Source: an uncultured Bacilli bacterium (GTDB lineage: Bacteria; Bacillota_I; Bacilli_A; Izemoplasmatales; UBA1188). From it: a DNA stretch of 33,879 nt. The stretch lies in assembly GCA_905235635.1 (NCBI GenBank), contig CAJOMC010000009.1, positions 1 to 33,879 of the forward strand. The letters are read 5' to 3'. Of the stretch, positions 1 to 33,879 are shown one piece after another (position 1 is the first letter of the stretch; the number at the start of each line of letters is the position of its first letter). The notes under the pieces are model-generated. The model was given only the letters and a program-made list of their open reading frames with translations, ran no database searches and was not told the origin of the DNA. Made by a program: the position numbers and the translations under genes.

Positions 1-62
1 ATTGGTTCATCTTAATAAGATAATTGTATTAATGATTAGTGTGTAAAACAATTTTAAAAAAA

Positions 63-161
63 CTATAAATATTGAGGTGTGTCTTCAATAAACAACATGG
101 TTTGGAAAATCCACACCTCACTATTTATAGATACTTTAGACACACCTCTTTATTTATTGAA
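63..161. repeat. Compound inverted repeat with alternative pairings
   Basis: Positions 63-81 and 112-130 form a 19-bp inverted repeat with one mismatch, separated by 30 nt. The left arm can pair a second way: 75-85 (GAGGTGTGTCT) is complementary to 138-148, and 85-93 is complementary to 153-161. The three pairings cannot all form together. A terminator hairpin follows at 164-188. The element could be a structured RNA, an attenuator-like region or the end of a decayed mobile element. No coding sequence is convincing here. Confidence 0.6.
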
Positions 162-163
162 CC

Positions 164-188
164 AAAAAGGCTAGAAATAGCCTTTTTT
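164..188. terminator. Bidirectional rho-independent terminator
   Basis: The stem AAAAAGGCTA / TAGCCTTTTT has a GAAA loop and is flanked by A- and T-runs. It lies just beyond the stop codon of the minus-strand acetyltransferase gene and can also end any plus-strand transcript of the 63-161 repeat element. Confidence 0.8.
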
Positions 189-190
189 CA

Positions 191-625
191 CTATAAGTCT
201 ATAACCATCTTAACGTGTGGATACCCCGCTTCCATAAATGGTTCTCCAATGGCTTTAAATCCAAGTCTTTCATATAATTCTTTAACATATAACATTGCAT
301 CAAAGTAGATATGTTTAAAACCAAGATTTTTGTAATAAGACATAACGTATCTAAATATCTCTATTCCAATTCCTAGGTTTCTATAATCATTTAGAACTGC
401 GAACCTTTGGAGCCTAATAGTATCGCCTTCTAGTTTCGCTCTAATAGTTCCAACTATTTTTCCGTCATACATTGCCTTAAAAAGGTGGTATTCATCACTG
501 ATTTTATCATTACCATCAACATCTAGTGAATGTTGTATATGCATACCAAAAGTGAATACGATTTCACGTACCTTTAAAATCTCTTTTATCTCACTTTCTA
601 TCGCTATTTTCTCAACAACTATCAT
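191..625 (-). CDS. GNAT family N-acetyltransferase (YjcF/ElaA-like)
   Basis: This 144-residue protein has the GNAT fold signature. Residues around 78-87 read LNDYRNLGIG, the R/Q-x-x-G-x-G/A acetyl-CoA pyrophosphate-binding loop, preceded by the strand IRLQRFAV. The C-terminus (LYERLGFKAIGEPFMEAGYPHVKM) matches the ending of the YjcF/ElaA subgroup, which has a final P-H-x-x-M motif. It should transfer an acetyl group from acetyl-CoA to a small molecule or protein, but the substrate cannot be read from sequence. The gene is monocistronic, points away from the ABC exporter genes, and ends in the 164-188 terminator. The length is normal for the family. Confidence 0.85.
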   Translation of the reverse strand: MIVVEKIAIESEIKEILKVREIVFTFGMHIQHSLDVDGNDKISDEYHLFKAMYDGKIVGTIRAKLEGDTIRLQRFAVLNDYRNLGIGIEIFRYVMSYYKNLGFKHIYFDAMLYVKELYERLGFKAIGEPFMEAGYPHVKMVIDL

Positions 626-711
626 ATTTTAATATGTAAGCGTTTTATAATTGAAATTATAAAAATATTATATTACAATTTTGATAAGACGTAAAAGGAT
701 TATTGTAAGTT

Positions 712-2478
712 ATGGTATTTGGACACAACATCAACAAGTATTATCTTAAATATTGGTACCTATATCTTATAGGTTTTTTATCATTACTTGTTGTTGACTA
801 TTATGGTTCAATTGTTCCTCCAAAAATCATAGGAGCTATTGTAAATGATTTAACTAATGCGACAATGACTGATGTGCTTTTAAAAGGCTATATTGGTCAA
901 CTACTCTTATCACTCGTACTATGTGTAGTCATGAGATTTTTGTGGAGATTCGCTTTCTTTGGTGCATCTTGTCTTATTACTCATAAAATGAGACATGAGC
1001 TATTCGCAAAATCATTAAAGTTATCTCAAACATTCTATTCAAACAATAAAGTTGGTGGCCTTATGGCTTACTATACTAATGATATAGAAGAAATTGGTGA
1101 ATCAATTGGTTGGGGATTTATGGAAATGTGCGATATCATTATCCTTACTCCATCAATTCTATATAATATGTTTAAACTCAATTGGGTAGTTACTCTCTTT
1201 GCCCTCATACCACTAGTATTAATTGGTATTGGTGCTGCTTTTATCATGAGATTCATGAGTAATAGATTTAAGGCAAGACAAGACGAATATGAGAAATTAT
1301 CAGACTATACAACTGAATCTATCTCAGGTATTAGAGTTGTAAAAGCATTTGTAAAAGAAGCTCAAGAAGAGGCAGATTTTGAAAAGGAAAACCAAGTAAA
1401 CTATGAAGTTAATATGTCATTTATTAAACTTCAAATGATTTTCCATACAGTACTTGATCTCTTAATTTGGCTCGCATATCTTGCGATTGTAGGAGTTGGT
1501 AGCTATTTTGTTATCAATAATGTGGGTGGAAAACTTGGAATCAATATTGGTACTCTAACTCAGTTTGTCGCATATTTTGATACTTTAATTTGGCCTATGT
1601 TTGCGGTAGGCGAAGTTATCAATATGGCGTCTCGTGGTAAAGCATCCCTAACTCGTTATAACTATATTATCGATTGTGAAATAGATCTGATAGATGGTGA
1701 AAAAACTATTAATCCAGATGAATTTACGGGTAATATCACATTTAACCATCTCACATTTAGTTATCCAGATGGTAATAAACCAGCCTTAAATGATGTTTCA
1801 TTTGAAATCAAAGAAGGTGAATTTATTGGTATTATTGGTAAAACTGGTTCAAGTAAAACTACTCTTGTAAATCTTCTTTTAAGACTATACAATGTTGGAC
1901 CACAAGAAATCTTAATTGATGGCGAAGACATTATGTCTTATAAAATCCATGATTTAAGAGAAATGATTGGATACGTTCCTCAAGATAATTTCCTTTATTC
2001 AACCACTATAGAAGATAATATCGCTTTTAAAACTGGCGAAGTTAGACCTGATGTTGTGACACGTACCGCAAAAATTGCGGGTGTACATAGAGATATATCA
2101 GAATTCCCTAACCAATATAGGACAGTTTTAGGCGAAAGAGGTGTATCTGTATCTGGTGGACAGAAACAACGTATCTCTATCGCAAGAGCCTTATATAATG
2201 ATCCAAAGATTTTAATATTAGATGATGCCTTATCTGCAGTTGACACAAAGACTGAGGCAGATATCTTATCTTTCTTAAAGAATGAAAGAAAGAATAAAAC
2301 AACTATTTTAATCGCTCATAGAATTTCATCTATTAAGAGCGCTGATAAGATAGCTGTATTTGATGATGGTGGTGTTTTATCTGGTTTTGATACACACGAA
2401 AATCTACTTAAAAATAATAGTATTTATAGAGAAACATACAACCTCCAACAATTAGAGGAGGAAAGACAAAATGGCTAA
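712..2478 (+). CDS. ABC exporter subunit 1, permease-ATPase (degenerate-site half)
   Basis: This 588-residue half-transporter has an N-terminal six-helix exporter domain (about residues 15-320) and a C-terminal nucleotide-binding domain. The Walker A reads GKTGSSKTT (about 385), the signature VSGGQKQ and the Walker B ILILDDALSAVD. The residue after the Walker B Asp, normally the catalytic Glu, is Asp. That is the hallmark of the non-canonical half of heterodimeric exporters such as LmrCD and TM287/288. A purine-rich AAAGGA sits about 12 nt before the ATG. The stop overlaps the start of the second subunit by 8 bases, so the two are translationally coupled. The substrate is unknown; drugs, lipids or peptides are usual for this group. 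Confidence 0.92.
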   Translation: MVFGHNINKYYLKYWYLYLIGFLSLLVVDYYGSIVPPKIIGAIVNDLTNATMTDVLLKGYIGQLLLSLVLCVVMRFLWRFAFFGASCLITHKMRHELFAKSLKLSQTFYSNNKVGGLMAYYTNDIEEIGESIGWGFMEMCDIIILTPSILYNMFKLNWVVTLFALIPLVLIGIGAAFIMRFMSNRFKARQDEYEKLSDYTTESISGIRVVKAFVKEAQEEADFEKENQVNYEVNMSFIKLQMIFHTVLDLLIWLAYLAIVGVGSYFVINNVGGKLGINIGTLTQFVAYFDTLIWPMFAVGEVINMASRGKASLTRYNYIIDCEIDLIDGEKTINPDEFTGNITFNHLTFSYPDGNKPALNDVSFEIKEGEFIGIIGKTGSSKTTLVNLLLRLYNVGPQEILIDGEDIMSYKIHDLREMIGYVPQDNFLYSTTIEDNIAFKTGEVRPDVVTRTAKIAGVHRDISEFPNQYRTVLGERGVSVSGGQKQRISIARALYNDPKILILDDALSAVDTKTEADILSFLKNERKNKTTILIAHRISSIKSADKIAVFDDGGVLSGFDTHENLLKNNSIYRETYNLQQLEEERQNG

Positions 2479-4333
2479 GAAAAAGAAGAAAAAGAAACTT
2501 AGTATTTATGATGAATACTATCTAAAAGATAACGCAAGACACATGAAAGATAGCGTGATTATGTCACGTCTTTTGGTGTATGGTAAGCCATATATTGGCG
2601 CATTTATCTTTGTAGTTCTATCTGTCCTTCTTTCATCTTTCTTAAGGACATTTATGTTACTCCTCTTTGGTGAGTTAATTAACGCATTAAATGGAGAAGA
2701 AACCAAGTTAATTCTCGTCTTTAATAAAATACTAGGTGATAATGCATCAAGTATGTCGCTTGTTAATCTAATAATTATTGCGGCTATTTTAACTCTTGTG
2801 ATTACATCAACTTTAGATTTGGTTAAAGGTTTCACTTTAAGTAAGATAGGACAAAAGATACTTAGAAAACTAAGAAGTGATTTATTTATCCATATAGAAC
2901 ACTTATCTTTAAAAGAAATAGATAAAACTCCTGTCGGTACATTTGTCACAAGAGTTATGAATGATACAAACGCAATATCTAACCTTTTCACTCAGGTTAT
3001 TCCAAACCTATTCTCAAGTGTCATGACAATGATTTATGCGGTTATCTTTATGTTAATCACATCTCCAACTCTATTCCTAATTATTTTAGGTGTAACCATC
3101 TTAATATTTGGATTAACTCTCTTATTTAGATATTTCTCAAGAAGACAATTTAGAAGATTTACTTATGATAGATCTAGCTTAAATGCTTTTGTATCTGAAA
3201 ACTTATCAGGTATGAAGATTACTCAAATCTTTAATAGAGAAGAAGCCAAACTTAAAGAATTTGATGAAAAGAGTGAAAGATTTAGGGCCTCACGTGCCGG
3301 AACTATTTTAGTATTTGCGATCTTTAGGCCATCTATCTGGGGCTTATTCTTCGCATCAGTTATAATGACATTTGCCTTTGGTTCTAACCTCGTAATGAGT
3401 GGAACATTACTTGTCGGTAGCCTTTATAACTTCTATCAGTATCTATGGAATCTATTTGACCCTATTCAAAATATTGCCCAACAGTACAATGTTCTTCAAA
3501 ATGCCTTCGCATCAAGTGAAAAGATCTATACCGTACTTGATACTAAATCATCTATTACCTTTATAGATGAACCTATTAAGGCAGATAGCTTTAAAGGTGA
3601 AATCGAATTCAAGAACGTATGGTTTAAATATGGCGAAGATTGGATCATTAAAAATATCTCCTTCCATGTAAAACCTGGTGAAACTGTCGCATTTGTAGGA
3701 CCTACTGGCGGTGGTAAAACTACAATATTATCTTTAATTGAAAGATATTATGATGTAGATAAAGGCGAAATCCTAATTGATGGAATTAACGTAAAAGATT
3801 ATGACATCTATTCACTGAGAAAGAATATTGGTGAGATGCTTCAAGATGTATTCTTATTCTCTGGAACAATTAAGAATAATATTACATTAAGAGATGACTC
3901 AATTTCGCTTGATGATGTAATAGAATCATCAAAATACGTTAACGCAGATAAATTTATTTCAACACTTGAAAATGGCTATGATGAAATAGTTAAAGAAAGA
4001 GGCAATAACTATTCTCAAGGTCAACGTCAATTACTCTCATTCGCAAGAACTATCGTTCATAAACCTAAGATGATTATTCTAGATGAAGCAACTTCGAATA
4101 TTGATACTGAAACAGAAGTATTAATCCAAGACTCACTAGAAAAGATCACCTCAATTGGAACCACAATTATGGTTGCGCATAGACTTTCAACTATCCAACA
4201 CGCAGACAACATTATGTTTATCTCAGGTGGTGAGATAGTTGAATCAGGTACTCACCAAGAACTCCTTAGCAAAAAAGGAAGATACTACGATTTATATAAA
4301 CTACAATTTGACAATCAAATAAATAATTTTTAG
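2471..4333 (+). CDS. ABC exporter subunit 2, permease-ATPase (catalytic half)
   Basis: This 620-residue protein starts with a very lysine-rich tail (MAKKKKKKKL) followed by a six-helix exporter domain and an ATPase domain. The Walker A is GPTGGGKTT and the Walker B is MIILDEATSNID, with the catalytic Glu present. Its signature is degenerate, YSQGQRQ instead of LSGGQ. With subunit 1 this gives one canonical ATP site (Walker motifs of subunit 2, signature of subunit 1) and one degenerate site. AGAGGAGG near 2455 is a strong ribosome binding site inside the upstream gene. The next gene begins 5 nt after the stop and is probably in the same operon. Confidence 0.92.
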   Translation: MAKKKKKKKLSIYDEYYLKDNARHMKDSVIMSRLLVYGKPYIGAFIFVVLSVLLSSFLRTFMLLLFGELINALNGEETKLILVFNKILGDNASSMSLVNLIIIAAILTLVITSTLDLVKGFTLSKIGQKILRKLRSDLFIHIEHLSLKEIDKTPVGTFVTRVMNDTNAISNLFTQVIPNLFSSVMTMIYAVIFMLITSPTLFLIILGVTILIFGLTLLFRYFSRRQFRRFTYDRSSLNAFVSENLSGMKITQIFNREEAKLKEFDEKSERFRASRAGTILVFAIFRPSIWGLFFASVIMTFAFGSNLVMSGTLLVGSLYNFYQYLWNLFDPIQNIAQQYNVLQNAFASSEKIYTVLDTKSSITFIDEPIKADSFKGEIEFKNVWFKYGEDWIIKNISFHVKPGETVAFVGPTGGGKTTILSLIERYYDVDKGEILIDGINVKDYDIYSLRKNIGEMLQDVFLFSGTIKNNITLRDDSISLDDVIESSKYVNADKFISTLENGYDEIVKERGNNYSQGQRQLLSFARTIVHKPKMIILDEATSNIDTETEVLIQDSLEKITSIGTTIMVAHRLSTIQHADNIMFISGGEIVESGTHQELLSKKGRYYDLYKLQFDNQINNF

Positions 4334-4338
4334 AGAAG

Positions 4339-5223
4339 ATGGATTTTAAAACTATAATAGAAAACAAAAGATTTGAAGAAGAGAGATCACTATATAATTT
4401 AGAGGATGCGCTTGTTAGCGGATGTAAGTTTGAAGGTGAAGCTGATGGAGAGTCTCCTTTAAAAGAAGCGAGATGTATCACTGTAAAAGATACCAGTTTT
4501 GCATTACGTTATCCACTTTGGCACGTTCAAGGTTTCTCTCTAGATAATGTAAGTATGAATAATTTATGTCGCGCAGCTTTATGGTATTCAAAAGATGGCA
4601 AAATTGATAATTCATATCTTCACGGCCCAAAAGTAATAAGAGAATGCGATAATGTCACAATTAATTCTTGTGACATTGAATCAAGTGAATTTGGCTGGTA
4701 TTCAAGAGATATCTTCCTAATCAACTCAAATTTAGTATCAGAATATCCATTTTTGGGTTCTAAAGATATCAAAATTGATAATTCAAACATCAGTGGTAAA
4801 TATTCATTTCAATATACGTCTGATGTTGAGGTAAGAGATTCCGTAATTGATACTAATGATTCATTCTGGCACGCAAAAAATGTAGTAGTTAAAAACTCTA
4901 CTATTATTAGTGAATATCTAGGCTGGTATTCAGATGGACTTACCCTAATTAATTGTAAGATAATAGGTCCACAACCACTATGTTACGCAAAGAATCTGAA
5001 ACTAGTAAACTGTACTTTAGAAAATGCTAATCTTTCATTTGAATATAGTGATGTTAGCGCTATTATTAATGGTGAAATCGAATCAATTAAGAACCCACTA
5101 TCTGGAACTATCACAGTTGATAGTGTAAAAGAAGTCATTAACGAAGGTTCTGTATATAAATCTAGTGCTACTTTATATATTGTTAATAATAATAAAATTA
5201 TTAATTTTGGTAAGAAGGAATAA
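4339..5223 (+). CDS. DUF3737 family right-handed beta-helix protein
   Basis: The 294-residue protein is built of short repeats of the type 'V-x-N-S-x-I' and 'GWYSRD..LINS', spaced about 20-22 residues, as in right-handed beta-helix proteins of the DUF3737 family. Typical pieces are FGWYSRDIFLINSNLVSE, FWHAKNVVVKNSTI and LGWYSDGLTLINCKI. There is no signal peptide or membrane segment, so it should be cytoplasmic. Beta-helix folds often bind or process polysaccharides, but no catalytic function has been assigned to this family as far as I know. It follows the ABC exporter genes by only 5 nt with no terminator between, so it is likely co-transcribed. A terminator follows at 5235-5263. Confidence 0.82.
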   Translation: MDFKTIIENKRFEEERSLYNLEDALVSGCKFEGEADGESPLKEARCITVKDTSFALRYPLWHVQGFSLDNVSMNNLCRAALWYSKDGKIDNSYLHGPKVIRECDNVTINSCDIESSEFGWYSRDIFLINSNLVSEYPFLGSKDIKIDNSNISGKYSFQYTSDVEVRDSVIDTNDSFWHAKNVVVKNSTIISEYLGWYSDGLTLINCKIIGPQPLCYAKNLKLVNCTLENANLSFEYSDVSAIINGEIESIKNPLSGTITVDSVKEVINEGSVYKSSATLYIVNNNKIINFGKKE

Positions 5224-5234
5224 TATTTTTCATT

Positions 5235-5263
5235 AAAAGATGCGAGGTCTCTCGCATCTTTTT
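5235..5263 (+). terminator. Rho-independent terminator
   Basis: The 12-bp stem AAAAGATGCGAG / CTCGCATCTTTT has a GTCT loop and a T-run, and closes the ABC exporter-DUF3737 operon. Confidence 0.92.
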
Positions 5264-5297
5264 GACTATATTCCTTTTAAATAATGTAAGGTTATAT

Positions 5298-5303
5298 TAT
5301 AAT
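5298..5303 (+). promoter_or_regulatory. Promoter -10 for ZIP transporter gene
   Basis: TATAAT lies 18 nt before the ATG at 5322. The upstream hexamer TTTTAA (5275-5280, 17-bp spacer) is a weak -35. The Shine-Dalgarno for the gene is GGTGA at 5311-5315. Confidence 0.5.
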
Positions 5304-5321
5304 AATTCTCGGTGAAAATAT

Positions 5322-6113
5322 ATGAGTAAAGAATTGTCTACAATATTAGGACTTATAATACCAGTGCTTGGCACCACACTTGGTGCACTTATGGTATTCT
5401 TCCTAAAAAAAAGAAATATCAACTAAATTAAAAAAACTATTATTAGGATTTGCATCAGGTGTTATGTTTGCGGCATCTATTTGGTCGCTAATTCTTCCAT
5501 CTATTGATATGGCAAGCGAAACATATAGTGGAGGACTCAAAGTAATCCCAGCTGTAGTAGGTTTTGGTTTAGGTATAGTATTTGTCTATCTACTTGACAT
5601 TATTATTCCGCATCAACACATTTCAGGTGAATCACCTAAGGTGTTAAATCAAGGATGTCTAGGACAACTAAATTATTCCTCGCAGTCACAATTCATAATA
5701 TTCCTGAAGGAATAGCTGTAGGTATCGTCTATGCAGCACTCCTTGCGGGTGAGATTACACTTTCAAGTATGGCTTTATCACTGGCGATTGGTATAGCTCT
5801 TCAAAATTTCCCAGAAGGGGCCATTGTATCTATGCCTTTTGAGATTGAAGGAAATAGTAAAAGAAAATCATTTATTTTAGGTGTATTAAGTGGTCTAGTT
5901 GAGCCTATCGCTGCAGTACTTATGATACTAATGAGAAATATATTTATGCCTGTTATGCCATATTTACTCTCATTTGCATCAGGCGCTATGATATATGTCG
6001 TTATAGAAGAACTACTCCCAGAATCAATGGAGGGAGAACATTCAAATATGCCATCTTTAGGTTTTGCGGTAGGATTCATCTTAATGATGGTACTAGATAT
6101 AGTACTTGGATAA
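5322..6113 (+). pseudogene. ZIP family metal transporter, two compensating frameshifts
   Basis: A ZIP (ZupT/GufA-like) divalent metal transporter is recognisable across three reading segments. It starts at 5322 (MSKELSTILGLIIPVLGTTL). It shifts frame in an 8-A run at 5405-5412 and continues from LKKEIS through GFASGVMFAASIWSLILPSI. It then shifts back near 5637-5640 (CCTAAGG, probably CCTAAAGG originally) and continues GVKSRMSRTTKLFLAVTIHNIPEG to the stop. The conserved HNIPEG and NFPEG metal-site helices are intact. Reading without a shift stops at 5424. The full span of 263 codons is the normal ZIP length. The net effect is one inserted A and one missing base. It may be a real pseudogene, a slippage-controlled gene or an assembly error. 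If functional, it would import zinc, manganese or iron. Confidence 0.85.
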
Positions 6114-6125
6114 AAACTTATAATA

Positions 6126-6161
6126 AAGAAAAGAGGAATGTTTCACCATTCCTCTTTTCTT
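6126..6161. terminator. Bidirectional terminator
   Basis: A perfect 15-bp stem (AAGAAAAGAGGAATG and its complement) with a 6-nt loop lies between the convergent ZIP gene and the 16-residue-repeat gene. It overlaps the first two bases of the latter's stop codon. Confidence 0.9.
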
Positions 6162-6531
6162 ACTTTATAGCATCTTCAAGGCTACCATACTCCATACATA
6201 AGGTTCCAATCACTTTCTTATAAATATTATTTAATGAACCGCTTGTTTCATAAAGAGTTTTACCATAAAAATCTTTAATTGAATTACCAGAAAATTTAAG
6301 TAGAGTCTTTCCATAGAAATCTTTAAAATCATCTCCTGCGAGTTTATAAAGGCTTTTTCCATTAAAATCTTTTATTGTATCACCATCAAATCTATATAAT
6401 GGTTTTCTATAGAAATCAGTGATAGTAGTCTCCGTAATGTAAAACTTTGTTTGACCATAAAAGTTTGTAACTTTACCATCATCATAAATATTCATTATAT
6501 TTGGGCCAATAAAACTTTTAACTGTAATCAT
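6160..6531 (-). CDS. Small protein of tandem 16-residue repeats
   Basis: I do not recognise a named family. The 123-residue protein has a central array of four clear 16-residue units: TITDFYRKPLYRFDGD, TIKDFNGKSLYKLAGD, DFKDFYGKTLLKFSGN and SIKDFYGKTLYETSGS. A weaker unit precedes them (KVTNFYGQTKFYITET). The consensus is [TS]IKDFYGKTLYKFSGD, alternating hydrophobic and polar residues with G at turns, suggesting a small beta-solenoid or beta-propeller-like fold. The last 25 residues (NNIYKKVIGTLCMEYG) are not repeats. There is no signal peptide. The Shine-Dalgarno GGAG is well placed before the ATG. It is monocistronic, with a perfect 16-bp palindrome 21 bp upstream of its start. Confidence 0.75.
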   Translation of the reverse strand: MITVKSFIGPNIMNIYDDGKVTNFYGQTKFYITETTITDFYRKPLYRFDGDTIKDFNGKSLYKLAGDDFKDFYGKTLLKFSGNSIKDFYGKTLYETSGSLNNIYKKVIGTLCMEYGSLEDAIK

Positions 6532-6551
6532 ATATTTTCTCCATATTTATC

Positions 6552-6567
6552 TTAATAGTACTATTAA
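6552..6567. promoter_or_regulatory. Perfect 16-bp palindrome upstream of repeat-protein gene
   Basis: TTAATAGTACTATTAA is fully self-complementary and sits 21 bp upstream of the minus-strand start at 6531, a position suited to an operator. No regulator can be assigned from the window. Confidence 0.4.
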
Positions 6568-6736
6568 TCTTACCAATTTCTACTTTTTCATTCATGCCTA
6601 CATTATATTTTGATAATAGTAATGTCTAGTATATTAATCATTATCTTATATTAAAATGTACAATTTTTGAAGAGTAGTATGTATATAGGCCATATGTTTA
6701 GCGCTTGTCGACCACACTAATCTATTTTATATCATA

Positions 6737-6766
6737 AATAATATCATTTAGTGATATTATTATAAT
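6737..6766 (+). promoter_or_regulatory. rimO promoter -10 with adjoining inverted repeat
   Basis: TATAAT (6761-6766) lies 20 nt before the rimO ATG. Just upstream, 6737-6746 and 6752-6761 form an inverted repeat with 10-bp arms (AATAATATCA) and a 5-nt centre, overlapping the spacer. No good -35 is visible. The repeat may be an operator. Confidence 0.45.
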
Positions 6767-6786
6767 AGACAATTTAAAGAAAGAAA

Positions 6787-8085
6787 ATGAAATTAGGAAT
6801 GATATCGCTGGGCTGTTCAAAGAATCAGGTTGATTCAGAAATGATTCTTGGAAGCCTTAAAGACAATTTTACATTAACCACGAACGAAAAAGACGCAGAT
6901 TTAATCATTATTAATACCTGCGCTTTTATTGATAGCGCAAAAAAAGAAGCTATTGATGAAATTCTAAATGTTTCGCTAAACAAGAAAAAGAACCAAAAGA
7001 TTGTAGTATGTGGATGTTTAGCTGAAAGGTATGAGAAAGAATTAAAAGATAGTATTCCTGAAGTTGATAGAATTATTCCTTTAAAGGACTATTATAAGTT
7101 CTCTTCTATTATTAAGGAAATGTTTAATATCAAAGAAGAAGAGCTTTGTTTCACAAATAGAGTTTTAATCTCTAATCCATCAACTCCATATGTGAGAATT
7201 GCGGATGGCTGTAATAATAGGTGTGCATTCTGCGCTATTCCACTTATAAGAGGTAAATATATTTCAAGAAAGATTGAAGATATAATTGATGAAGTTAAAT
7301 ATCTTGTTTCACTAGGCGCAAAAGAAATCAATCTAATAGCCCAAGATACATCTAAATATGGTATTGATATATACCATAAATTAATGTTTCCTGAGTTACT
7401 TAAGAATATATCAAATATAGATGGTGTAAGACTTATTAGATTATTTTATATGTATCCTGAAACAATCACAGATGAATTAATTGATACCATTAAAACTCAT
7501 AAGAATATCGCCCCATACTTTGATATTCCTTTCCAACATGCTTCAAATAAAATACTAAAAAGTATGGATAGACATATCACTAAAGAAAAATGTCTTGAAC
7601 TAATTAATAAAATTAGATCTAATATACCTGATGCAGTAATTAGAACTACTCTTATGGTGGGATTCCCTGGTGAAGATGAGGACGACTTTAACGAGTTAAT
7701 TGAATTCGTTAAAGAGGCAAAGTTCTTCCATATGGGCGCGTTCACTTACTCAAGGGAAGAAGATACTAAGGCATATTTTATGTCTAACCAGGTAAATAAG
7801 AATACCGCGAAGAGAAGATATAGAACTTTAATGAAAACACAAGAAGAGGTGGCATTAAAGTTAAAGGAGTCTCTTGTGGGAAATATTTATAATGCGATAG
7901 TTGATGATTATGATGAAAAATCTTTCACATACTCACTTAGAAGCTATCACTTTGCCCCAGATGAGGTAGATGGCGGTATTATTGCCACATGTCCATTTGA
8001 AAATGATATAAAGATAGGTGATATCGTTAAAGTAAAGATTTTAGGCGCATCAAGTTATGACCTTTATGGGGAAATAGTAAAATGA
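6787..8085 (+). CDS. rimO: Ribosomal protein S12 methylthiotransferase RimO
   Basis: This 432-residue radical-SAM enzyme adds a methylthio group to a conserved Asp of ribosomal protein S12. The N-terminal UPF0004 domain carries the three Cys of the auxiliary cluster (SLGCSKNQ, INTCAF, VCGCLAERY). The radical SAM cluster motif is CNNRCAFC, CxxxCxxC, at about residue 143. A C-terminal TRAM domain ends the protein. The opening MKLGMISLGCSKNQVDSEMI separates RimO from its paralogue MiaB. The TGA stop overlaps the ATG of the next gene by 4 bases (ATGA), and an in-frame TAA follows three codons later. The ribosome binding site is weak (AAAGAAAG). Confidence 0.95.
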   Translation: MKLGMISLGCSKNQVDSEMILGSLKDNFTLTTNEKDADLIIINTCAFIDSAKKEAIDEILNVSLNKKKNQKIVVCGCLAERYEKELKDSIPEVDRIIPLKDYYKFSSIIKEMFNIKEEELCFTNRVLISNPSTPYVRIADGCNNRCAFCAIPLIRGKYISRKIEDIIDEVKYLVSLGAKEINLIAQDTSKYGIDIYHKLMFPELLKNISNIDGVRLIRLFYMYPETITDELIDTIKTHKNIAPYFDIPFQHASNKILKSMDRHITKEKCLELINKIRSNIPDAVIRTTLMVGFPGEDEDDFNELIEFVKEAKFFHMGAFTYSREEDTKAYFMSNQVNKNTAKRRYRTLMKTQEEVALKLKESLVGNIYNAIVDDYDEKSFTYSLRSYHFAPDEVDGGIIATCPFENDIKIGDIVKVKILGASSYDLYGEIVK

Positions 8086-8987
8086 AAAAAGAAATAAAAG
8101 TATTCCTTAAAGGCATCCTTGTGGGCGCAAGTAATATGGTTGCGGGTGTATCAGGCGCAACTCTCGCATATGTCACAGGAATCTATAACGATTTAATCCA
8201 TTCCCTTTCTAATATTAAAGAAAAGAAAAGTATACTCTTTTTACTCACAGTAGGTGTAGGCATAATTATAGGACTCGTACTTTCTGCTTTTCTACTAAAT
8301 AAACTTGTTCAAATAATACTTATTGAAATACTGTCTTTATTCTTTGGCTTTATACTAGCCGGAGTCATAAATGATATTCCTAAGCTTCGCCTAGAAGAGA
8401 ATGAAAAGAAAACTAAATATATAATTTCATTTATTATTTCTTTCGTGGCTGTGGTTGGATTATCAGTAGTCAGTCTTATATTTAAATACAGTGAAAATCC
8501 TGTATCTAGCGATTTACCGGATACATTCTTAAATTATATATTTCTCTTTATCGCTGGTTTCCTTGCGACATTCGCAATGCTTATCCCAGGAATATCTGGT
8601 TCACTTATTTTTATGCTTCTTGGGGTATATTACCCAATACTACACACCATTTCATCACTTGTAGATTTTAGCGAATATAGTTGGCCTTTTATATTAAATC
8701 TATTAAAGAGGATTGTCCCTACTGGTCTAGGCATTATCACATCACTACTCGTTATGTCTAAACCTATAAAGCATTTATATCAAAAATACAATAAAATAAT
8801 GCTTTATATAATTACTGGTTTTGTATCTGGATCACTTTTTGCGATATATATCGTTAATATGAAAGAAATAATAGAATCATTTAAGTATTATCATTTATTA
8901 ATTTCAATACTTGTATCTATTCCTATTGGATATTTCTTATCATCTCTTCTTTATAAATTAGAGAATAAAAAAGAAAATAATATATAA
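8082..8987 (+). CDS. DUF368 membrane protein, likely undecaprenyl-phosphate translocase (PopT family)
   Basis: A polytopic membrane protein of 301 residues with about eight or nine hydrophobic helices. It has the two DUF368 signature loops: GASNMVAGVSGATLAYVTGIY near residue 16 and MLIPGISGSLIFMLLGVYYP near residue 166, an internal duplication of a G-[AI]-SG motif. DUF368 proteins (PopT) have been reported to return the lipid carrier undecaprenyl phosphate across the membrane for cell-wall synthesis. That role is taken from the family, not shown here. Translation is coupled to rimO through a 4-base overlap. A cell-wall recycling gene suggests the organism still makes peptidoglycan, unlike true mycoplasmas. 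Confidence 0.85.
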   Translation: MKKEIKVFLKGILVGASNMVAGVSGATLAYVTGIYNDLIHSLSNIKEKKSILFLLTVGVGIIIGLVLSAFLLNKLVQIILIEILSLFFGFILAGVINDIPKLRLEENEKKTKYIISFIISFVAVVGLSVVSLIFKYSENPVSSDLPDTFLNYIFLFIAGFLATFAMLIPGISGSLIFMLLGVYYPILHTISSLVDFSEYSWPFILNLLKRIVPTGLGIITSLLVMSKPIKHLYQKYNKIMLYIITGFVSGSLFAIYIVNMKEIIESFKYYHLLISILVSIPIGYFLSSLLYKLENKKENNI

Positions 8988-9003
8988 TATTATTGGTGAC
9001 ATT

Positions 9004-10683
9004 ATGATTGAAGAATTAAAGAATCAAATTTCAATAAAATTAAATAATGAAATAAAGAACATTTATGGAGTAGAAGTTGAACTCAAAGCGGAAACTCCAA
9101 AGAATAAAGAAAATGGAGATGTGGCTATACCTGCATTTCCACTTTGTAAAGCACTAAAGAAATCTCCACAGGAGTCTGCGTCTTTAGTATCTAGTATATT
9201 AGATGGATTAAATATGTTTGAAACTATTAGTGTATTAGGTGGGTATGTCAACGCAACATATTCAAGAGAAGTATTATCTAAGAGTGTGCTTGATTCGCTT
9301 GATGAACCTAAAAAAGTAGATAATCCTAAGACATATGCGATAGATTTTTCATCACCTAATATCGCAAAGCCATTCTTTGTGGGACATTTAAGAACGACAG
9401 TGATAGGCTATGCCTTAAGCAATATCTTATCTTATAGAGGACATAAAGTGGTTAGAATTAACCACCTAGGTGATTTCGGTACTCAATTTGGTAAATTAAT
9501 ATACGCATTTACTAATTGGGGTAATATCGAAGAAGTTAGATCTAATCCTATTGATACACTTGTGGGATTATATGTAAGATTCAATCAAGAGGCAAAAAAT
9601 AAACCAGAACTTGATGATGAGGCAAGGCGCATATTTAAAGAACTTGAAAGCGGTAATGAAGAGTATAGAACTCTGTGGAAAGAATTTAAAGAATATTCAC
9701 TAAATGAATTTAATAGAGTATATAAGAATCTAGGTGTTTCATTTGACGTATATTCAAGTGAGGCAGAAGCATCAAGAAAATCCGCACGAGTAATCTCTAT
9801 GTTAAGAGAGAAAGGCCTGCTTGTTAAAGATGATGGCGCAGAAATAGTAAGACTTAAGGAGCCGTATCCACCTGCGATAGTAATAAGGTCAGATGGCGCA
9901 ACTCTTTATATCACGAGAGACCTTGAAGAAATCTTTGACAGATATGATAAATATCATTTTGATTATATGCTTTATTGTGTCGGTAACGAACAAAAACTCT
10001 ATTTCACACAACTAAAAGAAGTACTAAAACTGATGAACGCTCCATTTGAAGAAGGTGTTAAACACGTTAATAATGGTCTTATCTTAAAAGATGGAAAGAA
10101 GATGGCTACACGTGATGGTAGTGCAGTTAAACTAGATGATGTGTTAAATGAATCTATTTCACTCGCAAGAGCCCATATTGAGGAAAAGAATCCATCACTT
10201 GAAAATAAAGATGAACTTGCGAAAAAGATCGGTGTATCCGCTATTATCTTTAATGATCTTAAGAATTATCGTGAAAATGACTATGAATTTGATATAGATG
10301 CTGCAACCCGTTTTGAAGGTCAGACAGGTCCTTATATTCAATATACAGACGTAAGAATTAAATCTATTTTAAACCAATGTGCTTATAATAAAGATAATGT
10401 TGATTATAAGTTATTTAACACAGATTCAATGTATGATATGGTTAAAGCCCTTGATGCATTTGAAGATGTAATAGATAAATGCATCAGCGAATACGCACCT
10501 AATTATTTAGCTAAATATCTATTAAATTTATCGACTTTATTTAATAGTTTTTACGCTAAAGAAAAAGTATTGTGCGAAAATATAATAGAAAGAGATACTA
10601 AATTATATCTTTTATCTAAGATTAAAGATGTAATTGAAAAAGGTTTAAATCTTCTTTCTATGTCTATAGTGGATAAAATGTAG
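9004..10683 (+). CDS. argS: Arginyl-tRNA synthetase
   Basis: A class I synthetase of 559 residues that charges tRNA-Arg. The N-terminal add-1 domain (to about residue 100) is followed by the catalytic core with the HIGH-type motif SPNIAKPFFVGHLRTT and a degenerate KMSKS-type site KKMATRDG. The C-terminal DALR anticodon-binding domain ends in LLSMSIVDKM, shortly after the usual ArgS ending region. Class-typical pieces include RINHLGDFGTQFGKL and FEGQTGPYIQYTDVR. It lies 16 nt downstream of the DUF368 gene with no terminator, so rimO-DUF368-argS is probably one operon running on into tRNA-Leu. No T-box leader is visible. Confidence 0.96.
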   Translation: MIEELKNQISIKLNNEIKNIYGVEVELKAETPKNKENGDVAIPAFPLCKALKKSPQESASLVSSILDGLNMFETISVLGGYVNATYSREVLSKSVLDSLDEPKKVDNPKTYAIDFSSPNIAKPFFVGHLRTTVIGYALSNILSYRGHKVVRINHLGDFGTQFGKLIYAFTNWGNIEEVRSNPIDTLVGLYVRFNQEAKNKPELDDEARRIFKELESGNEEYRTLWKEFKEYSLNEFNRVYKNLGVSFDVYSSEAEASRKSARVISMLREKGLLVKDDGAEIVRLKEPYPPAIVIRSDGATLYITRDLEEIFDRYDKYHFDYMLYCVGNEQKLYFTQLKEVLKLMNAPFEEGVKHVNNGLILKDGKKMATRDGSAVKLDDVLNESISLARAHIEEKNPSLENKDELAKKIGVSAIIFNDLKNYRENDYEFDIDAATRFEGQTGPYIQYTDVRIKSILNQCAYNKDNVDYKLFNTDSMYDMVKALDAFEDVIDKCISEYAPNYLAKYLLNLSTLFNSFYAKEKVLCENIIERDTKLYLLSKIKDVIEKGLNLLSMSIVDKM

Positions 10684-10691
10684 TTAAAAAT

Positions 10692-10774
10692 GCGAGAATG
10701 GCGTAATGGTAGCCGCGTTAGACTCAAAATCTAATGGTAGTGATACTGTGAGGGTTCGAGTCCCTCTTCTCGCA
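10692..10774 (+). tRNA. tRNA-Leu (anticodon CAA)
   Basis: The acceptor stem is GCGAGAA / TTCTCGC. The anticodon arm is TTAGA-CTCAAAA-TCTAA with anticodon CAA, a long variable arm follows, and the T arm is GAGGG-TTCGAGT-CCCTC. CCA is not encoded: six T residues follow the discriminator A at once, so a CCA-adding enzyme is needed. It lies 8 nt after argS. Confidence 0.95.
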
Positions 10775-10812
10775 TTTTTTAATAGAATATTATATTAAGG
10801 GAGGTTTATATA

Positions 10813-11376
10813 ATGAGAAAAAACTTTGGGCCTAATTCTTGACTATATCCAGAACCAGTGCTTATTATTGCGACATATGACTATAATGGTAAGCCAAATG
10901 CTATGACGGCCGCATGGGGATCTATTGGCGATACAAATGAGTTATATCTATGTATCTCAAGAGAACATAAGACAGGTGATAATCTTATGTTAAATAAGGA
11001 GTTCACTGTATCTATAGGCGAAGAAAGACTTGTAGAAATATGTGATTACCTTGGCCTTGTATCTATGAAAGATAATGAAGATAAACTAGAAAAACTCAAT
11101 CTTCATATTACTAAATCAGAGTTTGTGAACGCACCTATAATTGAAGAATTTAGATTTACTTTAGAGTGTAGACTAAAATCATATAATGAAGAAACCGGAG
11201 CGCTCACCGCAAGCATTATCAATATATCAGTAGATGAGTCTATTCTTGGCAAGGATGGAAGGGTAGACTATAAGCTTTTATCACCTATTACATTTGACCC
11301 AGTCAGACTAAATTACGTAAAACTAGGGGACGTGGTTGGGAAATCCTTTAAAATAGGTGCTAAATATATTAAATAA
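10813..11376 (+). pseudogene. Flavin reductase-like protein with in-frame TGA at codon 10
   Basis: From the ATG at 10813, preceded by a strong GGGAGG site, the frame reads MRKNFGPNS-stop-LYPEPVLIIATYDYNGKPNAM and stays open to 11376 (187 codons). The interruption is TGA at 10840-10842. Homologues of this flavin reductase (FMN-binding split-barrel) family commonly have an aromatic residue, often Trp, just before the L/F-YP-x-PV motif, so TGG to TGA is the simplest explanation. Family features downstream are intact: NAMTAAWG, the EHKTGDNL loop and the FKIGAKYI end. The first start after the TGA is a GTG at 10858 with no ribosome binding site. Either the gene is freshly inactivated or the TGA is read through. 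It could reduce FMN or bind flavin for an oxidoreductase. Confidence 0.75.
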
Positions 11377-11410
11377 AAGTGGTATTATATAAATATAGGA
11401 AGGTGACAAT

Positions 11411-11848
11411 ATGAAAAAAGAATTAGTAGCTGAACTAAACAAATATTTAGCAAATGTTGGTGTTGCATATATTAAAACACACAATCTACACTGGAATGTA
11501 GTAGGACTATCATTCAAACAAACTCATGAATATCTTGAATCATTATATGATGAATATGCAGATATTCTAGATGATGTTGCAGAACTCTTAAAGAAGTTTG
11601 ATGAAGCTCCTCTCGCATCACTAAAGAAATATCTTGAAGTCGCAGACTTAAAAGAACTTGAGGAAAGCGCTGAAATTGGCGAAAAACAAGCTATTAAAAT
11701 CGCTCTTGATGATGTACTCCATTTAAGAGATCAAGCTTATAAGGCTAGAGCTCTTGCGGATGAAACTCCAAGTGCTATTGGACTTCTTGAAGGAAACATT
11801 GCATTCTTTGATAAAGCACAATGGTTCCTAAAAGCTATGCTTAAATAG
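11411..11848 (+). CDS. dps: Dps family ferritin-like DNA-protection protein
   Basis: A 145-residue Dps/miniferritin that oxidises and stores iron and protects DNA from peroxide. The ferroxidase-site signature is present: the His in THNLHWNV near residue 24, the His in QTHEYLESLYDEYADILDD near residue 37, and the acidic residues in the same helix. The protein is slightly short of the usual 150-165 residues, with almost no N-terminal tail, so direct DNA binding may be weak. AGGAAGGTG before the ATG is a good ribosome binding site. A terminator follows at 11864-11887. It follows the damaged flavin reductase by 34 nt. In many Firmicutes such genes belong to the peroxide/iron response, but no PerR or Fur box is obvious here. 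Confidence 0.9.
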   Translation: MKKELVAELNKYLANVGVAYIKTHNLHWNVVGLSFKQTHEYLESLYDEYADILDDVAELLKKFDEAPLASLKKYLEVADLKELEESAEIGEKQAIKIALDDVLHLRDQAYKARALADETPSAIGLLEGNIAFFDKAQWFLKAMLK

Positions 11849-11863
11849 TTCCATTACTTAATA

Positions 11864-11887
11864 ACTGCCTCACTTGAGGCAGTTTTT
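11864..11887 (+). terminator. Rho-independent terminator after dps
   Basis: The stem ACTGCCTC / GAGGCAGT with an ACTT loop is followed by a T-run. Confidence 0.93.
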
Positions 11888-11916
11888 ATTATCTATTATT
11901 TTTTTATCTTTTATTG

Positions 11917-11948
11917 TATAATCTTTAAAGAAGATTAACTTCTTTAAA
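11917..11948 (+). promoter_or_regulatory. ftsY promoter -10 and leader hairpin
   Basis: TATAAT at 11917-11922 is followed at once by an inverted repeat with 10-bp arms, 11924-11933 (TTTAAAGAAG) and 11939-11948, and a 5-nt loop. The repeat covers the expected transcription start, so it may be an operator or a leader hairpin. The -35 is unclear. Confidence 0.5.
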
Positions 11949-11960
11949 TAAAGGTATAAT

Positions 11961-12941
11961 ATGGGAATTTTTACTAAACTATTCAAGACTAAAGCTCAAA
12001 AAGAAAAAGATAAAAAAATGGTTCTTGGCGTTAAAAGACAAAAAGAGTATTCTTTTGGTGAACTCAAAAGACTTCTTGAATCAAATAAAAAGATTGATGA
12101 TTCTTTTTATTCTGAACTTGAAGAAATATTAATTTTATCTGACATTGGGATTGATTATACCTTAAAGTATATGGATCTATTAAAAAAGGCAGTTAAGAAA
12201 AATAAAATATCTAGTGTTCAGGAATTGAAAGATGTAATGTTGGATGAATTCCTAGAATTATATGTAGGTCTTGATAAAGCTAGCCTTAACTATCAAGATG
12301 GAAGATTAAATGTATTCTTATTCGTTGGCGTAAATGGTAGCGGCAAAACTACCTCTATCGCTAAAGTAGCCAATATGTTGATTAAAGAAGGAAAGAAAGT
12401 CTTAATAGCCGCTGGTGATACTTTTAGGGCGGGAGCCGTAAACCAACTTAATGTTTGGGGAGATCGTCTTGGGGTAAAGGTTATCTTTAAAGATAATACT
12501 TCTGACCCATCAAGTGTAATATATGAGGGCTTAAAAGAAGCTAAATCAGGAAATTATGATATCCTACTCTGCGATACCGCAGGTAGACTTCAAAATAAAG
12601 TTAACCTTATGAAAGAACTTGAAAAAATCTCAAGAGTAATAAATAGAGAGGTAAGTGGTGCACCACATGAAACACTTCTTGTGATAGATGCGACTACTGG
12701 TCAAAATGGTCTATCTCAGGCCAAGATATTCAATGAAACCACAAAAGTAACTGGAGTAATACTCACAAAACTAGATGGTTCATCTAAGGGTGGTATAGTT
12801 CTTTCAATCAATAACACACTAGGTATTCCAATTAAATTATATGGATATGGTGAAACCATGGATGATATGGATAAATTCAATATTGAATCATATCTATATA
12901 ATCTATTTAATGGAATATTATTCGAGGATGAAGATGAGTGA
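11961..12941 (+). CDS. ftsY: Signal recognition particle receptor FtsY
   Basis: The SRP receptor GTPase, 326 residues, which docks Ffh-ribosome complexes at the membrane. Its NG domain shows all GTPase motifs: G1 GVNGSGKTT, the insertion region GDTFRAGAVNQL, G3 DTAGRLQNK and G4 TKLDGSSKGG. The acidic A domain of proteobacterial FtsY is missing; a short basic N-terminus (KLFKTKAQKEKDKK) replaces it and probably aids lipid binding, as in other Firmicutes. The ribosome binding site is AAAGG. It ends in TGA, inside the start region of ylxM (8-base overlap), and an in-frame TAA follows one codon after. Confidence 0.96.
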   Translation: MGIFTKLFKTKAQKEKDKKMVLGVKRQKEYSFGELKRLLESNKKIDDSFYSELEEILILSDIGIDYTLKYMDLLKKAVKKNKISSVQELKDVMLDEFLELYVGLDKASLNYQDGRLNVFLFVGVNGSGKTTSIAKVANMLIKEGKKVLIAAGDTFRAGAVNQLNVWGDRLGVKVIFKDNTSDPSSVIYEGLKEAKSGNYDILLCDTAGRLQNKVNLMKELEKISRVINREVSGAPHETLLVIDATTGQNGLSQAKIFNETTKVTGVILTKLDGSSKGGIVLSINNTLGIPIKLYGYGETMDDMDKFNIESYLYNLFNGILFEDEDE

Positions 12942-13254
12942 TATTAATAAAACATTAAGATTAAATGAACTCTATGATTTCTATAAAGAACTATTAACTG
13001 ATAAACAAAAACTATATTTTGAAGATTATTATTTTAATGATTTATCTTTAAAAGAAATCGCAGATAAGTATAATGTTTCAAGAAACGCAGTTCATTTATC
13101 CATTAAAGATGCAGAATCTGACTTAGAAAAATATGAAACTAAATTATCTTTATTAGAAAAGTTTCATAAAAGAGAAGAATTATATATAAAACTTGAATCT
13201 ATTAACGATGAGAAAATAATTGATATCGTTAATAAGTTAAAGGAGATTGAGTAA
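12934..13254 (+). CDS. ylxM: YlxM/p13-like DNA-binding protein, SRP operon
   Basis: A 106-residue UPF0122 (YlxM) protein with a sigma-70 region 4-like helix-turn-helix. The recognisable core is LTDKQKLYFEDYYFNDLSLKEIADKYNVSRNAVH. YlxM is known to associate with the SRP pathway and is nearly always encoded just before ffh, as here. The frame is open upstream to 12841, but that part overlaps ftsY and is not conserved, so the ATG at 12934, with purine-rich sequence before it, is chosen. The stop is one base short of the ffh ATG, so ftsY-ylxM-ffh form a tightly coupled operon. Confidence 0.93.
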   Translation: MSDINKTLRLNELYDFYKELLTDKQKLYFEDYYFNDLSLKEIADKYNVSRNAVHLSIKDAESDLEKYETKLSLLEKFHKREELYIKLESINDEKIIDIVNKLKEIE

Positions 13255-13255
13255 T

Positions 13256-14623
13256 ATGTCATATGAGAATTTAACCCAAAGACTAAATATGACTCTAAGA
13301 AGAATAGTCCATAAAGATCATCTTACTGAAAAAGAAGTAGATGAGATGATGAAAGAGGTCAGACTATCACTTCTTGAGGCAGACGTAAATATAAGAGTAG
13401 TTAATTCATTCGTTAATGATGTTAAACAAAAGGCATTAGGCGAAAAAATAATGAAAGGTCTTAACCCTGGTGAACAGGTAGTTAAGATTGTTTCAGATGA
13501 ATTAATTAAAGTACTCGGTAAAGAAGAAGCAACACTAAACTTTAGTAAGACAAGACCATCTGTATTTATGCTTATAGGTTTACAGGGTGCAGGTAAAACC
13601 ACTCACGCTGGCAAACTCGCTAAGTTCATTGAAAAGAATCATTCAAAGAAAGTATTACTTGTTGCGTGTGATATATATAGACCAGGTGCCATTGATCAAT
13701 TAATTCAAGTTGGTAAAGACACAGAAACTACTGTCTTTAGTGAAGGTCCTATTAACCCTGTAACTATATCTAAAGATGCACTAAAGTATGCAAAAGCTAA
13801 TGATTTTGATACCGTAATCATAGATACCGCAGGTAGACTTGAAATAGATGAGAAACTAATTCAAGAATTAAAAGATATTAAGAAAGAAGTAAGCCCTACA
13901 GAAATCCTTTTAACGGTTGACTCAATGATGGGTCAAAAGGCCGCAGATGTTGCGGATACTTTCAATAAAGAACTTGGAATTACTGGTGTAATCTTAACTA
14001 AACTTGATGGTGATGAACGTGGTGGTGCAGCATTATCCGTTAAGATGGTGACAGGTGTACCTATTAAGTTCTCAGGTATTGGTGAAAAGATGGATGATAT
14101 TGAAGTCTTTTACCCTGAAAGAGTAGCTTCAAGAATCCTAGGTATGGGTGATGTTTTAACCCTAATTGAAAAGGCAGAAGATGCTCTTGATGAAGAAGAA
14201 TCAGAGAAATTAATGTCCAAGATGATGAGTGGAACATATGACTATAATGATCTACTCAAACAAATGAAGATGATAAAAAAGATGGGTAAATTATCAGGAC
14301 TATTACGTATGATTCCAGGATTCTCTAATCTATCTCAATTGAGAGATATAGATGATAATGCCCTTGATTTTATCACTGTGATTATTCAATCCATGACAAA
14401 AGAGGAAAGAAGAGATCCATCACTAATTGCTTATTCATCTTCAAGAAAAAGACGTATTGCCTATGGCTCTGGACGTAGTGTGTCAGACGTTAATAAACTC
14501 GAACAAATGCTTGAAAAACAAAAGAAAGCATTTAAGATGTTTAATAATATAGACGAGTCTAAAATGGAAGAAATGGCTAAAAGATTTGGCAATTCTCCTA
14601 TAGATTTTAATAAGAGAAAATAG
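13256..14623 (+). CDS. ffh: Signal recognition particle protein Ffh
   Basis: The SRP GTPase, 455 residues, which binds SRP RNA and signal peptides of nascent membrane proteins. The N and G domains carry GLQGAGKTTHAGKLA, DTAGRLEIDE and TKLDGDERGGAALS. The Met-rich M domain runs from about residue 325 and contains the RNA-binding segment RRIAYGSGRSVSDVNKL. The ATG at 13256 lies 10 nt after AAGGAG; the in-frame TTG at 13247 is too close to that site to be the start. A terminator follows at 14663-14690. The genes that usually follow (rpsP, khpA) are about 9 kb away in this genome. Confidence 0.96.
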   Translation: MSYENLTQRLNMTLRRIVHKDHLTEKEVDEMMKEVRLSLLEADVNIRVVNSFVNDVKQKALGEKIMKGLNPGEQVVKIVSDELIKVLGKEEATLNFSKTRPSVFMLIGLQGAGKTTHAGKLAKFIEKNHSKKVLLVACDIYRPGAIDQLIQVGKDTETTVFSEGPINPVTISKDALKYAKANDFDTVIIDTAGRLEIDEKLIQELKDIKKEVSPTEILLTVDSMMGQKAADVADTFNKELGITGVILTKLDGDERGGAALSVKMVTGVPIKFSGIGEKMDDIEVFYPERVASRILGMGDVLTLIEKAEDALDEEESEKLMSKMMSGTYDYNDLLKQMKMIKKMGKLSGLLRMIPGFSNLSQLRDIDDNALDFITVIIQSMTKEERRDPSLIAYSSSRKRRIAYGSGRSVSDVNKLEQMLEKQKKAFKMFNNIDESKMEEMAKRFGNSPIDFNKRK

Positions 14624-14662
14624 ATTAAATATTCCTTTCTTAACAATTCCATCACAATTCAC

Positions 14663-14690
14663 ACGCTTTCACTAGATTGAAAGCGTTTTT
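14663..14690 (+). terminator. Rho-independent terminator of the ftsY-ylxM-ffh operon
   Basis: The 9-bp stem ACGCTTTCA / TGAAAGCGT with a 6-nt loop and T-run lies 40 nt after the ffh stop. Confidence 0.9.
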
Positions 14691-14714
14691 CATTATGTTT
14701 TCCATAAAAAATTA

Positions 14715-14764
14715 TTGTTTATTTTATAAAAAGTGCTTATATATGGGCGGTATTTAACAATACC
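14715..14764 (+). promoter_or_regulatory. Promoter and leader hairpin of small orphan gene
   Basis: TTGTTT (14715-14720) and TATATA (14738-14743) have a 17-bp spacer. A small hairpin follows in the leader: GGTATT (14749-14754), loop TAAC, AATACC (14759-14764). The strong site AGAAGGAGG comes next. Confidence 0.4.
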
Positions 14765-14790
14765 AAAAATAATAGAAGGAGGAAAGCTAG

Positions 14791-14991
14791 ATGTATCAAG
14801 TTTATGGAATAGTTAATGGTGTTACTGTTGCTAGTAATAAGCGTTTTTCTTCTTTGAAAAATGTAGATAAGTATATCTCTAAAGTTCTTGAGCACTCAGG
14901 AAAAGAAATTGAAAGAGAATATGACTCTATTTGGGGTCATGAGCTTGTCTCAGATTATCATACTAGATTTATCGTTTCTTATATAGGATAG
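14791..14991 (+). CDS. Small orphan protein, 66 residues
   Basis: I do not recognise this protein. It is probably a real gene: it has one of the best Shine-Dalgarno sequences in the window (AGAAGGAGGAAAG), its own candidate promoter and a strong terminator just after the stop. The sequence starts MYQVYGIVNGVTVASNKRFSS and ends HTRFIVSYIG. It has alternating hydrophobic residues at both ends and a charged middle (KYISKVLEHSGKEIEREYDS), consistent with a small alpha/beta fold. There is no signal peptide or membrane segment. It stands alone between the SRP operon and a convergent minus-strand group. Confidence 0.7.
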   Translation: MYQVYGIVNGVTVASNKRFSSLKNVDKYISKVLEHSGKEIEREYDSIWGHELVSDYHTRFIVSYIG

Positions 14992-14997
14992 CAAACC

Positions 14998-15031
14998 AAA
15001 ATGGTTACTAGGGTCTCCTAGTAACCATTTT
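14998..15031. terminator. Bidirectional terminator
   Basis: A perfect 15-bp stem (AAAATGGTTACTAGG and its complement) with a GTCT loop separates the convergent small orphan gene and the DUF2804 gene. Confidence 0.95.
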
Positions 15032-15043
15032 CTATTATAAATA

Positions 15044-16069
15044 CTACCAGTAATTGGTAACTCTTTCAGCAAATGACACTATATTATCTATCTTAACTTC
15101 AAGGTCTTTAACTTTTATAGTACCATTAAATACACCAAATACCTGGTGTTGAAGAGATTTTAGGATAATAAAGTTAGTATCATCATGTCTATCTATTATT
15201 GGTTTAAACTCAAGATTTATGGATAAATCCTTTGATTGAACCTTCCAAGGTTCCATATAAAGATAGTTTCCTTTTTCATCCTGTGGAATCTTAAATTCCA
15301 CATCTTCAAGTTTATATGCTTCCTTATCATAGAATAACATATTTTCACTTGCCTTACTTGTATCTCCAAACCCATAGCCAAGGTTAAATCCAACTTCTTT
15401 ACCATCTGATATTCCAGATAAACCACTCCAGTACCAAGTGTTCTTATAAGTCCATACACCTCTTCCCCAGTCTAATATAGCTCTTGTGTCCTTATCACTA
15501 AATTCTATTCTTTCATCATTAAAGATATAGTATCCTTTAGCTTTCATACAATTTTTCTTTTCATTGTAGTAGAAGTGAGCTTTTTTATTAAATGGTGTCG
15601 CAATAACCATGGAATCATCCATTATCTCTTCCAGTTCAAAGTGTGCTTCAAAAGGCATATCTTTATGATATTTGATGATATTCACATCTATTACTCTTTT
15701 CTTGTCTTTATTCACAAAATGAAGATAGAAGTTACCATCATTCCAAGTGATATCACCTTCACTTGAATTTGAAGGGAAATTAACTTTACCATTGGTAAAG
15801 AACTTCATATTACTTTTAGTGATATATCCAGGTTTTTCAAAATCAAGAATAGATACACTCCCGAGTCCATATAAAGAATTGTCATCAATGGTGAACGCTA
15901 CTCCACGAGAATTATTACCTATATAGTAATAATCCCATTCTTTGATACGAGATTTTCTTGCCTTTATAGCTTTTCTATCGTAGTCTTTGACCATACTAAA
16001 TGCGAAACCAGCTTCTGATAGATTTCCATTTTCATCAAGAAGCGGTCCCTTCTTTAATTTGTGTTGCAT
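15044..16069 (-). CDS. DUF2804 family protein
   Basis: A 341-residue protein of the DUF2804 family, function unknown. Family features include the opening 'GPLLDENGNLSEAGFA', the central LDWGRGVWTYKNTWYWSGLSG and the following GFNLGYGFGD. It is rich in beta-strand patterns with many aromatic residues, suggesting a lipocalin-like or beta-sandwich protein. There is no signal peptide, so it should be cytoplasmic. AAGGGGGT before the ATG is a strong ribosome binding site. It lies downstream of the membrane-protein gene at 16110-16808, but a hairpin at 16103-16123 may lower read-through from there. It ends at the bidirectional terminator 14998-15031. Confidence 0.85.
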   Translation of the reverse strand: MQHKLKKGPLLDENGNLSEAGFAFSMVKDYDRKAIKARKSRIKEWDYYYIGNNSRGVAFTIDDNSLYGLGSVSILDFEKPGYITKSNMKFFTNGKVNFPSNSSEGDITWNDGNFYLHFVNKDKKRVIDVNIIKYHKDMPFEAHFELEEIMDDSMVIATPFNKKAHFYYNEKKNCMKAKGYYIFNDERIEFSDKDTRAILDWGRGVWTYKNTWYWSGLSGISDGKEVGFNLGYGFGDTSKASENMLFYDKEAYKLEDVEFKIPQDEKGNYLYMEPWKVQSKDLSINLEFKPIIDRHDDTNFIILKSLQHQVFGVFNGTIKVKDLEVKIDNIVSFAERVTNYW

Positions 16070-16096
16070 AAATACCCCCTTATCTTTTTAATAAAT

Positions 16097-16123
16097 AAAA
16101 AAGGATAGACTATTTTTCTATCC
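16097..16123 (-). terminator. Probable terminator after membrane-protein gene
   Basis: On the minus strand GGATAG pairs with CTATCC across a 9-nt loop and is followed by six T residues. The 3-prime end of the membrane-protein gene reaches into the loop. Confidence 0.65.
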
Positions 16124-16808
16124 TCGTGTTTACCTTTATTTCATAATAAAAGCCATATTCGCTTGCGAAAGGTGATAGTCTTTTATTACATAAATCGGCC
16201 ATCTTATTTAGGCTAATATTAGTTTGCCTCTTGAAGTCCTCTAATTGTTCCTTGTCTTTTGGTGGATCAATTAGTTTAACTATTGTATCAACATTAACCA
16301 AATAATTATCTTTATCTTTTTGTGATACTTGAACATCACTAATATAAAGCTTATTATCGCTATATCCAATTTGAATAGGATCAATTTTTTGAATAAGCAT
16401 AATTATATCGTTTGAAGCAAATATTTTCCTAATATTTTCTTCTTTAGGTTCATCTTGTATGGTAGGTGCATCTACTCTTTCAAAAATGTTTTCTTTCTTT
16501 TCTTTCTTTTGTCTTTTCTTTAATTTCTTAGGATATTTTTCTCTATATTCTTTGTGTCTAAAGATTAACCAGAAGAAGACATCAATTTCTTTTTTAAGAC
16601 AAATGATGTTGTAAATGAAAAGAAATAATGCAATAGCCATCACACCACCAATAAGCAGATAAGATTTAATTTTGCCCATTGGCTGTGACTCTATCACAAC
16701 TCTACCAGATTCAGTAATAAGCATAAAGGAAAGAGCTAATAGAGTAAATAACCCTATTAACATAAATAATAATCTAATGAATTTTGCGACGGCCTTTAAA
16801 AATGTCAT
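16110..16808 (-). CDS. Two-helix membrane protein of unknown function
   Basis: I do not recognise a family for this 232-residue protein. Two hydrophobic helices span about residues 9-32 and 49-70. A very basic linker follows (RHKEYREKYPKKLKKRQKKEKK). The remaining 130 residues form a soluble, probably cytoplasmic domain. The positive linker points to an N-in/C-in hairpin topology. The tail has a strand-rich part (IQIGYSDNKLYISDVQVSQKDKDNYLVNV) and an amphipathic helix (FKRQTNISLNKMADLCNKRL). It starts 9 nt after the ADP-ribosylglycohydrolase gene and is likely co-transcribed. AGGGAAAG is its ribosome binding site. Confidence 0.7.
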   Translation of the reverse strand: MTFLKAVAKFIRLLFMLIGLFTLLALSFMLITESGRVVIESQPMGKIKSYLLIGGVMAIALFLFIYNIICLKKEIDVFFWLIFRHKEYREKYPKKLKKRQKKEKKENIFERVDAPTIQDEPKEENIRKIFASNDIIMLIQKIDPIQIGYSDNKLYISDVQVSQKDKDNYLVNVDTIVKLIDPPKDKEQLEDFKRQTNISLNKMADLCNKRLSPFASEYGFYYEIKVNTRIEK

Positions 16809-16817
16809 AATCTTTCC

Positions 16818-17612
16818 CTAGTTTATCCTTTTATTTCCATATACTGTTTCAAATTCTTCAATTAAATCACTCATTTCTTTAGATACGTGTGACTTCACAA
16901 AATTATATGCTTCTACTGGTACACCATAATATGCTTCCGCAATAGCCATACTGATTGCGGCTGTAGTGTCGCAATCTCCTCCAATAGAGATTGTGGTTTT
17001 AGCGCAATCATAAAAATCTTCACTAATTAAGAATGAGAATATTGCCTCTGGAACGCTCTTTTGGCATATCTCATAGAAGCCATAATTATGTCTTAAATCA
17101 TCATAGGTGAAAGATGCAATCTGTGGATACTCTTTTGTGGCATATTCTTTAATTTCATCCTTTGTTTTATTATGTAGTGCCATATAAATACATGTCGCAG
17201 TAACAAGCGCTCCCTTTAATCCTTCAGGATGATTATGGGTTATATTAGTGATAGTATTTGTTAGTGCAACTAATTCATCCATATCTTTTGCGGCCCATGC
17301 GACAGATGATACTCTCATTGCGCTTCCGTTGCCAAAACTTCCATATGGCATTGGGTTATTTGAATGTATCCAATGGTAGAAGTTTCCACCATATCCTCTT
17401 CCAGGATAGGCAAGAGTCCATTTGTGCAGATACTTTGTCGCACTTGCTTCATCTTTTTCCTTAGAGTGAAGAAGAAAGTCCATAAATGCACAAGTACATA
17501 CAGAGTCATCAGTAAAGAAACAATCATCATCCATTAGATTAAATGATTTTGTCCTGATGTTATTAAATTCGTATTTGCTTCCTGTTATATCGCCAAATAA
17601 TGCCCCAATCAT
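16818..17612 (-). CDS. ADP-ribosylglycohydrolase family protein
   Basis: A 264-residue enzyme of the ADP-ribosylglycohydrolase (DraG/ARH) family, which removes ADP-ribose from proteins, nucleic acids or small molecules using two magnesium ions. Metal-site motifs are visible at both ends: GALFGDITGSKYE and FTDDSVCTCAF near the N-terminus, and GGDCDTTAAISMAIAEAYYG near residue 205. The order and spacing are standard and the length is normal. The substrate cannot be inferred. It has its own promoter with a palindrome filling the spacer (17656-17684), and is followed after 9 nt by a membrane-protein gene. The XRE regulator gene lies directly upstream on the same strand. Confidence 0.88.
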   Translation of the reverse strand: MIGALFGDITGSKYEFNNIRTKSFNLMDDDCFFTDDSVCTCAFMDFLLHSKEKDEASATKYLHKWTLAYPGRGYGGNFYHWIHSNNPMPYGSFGNGSAMRVSSVAWAAKDMDELVALTNTITNITHNHPEGLKGALVTATCIYMALHNKTKDEIKEYATKEYPQIASFTYDDLRHNYGFYEICQKSVPEAIFSFLISEDFYDCAKTTISIGGDCDTTAAISMAIAEAYYGVPVEAYNFVKSHVSKEMSDLIEEFETVYGNKRIN

Positions 17613-17655
17613 ATATACAACCCAAAATAATAATGTTAAATATTTGTCTAATTAA

Positions 17656-17684
17656 ATTATATAAGACATAAGTCTTATTATCAA
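17656..17684 (-). promoter_or_regulatory. Promoter with palindromic operator in the spacer
   Basis: On the minus strand TTGATA (17679-17684) and TATAAT (17656-17661) are separated by exactly 17 bp. The palindrome ATAAGAC-ATAA-GTCTTAT (17661-17678) fills that spacer. A repressor bound there would block the ADP-ribosylglycohydrolase operon. Confidence 0.6.
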
Positions 17685-17706
17685 TTTAATTATATTAAAA
17701 GATTAT

Positions 17707-18102
17707 TTATATTAGTTGCCTTTTCTTATATTCAAGTGTATACTTGTAATAGTTATACAAGTATTTATCGTGAAATTCTAGAATAGGTTGGCTATCTTTA
17801 ACGTTAAGGAATAGCAAATCATTGTTTATAAGAGTATTAATTGTGCTTACGACTTGACTAGTGTCTTCCAAATACATATTTCTCTCGGTAAAAAAGAAGG
17901 AAATTGGTAAGCAGATTGCATCAGCAATTTTATGTAATGTTAGTATACTTAAGTTATTAGCTTTACCATTTTCTAGGTTCATAATAGTTTGATCACTTAC
18001 ATTAGCTAATTCTGAAAGTTTATTAACTGACAGGTTTTTTTGTATACGGTAAGACTTAAGTTTTAGACCAATATTTGTAATAAGAGTGTTTTTGTTATCC
18101 AT
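17707..18102 (-). CDS. XRE family helix-turn-helix regulator
   Basis: A 131-residue regulator with an N-terminal Cro/CI-type helix-turn-helix. Residues about 10-65 read IGLKLKSYRIQKNLSVNKLSELANVSDQTIMNLENGKAN and then the usual LTLHKIADAICLPISFFF. The C-terminal 60 residues match no domain I know and may mediate dimerisation or sense a partner. It is divergent from the DUF6883-like/DUF4926-like pair. The shared 86-bp gap contains overlapping, nearly symmetric promoters with their -35 boxes in inverted repeat arms, so it probably represses itself and the pair. The start codon lies about 40 nt after the predicted transcription start. Confidence 0.88.
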   Translation of the reverse strand: MDNKNTLITNIGLKLKSYRIQKNLSVNKLSELANVSDQTIMNLENGKANNLSILTLHKIADAICLPISFFFTERNMYLEDTSQVVSTINTLINNDLLFLNVKDSQPILEFHDKYLYNYYKYTLEYKKRQLI

Positions 18103-18137
18103 ATTTTCTCCAAATATATTTGTATAGTTATTAAATA

Positions 18138-18177
18138 TTTACAATTATATTATAGTATGATAATATTTAATTGTAAA
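18138..18177. promoter_or_regulatory. Face-to-face divergent promoters within an inverted repeat
   Basis: TTTACAATTA (18138-18147) and its exact complement (18168-18177) are 30 bp apart. On the minus strand TTTACA (18172-18177), 17 bp and TATAAT (18149-18154) make a near-consensus promoter for the XRE gene. On the plus strand TTTACA (18138-18143), 17 bp and TAATAT (18161-18166) make a weaker promoter for the gene pair. Both -35 boxes lie in the repeat arms. Confidence 0.7.
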
Positions 18178-18188
18178 CGAGGTAAAGC

Positions 18189-18716
18189 GTGAAATTAAAA
18201 CCAGGTGGGGGAAACAAGCTACAACCATATTCAAAGTATAATGGAAGATACATTGAAACTGACATGTCTGACTTAGTTGGTGAAATTGTACAAACTAAAT
18301 TATTTGGTATGAAAAATGGTACTACAAATGATTATCCCTTTCCATGTTCATCCAAATTTTCAAAAGAATACTGCGAGGTTTATATATCCTTTATTTTTGA
18401 AGGTAATTTTGAAATACCAATCGAAAAAATGATTAAGTATTTATTTATAAAAAAAGATATAAGTGATAAATCTAAATGGCTTGACTTACATGGATATAAT
18501 TTATCTAATTATAAAGAATTCGAAAAAGACTTAATTAATCACTCTAGAAAACATGACTTAGAATTTGAAGATATAAATGATTATGGTGAACTTATTTTTA
18601 GTCAAATTATTAGAATTCCTGAAAAGAATAATTTAATTGGCAAGGCAGTATGGAAATTAGGAATTAACGACCAAAATTTAAAACTTGTTACATTTAAGAG
18701 ATATAAGGAGAAGTAA
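18189..18716 (+). CDS. DUF6883-like protein, first gene of a two-gene unit
   Basis: A 175-residue protein starting with GTG, with GAGGT 6 nt upstream. The N-terminal stretch (KLKPGGGNKLQPYSKYNGRYIE) resembles linkers found before toxin-like domains in polymorphic or phage-associated proteins. From about residue 80 it follows the DUF6883 pattern as I know it: KMIKYLFIKKDISDKSKWLDLHGYNLSNYKEFEKDL, then GKAVWKLGINDQNLKLVTFK at the end. No catalytic motif is evident. The next gene starts 2 nt later and looks like DUF4926, a family I recall seeing beside DUF6883. Base composition is even more A+T-rich than the flanking housekeeping genes, suggesting transfer. A toxin-antitoxin or immunity role is only a guess. 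Confidence 0.6.
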   Translation: MKLKPGGGNKLQPYSKYNGRYIETDMSDLVGEIVQTKLFGMKNGTTNDYPFPCSSKFSKEYCEVYISFIFEGNFEIPIEKMIKYLFIKKDISDKSKWLDLHGYNLSNYKEFEKDLINHSRKHDLEFEDINDYGELIFSQIIRIPEKNNLIGKAVWKLGINDQNLKLVTFKRYKEK

Positions 18717-18718
18717 AA

Positions 18719-18940
18719 ATGGATATTATAGTTTATAAAACAAAAGTAAAGATTTTAGTAAGTAATAAATCTTTAAACAAAGAAGTTCAATGTCTAAACT
18801 GCTTTGGGCTTGTTATAGATTATTCCGAAAAAGATGATTATTATACTGTTGAGTTTGAATACATTACTAATAATGGTGAAATAGATACGGAGATTGTTTT
18901 TTTAAAGAGAAACGAGTTCGTTGTTTTAGAAGATAGTTAA
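18719..18940 (+). CDS. DUF4926-like small protein, second gene of the unit
   Basis: A 73-residue protein in the DUF4926 style, a small beta-barrel of about 60-70 residues. The pattern G-x-V-x-D-Y..x-Y-x-V-E-F..G..x-E-I/V..L-x-x-x-x-L is seen in CFGLVIDYSEKDDYYTVEFEY, then NNGEIDTEIVFLKRNEFVVLE. The acidic composition (more D/E than K/R) would suit an inhibitor of the basic partner encoded just upstream, but that is inference. The ribosome binding site AAGGAGAAG lies in the end of the previous gene. No clear terminator follows in the 138-bp gap to the convergent esterase gene. Confidence 0.6.
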   Translation: MDIIVYKTKVKILVSNKSLNKEVQCLNCFGLVIDYSEKDDYYTVEFEYITNNGEIDTEIVFLKRNEFVVLEDS

Positions 18941-19078
18941 TTGACTTCTTAAAATAATAACAATTATTTATTAGGAACATTTATCAAACAGAAAACACAG
19001 ACGTATAGTAAACTTATAAGTCTATGTTTTAGTTATATAGCATTTATTAATAGATAAGTATTAGTAATGGTTTATTTT

Positions 19079-20089
19079 TTATACTTTAATTTCCAATATT
19101 TTCTTAATTTCATTTGCGAGTATTTTTGATACTCTTTTAGATGTTTCTATTCCTGGATGATTGTAACTTCCTTTTTCTTCATTTAATGAGTCCACAGTAT
19201 CTACTAAAAGGAATGAAGCTCTTTTATCATCTTTACTAAAAGTATTAACAGCTTTTTCTATTACATCTGCATATTTATTTGTGCATACGCCGTAAAGGAA
19301 TAATATAGGTGCATTATTAAATTTAGATCTAATAGTTTTTAACAGTTCTAAAACACCAGCCTCTAAATCATCTTTATTAACATTGGAACTGATGTCGTTA
19401 GTTCCCGCATTTATTATAACTATGGATGGTTCATAGTCTTTATAGTCATACGGTGTACGAATATTATCTGTGGAATGAACAAACATATCCTTCATAAGAG
19501 GCCTACCCGTGTCATTGATATAATTAAGAACTATTCCTCTACCGGAGTGCGCTGATGCCTCGATTTCAGAATCAAGAAGAACCTTAGTGTAATAAGCATA
19601 AGAAGAAGTTGCATCTTCTTCATATGTATGGTATTCCATGTGTTCTTTATTACCATTTACTCCAAAGCCTGCGGTAATTGAATCACCAATAAAGAATAAG
19701 CGAGGATATTTTCTTTCTCTTTTTGGAAGCATTTTAGGGTCACTGCCCATAATAGAAAATCCTTTAAGTAGTAAAGGATTTTCTCCCTCACATATTCTCA
19801 TTAAATCTATTACATGGTCTTTATCATCAAGTGAATCAATTACTACAATATTTGATTTTAAATAAATAGAATGTTTTTCTTCTCTATTATTATCAATATA
19901 TACTTTTATATATGTAGGAAGTGCATCATCATACTCATCGAAATAGAATATAACACCACTACCCTTAAAAGAAAAAGATAATCCAGCATAAACCCAGTCA
20001 AGCGCTAAATAATTTTCGCTAGTCTTTATTACTTTTCCTAAATATAAATAATCATCATCCCTATTAAAATTACAATCAATAAATTTCAT
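19079..20089 (-). CDS. SGNH/GDSL esterase, carbohydrate-esterase family 2-like
   Basis: A 336-residue two-domain protein. The N-terminal 110 residues form a jelly-roll-like domain (WVYAGLSFSFKGSGVIFYF). The C-terminal domain is an SGNH hydrolase with block I FFIGDSITAGFG (nucleophile Ser), block III INAGTNDISS (Asn) and block V YNHPGIETS (catalytic His). This layout is that of CE2-type acetyl esterases, which remove acetyl groups from plant polysaccharides. There is no signal peptide, so it probably acts on imported acetylated oligosaccharides inside the cell. It lies 26 nt downstream of the membrane protein gene 20116-20685, likely in one operon. Confidence 0.88.
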   Translation of the reverse strand: MKFIDCNFNRDDDYLYLGKVIKTSENYLALDWVYAGLSFSFKGSGVIFYFDEYDDALPTYIKVYIDNNREEKHSIYLKSNIVVIDSLDDKDHVIDLMRICEGENPLLLKGFSIMGSDPKMLPKRERKYPRLFFIGDSITAGFGVNGNKEHMEYHTYEEDATSSYAYYTKVLLDSEIEASAHSGRGIVLNYINDTGRPLMKDMFVHSTDNIRTPYDYKDYEPSIVIINAGTNDISSNVNKDDLEAGVLELLKTIRSKFNNAPILFLYGVCTNKYADVIEKAVNTFSKDDKRASFLLVDTVDSLNEEKGSYNHPGIETSKRVSKILANEIKKILEIKV

Positions 20090-20115
20090 AATATATATTC
20101 TCTTTTAATTATTAT

Positions 20116-20685
20116 CTATTTTAAATGGAAGTTTATGGAGTCAAATCTTTTCATGAGATTTCGCCCTAAATCGCCCTTTTCCTTTGTTTCTACAATTAAT
20201 ATTGTTAGAGCTTCCCAAAATGTTACAGTTGTGGCGATATCCATGATATAACAAATAATATCTTTAAATATACCACCATCTTTCACAAGATTATTTATAA
20301 GCATCATCGCTATGAAGAATAGTACTCCAAGCACTATTAAACCATATGCGATATTATTTTTGAGGCTTACATTTCTTAAGGTCTTTTTAGCTTCTAGATA
20401 AACATTCTTTAAAAAGATATCTTTCATCTCTTCACTAGTATATCCTTCCATATCACTAAATGAGATATCTAAATCTATTTTATATTTTCTTGGAGCGTAT
20501 TCAAAAGAACACTTAACCCAATCACTAAAAACATCATTTAACATAGGTGTTTTAGTTATTAGACTCATATCAAAAATATCACTTACTTTATTAAACTCAA
20601 GCCTCATTATAGCTTTCTTATTTTCCTGATCTAATTCATAAAACTCATTTTCTACATTGATGAATTCATTTAATCTATTTTTCAT
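20116..20685 (-). CDS. Membrane protein of unknown function
   Basis: I do not recognise this 189-residue protein. The first 105 residues are soluble and charged (MKNRLNEFINVENEFYELDQE). Two hydrophobic segments follow (IAYGLIVLGVLFFIAMMLINNLV, then the less regular DIICYIMDIATTVTFWEALTILI). The tail KEKGDLGRNLMKRFDSINFHLK is basic. The frame is open upstream to 20721, but a promoter with an extended -10 lies inside that extension and ACAGGAG precedes the ATG at 20685, so the shorter start is chosen. It is transcribed with the SGNH esterase gene. Confidence 0.65.
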   Translation of the reverse strand: MKNRLNEFINVENEFYELDQENKKAIMRLEFNKVSDIFDMSLITKTPMLNDVFSDWVKCSFEYAPRKYKIDLDISFSDMEGYTSEEMKDIFLKNVYLEAKKTLRNVSLKNNIAYGLIVLGVLFFIAMMLINNLVKDGGIFKDIICYIMDIATTVTFWEALTILIVETKEKGDLGRNLMKRFDSINFHLK

Positions 20686-20701
20686 ATAAACTCCTGTACC
20701 G

Positions 20702-20710
20702 ATTATACCA
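20702..20710 (-). promoter_or_regulatory. Extended -10 promoter
   Basis: On the minus strand TGGTATAAT is a full extended -10 element, 17 nt before the chosen ATG at 20685. No -35 match is needed or seen. It sets the start of the membrane protein gene. Confidence 0.6.
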
Positions 20711-20772
20711 TATAATAACATAAAGAATTTGACGTATATAATATCAATACATAAAAGAATTCATCATTAAAT

Positions 20773-20804
20773 AAAAAAAGTATATGATCTTTTGACCACA
20801 TACT
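20773..20804 (-). terminator. Terminator of the tRNA-Gln/tRNA-Leu transcript
   Basis: On the minus strand AGTATGTG pairs with CATATACT (one G-U pair) across a 10-nt loop, then a run of T residues. Confidence 0.8.
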
Positions 20805-20816
20805 CATTATTCTTGT

Positions 20817-20901
20817 TGGTGCGTGTAACAGGACTTGAACCTGCACATCTCTCGATATAAGATCCTAAATCTTACGCGTCTACCAGTTCCGCCACACACG
20901 C
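20817..20901 (-). tRNA. tRNA-Leu (anticodon UAG)
   Basis: The acceptor stem is GCGTGTG / TACACGC with discriminator A, and a CCA end is encoded (plus-strand TGG at 20817-20819). The anticodon arm TAAGA-TTTAGGA-TCTTA gives anticodon TAG, and a long variable arm fits Leu. It is the only one of the four tRNAs here with an encoded CCA. Confidence 0.95.
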
Positions 20902-20906
20902 ATTTT

Positions 20907-20978
20907 CAGGACTGGATGGATTCGAACCATCGAGTGCAGGAGTCAAAGTCCTGTGCCTTACCGCTTGGCTACAGTCCT
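20907..20978 (-). tRNA. tRNA-Gln (anticodon UUG)
   Basis: The acceptor stem is AGGACTG / CAGTCCT with discriminator G. The anticodon arm CAGGA-CTTTGAC-TCCTG gives TTG. CCA is not encoded. It is co-transcribed with tRNA-Leu(UAG), 5 nt downstream of it on the minus strand, from the promoter at 20992-21020. Confidence 0.95.
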
Positions 20979-20991
20979 AAATTGCTTTACT

Positions 20992-21020
20992 ATTATAATA
21001 TAAAAGATGATTGTTTTCAA
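20992..21020 (-). promoter_or_regulatory. tRNA cluster promoter
   Basis: On the minus strand TTGAAA (21015-21020), a 17-bp spacer and TATAAT (20992-20997) form a near-consensus sigma-A promoter 13 bp before tRNA-Gln. Confidence 0.8.
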
Positions 21021-21131
21021 TAGTATTTTTTTGATAATGAAATAGATAATTCACTAAAAAAGAATTAGATTTATAATTATACATAGTATAATAAGAAAGT
21101 AATTAAATATAAACTTATGTAAGGTGATAAA

Positions 21132-22787
21132 ATGACTGATTATGAAAAACTAGCTAATTTAATATTTCCTGATATTAATCTTACAATTGACGACTTAGAA
21201 AAAAGATATCCTAAAAGAGATTTAAAAGAAGGCGCAATCGTTGATAGATTTGCCCCATCTCCTACAGGATTCCTTCATTCTGGCTCACTCTTTACTGCGC
21301 TTGTCGGATATAAGTTCGCTCTTCAAACTGGTGGCGTATTTATGTTGAGACTTGAAGATACTGACACTAAGAGGGAAATCGAAGGATCTGGCGAAAAACT
21401 ATTAACTGAAATGAAAGAATTCGGCGTTGTGCCAATGGAAGGATACTTCGGCACTTATGAAGAAGGTAGTTATGGTCCATACTGCCAATCTGATAGGGCT
21501 TTAATCTATAATACAGTTATTAAAGATATGATAAGAAGAGGACTTGCGTATCCTTGTTTCTGTAGCCATGAGGATCTTGATGCTTTAAGAAAGACTCAAG
21601 AAGAAAAGAAAGAAAACCCTGGATATTATGGCGAATACGCTAAATGTTCTCACTTAATCCCATCGGAAGCAATTAAGAAAATAGAAAATGGTGAATCATA
21701 TATTATTAGATTTAGATCAACGGGTAATCATTTAAATAAGATACACGTACATGATTTAATTAAAGGTGATCTTGATTTATCAGAAAATGATCAACATATA
21801 GTTATCCTTAAATCAGATGGTCTTCCTACTTACCACTTTGCCCACCTCTGTGATGATCATTTTATGAGAACCACAATAGTAATGAGGGGAGAAGAATGGC
21901 TATCAAGTCTTCCTATACATTATGAATTATTTAATACACTAGGATTTGAACTACCTAAATACGCTCATCTTCCAGTTATTATGAAACAAGATAATGGTAA
22001 AAGAAGAAAACTCTCTAAGAGACTTGACCAAGAAGCAGCCGTTTCATACTTCCTTGAAAGAGGCTATTCACGTGACGCCATAGTAGAATATTTATTTACT
22101 CTTGCGAACTCTAATTTTGAAGAATGGAGGCTCTCTCATATGAATGATAATATCTATGACTTTGATTTCTCGTTTGAGAAATTCAATGTTGATGGAGCAC
22201 TCTTTGATTTGGATAAAATTAATGATATTTCAAAAGAAAGACTCTCAAGATTATCTAAAGAAGAATTTACTGTAAAAGCGCTAGAATACGCGAATAAATA
22301 TGACCATAATCTAAAAGATTTAATCGAAAGAGATAGAGATTATTTCATGTCAATAATCAATATTGAAAGAGAAAAAGAAAATCCAAGAAAGGACTACGTT
22401 AAATTTGAAGATGTCTTTGATTTTATTAAATTCTTCTATAAAGATTACTATGATGAAATATTAAGTAATGGTCTTGAATTTAATGAAAAATTTAATAAAG
22501 GTAAAATTAAAGAAGTATTACTCACACATTTATGTAGTCTTGATTTAACACAGGATGAACAAACTTGGTTTCAAACTATGAAAGATACTATGGAATCTCT
22601 TGGTTTTGCCCCTAATAAGAAAGAGTTAAGAGATAATCCTAATAAATATATTGGAACTATTGGTGATGCATCTGAAATAATTAGAGTAGCCTTAACAGGA
22701 AGAAAATCATCACCTAATCTATATTACGTTGAGAAAATTCTTACAAATAGTGAAATTAGAAGAAGATTTGAAAACGTAATAAAATAA
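21132..22787 (+). CDS. gltX: Glutamyl-tRNA synthetase (probably non-discriminating)
   Basis: A class I synthetase of 551 residues. The HIGH-type motif is in RFAPSPTGFLHSGSLFTALVG (about residue 37), and the KMSKS-type motif is KRRKLSKR (about residue 296). It belongs to the long form found in Clostridia and relatives, with a leader of about 35 residues (YPKRDLKEGAIV). In bacteria without GlnRS this enzyme also charges tRNA-Gln with Glu, which GatCAB then amidates. The divergent tRNA-Gln gene 154 bp away fits that, but GlnRS presence elsewhere cannot be judged. TATAAT at 21087-21092 and AAGGTGA precede the ATG. There is no T-box leader. Confidence 0.95.
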   Translation: MTDYEKLANLIFPDINLTIDDLEKRYPKRDLKEGAIVDRFAPSPTGFLHSGSLFTALVGYKFALQTGGVFMLRLEDTDTKREIEGSGEKLLTEMKEFGVVPMEGYFGTYEEGSYGPYCQSDRALIYNTVIKDMIRRGLAYPCFCSHEDLDALRKTQEEKKENPGYYGEYAKCSHLIPSEAIKKIENGESYIIRFRSTGNHLNKIHVHDLIKGDLDLSENDQHIVILKSDGLPTYHFAHLCDDHFMRTTIVMRGEEWLSSLPIHYELFNTLGFELPKYAHLPVIMKQDNGKRRKLSKRLDQEAAVSYFLERGYSRDAIVEYLFTLANSNFEEWRLSHMNDNIYDFDFSFEKFNVDGALFDLDKINDISKERLSRLSKEEFTVKALEYANKYDHNLKDLIERDRDYFMSIINIEREKENPRKDYVKFEDVFDFIKFFYKDYYDEILSNGLEFNEKFNKGKIKEVLLTHLCSLDLTQDEQTWFQTMKDTMESLGFAPNKKELRDNPNKYIGTIGDASEIIRVALTGRKSSPNLYYVEKILTNSEIRRRFENVIK

Positions 22788-22827
22788 TTATTCAATAATT
22801 TAATATTTAATGTATAATTAGATTACT

Positions 22828-22898
22828 AGGAGCTTAGTTCAATGGTAGAACAGCGGTCTCCAAAACCGTTAATACGAGTTCGACTCTTGTAGCTCCTG
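22828..22898 (+). tRNA. tRNA-Trp (anticodon CCA)
   Basis: The acceptor stem is AGGAGCT / AGCTCCT with discriminator G. The anticodon arm GCGGT-CTCCAAA-ACCGT gives CCA, which reads UGG. A CCA end is not encoded. TATAAT at 22813-22818 precedes it, with a moderate -35, TTCAAT. A Trp tRNA with anticodon CCA argues against simple reassignment of TGA. Confidence 0.95.
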
Positions 22899-22913
22899 CA
22901 TCTAATGAATATA

Positions 22914-22943
22914 AAAATCCTAGGGAACGTGTCCTAGGATTTT
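22914..22943. terminator. Bidirectional terminator
   Basis: An 11-bp stem AAAATCCTAGG / CCTAGGATTTT lies between tRNA-Trp and the convergent superoxide dismutase gene. Confidence 0.88.
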
Positions 22944-22959
22944 CTTATTATATAAAGTA

Positions 22960-23574
22960 TTATGCTATAACTTTATTATATAATTCCTCAACCTTACCCC
23001 AGTCAAGTACGTTAAAGAATGCCTTGATATAATCACCACGGAGGTTCTTATATTTTAAGTAATAAGCATGCTCCCATACATCAAGCGCAAGTATTGGTGT
23101 TGCACCTAATCCTTCACTTAAAGGGTTATCTTGGTTAGGAGAAGATGTAAGGATGAGTGATCCATCTTTTTTAGCACTCATAAATGCCCAACCAGACCCA
23201 AATTGTCCAGTCGCAAGAGCGCTTAACATTGTGATAACTGATTCAAGCGAACCAAATTGATCGTTGATTCTTTCAAGCAGTTTTCCCTCTGGTGCTTTCT
23301 TAGGATTTGGGCTTAAAGTCATAAAATAAAGATTATGGTTATAATATCCACCACCATTATTTCTTAATCCTTTTCTTAAAGATTCATCAACCTTATCAAG
23401 TCCAGTTAATATTTCTTCCGCAGTCTTTCCTTCAAGATTTGCTTTAACCACAAAATCATTGAAATTTTTAGTGTAAGTCGCATGGTGTTTTGCGTAGTGT
23501 GTTTCCACTGTTAATTGATCTACATATGGTTCTAGTGCGTCATATGCGTATCCAAGTTTAATTTGTTCAAACAT
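22960..23574 (-). CDS. sodA: Superoxide dismutase (Fe/Mn family)
   Basis: A 204-residue superoxide dismutase. The four metal ligands are visible: His in THYAKHHATY near residue 26, His in GGGYYNHNLYF near residue 79, and Asp and His in LALDVWEHAYYLKY near residue 165. The Gly-rich GGGYYNHN and the segment GQFGSGWAF are standard. Iron or manganese use cannot be settled by eye. There is no export signal, so it works in the cytoplasm. AAGGAG lies before the ATG and TATAAT upstream on the minus strand (23600-23605). With dps it points to an organism that meets some oxygen. Confidence 0.95.
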   Translation of the reverse strand: MFEQIKLGYAYDALEPYVDQLTVETHYAKHHATYTKNFNDFVVKANLEGKTAEEILTGLDKVDESLRKGLRNNGGGYYNHNLYFMTLSPNPKKAPEGKLLERINDQFGSLESVITMLSALATGQFGSGWAFMSAKKDGSLILTSSPNQDNPLSEGLGATPILALDVWEHAYYLKYKNLRGDYIKAFFNVLDWGKVEELYNKVIA

Positions 23575-23626
23575 ATTTATGATTACTCCTTTTTCTTTTA
23601 TTATACAATAAACATATTATTTTTAG

Positions 23627-23635
23627 TGGTATAAT
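23627..23635 (+). promoter_or_regulatory. Extended -10 promoter of tiny membrane protein gene
   Basis: TGGTATAAT is an extended -10. It lies 19 nt before the ATG at 23655 and is followed by the ribosome binding site AGGAG. Confidence 0.6.
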
Positions 23636-23654
23636 GAGGTATTAGGAGTTATTT

Positions 23655-23888
23655 ATGGTAAAAAAGTTTTATAATTCTTCAAAGATAAGCCAAATATTAT
23701 GCTTGATTATTCCGATATTTAACTGGATAACCGAAATAATTGTTCGTTTTAGCGCAATGATTCACCGCCCTCATTTCGATAATATTGTGATGTTTATTTT
23801 ATCGCTACTACTAGGCCAATTTATTGGATATATTGATTTACTTGTAGTTGCAATATTAGGCGGTAAATTTATATTCATGAAAATATAG
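23655..23888 (+). CDS. Tiny membrane protein, 77 residues
   Basis: I do not recognise a specific family. A basic N-terminus (MVKKFYNSSK) is followed by a hydrophobic segment (ILCLIIPIFNWITEIIVRFSAM) and then two close helices (NIVMFILSLLLGQFIGYIDLLVVAILGG). The layout resembles small integral membrane proteins such as the YqaE/Pmp3 or T4-immunity types, but key motifs of those families are not evident. It has its own extended -10 promoter, an AGGAG site and a strong hairpin just downstream, so it is a real gene. It is divergent from the superoxide dismutase gene. Confidence 0.65.
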   Translation: MVKKFYNSSKISQILCLIIPIFNWITEIIVRFSAMIHRPHFDNIVMFILSLLLGQFIGYIDLLVVAILGGKFIFMKI

Positions 23889-23905
23889 TAATTATGAAAA
23901 TTTGT

Positions 23906-23939
23906 AAATAATGTCAAGTGAAAATACTTGACATTATTT
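23906..23939 (+). terminator. Long hairpin, probable terminator, overlapping the rpsP -35 box
   Basis: A perfect 14-bp stem (AAATAATGTCAAGT and its complement) with a 6-nt loop is followed by a T-rich tract. The 3-prime arm contains TTGACA, the -35 of the next promoter. Confidence 0.75.
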
Positions 23940-23955
23940 ATTTGTGTGATAAAAT
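23928..23955 (+). promoter_or_regulatory. rpsP-khpA promoter
   Basis: A consensus TTGACA (23928-23933), a 16-bp spacer ending in an extended TGA, and TAAAAT (23950-23955) lie 27 nt before the rpsP ATG. This is one of the strongest promoters in the window. Confidence 0.8.
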
Positions 23956-23982
23956 AACTATGGAAAAATAGGAGGAATTAAT

Positions 23983-24261
23983 ATGGTTAAATTAAGACTA
24001 CAAAGATTCGGTGCTGCAAAAAAACCTTTCTATAGAATTGTTGCTGCAGACTCACAAGCTAAAAGAGATGGACGTTTCTTAGAAATCGTTGGTACATATG
24101 ACCCAACAAACAAGAAAGAAGAATTAGAAGTTAAGGTAAACAAAGAAGCTATCCTTAAATGGTTAGAAAGAGGTGCTCAACCTACTGACACCGTAAGAAC
24201 CATTTTATCTCGTACTGGTATCTTAAAAGAATTTGCTGATTCAAAGAAAGAATCAAAGTAA
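23983..24261 (+). CDS. rpsP: 30S ribosomal protein S16
   Basis: A 92-residue S16 protein of the small ribosomal subunit. The start MVKLRLQRFGAAKKPFYRIV and the segment RDGRFLEIVGTYDP are diagnostic. AGGAGG gives a very strong ribosome binding site. khpA follows after 9 nt. The genes usually found next in Firmicutes (rimM, trmD, rplS) are absent. Confidence 0.97.
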   Translation: MVKLRLQRFGAAKKPFYRIVAADSQAKRDGRFLEIVGTYDPTNKKEELEVKVNKEAILKWLERGAQPTDTVRTILSRTGILKEFADSKKESK

Positions 24262-24270
24262 GGAGAAGAA

Positions 24271-24522
24271 GTGAACTCGAAATTTGAACAGCTACTATTA
24301 GCGCTAGTAAAACCTTTAGTTGCTAATCCAGATGATGTTTCAGTTTCTTCTTCAGTTGATATTGACGAAACAGTTTTAGTTAATGTGATAGTTAATAAAG
24401 ACGACCTTGGAAGAGTTATAGGAAAAGGTGGTAAGATTGCGAATGCAATCAGAACTATCGCATATGCGAGCGCATCTAAAGCAAATAAAAGGGTAAAGAT
24501 TGAATTTAATTCATATGAATAA
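24271..24522 (+). CDS. khpA: KH-domain RNA-binding protein KhpA
   Basis: An 83-residue single KH-domain protein with the RNA-binding loop VIGKGGKIANAIRTI (GxxG). It starts with GTG behind AAGGAGAAG. KhpA pairs with KhpB/Jag in Firmicutes to bind many RNAs and influence cell division and elongation. It directly follows rpsP, its conserved neighbour. The stop codon runs into the terminator hairpin at 24521-24545. Confidence 0.93.
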   Translation: MNSKFEQLLLALVKPLVANPDDVSVSSSVDIDETVLVNVIVNKDDLGRVIGKGGKIANAIRTIAYASASKANKRVKIEFNSYE

Positions 24523-24545
24523 AATGACTTTTTCAGTCATTTTTT
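24521..24545 (+). terminator. Terminator of rpsP-khpA
   Basis: The stem AAATGACT / AGTCATTT and a T-run begin within the khpA stop codon. Confidence 0.85.
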
Positions 24546-24566
24546 CATCTAGAAAGAGGTATGTAT

Positions 24567-25022
24567 ATGAATAAATTTATGAAAGCGGCTATTAAAGAAG
24601 CCTATAAAGGTATTAATAATTCACATGGTGGTCCGTTTGGTGCTGTCATTGTGAAAGATGGAGTAATTGTCGCAAGAGGGCATAATACCGTCCTTAAAGA
24701 TAATGATGCCACATGTCATGGTGAGATTAACGCCATAAGAAAAGCATCAAAGAAACTTAATACATTTGATTTATCAGGCACAGAAATTTATACAACTGGT
24801 GAACCTTGCCCAATGTGTCTAGGCGCAATACTTTGGGCTAATATATCTAAAGTATATTATGGATGCAACATCCTAGATACTGAGACAATAGGATTTAGAG
24901 ATAATAAGTTCTATTCTATGTCAAAAGAAGAAAAGGATAGTTTCATCACAGAGCTTGATAGAAAAGAATGTTTAAAGTTATATGAATCTTATAAAAATAT
25001 AGATTTTAAACAAAACTATTAA
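24567..25022 (+). CDS. guaD: Guanine deaminase (GuaD-like cytidine deaminase fold)
   Basis: A 151-residue zinc enzyme of the cytidine/deoxycytidylate deaminase superfamily. Zinc and catalytic motifs are CHGEINAI (proton-shuttle Glu) and EPCPMCLGAI. GGPFGAVIVKDG at the front and GFRDNKFYSM near the end match Bacillus-type guanine deaminase better than tRNA adenosine deaminase TadA. The likely reaction is guanine to xanthine. The ATG at 24567 lies 7 nt after AAAGAGG; the in-frame ATG at 24561 is too close to that site. The stop is one base from the DUF523 start, so the two are coupled. Confidence 0.85.
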   Translation: MNKFMKAAIKEAYKGINNSHGGPFGAVIVKDGVIVARGHNTVLKDNDATCHGEINAIRKASKKLNTFDLSGTEIYTTGEPCPMCLGAILWANISKVYYGCNILDTETIGFRDNKFYSMSKEEKDSFITELDRKECLKLYESYKNIDFKQNY

Positions 25023-25023
25023 T

Positions 25024-25440
25024 ATGAAAGAAAAAGTTGCGGTATCTGCTTGTCTTTTAGGAGTTAATTCAAAGTATGATGGTGGGTGTAACCTAAGAAA
25101 AGACATACTTAATGAATTAAAAGATAAGATAGTATATGTCATATGTCCTGAGGTGTTCTCTAAAATGCCTATCCCAAGAGATCCATCTGAGATTAAAGGA
25201 GATAGAGTAGTAAATATTAATGGTGTAGACGTCACATTATATTTTATTAATGGGGCGAATGCCACTTTATCTTTTCTAAGGGATAAAGGTATTAAAAAAA
25301 TATATTTAAAAGACGGTTCTCCATCCTGTGGTGTATCATACACTTATGACGGCACATTTACACATACTAAAGAAATTAAAATGGGATATACCGCAAAACT
25401 ATTAAAAGAAAAAGGCTATGAATTAATAGCCGTAAAATAA
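25024..25440 (+). CDS. DUF523 family protein
   Basis: A 138-residue protein covering the DUF523 domain. The pattern VSACLLGVNSKYDGG at the start, CPEVFSKMPIPRDPSEI in the middle and LKDGSPSCGVSYTYDGTF near residue 100 is typical. The conserved cysteines could bind a metal cluster or form a redox centre; function is unknown to me. No membrane segment is present. It is translationally coupled to guaD, one base apart, and ends before the bidirectional terminator at 25464. Confidence 0.88.
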   Translation: MKEKVAVSACLLGVNSKYDGGCNLRKDILNELKDKIVYVICPEVFSKMPIPRDPSEIKGDRVVNINGVDVTLYFINGANATLSFLRDKGIKKIYLKDGSPSCGVSYTYDGTFTHTKEIKMGYTAKLLKEKGYELIAVK

Positions 25441-25463
25441 TACTAGGATATCGCTAGATATAG

Positions 25464-25502
25464 AGAAATTAGAGGATTTATTAGTCCTCTAATTTCTTTT
25501 TC
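25464..25502. terminator. Bidirectional terminator
   Basis: A 13-bp stem AGAAATTAGAGGA and its complement with a T-rich tail lie between the convergent DUF523 and SemiSWEET genes, overlapping the last codons of the latter. Confidence 0.88.
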
Positions 25503-25783
25503 TTGTCTCTTGAAAGACTTATAATCTTAATAGAAACAATCACAAGGTAAAAAGATGATTGTATAGTGTTACATACTACCATAGAAATGCTTTTCGCTAT
25601 TATTCCATATGTGAGCCATAAAAGACTACCCGACAAAATAAGAATAAGCATTAATAAAGATACGCCACTTACATTCTTTTCTTTGATTGATTTAATTAAT
25701 TGTGGAAGGGCACTAGCCGCAAGGCAAATACCTGCCACAAAACCTATTATTTCTATTGGATTAAAATTTACTGCCAAAAACAT
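25481..25783 (-). CDS. SemiSWEET family sugar transporter
   Basis: A SemiSWEET protein of about 100 residues: three helices that dimerise to form a sugar pore. The PQ motif is in ALPQLIKSIKEKNVSGVSLLM and the following SGSLLWLTYGI is typical. The frame is open to 25813, but TATAAT (minus, 25805-25810) lies within that extension, so the start is at 25798 or, preferably, 25783 (MFLAVNFNPIEIIG). The 25798 choice would make the mRNA leaderless. It is divergent from the CCA-adding enzyme gene and ends in a shared terminator. Confidence 0.82.
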   Translation of the reverse strand: MFLAVNFNPIEIIGFVAGICLAASALPQLIKSIKEKNVSGVSLLMLILILSGSLLWLTYGIIAKSISMVVCNTIQSSFYLVIVSIKIISLSRDKKKKLED

Positions 25784-25840
25784 ACAATATTTACTCATAT
25801 TTCTATTATACACAAATTTATTATTAATATCATTAAAGAA

Positions 25841-25849
25841 TGATATAAT
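25841..25849 (+). promoter_or_regulatory. Extended -10 promoter of cca
   Basis: TGATATAAT (an extended -10) ends 7 bp before the ATG at 25857, so transcripts would begin at or next to that codon. Confidence 0.55.
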
Positions 25850-25856
25850 AAAATGG

Positions 25857-27044
25857 ATGAAAGAAAAGACAATGTTTGAATCCGCAAAGGAAGTTTTAAA
25901 GATATTTAGTGATAATGGTTTTGAAGCTTATATGGTAGGTGGTTTCGTAAGAGACTACCTTTTAAGACTTCCATCGCACGATATAGATATAACCACAAAC
26001 GCCATGCCTGAAATAGTCAAAGGTATGTTTAAAGATAACTATAATTTATCTAATAAATTTAAGACAGTTACTATTAGATACAATGGTTATGAATTCGAGG
26101 TAACCACATATAGATATGATAAATCATATGCTGACCATCGTCACCCAAAGACAGTAGTCGCATCCAAATTATCTGATGATATTAAAAGACGCGATTTCAC
26201 AATTAATTCTTTATGTATGGATAAAGATGAGAATATCATCGATCTTGTGGATGGCAAAAAAGATATCGAACTAAGAGTTGTAAGAGCGGTTGGAGATCCG
26301 AATAAGAGATTTAATGAAGACGCTTTAAGAATGATGAGAGCATTTAGGTTTGCCGCAAGGCTCAACTTTACCATTGAAGATAAAACATATAAAGCCATAA
26401 AGCTTAATTCTCATCTAATGTCATTCCTTTCTAAGGAAAGAATTAGAAGTGAACTTGATGGTATACTAGATGCTGAATATTTAAAAGACCTAATTATTCC
26501 TATGCTTAAATCTCATATATTTAGGTTATATAAGGATGTAGAACTAGCATTTAAAACACTATATGAAAACTATAAAAAATTAGATACGTTCCGCTTTATT
26601 GTTTTAGCGTCTATGTTAAAAGGTTCTGTGACAAACGAAATTCTACTTTCCAAGAAAGAAATAGATGGTGTTAAGAAAACTATAAAGTTTGCGGAATTAA
26701 TTAAGACAAGGCAACTAAGCCCTGTGGCCATATTTGAAGAAAATCCTAAATATGTTTATGATGCATATGATGTGCTTGAAGTATTAGATATAACTCCTTA
26801 TAAAAGGAGTGATATTGATGAAATAGTTAATTCACTAAAATATAAAACTAGAAAAGAAATTGATATAGATGGAAATGACATTATGGCTTTAATACCTAAA
26901 TCACCTAAGGATATTGGCAAATACCTAGACTGTGCCTATACAGAAGTAATTATGGAACGTATTCCAAATAAAAAAGAAGTAATTATGGAATATGTTAAAG
27001 AACTATATAAAACAAACCTTGAAAATGATAAAAAGGACGAATAA
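25857..27044 (+). CDS. cca: CCA tRNA nucleotidyltransferase (poly(A) polymerase family)
   Basis: A 395-residue class II nucleotidyltransferase that adds or repairs the CCA end of tRNAs. The catalytic motif is YMVGGFVRDYLLRLPSHDIDITT (the DxD pair), and RRDFTINSL and RFNEDALRMMRAFRFAARL are the other head and neck motifs. The frame is open upstream to 25566, but that is antisense to the SemiSWEET gene and is rejected. ATG 25857 would be leaderless; ATG 25872 would have a short leader. It is needed here because three of the four tRNAs and the tmRNA lack an encoded CCA. Pullulanase follows after 5 nt. Confidence 0.92.
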   Translation: MKEKTMFESAKEVLKIFSDNGFEAYMVGGFVRDYLLRLPSHDIDITTNAMPEIVKGMFKDNYNLSNKFKTVTIRYNGYEFEVTTYRYDKSYADHRHPKTVVASKLSDDIKRRDFTINSLCMDKDENIIDLVDGKKDIELRVVRAVGDPNKRFNEDALRMMRAFRFAARLNFTIEDKTYKAIKLNSHLMSFLSKERIRSELDGILDAEYLKDLIIPMLKSHIFRLYKDVELAFKTLYENYKKLDTFRFIVLASMLKGSVTNEILLSKKEIDGVKKTIKFAELIKTRQLSPVAIFEENPKYVYDAYDVLEVLDITPYKRSDIDEIVNSLKYKTRKEIDIDGNDIMALIPKSPKDIGKYLDCAYTEVIMERIPNKKEVIMEYVKELYKTNLENDKKDE

Positions 27045-27049
27045 AAGTA

Positions 27050-29104
27050 ATGCCCAATAAATTCTATGCTTATCTCGACTCATTTGAAGAGATAACGTTA
27101 ATTATCCCTTCAAATTTATATAATCCAGATGATACATATAAACTAGTAGGTAATGATGAAATCATTGACCTAGATATTAAAGAATATACACAACTTGGAG
27201 AGAACGAGAAACTTGTCCTTTATTTTGATGCATATATCCGTCTTGAACTTGTATATAAGGTTGTCACATCATCTAATCTTGAGACAGAACTATTTACTGG
27301 AAAAATAATTAGAAGTACTTTATTTGATTCTATTTACTATTACTATAAAAATGATTTAGGCGTATATTACACCAAAGAATCTACTAAATTTAAAGTATGG
27401 AGTCCAATCGCTAAAACCATCACTTTAGAACTAGTAGATAAAAAAGGAAAAGTTACATATCAAAATATGGTGTATAAAAATAGAGGTCTTTGGCGTCATG
27501 AAGAATTTGGTGATATAGAGGGATATAAATATAGATATATTGTATCTAATAATGGTAAAAAGAAGATATGCCTTGACCCATACGCAAAATCATCAAGTGC
27601 GAATAGTGAATATAACTATGTGATAGATGAATCCAAACTATATAAGATGAAGTATGAATCAAATAGGCCAAATCCCCTAAAATCAGTTATCTATGAAACA
27701 TCTTTTAGAGATTTTTCTATCAATATAGGGGATGGAGATTATTCATCATTTATAAAGAAGGGGCTTAAATCTAACTCTAAAAATCCTATTGGTTTTGATT
27801 ATTTAAAGAGTCTTGGGGTAACCCACGTTCAACTACTCCCATTCTTTTCGTTTGGTGGAGTAGATGAGCTAAAGAAGGATGATAGGTATAACTGGGGCTA
27901 TAACCCAGTTGAATATAATGTCCCATCTGGATATTATTCTCTTGATCCAAACGACCCATACGCTCGTCTAAATGAGTTAAGAAAGACTATTGATGAAATC
28001 CATAAAGCTGGTTTAAATGTGGTAATGGATGTGGTATATAACCATGTTTATGACCCATCCACATTCCCGTTTGAAACTTTATGTCCAGGTTATGCTTACC
28101 AATACACTAGAGAAGGCATGCTCACAAACTCAAGTGGATGTAATAATGACATCAATTCATCTATGAGAATGGTTAGAAAGTTTATAGTGGACTCTATCCT
28201 TTATTGGCATAAGAACTTTAATATAGATGGATTTAGAGTAGACTTAATGGGTTTAATTGACCTTGATACTATAAACACTATTGCGATGGACCTCGAAAGT
28301 ATTGACCCTAATATTCTTTTATACGGTGAAGGGTGGAAGATGGTTTATAGTAATGCAGCTGATTCACTCGCCCATATGTTTAATAAAGCCGTGCTTAATA
28401 ATGTAGGTTTCTTTAATGATAGATTTAGAGAAACAATTAAAGGATATGTATCTCTCACAAACCTTGATACTGATACAGTAAGAATAGTACTACTTGGTTC
28501 TATAAAGGATAAATTCCTCTTTAAGTATGCTCACCAATCTATTAACTATGTAGAATGTCATGATGACATGACACTATTTGATTCAATAAGAAGAATGAAT
28601 CCAAGATTAACTGATAAAGAGGCAAGAAAAAGAAGCCTTCTTGCGACCACAATGACAATTCTTTCTTGTGGTATTCCATTTATTCATTCAGGCCAAGAAA
28701 TGTATGCGACAAAGAACTTTATCTCTAATTCATATATGTCAGGTGATAAAGTTAATTCTATTAAATGGAATGACGTGGATAAATACTATAGTGATATAGA
28801 ATTTATAAGGAAGGTAATAAATCTTAGAAAAGAAAGAGATGAATTCCTACTTGATACTAAAACCGATATGAAATATTTAGTATTCACAGAAGCAACACCT
28901 CTTGATTCAATTAAGATATCATATGAGATAAATGATCATATGAAAATAATCTTTAAAACTAAAGAAGATGAAGAAACAATTGAATCCTTAGATAACCATG
29001 AAGTTATCTTATCTAATTTAGACTATAAATTAGAAGAGTCTAAGTTATCTATTAAGGGCATTGGCACAATTGTGTTAAAGGAGAAATTAAGTAATGAAAA
29101 TTAA
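27050..29104 (+). CDS. pulA: Type I pullulanase (GH13)
   Basis: A 684-residue debranching enzyme that cuts alpha-1,6 links in pullulan, glycogen or limit dextrins. After an N-terminal domain and a CBM48-like module (FKVWSPIAKTITLELV) comes the GH13 barrel with the pullulanase signature YNWGYNPVEYNVPSGYYS. Catalytic residues are visible in FNIDGFRVDLMG (nucleophile Asp), LLYGEGWKM (acid/base Glu) and NYVECHDDMTLFD (stabiliser Asp). There is no signal peptide, so it acts inside the cell on stored or imported glucans. It lies 5 nt after cca and overlaps yhaM by 11 bases, an unexpected mixture of RNA and carbohydrate genes in one transcript. Confidence 0.93.
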   Translation: MPNKFYAYLDSFEEITLIIPSNLYNPDDTYKLVGNDEIIDLDIKEYTQLGENEKLVLYFDAYIRLELVYKVVTSSNLETELFTGKIIRSTLFDSIYYYYKNDLGVYYTKESTKFKVWSPIAKTITLELVDKKGKVTYQNMVYKNRGLWRHEEFGDIEGYKYRYIVSNNGKKKICLDPYAKSSSANSEYNYVIDESKLYKMKYESNRPNPLKSVIYETSFRDFSINIGDGDYSSFIKKGLKSNSKNPIGFDYLKSLGVTHVQLLPFFSFGGVDELKKDDRYNWGYNPVEYNVPSGYYSLDPNDPYARLNELRKTIDEIHKAGLNVVMDVVYNHVYDPSTFPFETLCPGYAYQYTREGMLTNSSGCNNDINSSMRMVRKFIVDSILYWHKNFNIDGFRVDLMGLIDLDTINTIAMDLESIDPNILLYGEGWKMVYSNAADSLAHMFNKAVLNNVGFFNDRFRETIKGYVSLTNLDTDTVRIVLLGSIKDKFLFKYAHQSINYVECHDDMTLFDSIRRMNPRLTDKEARKRSLLATTMTILSCGIPFIHSGQEMYATKNFISNSYMSGDKVNSIKWNDVDKYYSDIEFIRKVINLRKERDEFLLDTKTDMKYLVFTEATPLDSIKISYEINDHMKIIFKTKEDEETIESLDNHEVILSNLDYKLEESKLSIKGIGTIVLKEKLSNEN

Positions 29105-30011
29105 TGAAGAAAAAGAGATATTCGCTAAGCTTATGAAAATAAATGATTCAACATATGATAGTGTTTCAATTGAAATTAAAACACTAGAACTTGAATCATT
29201 TATAGTCCGTATTTCAAGAGATATCCCTATTGAAATAGGTGAATCATATCTATTTAAAATAGTTGGAGAAGTATTTAAAGAAAAGGTTGTACCTTTTGTG
29301 AAAGCGGTAACTCCACTTTCAGAAACTAATCTCTCATCAAGCGAAAAACTAGATATATTTGAAAAACTAAATGATGGAGTTAGATTAAATGCAACTGAAT
29401 TCTTAAAAGAGATAGAAGATATCTTAAATAATACCGAAAATGAGATAATAAAGAATATTGGTGTTTCTATTTTTAATGAATATAAAGATGATTTTGTGGT
29501 TTCACATGCAGCCACGAAATACCACCATGCCTATAAACATGGTCTTTTATTTCATACACACACAATGCTTAAGCTCGCAAAAGCTGTATCAGAAACATAT
29601 AAACATATAAATACCGATTTAGTATATGTATCAATAATTCTTCATGATCTCATGAAGGTTAAAGAAATAAACTATCAATCAAATGAATATACTGTGGAAG
29701 GTAAATTAATAGGCCATATTAGTCTATGTGTAGGTGAAATAGATAAATGGGCTTTAAAACTTGGGTACGAAAATACTGAAGAAGTAACACTTCTAAAACA
29801 TATTATAATCTCAAGTCATGGTGAAGCTGAGTTTGGTTCACCAAAGCGCCCACTTATAATAGAAGCGTTAGTAGTTCATTTAATTGATACAATGGATGCG
29901 AAAATAGAACCTATTGTAGAATCACTCTCAAGAGCAAAAGAAGGAACATACACAGAACAAAGTTATGTAAATGATAGAGATAGGTTTTATAAGCATCATC
30001 TCTCAAAATAG
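29094..30011 (+). CDS. yhaM: 3'-5' exoribonuclease YhaM
   Basis: A 305-residue protein with an N-terminal OB-fold domain (to about residue 85) and a C-terminal HD domain. The HD motif residues are in HHAYKHGLLFHTHTMLKLA, SIILHDLMKVKEI and HIIISSHGEAEFGSP, and IDTMDAK follows. YhaM is a manganese-dependent 3'-5' exoribonuclease in Firmicutes. The start overlaps the pullulanase end by 11 bases, so it is translationally coupled. SecG follows after 64 bp. Confidence 0.92.
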   Translation: MKINEEKEIFAKLMKINDSTYDSVSIEIKTLELESFIVRISRDIPIEIGESYLFKIVGEVFKEKVVPFVKAVTPLSETNLSSSEKLDIFEKLNDGVRLNATEFLKEIEDILNNTENEIIKNIGVSIFNEYKDDFVVSHAATKYHHAYKHGLLFHTHTMLKLAKAVSETYKHINTDLVYVSIILHDLMKVKEINYQSNEYTVEGKLIGHISLCVGEIDKWALKLGYENTEEVTLLKHIIISSHGEAEFGSPKRPLIIEALVVHLIDTMDAKIEPIVESLSRAKEGTYTEQSYVNDRDRFYKHHLSK

Positions 30012-30075
30012 AATCTTGTATAAATTTATTTTTATGATAAAATAAATAGAGCAATAGAGATTAGGAGGTGCTTAT

Positions 30076-30306
30076 ATGGCATTTACTTGGAAAGAAATTT
30101 TATTGTTTATAGCGTCTATATTAATGATTGTTATGGTGCTAATAACTGACTCAAAAGAAGATTCATCAACCGCTTTCTCTGGTAAAAAGAGCGAATTATT
30201 CGCAAACCAAAGAGTAAGAGGCTTCGATCTTGTGATGACTTGGTTAAGTCTTGGAATCGCAGTCTTATATCTTGTATTTGCAGTTCTTGCGGTAGCACTT
30301 GATTAA
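30076..30306 (+). CDS. secG: Preprotein translocase subunit SecG
   Basis: A 76-residue SecG with two membrane helices (ILLFIASILMIVMVLIT and SLGIAVLYLVFAVLAVAL). Between them lies the typical loop, TAFSGKKSELFANQRVRGFDL. It forms part of the SecYEG channel. TAGGAGGTG is a strong ribosome binding site. A terminator follows at once, before smpB. In most Firmicutes rnr lies between secG and smpB; here there is no such gene. Confidence 0.93.
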   Translation: MAFTWKEILLFIASILMIVMVLITDSKEDSSTAFSGKKSELFANQRVRGFDLVMTWLSLGIAVLYLVFAVLAVALD

Positions 30307-30313
30307 TAATAAT

Positions 30314-30341
30314 AAATGACGCTAAAAAAGCGTCATTTTTT
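30314..30341 (+). terminator. Terminator after secG
   Basis: The stem AAATGACGC / GCGTCATTT and a T-run lie 7 bp after the secG stop and just before smpB. Confidence 0.88.
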
Positions 30342-30354
30342 ATAGGTTTTGAAG

Positions 30355-30792
30355 ATGGGAATTAAGATTATAGCCACAAACAAAAAAGCACATCATGAAT
30401 ATTTTATTTTAGAATCGCTTGAAGCTGGGATTGCGCTTACTGGTACTGAGATCAAATCTATTAGACTTGGCAAAGTTAATATGAATGATTCATATGCCCA
30501 GATTAAAAAGGGCGAACTCTATTTAATTAACTGTCATATATCAAAATATGATAAAGGTAATTTAAATAATCATGATGAATTAAGAGATAGAAAACTCCTC
30601 TTACATAAAAAAGAGATTAGAAAATGGGCTAATAAGTTAAAACTGGAACAGCATTTAACAATAATCCCTCTTAGATTTTATTTAAAGGATGGCTTATGTA
30701 AAGTTGAAGTTGCACTCGCTAAGGGTAAAAAACTTTATGATAAGAGAGAAACTCTTAAAGAACGAGATATTGAGAGAAGTTTGCGTAAATAG
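30355..30792 (+). CDS. smpB: SsrA-binding protein SmpB
   Basis: A 145-residue SmpB that carries tmRNA to stalled ribosomes. Diagnostic parts are NKKAHHEYFILESLEAGIALTGTEIKSIR, ISKYDKGNLNNHDELRDRKLLLHK and the tail VALAKGKKLYDKRETLKERD. The ATG at 30355 is chosen over an in-frame TTG at 30349 because the AGG of TATAGG gives proper spacing. No promoter is obvious between the secG terminator and the start, so some read-through is likely. The ssrA gene starts 9 nt after the stop. Confidence 0.95.
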   Translation: MGIKIIATNKKAHHEYFILESLEAGIALTGTEIKSIRLGKVNMNDSYAQIKKGELYLINCHISKYDKGNLNNHDELRDRKLLLHKKEIRKWANKLKLEQHLTIIPLRFYLKDGLCKVEVALAKGKKLYDKRETLKERDIERSLRK

Positions 30793-30801
30793 TTTATATA
30801 T

Positions 30802-31143
30802 GGGGTCGTTTAGGTTTCGACAGGGTAATCTAAGGTTTATAAGCATGCACTAGGGATAGTATAAATCCATTAAAATAAACGCAAACAATAATAATGTAGC
30901 TACAAGCTACGCATTCGCTTAATCTTTTAAGCAAAATATCCATTTATTCTTTACTTGTGAGAATATTTAGGGTTCAGATAAGCAAGTTATATAGTAGATG
31001 ATGTGAATAATTTACTATGAATCCCATTCACACAATTTGAACTAATGTGTTTAGGCATTATTCATCTTATTATCCTAAACTAAGCATGTAGAAAGTACTC
31101 AGATAAGTTATTTTGGACCGGAGTTCGAGTCTCCGCGGCTCCA
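30802..31143 (+). ncRNA. ssrA: tmRNA (SsrA)
   Basis: The 5' end GGGGTCGTTTAGGTTTCGACAGGG and the 3' end GGACCGGAGTTCGAGTCTCCGCGGCTCC pair as a tRNA-like acceptor (GGGGTCG with CGGCTCC). The tag reading frame begins with the resume codon GCA at 30881 and runs to the TAA at 30920-30922, giving ANNNNVATSYAFA. The discriminator A is followed by CCC rather than CCA, so the end must be trimmed and completed by the CCA-adding enzyme. It directly follows smpB and ends in a terminator at 31159-31196. Confidence 0.97.
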
Positions 31144-31158
31144 CCCGTAAGATAATAC

Positions 31159-31196
31159 AAACCATGATAGTTCTTGCTGTCACGGTTTTTCTTTTA
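31159..31196 (+). terminator. Terminator of ssrA
   Basis: AAACCATGATAG pairs with CTGTCACGGTTT (two G-U pairs) across a 6-nt loop, followed by a broken T-run. A similar hairpin lies after the AbiE locus at 32887-32923. Confidence 0.8.
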
Positions 31197-31214
31197 TAGA
31201 TTAGCATGCAAATA
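31186..31214 (+). repeat. Left copy of direct repeat flanking AbiE
   Basis: The 29-bp segment starting TTTTTCTTTTATA matches 32914-32942 at 25 of 29 positions. The copies bracket the AbiE genes. Confidence 0.5.
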
Positions 31215-31252
31215 TTGACTTTCGTGCTTATTTCATATACAATATAAGCACG
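31215..31252 (+). promoter_or_regulatory. abiE promoter and operator
   Basis: TTGACT (31215-31220), 17 bp and TACAAT (31238-31243) form a good promoter. An inverted repeat (CGTGCTTAT at 31223-31231, ATAAGCACG at 31244-31252) flanks the -10. AbiEi antitoxins are known to repress their own operon through inverted repeats, so this is the likely operator. Confidence 0.75.
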
Positions 31253-31253
31253 A

Positions 31254-31853
31254 ATGGATGGTATTATTGTGAAGAAAGATTTAAATTTATTAAAGAAACA
31301 GGATTATATTACTTTTAAAAATGCCAAGGAATACGGAATATCAAAATATAAGTTCTATAAGTATGTTATAGATAACAATTTAGAGAAAATAGATAGAGGT
31401 GTATATTCTAAAAAAGATTCCTTTATTGATGAATTATACTTAATCCATGAAAGATGCCCTCAGGCAGTTTTTTCTCATGATGAAGCTTTTTATTTTCACA
31501 ATCTTTCGGATAGAGAGCCTGTGTCTCATACCTTCACAATTTATAGTGGATATAATTCACATCGTCTTAAAGAAAAAAGAAACTATAAAATCTACAATAT
31601 CAAGAAAGAGTTACTTGATCTTGGAAAGATATATGTAAAAGATAACTCTGGTAATGAGATACCAGTGTATAACTTAGAAAGAACTATTTGCGATTTAGTT
31701 AGAAGTAGAAACTCAATTGAAATTCAGGAATTCACATCCGTCCTTCAAAATTATGTTAAAAGAAAGGATAAAAATTTAAACCTTTTAATGGAATATGCTA
31801 AGTTATTTAAAATAGATAATATTATAAGAAACTATATGGATGTTTTGTTATAA
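31254..31853 (+). CDS. abiEi: AbiEi-type antitoxin, type IV toxin-antitoxin system
   Basis: A 199-residue antitoxin-repressor. The N-terminal winged helix spans about residues 15-55 (DYITFKNAKEYGISKYKFYKYVIDNNLEKIDRGVY). The C-terminal AbiEi domain includes CPQAVFSHDEAFYFHNLSDREP and YNLERTICDLVRSRNS. In type IV systems the antitoxin represses the operon and counters the nucleotidyltransferase toxin without a lasting complex. The start ATG lies 3-4 nt after the predicted transcription start, so the mRNA is nearly leaderless; GTG 31269 is an alternative. The stop overlaps the toxin start by one base (TAATG). The gene is intact although its toxin is not. Confidence 0.9.
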   Translation: MDGIIVKKDLNLLKKQDYITFKNAKEYGISKYKFYKYVIDNNLEKIDRGVYSKKDSFIDELYLIHERCPQAVFSHDEAFYFHNLSDREPVSHTFTIYSGYNSHRLKEKRNYKIYNIKKELLDLGKIYVKDNSGNEIPVYNLERTICDLVRSRNSIEIQEFTSVLQNYVKRKDKNLNLLMEYAKLFKIDNIIRNYMDVLL

Positions 31854-32671
31854 TGAAGTTAACACCAGAGCAAATTAAAGGGCGCATAAAAAACATTGCA
31901 AAAAAGATAATTCTGATCCTAGAGTTCTGTTGAGAATATATATGATGGACGGATTTTTTGGAAAGAATTTATACGAGCAATTTCATCATAAAAGGTGGAA
32001 TACTTGTAACAGCAATGGTAGGTATTAATAATCGTTCTACAAATGATATTGATGTTAGTATAAAAAATATAACCCTCTCAATTGATGAAATTAAAACAAT
32101 AATCAACCAAATAATTGATATAGACCTTGATGACGGAATAAAGTTTGAAATAAATGATATATCAAATATTATGGATCAAATGGAATATCCAGGAATTAGA
32201 GTATCTATGAATGCATTTTTAGAAGAAATAATTACCCCACTAAAGATAGATATATCCACTGGTGATAAAATCACTCCAAAGGAAGTTTCTTTTGATTACA
32301 AATTGTTACTGGAAGACCGCACTATAAGATTGTTCTCATATAACTTAGAAACTATTCTTGCAGAAAAACTTCAAACAATTCTCTCAAGAGGGTTGTTGAA
32401 TACACGAATGAGAGACTTTTATGACATTTATATATTATCAGCGTTATGCAAAGATAGAATTAGTAAAGACACCCTGAATATGGCCTTGTTTAAAGCTTGT
32501 GAGAAGAGGGGCACAACCTATACGACCGAGGATAAAATTAGAATATTAAACAATATCGAAAAAGATAATGTGTTAAAAAATATGTGGAGTAGGTATCAAG
32601 CCAAGTTTCAATATGTAGAAAACATTGAATATACCGAGGTAATTAAGAGTATAAGAACGTTGTTGTCTTGA
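31853..32671 (+). pseudogene. abiEii: AbiEii nucleotidyltransferase toxin, two compensating frameshifts
   Basis: The toxin begins at 31853 (MKLTPEQIKGRIKNIAK). It loses one base in the A-run at 31900-31905, continues in another frame as DNSDPRVLLRIYMMDGF, and regains the first frame in a T-run at 31954-31959, continuing LERIYTSNFIIKGGILVTAMVG. The unshifted frame stops at the TGA 31931-31933. The catalytic motif is intact: KGG...RSTNDIDVSI, then LKIDISTGD and the AEKLQTILSRG helix region. A TTG at 31958 could start a shortened product without the first helices. The TGA stop at 32669-32671 is followed directly by TAA. It may be real inactivation or homopolymer errors in the assembly. Confidence 0.82.
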
Positions 32672-32886
32672 TAAGGGGCAATAAATAGAGTAGAAGAGTT
32701 CTGAATTACTATGTTATGTTAGTATATTAACTATTCTACATTACCTAACCTATTCTTAACATTGATGAAAAGGGCGCTAAAAAATACACGATTACAAGGT
32801 AGGGTGCTAAAATTGTATTAAAACATCTCTACTTTGACAGTATGATTTGATTATGCTCCCATTATTTGGGCAGTATCAGAAAATAG

Positions 32887-32923
32887 AAATTGTGATAGGC
32901 AAAACTACCACAATTTTTCTTTT
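32887..32923 (+). terminator. Terminator hairpin downstream of AbiE
   Basis: AAATTGTGATAG pairs with CTACCACAATTT with one mismatch, followed by TT-C-TTTT, the same tail type as the ssrA terminator. Confidence 0.65.
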
Positions 32924-32942
32924 ATATATTAGTACACAAATA
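32914..32942 (+). repeat. Right copy of direct repeat flanking AbiE
   Basis: It matches 31186-31214 at 25 of 29 positions. The two copies enclose about 1.7 kb. Confidence 0.5.
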
Positions 32943-33004
32943 CATATATAAGTTGCACTCGTAATATATTAGACGATCTAAAGTTAAAAGCACATAACCT
33001 ATAT

Positions 33005-33838
33005 TTATATCTTTAGCAACATTTCCTTTGTGATTGTCTCAAGCTTCTTTAACATAAATCTTTTCTTGCCTATATCATTAAATGATGTACCAAAGAGATA
33101 CACATTATCATCAGATATTATAAATCTATCATGATAAATGTCATTATGAATGATACTAACATTATTTGGTATAGTCTCTTTATTGATATATGATTTAGTA
33201 GAAGTAATAATAGTTATATCAACCTTAATGTCAGATAACATTGATAGTAAGAATTTATCAGTATATGGATCAATTATTATTAATTCCTTTTTAGCCAGGA
33301 AGAAGAGTTTTCTAATTAAAATATATGGTTCCACCAAATCTCCTTCAAGTATCAATTTTTCATTAGTTGAATATACGCTTTCTTTTATATCTTTTATTTG
33401 TGATTCCATGTCTATTACTTTATTTGATAAAGACAATATGCTTGAAGTACACGCTAAGCATCTGTCTTCATTAACTAAATATCCTTTTAATAGATAATGT
33501 TTTAAAACAGAACTAGCCCACCTTCTAAATATAATTCCTCTTTTAGATTTGACCCTATAACCGACTGCGATTACTACCTCTAAACTATAAATAGTTATAT
33601 TTTTATCTGAAGAAGGAAAGTGCGTTTTCCGCACATTGCTTTCCTCATCTAGCTCAAATTCTTCAAAAATACTATTAATATGTCTAGTAATTCTAGTTCT
33701 ATCAACATCAAATAGTAGTGCCATATCTGCCTGGGTTAACCAAACCGTATCCTCATCTGGTGATACACTAACATTTAGACTAAAATCGCCATCTTTAAAT
33801 TCAACTAATTCATATCTTTTACCGCTAGATATAGCCAT
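33005..33838 (-). CDS. RhuM-family protein with C-terminal PLD-like domain
   Basis: This protein has 277 residues from the first ATG in the window. The N-terminal RhuM domain (about 30-125) shows DTVWLTQADMALLFDVDRTRITRHI, NITIYSLEVVIAVGYRVKSKRGIIFRRWASSVLKHYLLKGY. A helical linker follows. The C-terminal domain looks like a single-motif phospholipase D-like fold: ELIIIDPYTDKFLLSMLS, then the HxR-type motif IYHDRFIISDDNVYLFGTSFNDIGKKRF. RhuM proteins occur in islands and phages; their role is unsettled, and the tail may be a nuclease or a sensor. The ATG has no ribosome binding site and the frame stays open to the window edge (YKLYGNNDYEN before it), so the true start may lie beyond 33879. 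Confidence 0.8.
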   Translation of the reverse strand: MAISSGKRYELVEFKDGDFSLNVSVSPDEDTVWLTQADMALLFDVDRTRITRHINSIFEEFELDEESNVRKTHFPSSDKNITIYSLEVVIAVGYRVKSKRGIIFRRWASSVLKHYLLKGYLVNEDRCLACTSSILSLSNKVIDMESQIKDIKESVYSTNEKLILEGDLVEPYILIRKLFFLAKKELIIIDPYTDKFLLSMLSDIKVDITIITSTKSYINKETIPNNVSIIHNDIYHDRFIISDDNVYLFGTSFNDIGKKRFMLKKLETITKEMLLKI

Positions 33839-33879
33839 ATTTTCATAATCATTATTACCATATAATTTATAGAATAATG

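What the first reader, a model, noticed from the sequence alone, without database searches (positions are those of the whole stretch)
17707..18940. Candidate three-gene system: XRE regulator divergent from a DUF6883-like/DUF4926-like pair
Two small, A+T-rich genes 2 nt apart, resembling families I recall as neighbours, face a dedicated XRE regulator. They share a near-symmetric promoter region. A basic first protein with a toxin-linker-like N-terminus and an acidic small second protein resemble a toxin/antidote or defence module. This is the best candidate here for an undescribed system.
Basis: partly seen in the sequence, partly recalled or inferred. Interest (0 to 1): 0.65.

Follow-up and report, generated by a model that had tools for sequence, protein, structure and literature searches.

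The report
Standalone modular toxin–immunity cassette with repressor
A three-gene cassette encodes a predicted RNA-cutting toxin, its likely antidote and a switch protein, and the toxin begins with a short conserved tag that related bacteria also attach to quite different toxins, which suggests an undescribed family of small modular toxin systems.

Summary
17707-18102(-) encodes an XRE protein, 18189-18716(+) a DUF6883-like protein (Pfam 25.2 bits, cut-off 27) and, 2 nt later, 18719-18940(+) a small acidic DUF4926-like protein (no Pfam hit itself; Pfam-positive homologues sit in the same position elsewhere). The pair recurs at some 35 loci: standalone, at the C-terminus of an RHS-sized protein, and at the C-terminus of phage MuF/portal-type proteins. 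That pattern marks a polymorphic toxin/immunity cassette. A confident model of the canonical DUF6883 domain (pLDDT 94.9) best matches, at full length, the CdiA-CT Kp342 tRNase (6cp9, TM about 0.6), a BECR-fold RNase. A divergent XRE gene is present at 8 of 13 leader-bearing DUF6883 loci, a tandem one at one more.

The new element is a 22-residue N-terminal leader (MxxKxGGGxxxQxYDxxxGRY). It also heads toxins with other domains (Ntox28 with CdiI_3 immunity; Ntox24-like; deaminase-like; nuclease-like), mostly beside a divergent XRE gene, and is under protein-level purifying selection. None of 15 leader-bearing genomes has an EssC over cut-off. I read it as a repressor-controlled, probably intracellular, modular toxin–immunity system. 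Toxicity, neutralisation and the leader's role are inferred.

The parts
17707..18102 (-). XRE/Cro-type repressor (131 aa), divergent from the toxin gene
   Evidence: HTH_3 E 1.7e-8, 34.8 bits; XRE at the same place in L004, L007, L012, L016, L086, L110
18138..18177 (.). candidate operator: palindrome TTTACAATTA...TTTAATTGTAAA holding two interlocked divergent promoters
   Evidence: 8 of 200 dinucleotide shuffles give as good a palindrome, so suggestive only
18189..18716 (+). putative toxin (175 aa), GTG start
   Evidence: DUF6883 25.2 bits, E 2.1e-5; homologues; AlphaFold2 model
18189..18254 (+). leader MKLKPGGGNKLQPYSKYNGRYI, shared with standalone toxins of other types
   Evidence: profile hits, E 1e-15 to 2e-7 per genome for the full leader; alignment A16; selection test
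18414..18701 (+). DUF6883 / predicted BECR RNase core (residues 76-171): three helices then a four-stranded sheet; conserved K80, Y84, K94, G102, N107, T168(S/T)
18719..18940 (+). DUF4926-like small acidic protein (73 aa), putative immunity protein/antitoxin
   Evidence: position and size conserved at nearly every DUF6883 locus; alignments A3 and A11; hhalign E 0.002, probability 14%

Best explanation
A self-contained, repressor-controlled toxin-immunity cassette. The toxin is a small RNase of the BECR fold (nearest solved structure: the tRNase domain of CdiA from Klebsiella pneumoniae 342), probably cutting tRNA. The adjacent DUF4926-like protein binds and neutralises it. The XRE protein binds the palindrome between the two overlapping divergent promoters and represses its own gene and the toxin-immunity operon; a trigger (stress, phage infection or loss of the element) relieves repression and frees toxin. 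The toxin starts with a 22-residue leader that is a common module joined to exchangeable toxin domains and is probably recognised by a shared factor. Shown: gene order, homology, recurrence, predicted fold, leader sharing and protein-level selection on the leader. Inferred: catalysis, tRNA as target, neutralisation, repression, trigger, what the leader does.
For: DUF6883 is followed by a 54-83 aa DUF4926-like gene at essentially every intact locus, often with overlapping stop/start, whether it is standalone, at the C-terminus of a 3064-aa open frame (L006) or of phage proteins (L010: Phage_Mu_F 53.8 bits plus DUF6883 49.2 bits). Canonical domain model pLDDT 94.9, helices then four strands; best full-length PDB match 6cp9, TM 0.59-0.65, probability 0.99-1.00, with RelE/HigB toxins lower in the list; the window's own model has the same order and weakly the same hits. 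Invariant K80, Y84, K94 and S/T168 have nearly the spacing of the Kp342 active site K157, Y160, H170, R252, T255 (PMC9086364). An XRE gene is adjacent at 15 of 20 leader loci (14 divergent, 1 tandem). Leader loci with other toxins: Ntox28 33.0 bits followed by CdiI_3 29.8 bits, both over cut-off (L084); Ntox24-like 17-19 bits, under cut-off (L111, L112, L114). No genome of 15 has EssC over cut-off. Accessory distribution: no other genome among the 90 searched in the order, 11 of 224 in family f9.
Against: The window's DUF6883 score is just under the Pfam cut-off and its small protein has no Pfam hit. Foldseek E-values are not below 0.001. The R/K position of the proposed active site is not strictly conserved. 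Four leader loci have a ~390-aa protein of one unknown family in the XRE's place, and one has neither. One leader toxin (L081) has no evident DUF4926 partner. The absence of EssC does not exclude other export routes. No experiment shows toxicity or neutralisation.
Confidence: 0.68

Rival explanations
1. The toxin is an exported interbacterial weapon: the leader is a non-classical secretion or delivery signal, and the DUF4926-like protein protects the producer and its kin.
For: The toxin domain is otherwise found in delivered proteins: an RHS-sized protein (L006) and phage MuF/portal-type proteins. The leader stays constant while toxin domains change, as trafficking regions of polymorphic toxins do (PMC3482391, PMC5576092). 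It is under protein-level selection.
Against: No T7SS ATPase over cut-off in any of 15 leader genomes; no large N-terminal trafficking domain, and an in-frame stop just upstream of the start; dedicated XRE control and very small size are more typical of toxin-antitoxin systems (established knowledge).
Confidence: 0.18
2. A donor cassette of a larger polymorphic toxin locus: a spare toxin tip plus immunity gene kept for recombination, not an independent system.
For: Standalone cassettes are a known feature of polymorphic toxin loci (PMC3482391). L109 carries an extra orphan immunity-like fragment beside its pair.
Against: No full-length polymorphic toxin gene was seen at the examined leader loci, and the only DUF6883 match in the window's genome is this gene. 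It has its own ribosome-binding site and promoter-like sequences, a recurring XRE neighbour, and a leader under protein-level rather than DNA-level constraint.
Confidence: 0.08
3. The pair is not toxic: DUF6883/DUF4926 is a housekeeping or regulatory RNA-binding pair that happens to have a BECR-like fold.
For: Function untested; DUF6883 appears in no paper of the library and DUF4926 in one unrelated paper.
Against: Presence at the C-terminus of an RHS-sized protein and of phage MuF-type proteins with a small gene behind it, sporadic distribution, and domain exchange with Ntox families behind the same leader.
Confidence: 0.06

Closest known systems
CdiA-CT / CdiI of Klebsiella pneumoniae 342 (PDB 6cp9), BECR-fold tRNase
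   Same: predicted fold and order of elements; similar spacing of K, Y, K/H and S/T; small partner gene
   Different: 14-20% identity; no CdiA delivery protein; partner is DUF4926-like; XRE gene beside it
MuF polymorphic toxins of temperate phages (Jamet et al. 2017, PMC5576092)
   Same: the same DUF6883 domain and downstream small gene occur on phage MuF-type proteins (L010, L019-L022, L028-L048)
   Different: the window gene has no MuF or portal domain and no recognisable phage genes beside it
Standalone toxin-immunity cassettes of polymorphic toxin systems (Zhang et al. 2012, PMC3482391)
   Same: lone toxin domain followed by its immunity gene
   Different: own XRE regulator and a conserved leader shared by different toxin domains
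Type II toxin-antitoxin systems with a separate regulator (for example three-component paaR-paaA-parE; from my own knowledge)
   Same: three genes: regulator, toxin, protein antidote; toxin fold of the RelE/BECR class
   Different: regulator transcribed divergently; toxin domain and antidote from polymorphic toxin families; conserved leader

Membership tests
DUF6883 (PF21814) | Pfam score over the gathering cut-off (27 bits) | tested here: inconclusive
   window 25.2 bits, E 2.1e-5; homologues up to 71 bits; pairwise BLASTP with L002 E 2e-6
DUF4926 (PF16277) | Pfam score over the gathering cut-off (29.1 bits) | tested here: not met
   no hit for the window protein; hhalign E 0.002 but probability 14%; called DUF4926-like from position and weak alignment only
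Polymorphic toxin | C-terminal toxin domain exchangeable behind a constant N-terminal region | tested here: met
   leader shared with Ntox28, Ntox24-like, deaminase-like and nuclease-like domains; only Ntox28 is over its Pfam cut-off
Polymorphic toxin | N-terminal trafficking or delivery domain | tested here: not met
   ORF starts at the 22-aa leader with an in-frame stop upstream; no known domain there
Polymorphic toxin | immunity gene directly downstream | tested here: met
   18719-18940, 2 nt gap; same arrangement in homologues; immunity function itself untested
BECR-fold RNase | helices followed by a four-stranded antiparallel sheet, matching solved BECR toxins | tested here: met
   (6cp9 TM 0.59-0.65, E about 0.01); window's own model weaker
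BECR-fold RNase | RNA cleavage | not testable with these tools
   needs an assay
Type II toxin-antitoxin system | toxin inhibits its own host and is neutralised by its protein partner | not testable with these tools
   needs expression tests
Known anti-phage defence system (PADLOC) | match to a PADLOC model of toxin or partner | tested here: not met
   only generic HTH matches for the XRE protein

The most novel reading that the evidence does not exclude
The leader defines an undescribed family of miniature 'polymorphic toxin-antitoxin' systems: one conserved 22-residue tag, an exchangeable toxin domain with its matching immunity protein, and a dedicated repressor, acting inside the cell. The tag would be recognised by a common cell or invader factor that unleashes or directs any toxin it is attached to.
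Probability: 0.35. Interest if true: 0.75.

Novelty: new variant of a known kind. Interest (0 to 1): 0.52.

Why it matters
It offers a fold and a testable function for two Pfam families of unknown function (DUF6883 as a BECR RNase toxin, DUF4926 as its immunity partner), which also occur on phage head-associated proteins. It also shows a conserved short peptide shared by unrelated toxins in regulated standalone cassettes, linking polymorphic toxins with toxin–antitoxin systems and making the leader's role a direct experimental question.

Tried and rejected
DNA/protein searches of plasmid and phage collections with the window toxin found nothing; the leader alone found nothing in phages, plasmids or viral contigs, although 22 residues is a weak query there. 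The genome-contig scan with A9 gave only four loci. T7SS export was tested through TIGR03928 and not supported. The hypothesis that the leader is a DNA recombination handle was rejected: between toxins of different type the leader's nucleotides differ mainly at synonymous sites (37 of 37 pairs pN<pS; L014 against L080 in one genome pS about 1.0, pN 0.07). Insertion of an element at tRNA-Leu with a duplicated 3' end was not supported (no repeat). A dedicated conserved C-terminal domain of the XRE proteins was not convincing. No solved relative by sequence.

Full report
Observation. The three ORFs are as described, with an 86-bp divergent region between XRE and toxin and a 2-nt gap between toxin and partner. 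The toxin ORF cannot be longer: an in-frame TAA lies at 18183-18185, and GAGGT precedes the GTG. The three genes are A+T-rich even for this genome (G+C 0.26 against 0.308). Around them lie genes read as ordinary (ftsY- and ffh-like genes by sequence; an ADP-ribosylglycohydrolase and a GDSL/CE2 esterase; tRNA-Leu and tRNA-Gln; and a glutamyl-tRNA synthetase-like gene). In the other six genomes of the genus the synthetase-like gene is present, the two tRNAs lie near it in the five examined, but nothing related to the toxin was found, so the locus is accessory.

What the pair is. DUF6883 is reached at 25.2 bits (cut-off 27, E 2.1e-5). A phylum survey found DUF6883 in 8 of 392 genomes and a survey of one related family in 11 of 224. 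At every intact match a 60-80 aa gene follows, and many of these hit DUF4926. In phage contigs the same domain is the C-terminal part of MuF- or portal-type proteins, again followed by a 54-67 aa gene, usually with overlapping stop and start. In G422 it ends a 3064-aa open frame with RHS-like sequence. One domain plus one partner attached to several delivery architectures is the hallmark of polymorphic toxin cassettes (PMC3482391, PMC5576092). One DUF6883-like toxin (L081) lacks an evident partner, and L009 is a fragment.

Fold. The window protein models with a disordered middle but a confident core of three helices and four strands. The canonical phage domain models at pLDDT 94.9 with the same order. 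Its best full-length PDB match is the toxin chain of 6cp9, CdiA-CT of Klebsiella pneumoniae 342 (TM 0.59-0.65, Foldseek probability 0.99-1.00, E about 0.01), with RelE and HigB2 toxins lower in the list. Hits with lower TM to NTF2-like proteins are interspersed. The Kp342 active site is K157, Y160, H170, R252, T255 (PMC9086364). DUF6883 has invariant K80, Y84, K94 and S/T168 in window numbering, with intervals of 4 and 10 and then a terminal strand with K165-x-x-T168. I therefore propose a BECR RNase, most likely a tRNase. The assignment of catalytic residues is inference.

XRE. A divergent XRE gene is present at 8 of the 13 leader-bearing DUF6883 loci and a tandem one at one more. The other four have, in the same divergent position, a ~390-aa protein of one unknown family. 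In the MuF, RHS and DUF4417-associated settings no XRE gene was seen beside the pair in the stretches read. In the window two interlocked sigma-70-like promoters lie in a 40-nt palindrome. In L004, L007 and L086 the intergenic regions hold GAGT-N7-ACTC repeats (seen by eye).

Leader. The first 22 residues are conserved as a block starting at the initiator Met. A profile of that block alone, searched in 220 and then 279 genomes, found the DUF6883 genes that carry it and also genes whose remaining sequence is unrelated. L084 is Ntox28 (33.0 bits, cut-off 25) followed by a CdiI_3 immunity protein (29.8 bits, cut-off 28), with a divergent XRE. L082 is Ntox28-like (23 bits) with a divergent XRE. 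L085 has deaminase-like motifs (YwqJ 14.9 bits, under cut-off) with a divergent XRE. L080 has a PD-(D/E)xK-like motif by eye. L111, L112 and L114 carry a variant leader (SYKPGGGNKxQPxIPAGNG) on an Ntox24-like domain (17-19 bits, cut-off 24) with a divergent XRE and an 81-86 aa partner. Genomes such as G486, G487, G556, G610 and G484 hold two leader toxins each. In total 15 of 20 leader loci have an adjacent XRE gene. Leader codons differ mainly at silent sites between toxins of different type (pN<pS in 37 of 37 pairs; L014 against L080 in the same genome pS about 1.0, pN 0.07), so the peptide is selected, not merely carried along as DNA. The pairs are not independent, so the count is descriptive.

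How it probably works. XRE represses both transcripts; the DUF4926-like protein neutralises a BECR RNase; a disturbance frees the toxin. The leader must serve something common to all these toxins. Because 5 of 20 leader loci lack an XRE gene, the XRE protein is unlikely to be its only partner. Lack of EssC over cut-off in 15 leader genomes makes T7SS export unlikely but leaves other routes open.

Novelty. Toxin, immunity and cassette are of known kinds. The papers held name DUF6883 nowhere and DUF4926 once, in an unrelated study. The leader-defined, XRE-associated set of exchangeable standalone toxins was not found in the papers searched, which is an incomplete library.

Noticed in passing
L003, L005, L015, L017 (also remnant in L013): A different setting of the same pair: DUF4417 gene, then DUF6883, then DUF4926, with an ImmA/IrrE-like gene upstream at some loci. 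DUF4417 as a constant neighbour is unexplained.
   Followed up: partly
L002:2103-3296, L011:2087-3259, L014:102-1256, L109:2870-4033: A ~390-aa protein family without any significant Pfam match (one member also checked against NCBIfam) sits divergently in the place of the XRE gene at four leader loci (22-31% identical to each other).
   Followed up: partly
L109:1660-1848: Orphan fragment resembling the 86-aa partner of the Ntox24-like toxins, next to a DUF6883/DUF4926 pair: trace of a former second toxin or an immunity array.
   Followed up: no
L081:1680-2213: DUF6883-like leader toxin with divergent XRE but no evident DUF4926-like gene downstream.
   Followed up: no
L110:2572-3117: Leader and toxin core are in different frames, so the toxin is either a pseudogene or an assembly error; the partner and XRE genes look intact.
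   Followed up: no
window 16818-17612: ADP-ribosylglycohydrolase (105.6 bits) directly beyond the XRE gene; no link to the cassette was tested.
   Followed up: no
L004, L007, L086 intergenic regions: GAGT-N7-ACTC repeats near the start codons at the three loci with the short XRE: likely operator.
   Followed up: partly
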